Of a stretch of DNA of 23,898 nt, positions 1 to 23,898 are shown piece by piece (position 1 is the stretch's first letter; the number at the start of each line of letters is the position of its first letter). The position numbers were made by a program, and so were the translations under genes. The stretch covers positions 1 through 23,898 of the IMG/VR virus record IMGVR_UViG_3300038701_002434, one strand, 5' to 3'. Origin of the DNA: a virus. Under the pieces are notes generated by a model. It was not told the origin of the DNA, searched no databases, and worked only from the letters and a program-made list of their open reading frames with translations.

Positions 1-71
1 AAGAGAGGATGGCGCGGAATTCCGCTAGATTTTTGGACGCTATGGGCCACAACAACAATAGAAAGGTAATA

Positions 72-353
72 ATGGAACGAAAGAAAAAAGGGGGCGTTCG
101 AGTCTTTAGGCTCTATAGCGATGGAAAAACTATGGAGTTCAAAAGGAACGATACAAGAGTATGTATCGAGGTTTTTGAGGACAAGTCTAAGGAAACTATA
201 TTTCACAAGTACGTTGATATTGAGGATTTATTCGACTTATCGGTCTATATTACTAAGGTTTTAGAGCAAAACTATTTTGCGGCCTTGGTTAATTTCAATA
301 GATCATACGAGAGATTCGAAAAGGCGACTAAGAAAGTCTTAAACTCGGTGTAA
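72..353 (+). CDS. Hypothetical protein upstream of small terminase
   Basis: I do not recognise this 93-residue protein. It is basic at the N-terminus (MERKKKGG) and then has alternating hydrophobic and charged stretches that suggest a small mixed alpha/beta fold, with a helical C-terminus containing FEKATKKVL. The ATG at 72 is preferred because AAAGG lies at 62-66 with about five bases of spacing. The frame is also open to an ATG at 9, but there the GAGAGG touches the start codon, a spacing too short to work well; an ATG at 42 is a third option. The gene sits six bases before the small terminase gene, where lambda-type phages often carry small packaging or DNA-handling genes. That position is the only hint of function. 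Sure that it is coding, unsure of the start and role. Confidence 0.6.
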   Translation: MERKKKGGVRVFRLYSDGKTMEFKRNDTRVCIEVFEDKSKETIFHKYVDIEDLFDLSVYITKVLEQNYFAALVNFNRSYERFEKATKKVLNSV

Positions 354-358
354 TATTT

Positions 359-862
359 ATGAATCAATGGGCCGATCCAATTTCGAAAAATCAATTAGCG
401 CACTTACTCGGAAAAGACCGGGCGACGCTTGATCGAAAATTGAGAGGGATCCCGTTTGAGAAAAAGGGCCGCTCTCATTTATACGATCTCCGGACTGCAA
501 TTGAGGCAATCTTTGACACTTTCGAGGCTCAAGATCTAGACGACGACGACGGTCCAATTGATCCTCGACTAGAAAAAGCGAAACTTGATCGATCTCGTCG
601 GAGACTTTCGGATCTCGACTATCAGCAACGAAAAGCGCAATTAATTCCGGTCGAAATATTAGAGGCCAATCTCGCGAATCTATTCGGAGAAATAAAAGCC
701 AAAATTCTAGGTATCCCAACAAAAGCGGCGCAAGTCTTAGTCGGAGCCTCTCAACCTGAAATTAAAAGGACTCTCGATCAATTATGTAAAGAGACCTTAA
801 GGGACCTATCTCAATCGAGACTTAATGAGAATATTAAACGAGACTCTCAAAAGAGCGTGTAA
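359..862 (+). CDS. Terminase small subunit (Nu1-like)
   Basis: Probable DNA-recognition subunit of the packaging terminase, acting in the cytoplasm with the large subunit encoded next. The 167-residue protein starts with a helix-turn-helix-like segment (residues about 8-45, containing SKNQLAHLLGKDRATLDRKL), as in lambda Nu1-type proteins. An acidic linker follows (around residues 60-67, four consecutive Asp), then a long charged helical region with many Arg, Lys and Glu residues that would suit oligomerisation and large-subunit binding. Size and position directly before a GpA-type large subunit support the call. The end overlaps the large-subunit start by 38 bases, suggesting coupled translation. 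There is no strong Shine-Dalgarno before the ATG. Function is inferred mainly from context plus the N-terminal helix-turn-helix look. Confidence 0.8.
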   Translation: MNQWADPISKNQLAHLLGKDRATLDRKLRGIPFEKKGRSHLYDLRTAIEAIFDTFEAQDLDDDDGPIDPRLEKAKLDRSRRRLSDLDYQQRKAQLIPVEILEANLANLFGEIKAKILGIPTKAAQVLVGASQPEIKRTLDQLCKETLRDLSQSRLNENIKRDSQKSV

Positions 863-2678
863 AGTATTAGATCCGCCGCCGGATCTCACGGTTTCTCAAT
901 GGGCGGACGCGTATCGGTATCTATCCCCGGAGTCATCGGCGGAGCCGGGGAAGTGGGTCACGGATCGAGCTCCCTATCAACGGGAGATAATGGACTCTGT
1001 AAAACTCGAGGAAAATGAAACAATTGTTTTAATGTGTTCGGCTCAAGTCGGGAAAACCGAAATGATTCAAAATATTACCGGATATTTTATTCACTATGAA
1101 CCGAGCCCTATTCTAAACATTCAACCGACTTTGCAAATGGCAGAAACCTATTCAAAAGATCGTCTCGCGACTATGATCCGAGATACTCCGGTCTTGAGAG
1201 ACCTCGTCGATCCCGCGGGCTCCAAAAAGACCGGCAATACTCTTTTGAAAAAATCCTTTCCCGCCGGCCATATATCATTATGCGGAGCCAATTCCCCGGC
1301 CTCTCTTGCGTCAAGACCTTGTCGTCTAATATTGGGCGACGAGATCGATCGATTTCCGGCCTCGAGCGGAACCGAGGGGGATCCTCTCTCTCTTGCGGCT
1401 AAACGAGCGACGACATTTTATAATAGGAAAAAGGTCTTTGTTTCGACTCCCACGATCCGAGGAGCCTCTAGAATAGAAAAGGAATTCAAAAAAACAGATC
1501 AACGAAAATATTTCGTCCCTTGTCCGGACTGTGGCCATTTTCAAACCTTAGATTTTAAGCGTCTTAAGTGGGAAAAGGATCAACCGGAAACCGCGGCCTT
1601 AGCCTGTGAAGAGTGCGGAATCCTAATAGATCATAAACATAAAAAGCAAATGATCGAAAACGGAGAATGGCGATCAACGGCCGAAGGCTTAGCCGGGTTT
1701 GTTGGTTTTCACTTAAACGAGCTCTATTCGCCTTGGAGACAATGGAAAGAGGTCGCCGCCGATTTCCTAAAAGCGAAAGACGATCCGGAGCAATTAAAGG
1801 CCTTTATCAATACCTCATTAGGTGAGACTTGGGAACATCAAGGGGAATCTCCGGACTGGAAAAAACTTTATGATCGCCGAGAGGATTTCTCTCATAAACC
1901 GATCCCATCGGATATTGATTTAATCGTTGCCGGGGTCGATGTTCAAAAAGGCCGTATTGAGGGAGAGATTGTCGGCTATTCGGCAAATCTCGAGTCATGG
2001 TCTTTGGAATATTTCACAATCATTGGAGACACTTCTCAGACCTCGACGTTTAAGGAGCTCGAAAAATATCTCGATAAAGAATATCGAAATGCGGAAAACG
2101 AAATATTTAGGGTTTCAAAAATGGCGGTCGATTCGGGCTATGAGGCTCAAACGGTCTACCAATGGGCTAAGACTCAATCGATCTCTCAAGTCCTAGTCGT
2201 CAAAGGTATGGACTCGCAACAAACGATTTTAGGGCCTCCAAAGGCTATAGAGTTGAAACTCAAATCCGGTCGGAGAGCTCGCCGCGGTGTTAAGGTTTGG
2301 GGAGTCGGGACAAATATAGCAAAAAGAGAGCTCTATAGATTTCTAAAACAGGAAATCCCATCGGACGAGGATTTAAAGGAAAAGGGATATCCTCGGGGAT
2401 TCGTTCACTTTCCTAAATCCTACTCGGAAAATTATTTTAAAATGCTAACGGCCGAAGTTGAGGACAAAAAGTTGATTCGTGGCTATGCTAGGTATTTTTG
2501 GGTCAAAGTCAGAGATAGAAACGAGGCTCTAGATATTAGGGTTTATGCCCGCGCCGCCTCGATAGCGGCGGGCATAGAACGACTTCAAGCCCGGAATTCC
2601 CGGGGAGGGTCTAACGAGCCAAAAGTCGAGCCCAAAAGAAAACAAATCCGACGGAAAAAATCAAAATTTCTTTCCTAG
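825..2678 (+). CDS. Terminase large subunit, GpA family
   Basis: ATP-driven DNA packaging motor and nuclease that cuts concatemers and pumps DNA into the prohead. The 617 residues match the lambda GpA family in layout. A Walker A motif, SAQVGKT, lies at residues 72-78. A Walker B motif, RLILGDEID, lies at 167-175. A probable zinc-binding pair, CPDC (233-236) and CEEC (261-264), follows the ATPase core. The C-terminal nuclease region has acidic candidates in VDVQ (Asp372) and VDSGYE (Asp436). The C-terminus is very basic (PKRKQIRRKKSK). Length is close to lambda gpA (641 residues). The ATG at 825 lies inside the small-subunit gene, so translation is probably coupled. GpA enzymes generally act at cos sites, so cohesive-end packaging is the likely mode. 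Gln is almost always encoded by CAA here. Confidence 0.97.
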   Translation: MRILNETLKRACKVLDPPPDLTVSQWADAYRYLSPESSAEPGKWVTDRAPYQREIMDSVKLEENETIVLMCSAQVGKTEMIQNITGYFIHYEPSPILNIQPTLQMAETYSKDRLATMIRDTPVLRDLVDPAGSKKTGNTLLKKSFPAGHISLCGANSPASLASRPCRLILGDEIDRFPASSGTEGDPLSLAAKRATTFYNRKKVFVSTPTIRGASRIEKEFKKTDQRKYFVPCPDCGHFQTLDFKRLKWEKDQPETAALACEECGILIDHKHKKQMIENGEWRSTAEGLAGFVGFHLNELYSPWRQWKEVAADFLKAKDDPEQLKAFINTSLGETWEHQGESPDWKKLYDRREDFSHKPIPSDIDLIVAGVDVQKGRIEGEIVGYSANLESWSLEYFTIIGDTSQTSTFKELEKYLDKEYRNAENEIFRVSKMAVDSGYEAQTVYQWAKTQSISQVLVVKGMDSQQTILGPPKAIELKLKSGRRARRGVKVWGVGTNIAKRELYRFLKQEIPSDEDLKEKGYPRGFVHFPKSYSENYFKMLTAEVEDKKLIRGYARYFWVKVRDRNEALDIRVYARAASIAAGIERLQARNSRGGSNEPKVEPKRKQIRRKKSKFLS

Positions 2679-2687
2679 ATTTTTTCT

Positions 2688-2936
2688 GTGGTCGAAAAAC
2701 TTTTAAATTATGAAATTTCGATCAATCCTCAGTCCGTGGCATGGACTCAAACCGACCTCGACAATTTAGAAAAAGCGATTCGCACCGGAGCTCGAAAAGT
2801 AAAGCATGGTGACGAGGAGATCGAATTTAGGTCTCTCAGAGAAATGCAATCTCTCCGACGTGAAATGCGAAAGTCTCTCGGTATTGCCGATGGGCGCACT
2901 AGTCGCCGGACGGCGGTCGCATCAAAAGGACTGTAA
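2688..2936 (+). CDS. gpW-like head-tail joining protein
   Basis: Small (82-residue) protein that in lambda plugs or extends the portal after DNA packaging and prepares the head for tail attachment. The core at residues about 19-64 has the pattern expected for the gpW family: WTQTDLDNLEKAI, then a short turn with GDEEIEFRS, then LREMQSLRREM, i.e. helix, beta hairpin, helix. Its place between the large terminase and the portal gene is exactly that of lambda W. The frame begins at a GTG at 2688, ten bases after the terminase stop. No clear Shine-Dalgarno is visible, so the start could be another codon, for example the GTG at 2736, though that would cut close to the domain. The C-terminal tail is basic and probably flexible. 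Confidence 0.85.
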   Translation: MVEKLLNYEISINPQSVAWTQTDLDNLEKAIRTGARKVKHGDEEIEFRSLREMQSLRREMRKSLGIADGRTSRRTAVASKGL

Positions 2937-2939
2937 ATA

Positions 2940-4439
2940 GTGAATTTTCTCGATCGATTTATTTCGTTTTTTTCCCCGGCGGCGGGGCGGAGACGACAGC
3001 GCGAAAGACTAAGACTCGGTCAATTGCAAAAAGCCGTTAGTCTATCCGGTCGTAAATACGAGGCCGCATCAAAGGCCAATCGAATCTCTTGGCTAACTTC
3101 AGACATGGACGCGAATTCGGAGATCAATGCCGCTCAAAAGACCATTAGAGACCGAGCTCGAGACCTTGTCCGCAATAATGCTTTTGCGCATAAAGCGAAA
3201 GAGGTCATTGTCTCGAATGCCGTCGGGACCGGGATCCGGGCCAATTTTACAGGATCCGCAAAAACTCGAGTTAAACGAGTCGCCGAAGTTTGGAAAGAAT
3301 GGAGCGAATCGACAGAAATCGACGCCGAAGGGAATTCAGATCTTTACGGCCTTGAGGCTCTTATTATGGGTGCGGTCGTTGAGTCTGGAGAAATATTTGT
3401 TCGACGTCGAAAAAAACGCTCTAAAGATAATTTGCAAGTCCCGTTGCAAATCCAATTACTTGAATCCGATTTCTTAGATCGTTCCAAAGACGGGACGACT
3501 AAAGGCGGAAACGAAATTATCAATGGAATAGAGTTTAATTCCGAAGGGAAACGAGTCGCTTATTGGCTATTTGAAGACCATCCGGGCCGCTCAACTCCGA
3601 TCCCTTCGGTTTCTTCTCAAAGAATCTCAGCCTCGGAAATTATTCACGTTTTCAGGAAACAAAGACCGGGACAAGATTTCGGAGTCTCTTTTTATGCTCC
3701 GGTAATGATCCAATTCAGAGAGCTCGACGTCTATATGGACGCGACTCTTAAAAAACAGCAAGTCTCGGCTCTATTTGCCGCTTTTGTATATGATAACGGC
3801 GAGGAGCTCGAAAACGACGCCGGCATGACCGCCGACGAGGAACTACTCGAGAAAATGGACGTCGGAACGATCGAGGTTCTGCCTCAAGGAAAAGATATTA
3901 AATTTTCCAATCCGCCGAGCGCAACGGATTATCCGGCATTTGTCCGGACTTGTCTCCTTTCTATCTCCGCCGGAATGGGCGTCACCTATGAAAGTCTCAC
4001 GGGAGATTATTCTCAAGTGAACTATTCAAGCGGTCGCATGGGCGGGAAGGAAATGCATAAAAACATAGATCAATGGCAAGATCGAATTTTGATCGCTCAA
4101 TTCCTATTCCCATTATGGAAATGGTTTGTCGAGGCCTATGAAACGGCCGGCGGCAATGCTGAAAAAGTTAAACCAATTTGGACTAAACCGGCTCGAGAAA
4201 TGCTCGATCCTTCAAAAGAGGTCCCAGCAAATCAAAAGGCCGTTGCCTCGGGATTTAAAACACTTTCTGAAGTGATTAGATCCTACGGAAAGGATCCTGA
4301 GATTGTTTTTCAGGAAAGAGCCGACGAATTAAAGGTTTTGGATCAACTCGGAATTAAAACCGAGGGAGATCCTCGAATCAATAAAAGCGAAGAGGTTGAA
4401 AATGCCGAAAAAGATAACGGCGAGAATTCAGAAAGTTGA
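2940..4439 (+). CDS. Portal protein, lambda (GpB) family
   Basis: Forms the dodecameric ring at one capsid vertex through which DNA enters and leaves. The 499-residue length suits the lambda portal family (lambda gpB 533). Recognisable stretches are RDRARDLVRNNAFAHKA near residues 66-82, VGTGIRANF shortly after, GEIFVRRRKK near 150-160, an HVFRKQRPGQDFGVSFYAPV segment in the middle, and SQVNYSSGRMG near 360-370, the typical YSS-R motif of this family. The GTG start at 2940 has AAGGA at 2926-2930 with good spacing and lies three bases after the gpW-like gene. The 3' end overlaps the following protease/capsid gene by 38 bases. The acidic C-terminus (SEEVENAEKDNGE) is probably disordered. Confidence 0.95.
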   Translation: MNFLDRFISFFSPAAGRRRQRERLRLGQLQKAVSLSGRKYEAASKANRISWLTSDMDANSEINAAQKTIRDRARDLVRNNAFAHKAKEVIVSNAVGTGIRANFTGSAKTRVKRVAEVWKEWSESTEIDAEGNSDLYGLEALIMGAVVESGEIFVRRRKKRSKDNLQVPLQIQLLESDFLDRSKDGTTKGGNEIINGIEFNSEGKRVAYWLFEDHPGRSTPIPSVSSQRISASEIIHVFRKQRPGQDFGVSFYAPVMIQFRELDVYMDATLKKQQVSALFAAFVYDNGEELENDAGMTADEELLEKMDVGTIEVLPQGKDIKFSNPPSATDYPAFVRTCLLSISAGMGVTYESLTGDYSQVNYSSGRMGGKEMHKNIDQWQDRILIAQFLFPLWKWFVEAYETAGGNAEKVKPIWTKPAREMLDPSKEVPANQKAVASGFKTLSEVIRSYGKDPEIVFQERADELKVLDQLGIKTEGDPRINKSEEVENAEKDNGENSES

Positions 4440-6312
4440 TATTTCTGGACGTTTCGCTCCTGAATCCTTAAACGCAGAAAATAGAACCGTTGAAATGGTT
4501 TTCACGACCGCCGATCCGGTTGAAATGTTTTCCTATGATTTGGGCCGTTTTAGAGAGATTTTGCGAATGGACGAGAAATCGGTTGATTTATCTCGTTTCA
4601 AAAATGGAGCTCCTCTCTTGAATTCCCATCGTCGATTCGATCTTAAAGATCAAATCGGAAAAGTTGAGAGCGTCCGAATTGAGGGAGATCAACTCGTCGG
4701 GACCGTTCGATTTTCAAAAAGAGACGACGTTGAGCCAATATTCCAAGATGTAAAAGACGGGATCATCACAAATGGCTCGATCGGATATGTCGTCGAAAAA
4801 TATAAAGATATTTCCAAAGATAATGAGGAAATCCGGACTCTCGAGGCGATTCAATGGATCCCTCACGAAATGAGTCTTGTCACTATTCCGGCGGATAAAC
4901 GCGCCGGCACTCGAAATCATCAATCCGGACGGGAGTCCGGCGAAACCTATGAAATTGAAATCCAATTAAAGGGGGAATCAATGCCAGATATCAAAAAGAC
5001 TGAAGCGGCTCCCGTTTCTGAGCCTAAAAAGGTTGAGGGACCTACCGTAGACGTCGAAAACCAAGTCGAAGCGGAGCGAAACCGTTGCACCGCTATCACT
5101 AGAGCGTGTCGTCAATCGAAACTACCTGAGAAGTTTTCTCAAGAGTTGATCGAAAAGGGAACTCCTCTAGATCAAGCGTTGACTAAAATCATCGACGCCG
5201 CCGCCGATCTTGCTCAAAACGAGCCAGAAACTCGTTCTTTCGGATCCGTTCGAGTCGGTGACGAGAGAGACGAAATCGAGACTCGCCGAGAGGGTGCAGT
5301 CGAGGCACTACTCCATAGAGTCGCGCCAGGTGAGCATAAAATCACCGAAAAAGGTCAGCAATTTAAAAACATGGGCGTTTTAAGAATGGCCGAGCACTTT
5401 TTACAGATCAATGGGGTCCGTACTTCAATGCTCTCTAAAAACGAAATCGCCTCAAGAGCATTTCACTCAACCGACGATTTCCCTAATATATTAAGCTCTG
5501 CAATGAGCAAAAGATTACAGGCCGGTTATGAGGCCAGTGAGCAAACGTTTAAACTTTTCGGAGTTGAGACGTCTCTCCCGGACTTCAAAACTCATAACGT
5601 GGTACAACTCGGAGACGCTCCGGATCTTGAACAACTCGGCGAAGGCGGAGAGGTCAAGTTCGGAACGATCGGCGAAAACCTCGAGCAATATAACCTTGTC
5701 ACCTACGCCAAGGCTCTAAGTATTACTCGACAGGTTATCGTGAACGACGATTTGAACGCATTCCTTAGACTTGCGAGAGCCTTCGGAAAAGCGGCCGCGG
5801 ATCTTGAAACGACGACTGCCATTAATGCGGTCATTTCAAACCCAACAATGGGCGATGGTGTGGCTCTTTTCCATGCTAACCATAGCAACTTAGCATCGGC
5901 CGCGGCATTGAGTGAAAGTGAACTTTCTACTCTTAAAGCCCTAATGAGAGAGCAAACCAATTCACAATCTCGTCCTATGAATATCGCTCCAAGATATCTC
6001 ATGGTCGGATCTGAAATTGAGGACACGGCTCTTAAATTGCTCGCGGACAAAAACCAAAATGGCGGTTTCAATGTTCACGGCGGAAAATTTGAGTTGATCG
6101 TTGAGCCTCGTTTAAACGCTACCGAATACTACATAATCGCGGATCCTTCAAAAGTTGAGGGTCTCGAGTATGCGTATCTCGAGGGTGAGAGAGGACTTCA
6201 AGTTGAGGTCGAGCGCGGTTTCAATATTGAGGGAATGAAAATTAAAGCAAGATTAGATTTCGCTGCAAAAGCGATTGATTACCGAGCATTCGCTAAAAAT
6301 GCGGGGGCATAA
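4402..6312 (+). CDS. Prohead protease / major capsid protein fusion
   Basis: A 636-residue fusion joining maturation protease, a scaffold-like linker and the major capsid protein. The N-terminal third resembles caudoviral prohead serine proteases, with a likely catalytic His in LLNSHRRFD, a likely Ser in TNGSIGY, and the conserved WIPHEMSLVTIPAD block near residues 150-165. A hydrophilic Glu/Lys/Pro-rich region (around 190-290) resembles a scaffold or delta domain. The C-terminal part (from about 300) looks like a Mu gpT-type or HK97-fold capsid protein, ending with a stretch around RGFNIEGMKIKARLDFAAK. Fused protease-capsid genes of this kind are known in other phages. ATG 4402 has AGAGG six bases upstream; a TTG at 4396 is also in frame. 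An in-frame ATG at 4981 with a strong ribosome site suggests separate production of the scaffold-plus-capsid part. Confidence 0.93.
   Translation: MPKKITARIQKVDISGRFAPESLNAENRTVEMVFTTADPVEMFSYDLGRFREILRMDEKSVDLSRFKNGAPLLNSHRRFDLKDQIGKVESVRIEGDQLVGTVRFSKRDDVEPIFQDVKDGIITNGSIGYVVEKYKDISKDNEEIRTLEAIQWIPHEMSLVTIPADKRAGTRNHQSGRESGETYEIEIQLKGESMPDIKKTEAAPVSEPKKVEGPTVDVENQVEAERNRCTAITRACRQSKLPEKFSQELIEKGTPLDQALTKIIDAAADLAQNEPETRSFGSVRVGDERDEIETRREGAVEALLHRVAPGEHKITEKGQQFKNMGVLRMAEHFLQINGVRTSMLSKNEIASRAFHSTDDFPNILSSAMSKRLQAGYEASEQTFKLFGVETSLPDFKTHNVVQLGDAPDLEQLGEGGEVKFGTIGENLEQYNLVTYAKALSITRQVIVNDDLNAFLRLARAFGKAAADLETTTAINAVISNPTMGDGVALFHANHSNLASAAALSESELSTLKALMREQTNSQSRPMNIAPRYLMVGSEIEDTALKLLADKNQNGGFNVHGGKFELIVEPRLNATEYYIIADPSKVEGLEYAYLEGERGLQVEVERGFNIEGMKIKARLDFAAKAIDYRAFAKNAGA
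4968..4983 (+). promoter_or_regulatory. Internal ribosome binding site and ATG within the capsid fusion gene
   Basis: AAAGGGGGA ends six or so bases before an in-frame ATG at 4981. This is among the best Shine-Dalgarno matches in the window and is stronger than the one at the gene's own start. Initiation here would give a 443-residue protein (4981-6312) beginning MPDIKKTEA, lacking the protease but keeping the scaffold-like linker and capsid domain. Lambda uses a similar internal start in gene C to make scaffold Nu3. That a capsid protein is made this way here is inference. Confidence 0.65.
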
Positions 6313-6346
6313 GGGATTTTCTTAGTTCTTCTTTGAGTAGAGGGTC

Positions 6347-6377
6347 GCCGGCACTCTTAAAACAGCCGGCACTTTTT
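6347..6377 (+). terminator. Possible intrinsic terminator or mRNA hairpin after the capsid gene
   Basis: GCCGGC at 6347-6352 and again at 6365-6370 is self-complementary, so the two copies can form a six-base GC stem around a 12-base loop, followed by AC and five T. The copies are also part of a near direct repeat (GCCGGCACT plus a T/A-rich tail). It lies in the 90-base gap between the capsid and decoration genes. A short stem with a two-base gap before the T run suggests partial termination or transcript-end protection rather than a strong stop. Confidence 0.45.
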
Positions 6378-6402
6378 AAACTAATTAATGGGAGTTTTAT
6401 AA

Positions 6403-6747
6403 ATGGCTACTAATTATATTCAGGAGGGAAAGGTCCTAGATTTGACAGCGCCGGTCGGCGGTGTGACTTCGGGGTCTGCTTATGAAATCGGAGAATTTTT
6501 CGGAGTCGCTCTTAAGACAGCGGCCGCAACGGAAACTTTTCCTTTAGCGGTTGAGGGTGTTTTCTCAATGACTATTTTGGGAACTGATACACCGTCCGAG
6601 GGATCATACCTCTATTATGACGATGGGAACAGTCGTTTAACGACTACGGCGTCAACTCATAAACTCGTCGCAATTGCAGTCGAGGCCAAGTCAAGCGGGC
6701 CGACTACAATTAAGGCTAAATTGATCGGTCATAACTTAATCGATTAA
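6403..6747 (+). CDS. DUF2190-like capsid decoration protein
   Basis: Probable capsid cement or decoration protein (114 residues). Its composition and pattern match small DUF2190-type proteins: an N-terminal NYIQEGKVLDLTAP, then SGSAYEIGEFFGVA, then a Val-rich beta segment (FPLAVEGVFSM), and GSYLYYDDGNSRLT near residues 66-79. These short beta proteins bind the outside of the capsid lattice and stabilise it after expansion. Its place directly after the capsid gene fits. The ATG at 6403 is preceded by GGGAG about nine bases away. It is likely to be needed in large amounts. The gene is separated from the capsid gene by a hairpin that could adjust relative expression. The family call is from memory of sequence patterns. 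Confidence 0.85.
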   Translation: MATNYIQEGKVLDLTAPVGGVTSGSAYEIGEFFGVALKTAAATETFPLAVEGVFSMTILGTDTPSEGSYLYYDDGNSRLTTTASTHKLVAIAVEAKSSGPTTIKAKLIGHNLID

Positions 6748-6749
6748 TT

Positions 6750-7058
6750 ATGAGTATTTTTTCCGACGCGAATTCAGTTTTAGTGAGCTCAAGCCTCGGT
6801 CAAACCGTGACCTATAAAGGAACCGGTGCCTTGACCGAGGAGATCAACGGAATTTATCGAGACCGATATTTGAGAGTTGATCCCGAAACTGAAATCGGCA
6901 TTCAAACGGACGAGAAAAACGTTTATATCGTCTTAGCTGATCTCAGTAAAGAGCCCGACAAAAACGATCTATTCGAAATCGATTCGGTTTCCTACCGAGT
7001 CGACGGTCTGGAAAAAGACGCGCATGGCGGAGCCTACGTTTTACTATCGGAGACCTAG
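6750..7058 (+). CDS. Head-tail joining protein (FII-like)
   Basis: A 102-residue, mostly beta-strand protein likely to act as the head-completion or stopper protein between portal/gpW and the tail. The segment TYKGTGALTEEINGIYRD (around residues 21-38) followed by ETEIGIQTDEKNVYIVLADL and then FEIDSVSYRVDGLEKDAHGG resembles lambda FII and related phage attachment proteins, which define a small beta-barrel with such a NDLFEIDS-YRV hairpin. Position between decoration protein and tail terminator agrees with lambda order. The start ATG follows the previous stop by two bases and has no clear Shine-Dalgarno, so it is probably translated by coupling. Confidence 0.75.
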   Translation: MSIFSDANSVLVSSSLGQTVTYKGTGALTEEINGIYRDRYLRVDPETEIGIQTDEKNVYIVLADLSKEPDKNDLFEIDSVSYRVDGLEKDAHGGAYVLLSET

Positions 7059-7061
7059 AAA

Positions 7062-7505
7062 ATGGGATTGAAACGGAAACTAGTTAGAGAGGCGGTAGTC
7101 AATTTGCTAAAAGCAGATTCGACGTTAATCGCATTAGTTCCGGCCGCTCAAATTTTCGAATCAAGGGTTGAAACGGTTTGGCGGAGTGAGCTCCCGGTCA
7201 TTGCGGTTTATACAAAAAACGAATCGGCGGACGATTTTAATCAATACGATAGAGTAATGAATCGGACGCTAGAATTAGCGGTCGAAATTGTCGTCGAAGG
7301 GACTCAAGACCTAGACGATGATTTGGACGAGATCGCGGACGCGGTCGAAAATGTCCTACTCCATTCGCAAAACCTCGTAAATTCTGGACTATGGCAATCT
7401 ATTTCTATGAATGGATTTCAAACGGCCTATTCGGGAGAAAGTGGAAAAGCGGTCGGAGCGGGACGAATGGAATTTGAAATTGAATATCAAACTATTTTCG
7501 ATTAG
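7062..7505 (+). CDS. Tail terminator protein (gpU-like)
   Basis: Probable tail terminator (147 residues) that caps the growing tail tube and provides the surface for head joining. The N-terminus (LVREAVVNLLKADSTLIALV) is a helix typical of gpU and other minor tail terminators. It is followed by ELPVIAVYTKNESADDF and a strand-helix-strand region with LELAVEIVVEG and a DDLDEIADAVENVLL helix, the usual alpha/beta arrangement of this group. The C-terminus has GRMEFEIEYQTIF, matching the last strand. Its position just before the tail tube gene is standard (lambda has Z, U, V). The Z-like gene that would be expected nearby is instead found at 22947-23510. Confidence 0.78.
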   Translation: MGLKRKLVREAVVNLLKADSTLIALVPAAQIFESRVETVWRSELPVIAVYTKNESADDFNQYDRVMNRTLELAVEIVVEGTQDLDDDLDEIADAVENVLLHSQNLVNSGLWQSISMNGFQTAYSGESGKAVGAGRMEFEIEYQTIFD

Positions 7506-7514
7506 GGGGAAATA

Positions 7515-8402
7515 ATGGCTCTTTCAACGCCTAGAATGCTTTTTGGAATGCATTCAATCGCACCTTATCGACGATCCGACGGGCTCCCCTACGGGATTCT
7601 AAAGGTCGTCGGTGGTGGTAATTTAGAACTAAATGGAGAATTTCAAGATCTTTTCGGAGGATCCTCTAAATACGCCTACGCATCGGAGCCGAGTCAAATC
7701 GCCTCTCAAGTAACGGCGAATTTAAAGTCTTTCGAAGATTTCGCAATGGAGCTCTTTTTAGGTGCATCGGTTACAACTCGAGCGGCCGCGGCCAATGGTG
7801 AAGTTGTAAACCTAGCAAATAAAAACGGAACCAGTGCTTTTGATGCAACGACCGGTGTTGCTTCCGTGGCGATCACTTCAGGTGACGAGGCCGACGCTAA
7901 ATTCGGTCGGTATGTCGGGAAAGTTGTTACTTCTACGACTATGGACGTTTATGCACTTACTGATATCGATTTTGCTCGCGGAACTGACGCGACCTACGAA
8001 AACGACGCTCTCAAGATAACGGCGAGTCCGATCACGATCCCGGGAACCGGCGGAACCGTTGCAATCGCTGATTATGGTTTAGAATTTACAGGGGGCTCCG
8101 GTTCAATCTCAATGACGGCCGACGATACCCTAATCTTTGACGTTTATCCGGCGCATTCCGGAGTATCAACGATCAAAGTAGGATCCGCGACCTCTGAATT
8201 TCCGGCATTCGGTGCTTTTATGCAAGCGGCGAAACGTGGCTCGGGTGAGATTTTCGAAATTCACGCCTACAACGTTCAAGGCGGCGGAATGCCGATCCCA
8301 TTACAAGAGAAGCAATGGGCAATAACCGACGTTGTTTTAAAGTTGTTGAGAGACGAGGCTCAAGACGGCGTCTTTGAGATCACGGCGATCGACGAGGTTT
8401 AA
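7515..8402 (+). CDS. Major tail tube protein
   Basis: Likely tail tube protein (295 residues), the ring-forming subunit that stacks into the tail. The protein is rich in Gly, Ala, Thr and Asp with few Cys, and shows alternating strands throughout, as expected for a tail tube beta sandwich. It lies between the tail terminator and the tail assembly chaperones, exactly the place of lambda V. A GGGGGAAATA ribosome site precedes the ATG at 7515. The C-terminal stretch (EKQWAITDVVLKLLRDEAQDG) contains the probable helix near the end typical of tube proteins. I see no clear Ig-like extra domain. The identification is by position and composition, with no decisive motif. Confidence 0.78.
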   Translation: MALSTPRMLFGMHSIAPYRRSDGLPYGILKVVGGGNLELNGEFQDLFGGSSKYAYASEPSQIASQVTANLKSFEDFAMELFLGASVTTRAAAANGEVVNLANKNGTSAFDATTGVASVAITSGDEADAKFGRYVGKVVTSTTMDVYALTDIDFARGTDATYENDALKITASPITIPGTGGTVAIADYGLEFTGGSGSISMTADDTLIFDVYPAHSGVSTIKVGSATSEFPAFGAFMQAAKRGSGEIFEIHAYNVQGGGMPIPLQEKQWAITDVVLKLLRDEAQDGVFEITAIDEV

Positions 8403-8406
8403 TCAA

Positions 8407-8862
8407 ATGGAAAACGCAGAAATCGAAATCGGCCTTGAGGATCTCGATCCTCGGGGCGCGATTCTAGAAATTAAAGTCGGCGAAAAAGTCGAGCAAATCC
8501 AATTAAAAAAGTTTTCTCTTAAGGCTCAATTATGGATCAAAAGAGAATTCGGATCGGCTCAATACTTTGTCGATGCATTGAATCCGGACTCTGAAATAAA
8601 TATCGAAGGGGAAAGATATCCCTACATAGAGACCGTATTAAAAACCGTTCACTATTTAATGGACGACCAGGGGAAAACGATTTTCCCCGACTGGGAATCC
8701 TTAGCTGAAAATGTCGGGACCGGAGTTTTTGAGCTCTTACAACTCCAAAAGGCGCTAGTGGCGACTATGGGTCTAGCTCAACCGGTCATTGACAAGATCG
8801 ACGAGGATTTCAAAAAAAAAGTAGAGGCGGAGCTCAAAAAGAGCCCTCTTGGTTTGAAATAG
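8407..8862 (+). CDS. Tail assembly chaperone, G-like (zero frame)
   Basis: A 151-residue acidic chaperone likely to coat the tape measure protein during tail assembly. The segment KKFSLKAQLWIKREFGSAQYFVDAL (around residues 33-57) and the second helical block VLKTVHYLMDDQGKTIFPDW are typical of G-type chaperones. The start is taken as ATG 8407, just after the tail tube stop, with GAGG about ten bases upstream, though the frame is open further upstream within the tube gene. Near the end, codons 8812-8820 read AAA AAA AAA, a slippery run that would let part of the ribosomes enter the -1 frame (to 9128). Ribosomes that do not slip end at 8862. Confidence 0.87.
   Translation: MENAEIEIGLEDLDPRGAILEIKVGEKVEQIQLKKFSLKAQLWIKREFGSAQYFVDALNPDSEINIEGERYPYIETVLKTVHYLMDDQGKTIFPDWESLAENVGTGVFELLQLQKALVATMGLAQPVIDKIDEDFKKKVEAELKKSPLGLK
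8814..8820 (+). promoter_or_regulatory. Programmed -1 ribosomal frameshift site
   Basis: The heptamer A AAA AAA (read in the zero frame of the G-like gene) is a canonical X XXY YYZ slippery site. The -1 frame is open from 8793 to 9128 and encodes the T-like extension. Two bases downstream, AGAGG (8823-8827) can pair with CCTCT (8845-8849), and inside it GCTC (8832-8835) with GAGC (8841-8844) around an AAAAA loop. This bulged hairpin may act as the stimulator. Lambda makes gpG and gpGT in this way. Confidence 0.85.
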
Positions 8863-9128
8863 CACATTTATTTTTTCAAGCCTACGGTTGGAAACCTAAA
8901 GACATTCTCGAAATGACTATGAGAGAAATTCACGCCTATGCGAAAGAAATCTCAAAGTCGAAAGAGGAGGAATTTAAATTTCACGCTGCAATTCACGGCG
9001 CGGAATTAGAGGGTCAAGAGGAACTCTCGGACGATCCGATGAGAGATATTCCGGAGGCCACTAAAAAGAAGCTCGAGGAGCGAATGAGGCGAACGGCGGA
9101 AAGGATGCGAAACCGTGGCAAAAAGTGA
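8820..9128 (+). CDS. Tail assembly chaperone extension, T-like (made as GT fusion)
   Basis: The -1 frame portion of the chaperone pair, adding 102 residues after the slip to give a fusion of about 240 residues. Just after the shift the frame reads WFEIAHLFFQAYGWKPKDI then LEMTMREIHAYAKE, which resembles the T domain of G/GT pairs (a Trp-rich helix followed by a short basic and acidic helix). In lambda the T part binds the tail tube protein and recruits it to the tape measure. An ATG at 8913 lies in this frame, but it would miss the conserved WFEIAHLFFQAYGW segment, so it is probably not the natural start. The C-terminal part is highly charged (KKLEERMRRTAERMRNRG). The 3' end overlaps the tape measure start by 14 bases. 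Confidence 0.85.
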   Translation, partial: SRGGAQKEPSWFEIAHLFFQAYGWKPKDILEMTMREIHAYAKEISKSKEEEFKFHAAIHGAELEGQEELSDDPMRDIPEATKKKLEERMRRTAERMRNRGKK

Positions 9129-11211
9129 TATTATTGTCCGGATTTCCGGTCAAGCGGACGAGTTAAGGAAAGAATTTCGAAAGATTACTCGAGACTCTGA
9201 AGCATTGAACTCCGCACTCGTTAAAGCCTCTAGAGTAAGTGCGACCGCTTTTGCGGGTCTAGCTGGAGGGATAGGCCTCGCTGTTAATCAAGCGGCTAAA
9301 TTCGAGCAGATAGAAAGTCAATTTACGGTTCTAACGGGATCGGTAGACAAGGCAAAAAGGGCAATTAAAGATCTATCGGACTTCTCGGCGAAAACGCCTT
9401 TCGCGTTTGAGGATATTGCCAACGCCGGAAAACAACTCATTTCATTTGGATTTGAGGCAACGGAAATCAAAGACCGATTGCAAGAGATTGGAGACGTTGC
9501 GGCCGCGACCGGTCAACCGATTGGAGACCTTTCGTTGATCTTTGGCCAAGTAAGTGCGGCCGGTAAATTAACTGGAGAGCGTTTAAACCAATTACAGGAA
9601 AGAGCCGTCCCGATAGGTCCGGCGATCGCTAAAACCCTAGGAGTCGCTGAATCGGCCGTTAGAGGATTAGTCTCTAAAGGGAAAGTTGATTTCGAGACCT
9701 TTCAAAAGGCCTTTCAATCTCTCTCAAAAGAGGGGGGATTGGCATTCAAGGGTCTAGAGAGGCAATCGAATACTTTAGGCGGCCAAATCTCAACTCTAAA
9801 AGATAATTTCGTCCTATTGACTGTTGATCTTGGGAAACAATTTCTCCCGGTAGTAAAAGAAATCACTTCTCGCCTCATAGCCTTTTTTAATGTTCTAAGG
9901 CAAAACCCGGAGCTCGCGGCGACCGCGGCGGCGGTCATTGGAGTAGGTGCGGCGGTGACTGGTATCACGGCGGCGGTGACATTGGCCGCGACCGCGTTTC
10001 TCACTTTAAGAGCTCAACTCATAGCCCTAAACGTTCAACTTGGAATCACTACAAAATTAGCTCTTGCGGCTCGAGTAGCGATCAACGCTCTCGGAACATC
10101 GATCAAATTTCTAGCTAAAAACCCTCTCGTTGCGGTTTTGCTAGTCATAGCGACTCTATTATTAACTCTTAAAGAGCTAAGGGTCCAAGCCGGAGCGGTT
10201 TTTCAAGGGGTCTTAGGCGCGATCGTTGAATTTGCCAAGGCCGCGGGGAAAATCCTCTCCGATCTAGGGGCCTTAATAAAATCGGTCTTTTCCTTTGATA
10301 AAGATCAAATCAATGAGAATTTCGAGCAATTAAAAAAGACTCTCGCCGCTTCAGGTACAGCGGCCGGAAAAGCGTTTCAAGAAAATTACAACGCTGAAAT
10401 CGATTTTCAAGAAATGCTCGCAAAACAAGAGGAGAATCTAGCCTCTCAACAAGCCTTGCAAGATGCGGCCGACGAGGAGGCCAATACAAAGGCCGAAGAG
10501 AAATTGACTCGCCGAGAGGAGCTCGAGCAAGAGCATAAACTCCGAATGGCCGAAATAGAAAAAGAATCAAGGGACCTCGATCTAGGGGCGGACCTTTTAT
10601 ATAAACAAGAGCTCGCAACGAGAGATCTCAAAGAGAAAAAAACTCGTCTTTTAGATGAGCAACGATTCGGAAAACAAAACGCCGCAATTAAGGCCTTTTT
10701 CCGAAAAGAAGAGGTCCAAAATTTTACAGATACACTTTCGACACTTTCCACACTAACGCGTTCCGGGAATCGGACCTTATTCACTATCGGAAAAGCGGCG
10801 GCCTTGGCGAGAGCGACGATAAATATTTCCGAGGGTATTACGGCGGCATGGCGTCGGGGTCCGATTCTCGGGCCGATAGGTGCGGCCGCGGTAGGTTTAG
10901 CCGGTGCGGTTCAAATCGCTAATATTTCAGGGGCGACCTTTCAAGCGGCGCAAGGTTTTTCAGGCTCGGGATCTCCTTTCGGAGAGAGATTCGTTTCGAC
11001 CTTTACTCCTCGAGAGATCGTCGTTCCGGAGAGATTTTCGGAGGGGATCAAAAAAGGGGAATTCGCTCTTACTCGGAGAGGGGAAGGGGAAAACTCGACC
11101 GGAGCTCCTCAAAATATCAAGCTTGAGGTGGCATTCACTGGAGACGCCGCCGAATTAATTGAAGTGAAAAAGATCGAGGCTCAAAGAGCGGGAGTTTTTA
11201 TAAATGCCTAG
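9115..11211 (+). CDS. Tail tape measure protein
   Basis: Sets tail length and is probably ejected with the DNA. The 698 residues begin at a GTG with AAGGA nine bases upstream. Residues around 60-215 match the N-terminal domain seen in many tape measures: FEQIESQFTVLTGSVDKAK, TPFAFEDIANAGKQLISFG, then LSLIFGQVSAAGKLTGERLN and GLVSKGKVDFETFQKAF. After this come strongly hydrophobic segments (around 265-305 and 340-355) that could insert into the host membrane during infection. A charged coiled-coil stretch with many Glu, Lys and Arg (around 440-520) follows. At the usual proportion of about 0.15 nm per residue the tail would be near 100 nm, an estimate from known family behaviour. Confidence 0.95.
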   Translation: MAKSDIIVRISGQADELRKEFRKITRDSEALNSALVKASRVSATAFAGLAGGIGLAVNQAAKFEQIESQFTVLTGSVDKAKRAIKDLSDFSAKTPFAFEDIANAGKQLISFGFEATEIKDRLQEIGDVAAATGQPIGDLSLIFGQVSAAGKLTGERLNQLQERAVPIGPAIAKTLGVAESAVRGLVSKGKVDFETFQKAFQSLSKEGGLAFKGLERQSNTLGGQISTLKDNFVLLTVDLGKQFLPVVKEITSRLIAFFNVLRQNPELAATAAAVIGVGAAVTGITAAVTLAATAFLTLRAQLIALNVQLGITTKLALAARVAINALGTSIKFLAKNPLVAVLLVIATLLLTLKELRVQAGAVFQGVLGAIVEFAKAAGKILSDLGALIKSVFSFDKDQINENFEQLKKTLAASGTAAGKAFQENYNAEIDFQEMLAKQEENLASQQALQDAADEEANTKAEEKLTRREELEQEHKLRMAEIEKESRDLDLGADLLYKQELATRDLKEKKTRLLDEQRFGKQNAAIKAFFRKEEVQNFTDTLSTLSTLTRSGNRTLFTIGKAAALARATINISEGITAAWRRGPILGPIGAAAVGLAGAVQIANISGATFQAAQGFSGSGSPFGERFVSTFTPREIVVPERFSEGIKKGEFALTRRGEGENSTGAPQNIKLEVAFTGDAAELIEVKKIEAQRAGVFINA

Positions 11212-11992
11212 CCAAATTATGTTTTTTAAGAAAAATAGGATCGATCTAGACTTTGACGCCGTCACGGTCACAGCGACTCAAGACACGGACAACGCAATTT
11301 ATTGCCGAAATAGATCCCTACAATCCGCCTATGTGACTAATGGGTCGGTTGATTCCGACAATACCGAAATCAATATTGATCTCGCCGATCCCTATACAAT
11401 CGATTATCTCTTACTTTTAGGCCATAATTTCGCGTCCTATAAGCTTGAATATTATAATGGGTCGAGTTGGGTCTCGGTGGTCGATCAAACGAGCAATGCC
11501 AATGCCTCGACCTCTCACGAATTGAGCTCCCCTATTTCTGCAAGTCTTTGGAAATTGACGATCCGGGGGACTATCGTTTCGGATTCCGATAAATTGCTAC
11601 AGCGTCTCGTTTTAACAGAAAAACTAGGCCAATTCTCATACTGGCCTAAGATTAAAAAGCCAATGCATGACGCCGGAAAGATCGTCCGAAAAGCCCTATC
11701 GGGGAAAAAGGCGGTCGCTCGACAAGTCGGATTTTTTAAATTTTCCCTCGAGGTTTCCAATTGGAAAGGCTCGGATTTAACTCTCGTTGAGACTCTTTAT
11801 AATCAATTCGAGGGTTTCGAGGTATGGCTCGGAGCCGGTGACGAGGCTCAATTCTCTTTTGCGGCCGAAGGTTACAGGAAAAAAGATTTATATCTCATGC
11901 AATGCGTGAATGATTACTCTCCGGAATTTTTGAAGGGGATTTATGTTAATGGGCTCGATTTGGATATTGCGCTCGAGGAAGTTGTATTTTGA
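11204..11992 (+). CDS. Distal tail protein with possible carbohydrate-binding-like domain
   Basis: A 262-residue protein at the place where siphoviruses encode the first tail-tip component. The N-terminal half (about 15-140) is a beta-sandwich pattern with INIDLADPYTIDYLLLLGHNF and YKLEYYNGSSWVSVVD, which is reminiscent of discoidin or F5/8 type C folds, and WKLTIRGT near the end of that domain. The C-terminal half (FFKFSLEVSNWKGSDL, then a VETLYNQFEGFEVWLGAG segment) looks like a distal-tail type core that contacts the tail tube. The ATG at 11204 overlaps the tape measure stop by eight bases and has GGGAG nine bases upstream. The role as distal tail (Dit-type) protein is inferred from position and pattern. 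Confidence 0.68.
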   Translation: MPSQIMFFKKNRIDLDFDAVTVTATQDTDNAIYCRNRSLQSAYVTNGSVDSDNTEINIDLADPYTIDYLLLLGHNFASYKLEYYNGSSWVSVVDQTSNANASTSHELSSPISASLWKLTIRGTIVSDSDKLLQRLVLTEKLGQFSYWPKIKKPMHDAGKIVRKALSGKKAVARQVGFFKFSLEVSNWKGSDLTLVETLYNQFEGFEVWLGAGDEAQFSFAAEGYRKKDLYLMQCVNDYSPEFLKGIYVNGLDLDIALEEVVF

Positions 11993-13203
11993 TTAGAGTT
12001 TATTTTACTCCTTTTGACGGGAGTGGAAATTTTGGATCTGAAATTGAGGTCACGAAAGACGTTGACCAAAGTGGAATTGGGAAAATCCGGCGCTATTTGG
12101 ACTCAACCGAATACGACGTCGGGATCCTTCGATATTCCAATCTCAAAATAAAAATGAGAAACACTTCGGGGAGATATTCGAGTCCTGATTATGTCTCGTC
12201 AATTTTCAACGAGAAAATATCGGGCTCCAAAGTCCGGGTGACTTGGAACATCGACGCCTATAATCCTCAATGCGGCAATGCTATTTGCGGACAAGTGAGA
12301 CTCGGTCAAGAGGTCGATTTATATAATGGAATCCTCGACGATTCTAATTCAAAGATGAGAGCCGGGGATCAAATCGTAAATTTTGATATATTATCTCTAG
12401 ACTCAACGATCTCGAAAGTCGAAACGCCGACGATTTTAGTCGCCGATTATTTCTCGGACGCTCTCTATAAGGTATTAAATCAAGCGGCCATTACTGATTA
12501 TCTCACGGTCGACGCTGGCAATATCTCTTGCACTATAGACCGACAATTCGATGACGTTTCGTGGTTTAGTGAGAAAACCGGGAAAGAATCAATCGAAAAG
12601 CTACTTTTAGCGTCGAATTCAATCCTTTATGTCGAGGGGACGACGGTTTATGTCGCGCCTCGGACTCCGGGCTCAACGATTTTAAAGACGTTTTACGGTC
12701 AAGCCTCGGAAAATGGCAATGAGGATATTTTAGATCTGATTAATATTAGAAACGGGCAAAACCGAATTATTAATTTTGTCCGATTTAAAGATACAACGGA
12801 CGTCTCAAAGAATTCGGATTCAATTAATACTTACGGGGTCCGACTCAAAGAGCTCGATATCGATTTTGTCACCAATACAACGAAAAGAACGGATATTTGC
12901 GCCGATATCGTGGGAGAGTTTAAGGATCCTAAACAGGAATTTACGCTCGAGACCTATCTCAATTATGAAAACTATAATTTGAGTTTTCTTAATAGAGTCG
13001 CGGTTGATTATCCGACTCCCTATTATAACGCCGGCTCCGCATTTCCAATTGTTGAAACGGCAACGGTTGGGGACGAGGCAACTCCATTGCCCTACTCGGT
13101 TTGGGAGTTTGAAGTAGATCCGACTCAAATCAATTTCAAGATTATGGGAATTGAGATTAATCCGAAAGACGAAACAATTTCATTTAATTTGAGGGGGATT
13201 TAA
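11989..13203 (+). CDS. Tail-tip hub / tail-associated protein
   Basis: Probable tail hub protein (404 residues). Translation starts at TTG 11989, overlapping the preceding TGA in TTGA, with GAGGAA at 11975-11980. The N-terminus (IRVYFTPFDGSGNFGSEIEVT) and beta-rich hub-like part with VRVTWNIDAYNPQ, VDLYNGILDD and VNFDILSLDS are in keeping with gp27-like or Tal-type hub domains. Later segments include KTGKESIEKLLLASNSILYVEG and INIRNGQNRIINFVRF, and the C-terminus (NFKIMGIEINPKDETISF) is typical of a closing beta strand pair in this group. No lytic domain is visible. Two Cys lie close together in NPQCGNAICG. Position between the distal tail protein and fibres supports the call. Confidence 0.72.
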   Translation: MIRVYFTPFDGSGNFGSEIEVTKDVDQSGIGKIRRYLDSTEYDVGILRYSNLKIKMRNTSGRYSSPDYVSSIFNEKISGSKVRVTWNIDAYNPQCGNAICGQVRLGQEVDLYNGILDDSNSKMRAGDQIVNFDILSLDSTISKVETPTILVADYFSDALYKVLNQAAITDYLTVDAGNISCTIDRQFDDVSWFSEKTGKESIEKLLLASNSILYVEGTTVYVAPRTPGSTILKTFYGQASENGNEDILDLINIRNGQNRIINFVRFKDTTDVSKNSDSINTYGVRLKELDIDFVTNTTKRTDICADIVGEFKDPKQEFTLETYLNYENYNLSFLNRVAVDYPTPYYNAGSAFPIVETATVGDEATPLPYSVWEFEVDPTQINFKIMGIEINPKDETISFNLRGI

Positions 13204-13967
13204 TGGGAACGGATAATATTCCGGCGAGATCCGGCGGACAAACGATCACGGCTCAATTTTTCAACTTACTCCGATCGGTTTTAGGAGTGGACATAGTTCC
13301 TAGAAACTCAAGCGGGGTCACTACAGATTTAGCGGGCTCGGTTGGGACCTCGACTTATAGGTTTCTCTCGGCATTTGCTCAAAAGTACAACGTCGGCGCA
13401 TCGGCTAGTGGTTTGTCTATTGAGGAGGTTTCCGGCTCAATAATAGTAAAAGTCAATTCAACCGAGGTTTTTAGATTATCGACGACTGAGCTCTTAACTA
13501 CTGGGATTGATTTTGCGGACAATATTATCACTCGAGACGCATTAAAGGACGACGTTGTAAAAGGGGTCTCAAGCCAAATTATAACGAACTCGACGTCAAC
13601 GAGCCTCGTTGATATTACCAACGCAACGACGACTTTCACTCGAACCGGAAAACCGGTTGATATTTTCTTACAGCCTTCATCGACCACGAATAGCGCTCAA
13701 CTCGGCGTTGAAAACTCAAGCGGCGGCCGTTGCGCAATGTATATTGCCTTATTGAGAGGTGGATCGGTGGTCGCGCGGTGGAATATGGATTTTCAGCGAA
13801 GCGGAACAGGTCAAACCTACTCTTTTAATTCTTGGCCCGCCGGCGGAATTCGCTGGACTGATTTCACGACCTCGACCGGCTCAACGACTTATAAACTGCA
13901 ATGGCAAAAAATCGGCGGCACTACTATGTATTGCAATTATCTCGAACTAGTCGCAGCGGAAAGGTAG
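13203..13967 (+). CDS. Tail fibre / receptor-binding-type protein 1
   Basis: A 254-residue beta-rich protein, Ser/Thr/Gly-rich, likely a short tail fibre. Its N-terminus, IPARSGGQTITAQFFNLL, shares the pattern IP-R--GQ-I----FN-L with the next gene (IPTRLNGQNIENSWFNIL), so the two probably use the same attachment module to reach the tail tip. The centre has a likely strand-turn region (LSIEEVSGSIIVKVNSTEVFRL) and the C-terminal half resembles a beta-sandwich head domain with Trp residues at FNSWPAGGIRW and LQWQKIGG. The start ATG at 13203 overlaps the hub gene stop and has a strong GAGGGGG site. The role in receptor contact is inference from position and composition. Confidence 0.75.
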   Translation: MGTDNIPARSGGQTITAQFFNLLRSVLGVDIVPRNSSGVTTDLAGSVGTSTYRFLSAFAQKYNVGASASGLSIEEVSGSIIVKVNSTEVFRLSTTELLTTGIDFADNIITRDALKDDVVKGVSSQIITNSTSTSLVDITNATTTFTRTGKPVDIFLQPSSTTNSAQLGVENSSGGRCAMYIALLRGGSVVARWNMDFQRSGTGQTYSFNSWPAGGIRWTDFTTSTGSTTYKLQWQKIGGTTMYCNYLELVAAER

Positions 13968-13970
13968 AAA

Positions 13971-14453
13971 ATGTCAGCTTCAACGATACCGACAAGATTA
14001 AACGGGCAAAATATAGAAAACTCTTGGTTTAATATTCTTAAAACGGTCATCGAGGAGGGCTCCGGGCAATGGACAAAATATACAGTCACCTACTCGGATC
14101 TTTCAGCGGCCGCATTGACGAATGATATCGAGCTCTTTTCACTCCTCGCAAAAGAGATCCCCGAGGTCATGATTATAAAACATTCGGTTTCGTTCCAAGA
14201 CTCCGGGGGCGGCTCGATTTCTGCGTTTTCGGTTTCCCTCGGAGTCACGGGCGATTTAACTAAAATGGCGTCCGCCTTTGACGTTTATCAAGCGGCGGGT
14301 GCAACGGTTTTTCAGGTTTCCGAGTATGCAACGCCGGAAAACTTTTCGAGTGCAACGAGTATTAGAATCGCCGCAACGTCAGTCGGTGCGAATTTAGATC
14401 AAGCAGATCAAGGGAGTTTAGACGTATGGGTCAAGACAAGTCTTTTGCCATAA
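13971..14453 (+). CDS. Tail fibre-like protein 2
   Basis: A 160-residue protein sharing an N-terminal module with the previous gene (IPTRLNGQNIENSWFNIL at residues about 6-23). The rest is a single beta-rich domain with YTVTYSDLSAAALTNDIELFSL, then SISAFSVSLG and a Thr/Ser/Ala-rich end (ATSVGANLDQADQGSLDVWV). Domains of this type occur in many phage tail proteins near the receptor-binding end. AAAGG lies seven bases before the ATG. The 3' end overlaps the next gene by 28 bases, so the signal-peptide part of the next gene is encoded within the last codons of this one. Precise role not known; probably a tail-tip appendage. Confidence 0.72.
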   Translation: MSASTIPTRLNGQNIENSWFNILKTVIEEGSGQWTKYTVTYSDLSAAALTNDIELFSLLAKEIPEVMIIKHSVSFQDSGGGSISAFSVSLGVTGDLTKMASAFDVYQAAGATVFQVSEYATPENFSSATSIRIAATSVGANLDQADQGSLDVWVKTSLLP

Positions 14454-15397
14454 TATTTTTTCTTTTACTTTTAATCCCCTCAATTACTTTAGGGCAACGA
14501 GAGGGGCGATTTGATTCCGTTAAATATCGACAGGGGTCGAATTATGTCGAGCTCAAGGCCTCCGGGTCTCTTGCGACCGACTGGACTCTCACATTGCCGG
14601 TCAATGATGGGAATTCCGGAGATTATTTGCAGACCGACGGGAATGGCGTTAGTAGCTGGCAACCGGTATCAGGGGCGACGACTTCAGTAGCAAATAAAAC
14701 CGGCGCTTATACCGCATTGACTTCGGATGATGTGTTGACGGCGGACGCCTCCGGCGGAGCCTTTACAATTACACTTTATACTTGCTCGGGGAATTCCGGG
14801 AAAAAGCTAATCATTAAGAAAACCGATTCGAGTTATAACATCGTGACGGTTGATGGAAATGGCTCGGAAACCATAGACGGGGATTTAAATAAAAAACTCA
14901 CATGGACCCAAGAGTTTATAGAAATCGTTTGCGACGGGACCGATTGGCACGTTGTGGCTCGGAGTTGGGATAAACAAGCCTATTCCTTTTCGGCATCTTG
15001 GAACGGTCGAAGCACTTTAACATTTGCCGACGACGACGCTTGGCTTGAAAAGATCTCGGTTGATACTGTTCGAATCCGGTGGTTTTGGTCTGTTAGTGGT
15101 GGATCTGGAGCGGCTGCAAATTTACAAATATCAATCCCGAATTCTTGGACAGTCGATACAAATAAGGTCTCTCAAATAAACTCTTTAGTTCATAAAGTCG
15201 GGACTTATTTTTGGTATGATAACTCCGGTTCTTCGACTCAAGTCGGAGATAACCACGGACCTTGTCTAGTAGCTGGCTCCAGTCTTTTAGGTTTTAGGTA
15301 TCCGTGGGATTCCAACGGAATGCTAGGGAATATTTTCGCAAACGCGGATAGATTCGCCGGTTGGTGTGACGTACCTATTAGTCAGTGGTCGGAATAA
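14426..15397 (+). CDS. Receptor-binding-type protein with an N-terminal signal peptide
   Basis: A 323-residue protein with an export signal before a fibre-like body. Residues 1-23 read like a Sec signal: MGQDKS, then a hydrophobic FAIIFFLLLLIPSI, then a possible cleavage at TLG/Q. The body begins with FDSVKYRQGSNYVELKASG and has TLPVNDGNSGDYLQTDGNG, a motif frequent in tail fibres and surface adhesins, then a beta domain with GSETIDG and an end at VPISQWSE, resembling the closing VPI-GW of many tail-fibre tips. AAGGGAG lies about nine bases before ATG 14426. Tail proteins normally assemble in the cytoplasm, so a signal peptide is odd. It may be a surface-displayed protein of the lysogen, or the hydrophobic start may serve as an anchor. 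Confidence 0.75.
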   Translation: MGQDKSFAIIFFLLLLIPSITLGQREGRFDSVKYRQGSNYVELKASGSLATDWTLTLPVNDGNSGDYLQTDGNGVSSWQPVSGATTSVANKTGAYTALTSDDVLTADASGGAFTITLYTCSGNSGKKLIIKKTDSSYNIVTVDGNGSETIDGDLNKKLTWTQEFIEIVCDGTDWHVVARSWDKQAYSFSASWNGRSTLTFADDDAWLEKISVDTVRIRWFWSVSGGSGAAANLQISIPNSWTVDTNKVSQINSLVHKVGTYFWYDNSGSSTQVGDNHGPCLVAGSSLLGFRYPWDSNGMLGNIFANADRFAGWCDVPISQWSE

Positions 15398-15948
15398 TGA
15401 AATTTTTCGTCCTAGTCTTTTTACTCCTCTCCGCTTGCGACCGTGATCGATTGCAAGTAATGGAAATTCCGGAGGAGTGCGAAAGATACGACGAGGATCT
15501 CTATTTCTACGTCAATTTTAAAAGGCTTAATGCCGTAGCAAAAGCCGATTGCCTTTATGCTCCGGATATTATCTCGGAGGATCAATATAGGGTCCTCTTT
15601 TCCTTGAGATTTGATGACCTCTCAATAGGGGAAAAACTCAAAATCGATATTGAGACTCAATTCTCAAACGAAATGCCCAAGCCCATGATGCTCTCTTATT
15701 ACTGGGTCTTAACGGGTACACCTTTCGATATTTTCGGGGAATACGGCTCAAGGCCTAAAGGGGAGAATTTCGACAATTATATCATTCATCACAAAGTCGT
15801 TAAGTCTACCGGGGGATGGGAAATAAAAGACTCCGGAACTCAATACGCTAATTTTGTAGCCTTCGCAGCTAGTGGGGAGAAAAAACTCGAAAACGAATGG
15901 ATCCGCATAGACCGCGGATACGCGTCTATTTTCATTGACCGAAAATGA
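15397..15948 (+). CDS. Putative lipoprotein coupled to the exported fibre-like gene
   Basis: A 183-residue putative lipoprotein of unknown role. ATG 15397 overlaps the previous stop as TAATGA. The first residues, MKFFVLVFLLLSAC, make a short charged n-region, hydrophobic core and lipobox LSAC with Cys14. Asp follows the Cys, which in enterobacteria favours retention in the inner membrane; host rules may differ. The mature part is beta-rich with Trp, Tyr and Phe (MMLSYYWVLTGTPFDIFG, then GENFDNYIIHHKVVKSTGGW) and may form one globular domain. Coupling to a gene for an exported fibre-like protein suggests a shared job at the envelope, such as a surface change or exclusion of other phages in a lysogen. 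This is inference; no family is recognised. Confidence 0.78.
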   Translation: MKFFVLVFLLLSACDRDRLQVMEIPEECERYDEDLYFYVNFKRLNAVAKADCLYAPDIISEDQYRVLFSLRFDDLSIGEKLKIDIETQFSNEMPKPMMLSYYWVLTGTPFDIFGEYGSRPKGENFDNYIIHHKVVKSTGGWEIKDSGTQYANFVAFAASGEKKLENEWIRIDRGYASIFIDRK

Positions 15949-15958
15949 GGGGGAAATC

Positions 15959-16408
15959 ATGGAAGAAACGAAACCAAAAATCCCGGACTGGAAAACGATC
16001 CTCGCGGGGTCCGGCGTCGCAATGGCGCTTTATACAATCGCTCCTTTCAAAGAGTTTTTCTTCACGCGTGAAGAGGGCCAAGGGATTCAAAAACAAGTTG
16101 AGGAAAACAAAAGGGAAATTAAAGGGGTTAAAACTCAAATCGTAAATCTCCAAGAAAAAGTCACAAAAAAAATTGTGGACTTAGAAGATGAACTCGAGGG
16201 CCAAATCCGGGAAAGTCAAAAAGAAGTCGAGCGAACGATTCGAGACGAAATGAGAAACGGGTTTGAGTCCTTTACTAAAAGATCAACTCAAATCGATGAC
16301 CGAATAATAGACATGATTAAAAGAGAAAATTCCGAGGTCAAAGATCAACTCAAATCAATTGAGAATCGCGTTCAACGAATTGAAAACCATAAATTTAAGG
16401 GGAATTAA
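15959..16408 (+). CDS. Membrane-anchored coiled-coil protein
   Basis: A 149-residue protein with one N-terminal membrane segment (around residues 12-28, ILAGSGVAMALYTIAP) followed by a long charged coiled coil (about 35-140) with heptad-like spacing of Ile, Val and Leu, for example IKGVKTQIVNLQEKVTKKIV and VKDQLKSIENRVQRIE. ATG 15959 is chosen because GAGGGGGAAAT lies just before it; another in-frame ATG at 15935 lacks such a site. Membrane plus coiled-coil proteins near lysis genes can be holin-associated or spanin-like, but the order (membrane first, long helix after) does not match a classic spanin clearly. It could also be a structural or envelope-bound protein. Neighbouring genes encode further small membrane-linked proteins. 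Confidence 0.75.
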   Translation: MEETKPKIPDWKTILAGSGVAMALYTIAPFKEFFFTREEGQGIQKQVEENKREIKGVKTQIVNLQEKVTKKIVDLEDELEGQIRESQKEVERTIRDEMRNGFESFTKRSTQIDDRIIDMIKRENSEVKDQLKSIENRVQRIENHKFKGN

Positions 16409-16410
16409 AT

Positions 16411-16740
16411 ATGGATACCAAAGAAACCAAAGATCTAGTCTCATTTTTTGCCTCTCTTGCTAACGCGGTCGATTTAGCGACTGCCGATGGACTTCAGGCC
16501 GCCGATTTTGCTCTATTTATGGGTGCCATCGGGAAAATCCCGGCCGCAATTGATGGAATTTCCGAAGTGCCAAAAGAGGTCAAAGATCTAGACGCCGCTG
16601 AAAAAGCCGAAATTATCGCTCAACTCAAAGCGGAACTCGATTTAAGAGACGACGTTTTAGAGGGGATTTTAGAAGAGGGTCTAACGATCGGTGTCGGTCT
16701 ATGGGGCCTTGTCGAGAAAATCCGCGCGGCTAGAAATTAA
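16411..16740 (+). CDS. Small conserved-looking phage protein
   Basis: A soluble, mostly helical 109-residue protein. Key stretches are FASLANAVDLATADGLQAAD, IGKIPAAIDGISEVPKEVKDL and LDLRDDVLEGILEEGLTIGVG. I recall small phage proteins with the same LP-A--GI---P-E--DLD---- pattern near holin and endolysin genes, but their function is not known and I cannot check the match. The C-terminal helix (LTIGVGLWGLVEKIRAA) is moderately hydrophobic. AGGGG lies nine or so bases before ATG 16411, and its stop overlaps the next ATG (TAATGA). This placement suggests a shared transcript with the membrane proteins on both sides. Confidence 0.72.
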   Translation: MDTKETKDLVSFFASLANAVDLATADGLQAADFALFMGAIGKIPAAIDGISEVPKEVKDLDAAEKAEIIAQLKAELDLRDDVLEGILEEGLTIGVGLWGLVEKIRAARN

Positions 16741-17003
16741 TGAGTTTTTTATCAGGGCTATGGGAGGTCTTTAAATTCGTCTCATGGCTCTTGCCCGTCC
16801 TGAAAACTCTTTATAGGCAATACGAGCGATTTAAGTCCAGCGAGGAAAAAGAGGAGCTCAAAGCGGCCTTATTAAAGGCCGTTGAGACCGGGGATAATCG
16901 AGAGCTCGAAATCCTTATAGGGAATCCCAACGCCGGAAAACCAACAAAACACAATATCCCCGACCTCAAGACTCGTCCGGCAAAAGATAGGGGGAATCAA
17001 TGA
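16740..17003 (+). CDS. Small protein with N-terminal amphipathic or membrane segment (possible holin-related)
   Basis: An 87-residue protein starting with a hydrophobic aromatic segment, FLSGLWEVFKFVSWLLPVLKT (about residues 3-23; the stretch is broken by Glu and Lys, so it may lie along the membrane surface rather than cross it). The rest is highly charged (RFKSSEEKEELKAALLKAVE, then a Pro/Lys-rich C-terminus). Small proteins of this form are sometimes holins or pinholins, but there is no decisive feature. The ATG overlaps the preceding stop, and the 3' end overlaps the next gene by four bases. It belongs to a run of five coupled small genes between the fibres and the integrase, so involvement in lysis is plausible but unproven. 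Confidence 0.68.
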   Translation: MSFLSGLWEVFKFVSWLLPVLKTLYRQYERFKSSEEKEELKAALLKAVETGDNRELEILIGNPNAGKPTKHNIPDLKTRPAKDRGNQ

Positions 17004-17290
17004 GAAGTGCATTCTTTCAATGGCTAATGATTCATTTCCTTTTAATGATCGTGGCTTTTTTGGTTCTATTTTTTACGGGGTGCGGATCCATTACAAAACA
17101 AATCGAGTCCGAGATCTGGTCCGTTGATCCGCAAGACGGCTCAATTTTTCGGGTCCTAGATAACGGGACCGAGGAGTTTATTCTCTGTACAGATCAGAGC
17201 TCTAAGAAATTTAAGGCCATGTATTACACGGATTTGCAGAAATGGCTTAATTATGCCGCGGAAAATTGCTCTTGTCGGGTGCCGGAATGA
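17000..17290 (+). CDS. Putative lipoprotein (possible outer-membrane spanin or surface protein)
   Basis: A 96-residue protein with a long hydrophobic N-terminus (FFQWLMIHFLLMIVAFLVLFF) ending in TGC, a plausible lipobox with Cys28. The mature region is small (about 68 residues), with GSITKQIESEIWSVDPQDGS and two later Cys in ENCSCRVPE. A small lipoprotein near a holin-like gene could be an outer-membrane spanin subunit (o-spanin), as in lambda Rz1, but spanins are usually Pro-rich and this is not. It might also be an immunity or surface lipoprotein. AGGGGGAATC precedes the ATG, giving a good ribosome site. The start overlaps the preceding stop by four bases. Confidence 0.75.
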   Translation: MRSAFFQWLMIHFLLMIVAFLVLFFTGCGSITKQIESEIWSVDPQDGSIFRVLDNGTEEFILCTDQSSKKFKAMYYTDLQKWLNYAAENCSCRVPE

Positions 17291-17556
17291 ATGCTCTCAG
17301 AGAGAAATATCTAAAGGTCATGGACGGGGAAAGTCGGCTCCTTTATATTTTATGGGTCATTGATAAATGCGCCGAGAGGGAATTAATCCTCGATTTCTAC
17401 CTTAAACAAGGCTTAACAGGGCGAAACCTCTTTTCGTTTATTCAAGAGAAATTTAAGGGATCCCCTCAAAAAACGATCGCCTACGCATCAAAGAATATTG
17501 AAAATTCGAACTCAGCAAAACCTAGAATCCTAGGCTTGAACTTTCGAAACGTCTAG
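17287..17556 (+). CDS. Hypothetical small protein
   Basis: I do not recognise this 89-residue protein. It is helical, with MDGESRLLYILWVIDKCAER near the start (residues about 12-31) and LILDFYLKQGLTGRNLFSFI in the middle, and ends basic with Asn and Ser. ATG 17287 is chosen because it overlaps the previous TGA as ATGA; the frame is also open upstream to a TTG at 17266. There is no good Shine-Dalgarno, so translation is likely coupled to the lipoprotein gene. It is the last gene of the run before a 109-base gap and the integrase. Its position suggests either the end of the late operon or a small regulator upstream of integrase. Function unknown. Confidence 0.6.
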   Translation: MNALREKYLKVMDGESRLLYILWVIDKCAERELILDFYLKQGLTGRNLFSFIQEKFKGSPQKTIAYASKNIENSNSAKPRILGLNFRNV

Positions 17557-17665
17557 TCTCTAGTCACGAAAGTAAAAAATGAGTTAAAAATTCCCGTATT
17601 AAGTTAAAAAAAAATATACCATACCGAGTATTTCATTAGGCACTAATATTGTACTTGATAGGGGA

Positions 17666-18586
17666 ATGGACATTCTAAAACCGCTAGATCAAGCGATTGA
17701 ATTCTATATTGCGAACGTTTCGAGTAAGAAAACGGAGAGCACTTTTAAGCAAGAGCAAAAGACTCTAAGGGATTTCCTTGTCTTACTCCGGTCTGTGAAG
17801 GGGCTCCCGGTCCCGGAAAAGGTCGACGAGGTCTCTCCCCTTCATTTGGAGGGGGTCCAGACCTTAGTTAAAACTCATGAGGGGAAAGATCTCCAAAATT
17901 CTACGATCAACCGGAAATTTAATACAATTAGACACTTTTTCCAAAAACTCGAGGATTGGAACGTTTTAGAGGTCTCTCCATGCCGGAAAGTAAAGGATCT
18001 CCCGGAGGATTATAACGTCCGAAGGCCTTGGACCGACTCTCAATTCTTAATGGTTTATGCTCAAGGGGAAAAATGGATTCAAGATATCTTGTTTTTCGTT
18101 AAATTCACTGGAGCTCGAGCCTCGTCGGTGTCTCTATTAGAGTGGAAAGACGTCGATTTTAAAAACGAGGTGATAAAACTCTCTCATAGAAAGGGGAAAG
18201 ATAAATCCCTAAAACTCTATGACGTCCCGATGATTCCCGAGGTATTTGCTATGCTGAAAAAAAGGCAACGTATGGGTGCTTACGGGGCCAATACGCCGGT
18301 TTTTCTAACATCTAAGGGGAAACGGCCAAGTCCGACTCATATATCAAGAGAGACGCGGAGACTCGTCGAAAAGGCGGGGTTGAGTTTTTTAAAGATCGGG
18401 ATTCACGGCCTCCGGCATTCGGTGGCGACAGCTTTACATAATTCAGGGGCCTCGACTGAGACCATTAGGAGAATGCTCGGTCATTCGAATACGAAAACCA
18501 CGGAAAGATATTTGCATTCTAATACGGCGGATTTAATGGACGCAATGAATCGGGCATTTAGGCCGGCTAAGACGGGTTCAGATTAA
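17666..18586 (+). CDS. Tyrosine-type integrase
   Basis: Site-specific recombinase that joins phage attP to host attB and, with a directionality factor, excises the prophage. The 306-residue protein has an N-terminal core-binding helical domain (about residues 5-105) and a C-terminal catalytic domain. Catalytic residues can be seen: Arg151 in TGARASSV, a likely Lys in the RKGKDKSLKLYDVPM hairpin, His247 and Arg250 in IHGLRHS, His273 in LGHSNTKTT and Tyr282 in RYLHSN. The length is like XerC/D-type and short phage integrases with no large arm-binding domain. Its ATG follows AGGGG with very short spacing (one or two bases), so translation may be weak. The att core lies about 260 bases downstream (18845-18890). 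No separate excisionase was recognised. Confidence 0.96.
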   Translation: MDILKPLDQAIEFYIANVSSKKTESTFKQEQKTLRDFLVLLRSVKGLPVPEKVDEVSPLHLEGVQTLVKTHEGKDLQNSTINRKFNTIRHFFQKLEDWNVLEVSPCRKVKDLPEDYNVRRPWTDSQFLMVYAQGEKWIQDILFFVKFTGARASSVSLLEWKDVDFKNEVIKLSHRKGKDKSLKLYDVPMIPEVFAMLKKRQRMGAYGANTPVFLTSKGKRPSPTHISRETRRLVEKAGLSFLKIGIHGLRHSVATALHNSGASTETIRRMLGHSNTKTTERYLHSNTADLMDAMNRAFRPAKTGSD

Positions 18587-18768
18587 CTCAAACCCTCTCC
18601 GATACCGGTACACGGTTCTTACACTTTCAATCTAAGTTATTGAAATTATTAAGGTGTATTAAGTGCTCTCGGTGTCGTTGTTACCATTAGCTACCGGTTC
18701 GAAATATTGTGAGGATATTTAGAATTATTTTGACAAATGAATAAAGGTCTAGTGTTTTGGAGAGATCT

Positions 18769-18797
18769 AAAAAAAGGGAGTTGCAGCAACAACTCCC
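18769..18797 (-). terminator. Intrinsic terminator on the minus strand, downstream of the tRNA-Glu 3' end
   Basis: GGGAGTTG (18776-18783) and CAACTCCC (18790-18797) pair perfectly in an eight-base stem with a six-base loop. Seven A at 18769-18775 become a T run on the minus strand right after the hairpin, the classical intrinsic terminator. No T run follows on the + strand. On the minus strand it lies just beyond the tRNA-Glu 3' end at 18845, so after integration it could end the host tRNA transcript. It would also shield the integrase gene from incoming minus-strand transcription. Confidence 0.78.
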
Positions 18798-18833
18798 AAA
18801 AAAACAAGACCGATCACGTACCTCGATCTTGAT

Positions 18834-18903
18834 TTAGATCAATTTGGCGTCCCCTACGGGAGTCGAACCCGTGTCTTCACCGTGAAAGGGGAGATTGATC
18901 TAA
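18834..18903. repeat. Inverted repeat surrounding the att core
   Basis: TTAGATCAAT at 18834-18843 and ATTGATCTAA at 18894-18903 are perfect inverted copies of ten bases, placed almost symmetrically around the tRNA-Glu fragment. Such repeats may be binding sites for integrase or a directionality protein. The spacing of 50 bases is too wide for a standard pair of core-type sites, which normally flank a six- to eight-base overlap. Confidence 0.6.
18845..18890 (-). other. attP core: 3' part of tRNA-Glu (UUC)
   Basis: Read on the minus strand this is the anticodon loop to CCA end of a tRNA-Glu. The anticodon UUC lies at 18884-18886 within the loop CTTTCAC. The anticodon-stem 3' side GGTGA follows, then a T arm with stem ACGGG/CCCGT around loop TTCGACT, the acceptor strand, discriminator G and encoded CCA at 18845-18847. 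The 5' half is missing: bases beyond 18891 do not continue the stem or show D-arm sequence. This is a typical phage att core that restores the tRNA 3' end on integration. With phage genes on both sides, it is attP rather than attL or attR. The exact crossover point cannot be read without the host sequence. Confidence 0.88.
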
Positions 18904-18952
18904 TTTCGTATTTAACGAGGACTTTTCGGTTTTAAAAATCCGGGGAGGGACC

Positions 18953-19057
18953 TTGTTTTCAATCTATTCGATATTAATTTGCAATATTTGGGGGACTATT
19001 TTCGGCGCGTTGATCGCTCAATTTTGCCTATTTTTTAGTCAAGGCGGCGCACTTTGA
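18953..19057 (+). CDS. Tiny membrane peptide upstream of the initiator gene
   Basis: A 34-residue open frame from TTG 18953 with a strong GGGAGGGA site three to five bases upstream. The peptide is hydrophobic, with SILICNIWGTIFGALIAQFC across most of its length. Its stop overlaps the TTG start of the next gene as TTGA, the same coupling used elsewhere in this phage. The good ribosome site and coupling suggest a real leader or small membrane gene that drives translation of the replication protein, whose own site is weaker. The alternative is an untranslated leader whose ribosome site merely looks good. No function is recognised. Confidence 0.5.
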   Translation: MFSIYSILICNIWGTIFGALIAQFCLFFSQGGAL

Positions 19058-19773
19058 GACGTCGTCGGGGATATATAAAACACTTTAACGACTGGCATCA
19101 GACGACCGAATTTCAGCAATTATTCGCCGAAAAAAACCATGAATCGGTCGCTCTTTACTTCGTTATTTTGGAACTTTTAAGTCAAAAACAAAGTGAGTTT
19201 ATTTCGATTTCTATTCGACTTTTATCAAAGATAATCTCAAAGAAAACTCCCGTATTATTAAAGATGATCGAGACATTAAGTCGAGTTTTTCCGGACTTTA
19301 ATTATAGTTTAGTAGGAGATCAACTCGAGTTAGAGCTCTCTAACTATTCAAAAATACTCAATACTAGGTGCAAAACTGGTCCTCCTAATGATTCAGGAAA
19401 TAGTCCCCCTAAAGAGATAAAAGAGGAAAAAGAGATAAAAGAGAAAAATAAAAATACTAAAAAAAGGGGAATACTTTTTGAGAATGATCTCAAAGAGATT
19501 GCAAAACTTTACCCTCGATCCGACGGCGTTCGAGAGGGGATTCTCTCGGCGGCCTTGGTGGTCGAAACTCATAACGATCTCGCCGATCTCAAAACAGCAA
19601 TCGAAAACTATTCGAAATTCACTGAAGAAAATCAAATCGAGTTTAGATTCATTCGGACCTTTAAAAAATTCATTTCGGACGATTATTGGAAAGATTGGAT
19701 CAAAGGCCCATCGAGTCCCGGTGACGGTTTTTCTGAATATCAGAAAATCGCAAAAGAGAGGGGTTACAAATGA
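19054..19773 (+). CDS. Replication initiator / replisome organiser-like protein
   Basis: Likely phage replication initiator (239 residues), comparable in architecture to lambda O or DnaD-like organisers. The N-terminal part (about 25-105) looks like a winged helix: ALYFVILELLSQKQSEF, SIRLLSKIISKKTPVLLKMI, then FPDFNYSLVGDQLELEL. A very charged linker (KEIKEEKEIKEKNKNTKKRG, about 125-145) separates it from a C-terminal domain with DLKEIAKLYPR, LKTAIENYSKF, FRFIRTFKKFISDDYWKDWI, a pattern common at the end of phage replisome organisers. It begins at TTG 19054, overlapping the tiny upstream frame. The following genes include a zinc-binding protein that may load helicase. As in lambda O, the origin may lie inside this gene. 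Confidence 0.75.
   Translation: MRRRRGYIKHFNDWHQTTEFQQLFAEKNHESVALYFVILELLSQKQSEFISISIRLLSKIISKKTPVLLKMIETLSRVFPDFNYSLVGDQLELELSNYSKILNTRCKTGPPNDSGNSPPKEIKEEKEIKEKNKNTKKRGILFENDLKEIAKLYPRSDGVREGILSAALVVETHNDLADLKTAIENYSKFTEENQIEFRFIRTFKKFISDDYWKDWIKGPSSPGDGFSEYQKIAKERGYK
19411..19475. other. Candidate replication origin inside the initiator gene
   Basis: The linker-coding part is extremely A/G-rich and AT-rich. It contains two exact copies of AAAGAGATAAAAGAG, at 19411-19425 and 19429-19443, with an 18-base period, followed by an A-rich tract to about 19475. Lambda ori has a similar position, in the linker of gene O with 18-base iterons next to an AT-rich region. Only two repeats are present and the coding of Lys/Glu repeats could explain them, so this is a weak candidate. 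Confidence 0.35.
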
Positions 19774-19895
19774 ATCGATTAATGGATTATCTAGAGAAAA
19801 TTGTGATCTCAATGATCGTCGTTTTGGGGACTTGGGTAGTTTTGGCGATGATTTACACGGCTTTAAAATTTTTCCTATGGCTAGGGGGATTATAA
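19770..19895 (+). CDS. Small single-span membrane protein
   Basis: A 41-residue protein from ATG 19770, which overlaps the initiator stop as ATGA; GAGAGGGG lies about six bases upstream. It has a short polar N-terminus (MNRLMDYLEK) and a long hydrophobic segment IVISMIVVLGTWVVLAMIYT (residues 11-30), then ALKFFLWLGGL. The stop is directly followed by the ATG of the next gene. One membrane span with polar start is compatible with a small holin, an antiholin or a membrane peptide of unknown role. The coupled position inside a replication operon is unusual for a holin, though the endolysin gene lies downstream on the same strand. Coding is supported by coupling on both sides. Confidence 0.68.
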   Translation: MNRLMDYLEKIVISMIVVLGTWVVLAMIYTALKFFLWLGGL

Positions 19896-20519
19896 ATGAG
19901 GGAGGAGGATTTCCAAAAAGAAATAGACCGCCTTAATAATAATCTCCAGGGGCCTAAGTATTCAGTCGAGCAGACCTTGAGGATTAGGACCTATGTCATA
20001 GACCTACCTCATTATGAATTCCGAAAAATGGTCAATGACGTTTTCGACACGGAAAAATATAAACCTACGCCTAAGAAATTTAGGGATCTCGCCTCTTTAG
20101 TAAGTAAGAAATATCGAAAAGTCGAAAGAGAGGATATTCCGGAAAATCCAAATTGTCGAATTTGCGCGGATACCGGTATCGCCTACGCATTTTCTAAGAC
20201 TAAGAAGTCCGAGGAGACTTTCTATTGCTCTTGTCACAAAGGGGCCTATCCAATTCAGGATCGAAATTTGCCTCGCTGGAAAAAGGAATTTGAGAAATAT
20301 TACAATCTCGATCCTCGATATCCTTTCGAGCCTAAATATTATCAAGAGTGCGCAAAATTAATCCGCGTTCCGGGAGTAGCCGCGCAATTGCTTAAAAATG
20401 GAGTCACAGGAGAGAGCTCGGATTTTAATTTCGTTTTTGATGAGGACTGGCAAAAGAAAAACAAGGGCTCTCAAGCGGGCCTTATTAATCTATTTCAGGG
20501 GCTAAAAAATGACGTCTAG
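19896..20519 (+). CDS. Replication-associated zinc-binding protein (possible helicase loader)
   Basis: A 207-residue protein of the replication block. The N-terminal half (about 1-75) is helical, with YKPTPKKFRDLASLVSKKY, resembling the N-terminal region of phage helicase loader or inhibitor proteins that have a similar PTP-KF motif. A likely zinc site follows: CRIC at 87-90 and CSC at 111-113. The C-terminus is helical with a Pro-rich beginning (LDPRYPFEPKYYQECAKLI). The arrangement initiator followed by loader resembles lambda O and P, though I see no Walker ATPase motif, so it is not a DnaC-type ATPase. AGGGGG lies eight to thirteen bases before ATG 19896. Its end overlaps the next gene by 11 bases. 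Function assigned from order and partial pattern only. Confidence 0.62.
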   Translation: MREEDFQKEIDRLNNNLQGPKYSVEQTLRIRTYVIDLPHYEFRKMVNDVFDTEKYKPTPKKFRDLASLVSKKYRKVEREDIPENPNCRICADTGIAYAFSKTKKSEETFYCSCHKGAYPIQDRNLPRWKKEFEKYYNLDPRYPFEPKYYQECAKLIRVPGVAAQLLKNGVTGESSDFNFVFDEDWQKKNKGSQAGLINLFQGLKNDV

Positions 20520-20724
20520 TGTTTTTAAAGTTAATTGGCGAGTCGCGACCTATAACCGGCATAAACCCGATCAATTCAATCTGAATAAAGAGGAGCTCAT
20601 TTTCTCAACAAAAGAGAATGCCGAGAGATTCGAACGAAATCTGATAGAGGCCGCGGATTTTCTGGGAAAAATTACTCTCGAGACTCAAATTAAAGAAATA
20701 GAATTGGATTCCCCAAATGAATAA
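20509..20724 (+). CDS. Hypothetical small protein
   Basis: I do not recognise this 71-residue protein. It begins VFKVNWRVATYNRHKPDQFN, which looks like a beta-hairpin, then has a Glu/Lys-rich helix (STKENAERFERNLIEAADFL) and an acidic end. ATG 20509 has AGGGG about six bases upstream and overlaps the preceding gene by 11 bases. The stop overlaps the start of the hydrolase gene by eight bases. The tight packing shows it belongs to the same transcript as the replication genes. Nothing more can be said with confidence. Confidence 0.68.
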   Translation: MTSSVFKVNWRVATYNRHKPDQFNLNKEELIFSTKENAERFERNLIEAADFLGKITLETQIKEIELDSPNE

Positions 20725-21160
20725 ACCAAAAGTTATCTATTACGGCGGACTTCTTAATTCGGTTTTTAAATGGCTCGAGCGTCACCTAATTTTAGAGCTC
20801 AAGTCAGATTTTCCTCAATACGAATTCGAGGGGCGGACTTGGCTCAATAAGGATCCTATCCCCGAGGGGACGGCTCTAGTTATCGGGCATAGCTTCGGCG
20901 GCTATAGAGCTCTAAAAATGACTAGGGCCTTAAATATTCCGGTCATTTCAATTGATCCTCGCTGGATTGTATTTAAGGAGCTCAAGACCTTTAACAGATC
21001 AACGGTCAATTTCTATCAATGCGGATTTATGAATGGATTCCCGGTTTTGGGGTCCGCTTTAAATTATATGATTAAGGATTTAAGTCATATAGGGATTTTA
21101 AAAGCATTTAAGGTGCATTCAAGAGCTCGAATGATCTTAGGGGGGAAACGTGGTGTCTGA
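20717..21160 (+). CDS. Small alpha/beta hydrolase-like protein
   Basis: A 147-residue protein with a nucleophile elbow GHSFGG (residues 57-62, Ser59) following the strand TALVI. A plausible Asp lies in ISIDPRW (Asp80) and a plausible His in DLSHIGI (His124), so a Ser-Asp-His triad is possible. It begins with PKVIYYGGLLNSVFKWLERH, like the first strand and helix of the fold. It is very short for the family, so it may be a minimal hydrolase or lack the usual lid. It lies two genes upstream of the endolysin, so it might attack envelope lipids or esters during lysis, as LysB does in mycobacteriophages, but no homology to LysB was seen. A role in prophage-host physiology is equally possible. Confidence 0.7.
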   Translation: MNKPKVIYYGGLLNSVFKWLERHLILELKSDFPQYEFEGRTWLNKDPIPEGTALVIGHSFGGYRALKMTRALNIPVISIDPRWIVFKELKTFNRSTVNFYQCGFMNGFPVLGSALNYMIKDLSHIGILKAFKVHSRARMILGGKRGV

Positions 21161-21419
21161 TATCAATTGCATTTTTAGCGCGGTTCAAAGGAACGATCAT
21201 TTAATTGAACATCTAAGAAAGCGCGGAGTTGATTCGATCGAGCTCCCAATAGAGGATCTCGAAAGGATCAATCGAATTCTCGAGACGGTCGCAATTTTCG
21301 GAGGCGACGCTAATTTTTCCGAATATCACCAAATAGATACTAAAACCCGCGAAATGATTTCAAAGGTCGCGGATACAATTCAGAAACTAGGTTTTAAGGT
21401 CGAAAATCCAAGGGTTTAA
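21150..21419 (+). CDS. Hypothetical protein upstream of endolysin
   Basis: An 89-residue soluble protein of unknown function with two helical parts: IFSAVQRNDHLIEHLRKRG and LPIEDLERINRILETVAIFG, then TKTREMISKVADTIQKLGF. It starts at a GTG at 21150, or the next GTG at 21153; the second has better spacing from GGGGGG. It overlaps the hydrolase stop by 11 bases and ends eight bases before the endolysin start. It may be a small partner of hydrolase or endolysin, but no evidence beyond position supports this. Confidence 0.65.
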   Translation: MVSDINCIFSAVQRNDHLIEHLRKRGVDSIELPIEDLERINRILETVAIFGGDANFSEYHQIDTKTREMISKVADTIQKLGFKVENPRV

Positions 21420-21427
21420 GGGGAAAA

Positions 21428-22081
21428 ATGGAAAACGAAATTAATAAGGCAACAATAGAAATCGAAATCGCGCAAAACTCACTAGATACCGCAAGGGAGG
21501 TCCTAGAGAAACTCCGACGAGAGGCTGAATTAAAGAGAAATTCAAAATATATCTCTTTAAATGAGAAAATTCTCCAGATTCTTTCAGAGGAAATCGGAAC
21601 CAAAGAGATCCCGGGCAATGGATCCAATCCTGAAATTGAGCTCTATCACTCTTACGCCTCGGAGGATAACGACGAGCCTTTGCATGATGGAATTCCGTGG
21701 TGCTCTAGTTTTCTTTGTTATCTTGTCGAGGTCGCTGGTCAAAAAAGCGTAAATTCTCGAGCGGCTAGAGCGTGGCTGAATTATGGAATAAAAACACTCT
21801 CTCCGGTCCCGGGGGATATTGTTGTTTTTTGGAGGGGCTCTCGATCCTCTTGGATGGGTCATTGCGGAGTCTATATAGCCGAAACGCCGACTCACGTTTT
21901 AACGGGCGGCGGGAACCAAGCCGATGAGGTCAATCTAACGTGGTATTCAAAAAACAAAGTCCTAGATTATCGAGCCCACGGAACGGACGCCGTTAGTATA
22001 AAGGACGTTGAGCGTCTTTCTGAAATCGCTAAAAAACTTCAAAGAGGGGAGTCGATCAAAGTAGGGGGCGCGGTTCAATGA
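21428..22081 (+). CDS. Endolysin, CHAP-like (TIGR02594 type)
   Basis: Likely cell-wall-cleaving enzyme for lysis (217 residues). The catalytic domain spans about residues 44-185. Cys92 in PWCSSFLCYLV is the probable nucleophile, PGDIVVFWRG follows, and His145 in MGHCGVYI is the probable base. The segment VLTGGGNQADEVNLTWYSK and VLDYRAHG match the end of the TIGR02594-type hydrolases. The first 40 residues are a Glu/Lys-rich coiled-coil helix (INKATIEIEIAQNSLDTARE), an unusual addition that may mediate oligomerisation or binding to a partner. There is no signal peptide, so a holin is needed for release. AAGGGG precedes ATG 21428. The 3' end overlaps the regulator gene by four bases (ATGA). Confidence 0.88.
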   Translation: MENEINKATIEIEIAQNSLDTAREVLEKLRREAELKRNSKYISLNEKILQILSEEIGTKEIPGNGSNPEIELYHSYASEDNDEPLHDGIPWCSSFLCYLVEVAGQKSVNSRAARAWLNYGIKTLSPVPGDIVVFWRGSRSSWMGHCGVYIAETPTHVLTGGGNQADEVNLTWYSKNKVLDYRAHGTDAVSIKDVERLSEIAKKLQRGESIKVGGAVQ

Positions 22082-22329
22082 ATAGAGTAGCGAAACTCGT
22101 CCGGGAGGCTCGATTGAAAATGGATATCTCCGCCGAGGCCGTATCATGCGCTCTAGGTCGATCTCCTAATTTCATAACAGAGCTCGAAAAAAACCGAATG
22201 AAACTAAACTTGAAATATTTCCGGGAGATCTCACGGTTTCTCGAAATTGATAGACATTTGTTGACGGTCGCCTACTTAGCGGACGTCCACGAATCGATAG
22301 AAAACTCACTTAAGAAAATTGAAACATAA
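22078..22329 (+). CDS. XRE-family HTH regulator
   Basis: An 83-residue helix-turn-helix protein. Residues about 4-55 fit the XRE pattern: VAKLVREARLKMDISAEAVS, then a recognition-helix region SPNFITELEKNRMKLNLKY and FREISRFLEIDRHLL. There is no C-terminal peptidase or dimerisation domain, only a short acidic tail (DVHESIENSLKKIE). It may be a Cro-like or small repressor that acts on the replication operon, or a regulator of late functions. It is not divergently transcribed from anything, unlike many lysogeny repressors. Its ATG overlaps the endolysin stop, and AGGGGG lies about nine bases upstream, so it should be expressed with the endolysin. The target operator is not evident. Confidence 0.85.
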   Translation: MNRVAKLVREARLKMDISAEAVSCALGRSPNFITELEKNRMKLNLKYFREISRFLEIDRHLLTVAYLADVHESIENSLKKIET

Positions 22330-22351
22330 TATTTCAATGAAAGGAAAGACA

Positions 22352-22759
22352 ATGCAACAAAGCCTCGAAATACAGAAAGGGGAAAAAATGTATTCGGCAA
22401 AACCAAAAAAGCGTGTCAGTAATCAAATAACTCAAAAACAGGCCGCAAAAGAGCTCTATATACAGTTAAAAAAAGGAGATATGTCTCGCGAGGAAATTAT
22501 TAGTTTCTTGAAAATTCGCGGTTTACCTAGGAGGGGCGGCGCGGTTTCTGATTTATATATTAGGTCAATGATTTCAATCGGCCGTTGCCAATGTGGGGAC
22601 AGGACTAAGCCATATGTGGCGAGATCAAAAAAAACTGAAAAAGAACTTCATTCTAGACAGACTCGTCATCAAATGGCTCGAGAGACAATTAAGTCTTTAG
22701 GTTTAACGCCGAATACTGAGCAAGCCATACTAGACGAATTAGATTTAAGGGGGGTCTAG
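22352..22759 (+). CDS. Hypothetical protein with Cys pair
   Basis: A basic protein of about 135 residues, of unknown function. The middle has ITQKQAAKELYIQLKKGDMS, then EEIISFLKIRGLPRRGG, which looks like a small helical DNA-binding or winged-helix part. A CQCGD sequence follows near residue 70-75, which could be half of a zinc site, then a basic RSKKTEKELHSRQTRH. The C-terminus is helical (ARETIKSLGLTPNTEQAIL). ATG 22352 has AAGGA seven bases upstream; ATG 22388 has AGGGG six bases upstream and is equally likely; a TTG at 22319 overlaps the regulator gene. It might act on nucleic acid and be a late-gene regulator, but this is a guess from charge only. Confidence 0.62.
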   Translation: MQQSLEIQKGEKMYSAKPKKRVSNQITQKQAAKELYIQLKKGDMSREEIISFLKIRGLPRRGGAVSDLYIRSMISIGRCQCGDRTKPYVARSKKTEKELHSRQTRHQMARETIKSLGLTPNTEQAILDELDLRGV

Positions 22760-22761
22760 GC

Positions 22762-22950
22762 GTGTCAAAACCCCGAAAATGCACAATAAAAGTAAGAGAG
22801 GGAGACATAAAGTTCGAGGTCTTAGGGGCCTCGCTCTTTTTCTATGTTAAAATGAAAAACGGGTCGACTGTACACGGCTCGATAGGAAAATCAGAAACGC
22901 GGAAATTGAAAAACTGGCTCGACCACTATTTAAGCGAGGTAGGAATTTGA
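22762..22950 (+). CDS. Hypothetical small basic protein
   Basis: I do not recognise this 62-residue protein. It is basic, with a probable small beta sheet (CTIKVREGDIKFEVLGASLF, then YVKMKNGSTVHGSI) followed by a C-terminal helix (ETRKLKNWLDHYLSEVG). It begins at GTG 22762 with a strong AAGGGGGG site about ten bases upstream. Its stop overlaps the TTG start of the gpZ-like gene as TTGA, so the two are translationally coupled. It might be a structural or regulatory partner of that protein, but only the coupling supports this. Confidence 0.66.
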   Translation: MSKPRKCTIKVREGDIKFEVLGASLFFYVKMKNGSTVHGSIGKSETRKLKNWLDHYLSEVGI

Positions 22951-23510
22951 TAACTGCAAAAATCCAATTCAATCCAAAAGATTTAGAGAAGTCCTTAAAG
23001 GGGATTTCTAAAAGCGTTGAACGGTCTCAACGACGGGCAGTCGATAGGTCTTTAAAAAGGACTAGGAGATATTTCGTCGACGAGGCCTATTCTCTGATTA
23101 ATCTCCAAAAAGGGGTCATAAAAGAGAAATATACCGAAATTCGCAAGAGTTTTTCCGGATTAGATGGATTTTTAAAGATTAATGCGAAACCTGTATCTCT
23201 CGTTAATTTTACAAGATTAAAATCGCCTAAAAGAATTAAGACTAAAAAGGGCCTTTCGGTGCGAATCTATAGAGGTCAACCAGCTAAAACCTACCCTAAA
23301 TCATTTGCGGCCTTTGGAAAGAATGGCAATTTGCAAGTCTTTAAAAGGAAAGTCGGAGGTCGATATCCTCTCGAGAAACTATTTGGTCCAGGCCCTAGAG
23401 AGGTCTACGAATTCCCGGGATTTGGAGAGGATTTACAAGAGTTTTTTAATTCCGAATATCAAAAGGAATTTACTAGCAATTTAAAACGCCTTGAAAAGTT
23501 AAGGAGATAA
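22947..23510 (+). CDS. Minor tail protein Z-like (tail completion)
   Basis: A 187-residue basic protein resembling the prophage minor tail protein Z family, which in lambda acts at head-tail joining or tail completion. Indicative stretches are LEKSLKGISKSVERSQRRAV near the start, LKRTRRYFVDEAYSLINLQK with GVIKEKYTEI next, then LVNFTRLKSPKRIKTKKGLS, and FPGFGEDLQEFFNSEYQKEF near the end. It starts at TTG 22947 with GAGGTAGGA upstream, overlapping the previous stop as TTGA. In lambda-type phages Z lies between FII and U. Here that position (between 7058 and 7062) is empty and the gene is 15 kb away, near the regulator block. If the genome is circular it lies a few hundred bases before the packaging genes. 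Confidence 0.78.
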   Translation: MITAKIQFNPKDLEKSLKGISKSVERSQRRAVDRSLKRTRRYFVDEAYSLINLQKGVIKEKYTEIRKSFSGLDGFLKINAKPVSLVNFTRLKSPKRIKTKKGLSVRIYRGQPAKTYPKSFAAFGKNGNLQVFKRKVGGRYPLEKLFGPGPREVYEFPGFGEDLQEFFNSEYQKEFTSNLKRLEKLRR

Positions 23511-23511
23511 C

Positions 23512-23817
23512 ATGGAAAAAAGTCCAATAATTGAAAGTGCAATCGACATGGTCAAGGGCAAATCAAAATCTAAGGCCAAGGCTAAGAAAAAGACATCAAG
23601 TAAAAAGGCCGTCCAAAAGGAAATGATCCTCTCGGCGGAGTATCCTTTTGCGCTGATAAAACAGCCGGTCAAATCAATTGAGGAGGCGGTCTCTATTTGC
23701 TTGGAATGGAAAGAGCGATATCAAGGCTATGTCCATAAATTTAAATTAGTTGAGATCGACAAAGAAACTGTAGTCACCATGACAGACAAGTTGTCGGAGG
23801 CTCTTAAAAATCCATAG
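23512..23817 (+). CDS. Hypothetical protein with Lys-rich N-terminus
   Basis: A 101-residue protein of unknown function. The N-terminal third is extremely basic (KGKSKSKAKAKKKTSSKKA, about residues 15-33) and probably unstructured, which would suit nucleic-acid or nucleoid binding. The rest is a small alpha/beta part with PFALIKQPVKSIEEAVSICL and EWKERYQGYVHKFKLVEIDK. AAGGAGA precedes the ATG at 23512, immediately after the gpZ-like gene. It is the last gene in the window. If the genome is circular the next gene is the unknown one at 72-353, 150 bases on, ahead of the small terminase. Confidence 0.65.
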   Translation: MEKSPIIESAIDMVKGKSKSKAKAKKKTSSKKAVQKEMILSAEYPFALIKQPVKSIEEAVSICLEWKERYQGYVHKFKLVEIDKETVVTMTDKLSEALKNP

Positions 23818-23898
23818 TCGTATAGGCTCCGGCTCAACTCTAACGAGTGCTTTATGGGTCCTTCCTGTATTGCCCCAGAGCGTTTCCTCTTTTCTTCC
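23818..23898. other. Terminal non-coding stretch, possible cos-side region
   Basis: The last 81 bases have no gene. ACTC/GAGT with a TAAC loop near 23845 is a four-base hairpin and is not a convincing terminator. If the window is circular, this stretch lies a few hundred bases before the small terminase gene, where cos sites are found in lambda-type phages. No cos sequence is recognisable by eye. Confidence 0.35.

Follow-up and report, generated by a model that had tools for sequence, protein, structure and literature searches.

The window analysed here, the whole 23.9 kb stretch of the viral record IMGVR_UViG_3300038701_002434, belongs by gene content to a lambda-like temperate siphophage: it encodes a GpA-type terminase large subunit, a gpW-like protein, a portal, a protease-capsid protein, a cement protein, a tail tube and a tape measure, together with tail tip genes, fibres, a lysis region, a CHAP/TIGR02594 endolysin and an integrase. 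Next to the integrase (17666–18586), at 18841–18893, lies a likely attP; its reverse complement reads as tRNA-Glu(UUC), 3' half, spanning anticodon loop to CCA. This half matches plasmids at 84–91% over 46–53 bp and is missing from 58 genomes of the Pseudobacteriovorax MAG phylum; a candidate tmRNA at 18855–18944 (Rfam 17.9 bits against a gathering threshold of 47) was rejected, as the sequence reads as the tRNA-Glu(UUC) 3' half. Terminase scans, comparison of the portal and integrase with plasmids, and codon usage pointed to no host. Outside the structural region, a small protein (20717–21160) carries a lipase-like GHSFGG motif and has no family match.

The gene of interest (14426–15397), a fibre gene with a predicted signal peptide, lies at the tail-fibre position, preceded by a tail gene (11989–13203), for which no second locus turned up, and by two further fibre genes (Table 1). 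Downstream, 15959–17290 encodes a coiled-coil membrane protein, a pair of small proteins and another lipoprotein, in an order resembling that at two other phage loci, L177 and L179; despite a distance of 4 kb to the endolysin, a role in lysis is probable.

Table 1. Features of the fibre and lipoprotein region of the window.
Feature	Position	Strand	Remarks
Tail-fibre gene 1	13203..13967	+	N-terminal motif MGTDNIPARSGGQTITAQFFNLLRSVL, common with fibre gene 2
Tail-fibre gene 2	13971..14453	+	Motif MSASTIPTRLNGQNIENSWFNILKTVI; 28-nt overlap with the signal-fibre start
Shine-Dalgarno AAGGGAG	14410..14416	+	Read directly; within fibre gene 2, close to its 3' end
Predicted Sec signal peptide, residues 1–24 (MGQDKSFAIIFFLLLLIPSITLGQ)	14426..14497	+	Own rule-based scorer, hydropathy
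N-terminal fibre module, residues 25–84 (GRFDSVKYRQGSNYVELKA...TLTLPVNDGNSGDYLQTDGNGVSSW)	14498..14677	+	Shared module, seen in phage fibres
Central fibre domain, residues 85–182	14678..14971	+	Conserved in 80 viral loci; AlphaFold; fold matches
C-terminal head/tip, residues 183–323 and stop codon	14972..15397	+	Aligns with the L177, L179 and L192 fibre heads
Lipoprotein gene	15397..15948	+	Lipobox LLSAC, Cys14 (codon 15436–15438), Asp at +2
Membrane segment and long coiled coil	15959..16408	+	Lysis-region type protein
Second small lipoprotein	17000..17290	+	FFTGC lipobox; outer-spanin-like by position only

The fibre ORF encodes 323 aa from an ATG at 14426, with the Shine-Dalgarno sequence 9 nt 5' of it, and the next in-frame starts (TTG 14594 and TTG 14627) have no comparable Shine-Dalgarno. 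The predicted signal consists of a short n-region, a strongly hydrophobic core interrupted by P18-S19 (19-residue hydropathy peak of 2.07 at residue 6) and a T-L-G cleavage site; the weak charge of the n-region is a point against it. Signals were called with our own rule-based scorer, whose background lies near 1%, and plausible calls in the window were confined to this product and that of 17000–17290. A third call, at 7062–7505, was discounted because it depends on an internal TTG, and the signal of the 15397–15948 product was identified by eye via its lipobox rather than by the scorer.

Behind the predicted signal the product is built as a fibre. Other phage fibres contain the module of residues 25–84, as do large exported fibre proteins from genomes of the Pseudobacteriovorax MAG phylum. 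The central domain models as a phage tailspike/baseplate-type domain: AlphaFold blocks gave pLDDT 71–91 over residues 91–180, with structural matches (Z 10.5–14.6) to the Acinetobacter tailspike 24qj, CBA120 TSP4, T4 gp9, gp10 and a capsid spike. The model of the head/tip is of low confidence; its C-terminus (...WCDVPISQWSE) aligns with phage fibre ends such as SVPISGWKG, STPITGWED and SVPITNWNN, and a second signal-bearing fibre terminates in HPTPIDGWEN. The product shares with ordinary tail fibres (L177, L179, L192, and the domains of T4 gp9/gp10 and CBA120 TSP4) its module order, central fold, VPIxxW head ending and location among tail genes, but those fibres have a different N-terminal domain and no signal. 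A difference is also seen within the window, where the fibres encoded at 13203 and 13971 have a 27-residue N-terminal motif in common (blastp 41% over residues 1–27, E 5e-5), which we infer to be their tail-docking end. This motif is missing from the 14426–15397 product, in which the predicted signal peptide occupies the place of the sister fibres' common start.

The junction with the following gene is TAATG, the stop codon TAA (15395–15397) overlapping the ATG at 15397, and the product of that gene begins with MKFFVLVFLLLSAC. No relatives of it were detected in an 8-mer scan of viral contigs, in phage tblastn (E up to 10), in phrogs, Pfam, NCBIfam or PDB sequences, or in three more viral records; a weak PADLOC match (E 0.015) was treated as noise. 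The single-sequence model (pLDDT 39.6) is too poor for a structure search, and an early impression of a jelly-roll in it was abandoned. Three elements of the original prediction made from the bare sequence are borne out here: a signal peptide on the 14426–15397 product, still as a prediction but now with a single good start, a hydrophobic core and a cleavage site; its fibre nature and tail-fibre-tip ending, through the modules, the domain fold and the aligned phage fibre ends; and the coupled gene with a lipobox.

Signals are rare among ORFs bearing fibre modules (5/168 by the strict rule), at a rate nonetheless above that of other phage ORFs (15/1,905; Fisher p=0.019). Among the module-bearing ORFs of two viral-contig scans we identified signal-bearing fibres in five more contigs; the tailed phages concerned are unrelated, and each such fibre gene has tail genes around it. 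These are a podophage with the signal-bearing fibre at the tail-fibre position (L181, G001); a podophage with a consecutive run of fibre-type genes, all signal-bearing (L216, G002); a record with sheath-like and baseplate genes (L219, G003), in which three signal-bearing fibre genes lie downstream of a tail gene and two further fibre genes are signal-less; a myophage (L297, G072) whose one convincing signal in the record is on the fibre gene directly after the baseplate genes; and a siphophage (L328, G074) with the signal-plus-module layout of the window fibre, directly after a tail gene at the tail-fibre position, in a gene that runs off the contig. The sister cases have canonical A-x-A cleavage sites, with ordinary fibre domains immediately after. 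In none of these contigs does a lipoprotein gene directly follow the signal-fibre (the L328 gene leaves its contig and permits no judgement). The original prediction had proposed that fibre and lipoprotein may form one surface system, to be sought as a pair in other phages; the pair was not found and its lipoprotein is without relatives in the collections searched, so that a conserved two-part device is not supported, while the signal-fibre alone recurs. The view that an exported tail-type fibre departs from the norm, also taken there, gains support, and the pattern is now seen in five other phage contigs. Among the papers listed by our literature searches, which reached few subscription journals, no description of Sec-signal tail fibres came up. 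Signal peptides were seen on two other small, virion-like proteins at the loci compared, a cement-like protein after the capsid gene in L192 (1183–1677; six mature cysteines) and a single-module protein in L179 (10797–11195; two mature cysteines).

Two comparisons serve as natural controls. L181 and L192 are syntenic podophages with fibres of 43.6% identity at a shared locus, the homology beginning at residue 20 of the L181 fibre and at residue 1 of its L192 orthologue; L181 has a 19–20-residue signal where L192 has its Met at the homologous residue. These boundaries imply gain or loss of the signal on a protein that its position marks as the tail fibre, and the comparison shows the predicted signal as an add-on to an ordinary tail fibre. 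A homologue lacking the hydrophobic start at the same locus had been named in the original prediction as a refuting result; one exists in this sister case, and it does not refute export. In G002 (IMGVR_UViG_3300009788_000204; L258, L259), 12 of the 20 genes after the capsid gene carry signals and none of the 20 before it do (p=5e-5). The signal-bearers include a phrog_399 structural protein, in which the profile match begins right after the signal, a phrog_1645 protein, and a nozzle-like protein recognised by sequence resemblance only. This pattern favours a virion destination. The genes of the L181/L192 pair and of G002 are hard to read as host adhesins.

Proteins that fold in an oxidising compartment are expected to have an even number of cysteines. 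In a set of 20 signal-bearing phage proteins that includes a partial one and several from one phage, the mature cysteine count, where not zero, was even in 11 of 12, against 44 of 97 signal-less fibres (Fisher p=0.002) and 260 of 595 other ORFs (Fisher p=0.0009), in a test that was post hoc and small. Cysteine content itself was not raised in the signal-bearing proteins (p=0.48), parity alone being significant. The even counts fit real export. Further stretches of five phage records, annotated apart from those of G073, added no signal-bearing fibre on which the cysteine result could be tested independently.

We tentatively favour the reading that the 14426 gene encodes a tail-type receptor-binding fibre whose docking N-terminus appears to have been replaced by a cleavable Sec signal, with fitting to the virion its likeliest fate. 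No promoter or terminator site is prominent around the fibre and lipoprotein pair, which makes late expression likely. The fibre would be made late, alongside the tail genes, threaded via SecYEG, then trimmed and folded in the periplasm, probably as a trimer with disulphides; it might join virions outside the cytoplasm after the holin opens the inner membrane, a step in which we place little confidence. The lipoprotein would be exported from the same message and, judging from its position, would most likely work in the envelope, where exclusion is one conceivable role. The start, the predicted signal, the modules, the operon position, the loss of the sister motif, the recurrence and the syntenic pair are read from the sequence and its comparison; actual export, cleavage and trimerisation are what we infer. 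Of these steps export has the best support, and over all readings that involve it export is quite probable. Fitting to the virion outside the cytoplasm, for which the L181/L192 pair and G002 speak, is slightly favoured over receptor blocking or coating of the cell as the destination of the fibre. A counterpoint is that the fibre is without the motif of both sister fibres, so that it might never attach to a tail.

That missing motif also speaks for an alternative which we regard as rather unlikely, in which fibre and lipoprotein act together at the envelope to block or occupy the receptor of the phage, as a superinfection-exclusion device or a decoy, with the fibre tip capping the receptor and the lipoprotein working like T5 Llp. 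The lipoprotein gene sits at a known place for exclusion lipoproteins, T5 llp lying after pb5, a receptor-binding gene, and purified pb5 added to cells blocks infection by itself (PMC9586334). Like the genes for Llp and Cor, the window gene is directly downstream of a receptor-binding-type gene and encodes a lipobox, but its product has about 170 mature residues against the 61 of Llp (PMC9586334), and it matched nothing in phrogs, Pfam, NCBIfam or phage tblastn that would tie it to Llp/Cor. Lambda lom sets a precedent for an exported product from the tail-fibre region of lambda-like phages, although Lom forms a beta-barrel in the outer membrane and is made in lysogens, whereas the 14426 product is a late-operon fibre (PMC12309495). 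Against receptor blocking stand the absence of the pair from the other signal-fibre phages examined, the lack of detected relatives of the lipoprotein, and the need for a periplasmic fibre still to get to the cell surface.

It is improbable that the fibre instead serves lysogens as a surface adhesin assembled from phage components, comparable to the mosaic adhesive trimers (MATs) of Bdellovibrio. The MATs of Bdellovibrio bacteriovorus do consist of a signal peptide, phage-like fibre modules and a diverse, phage-like tip, as does the 14426 product, but they are encoded by bacterial chromosomal genes and are mostly much longer, whereas the 14426 gene lies in a phage late operon (PMC10769870). 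In MATs the signal is followed at once by a conserved, beta-rich domain some 130 residues long (PMC10769870); such a domain is not evident in the 14426 product, the GSNYV-type module beginning about 12 residues past the predicted cleavage site. The N-terminal module is common to very large exported fibres of the Pseudobacteriovorax MAG phylum, and the integrase with its tRNA-Glu-like att candidate would suit a lysogen, but that att sequence was found in 0/58 genomes of the phylum and the two genes look co-transcribed with the tail genes. Display by lysogens, one of the original proposals, is weakened by this late tail operon location with no prominent promoter or terminator. In the same phylum, ORFs of up to about 15,000 codons (L291, L290, L280 and others) carry repeated fibre modules of this type, and apparently far exceed the described MAT proteins in size.

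We give a similarly small chance to the hydrophobic start remaining uncleaved and anchoring the fibre in the tail or the membrane: its hydrophobic stretch is strong (maximum 2.07 over 19 residues) and its cleavage site merely moderate, but the proline-serine break and short core resemble a signal, and the sister cases have A-x-A sites with fibre domains at once after them. A chance hydrophobic N-terminus or a wrong start codon, conceivable at the scorer's background of about 1%, is very improbable given the good ribosome site, the lack of an alternative start, the L181/L192 pair and the finding of such fibres in further phages.

In textbook assembly the entire tail is built in the cytoplasm. 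To our knowledge, no mechanism for attaching tail parts beyond it is known for tailed phages. The recurrence in unrelated phages suggests that the cellular export channel carries tail parts for some phages, and it is possible, if doubtful as yet, that some tailed phages route their tail fibres via Sec as processed periplasmic proteins, one podophage apparently doing so with tail adaptor and nozzle proteins as well, and finish the tail beyond the cytoplasm when the cell lyses. The recurrent Sec-signal fibre genes, one of them with a signal-less syntenic orthologue, offer a handle on the addition of tail parts outside the cytoplasm, and bear on whether export permits tips with disulphide bonds, whether it keeps tail proteins out of reach of phage sensors in the cytosol, or whether phages reuse their own fibres as exported receptor blockers. 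For annotation, they warn that signal-bearing fibre-like genes are not necessarily contaminants or bacterial adhesins. If tails are indeed completed by way of Sec, the window fibre would be one case of an unrecognised assembly route.
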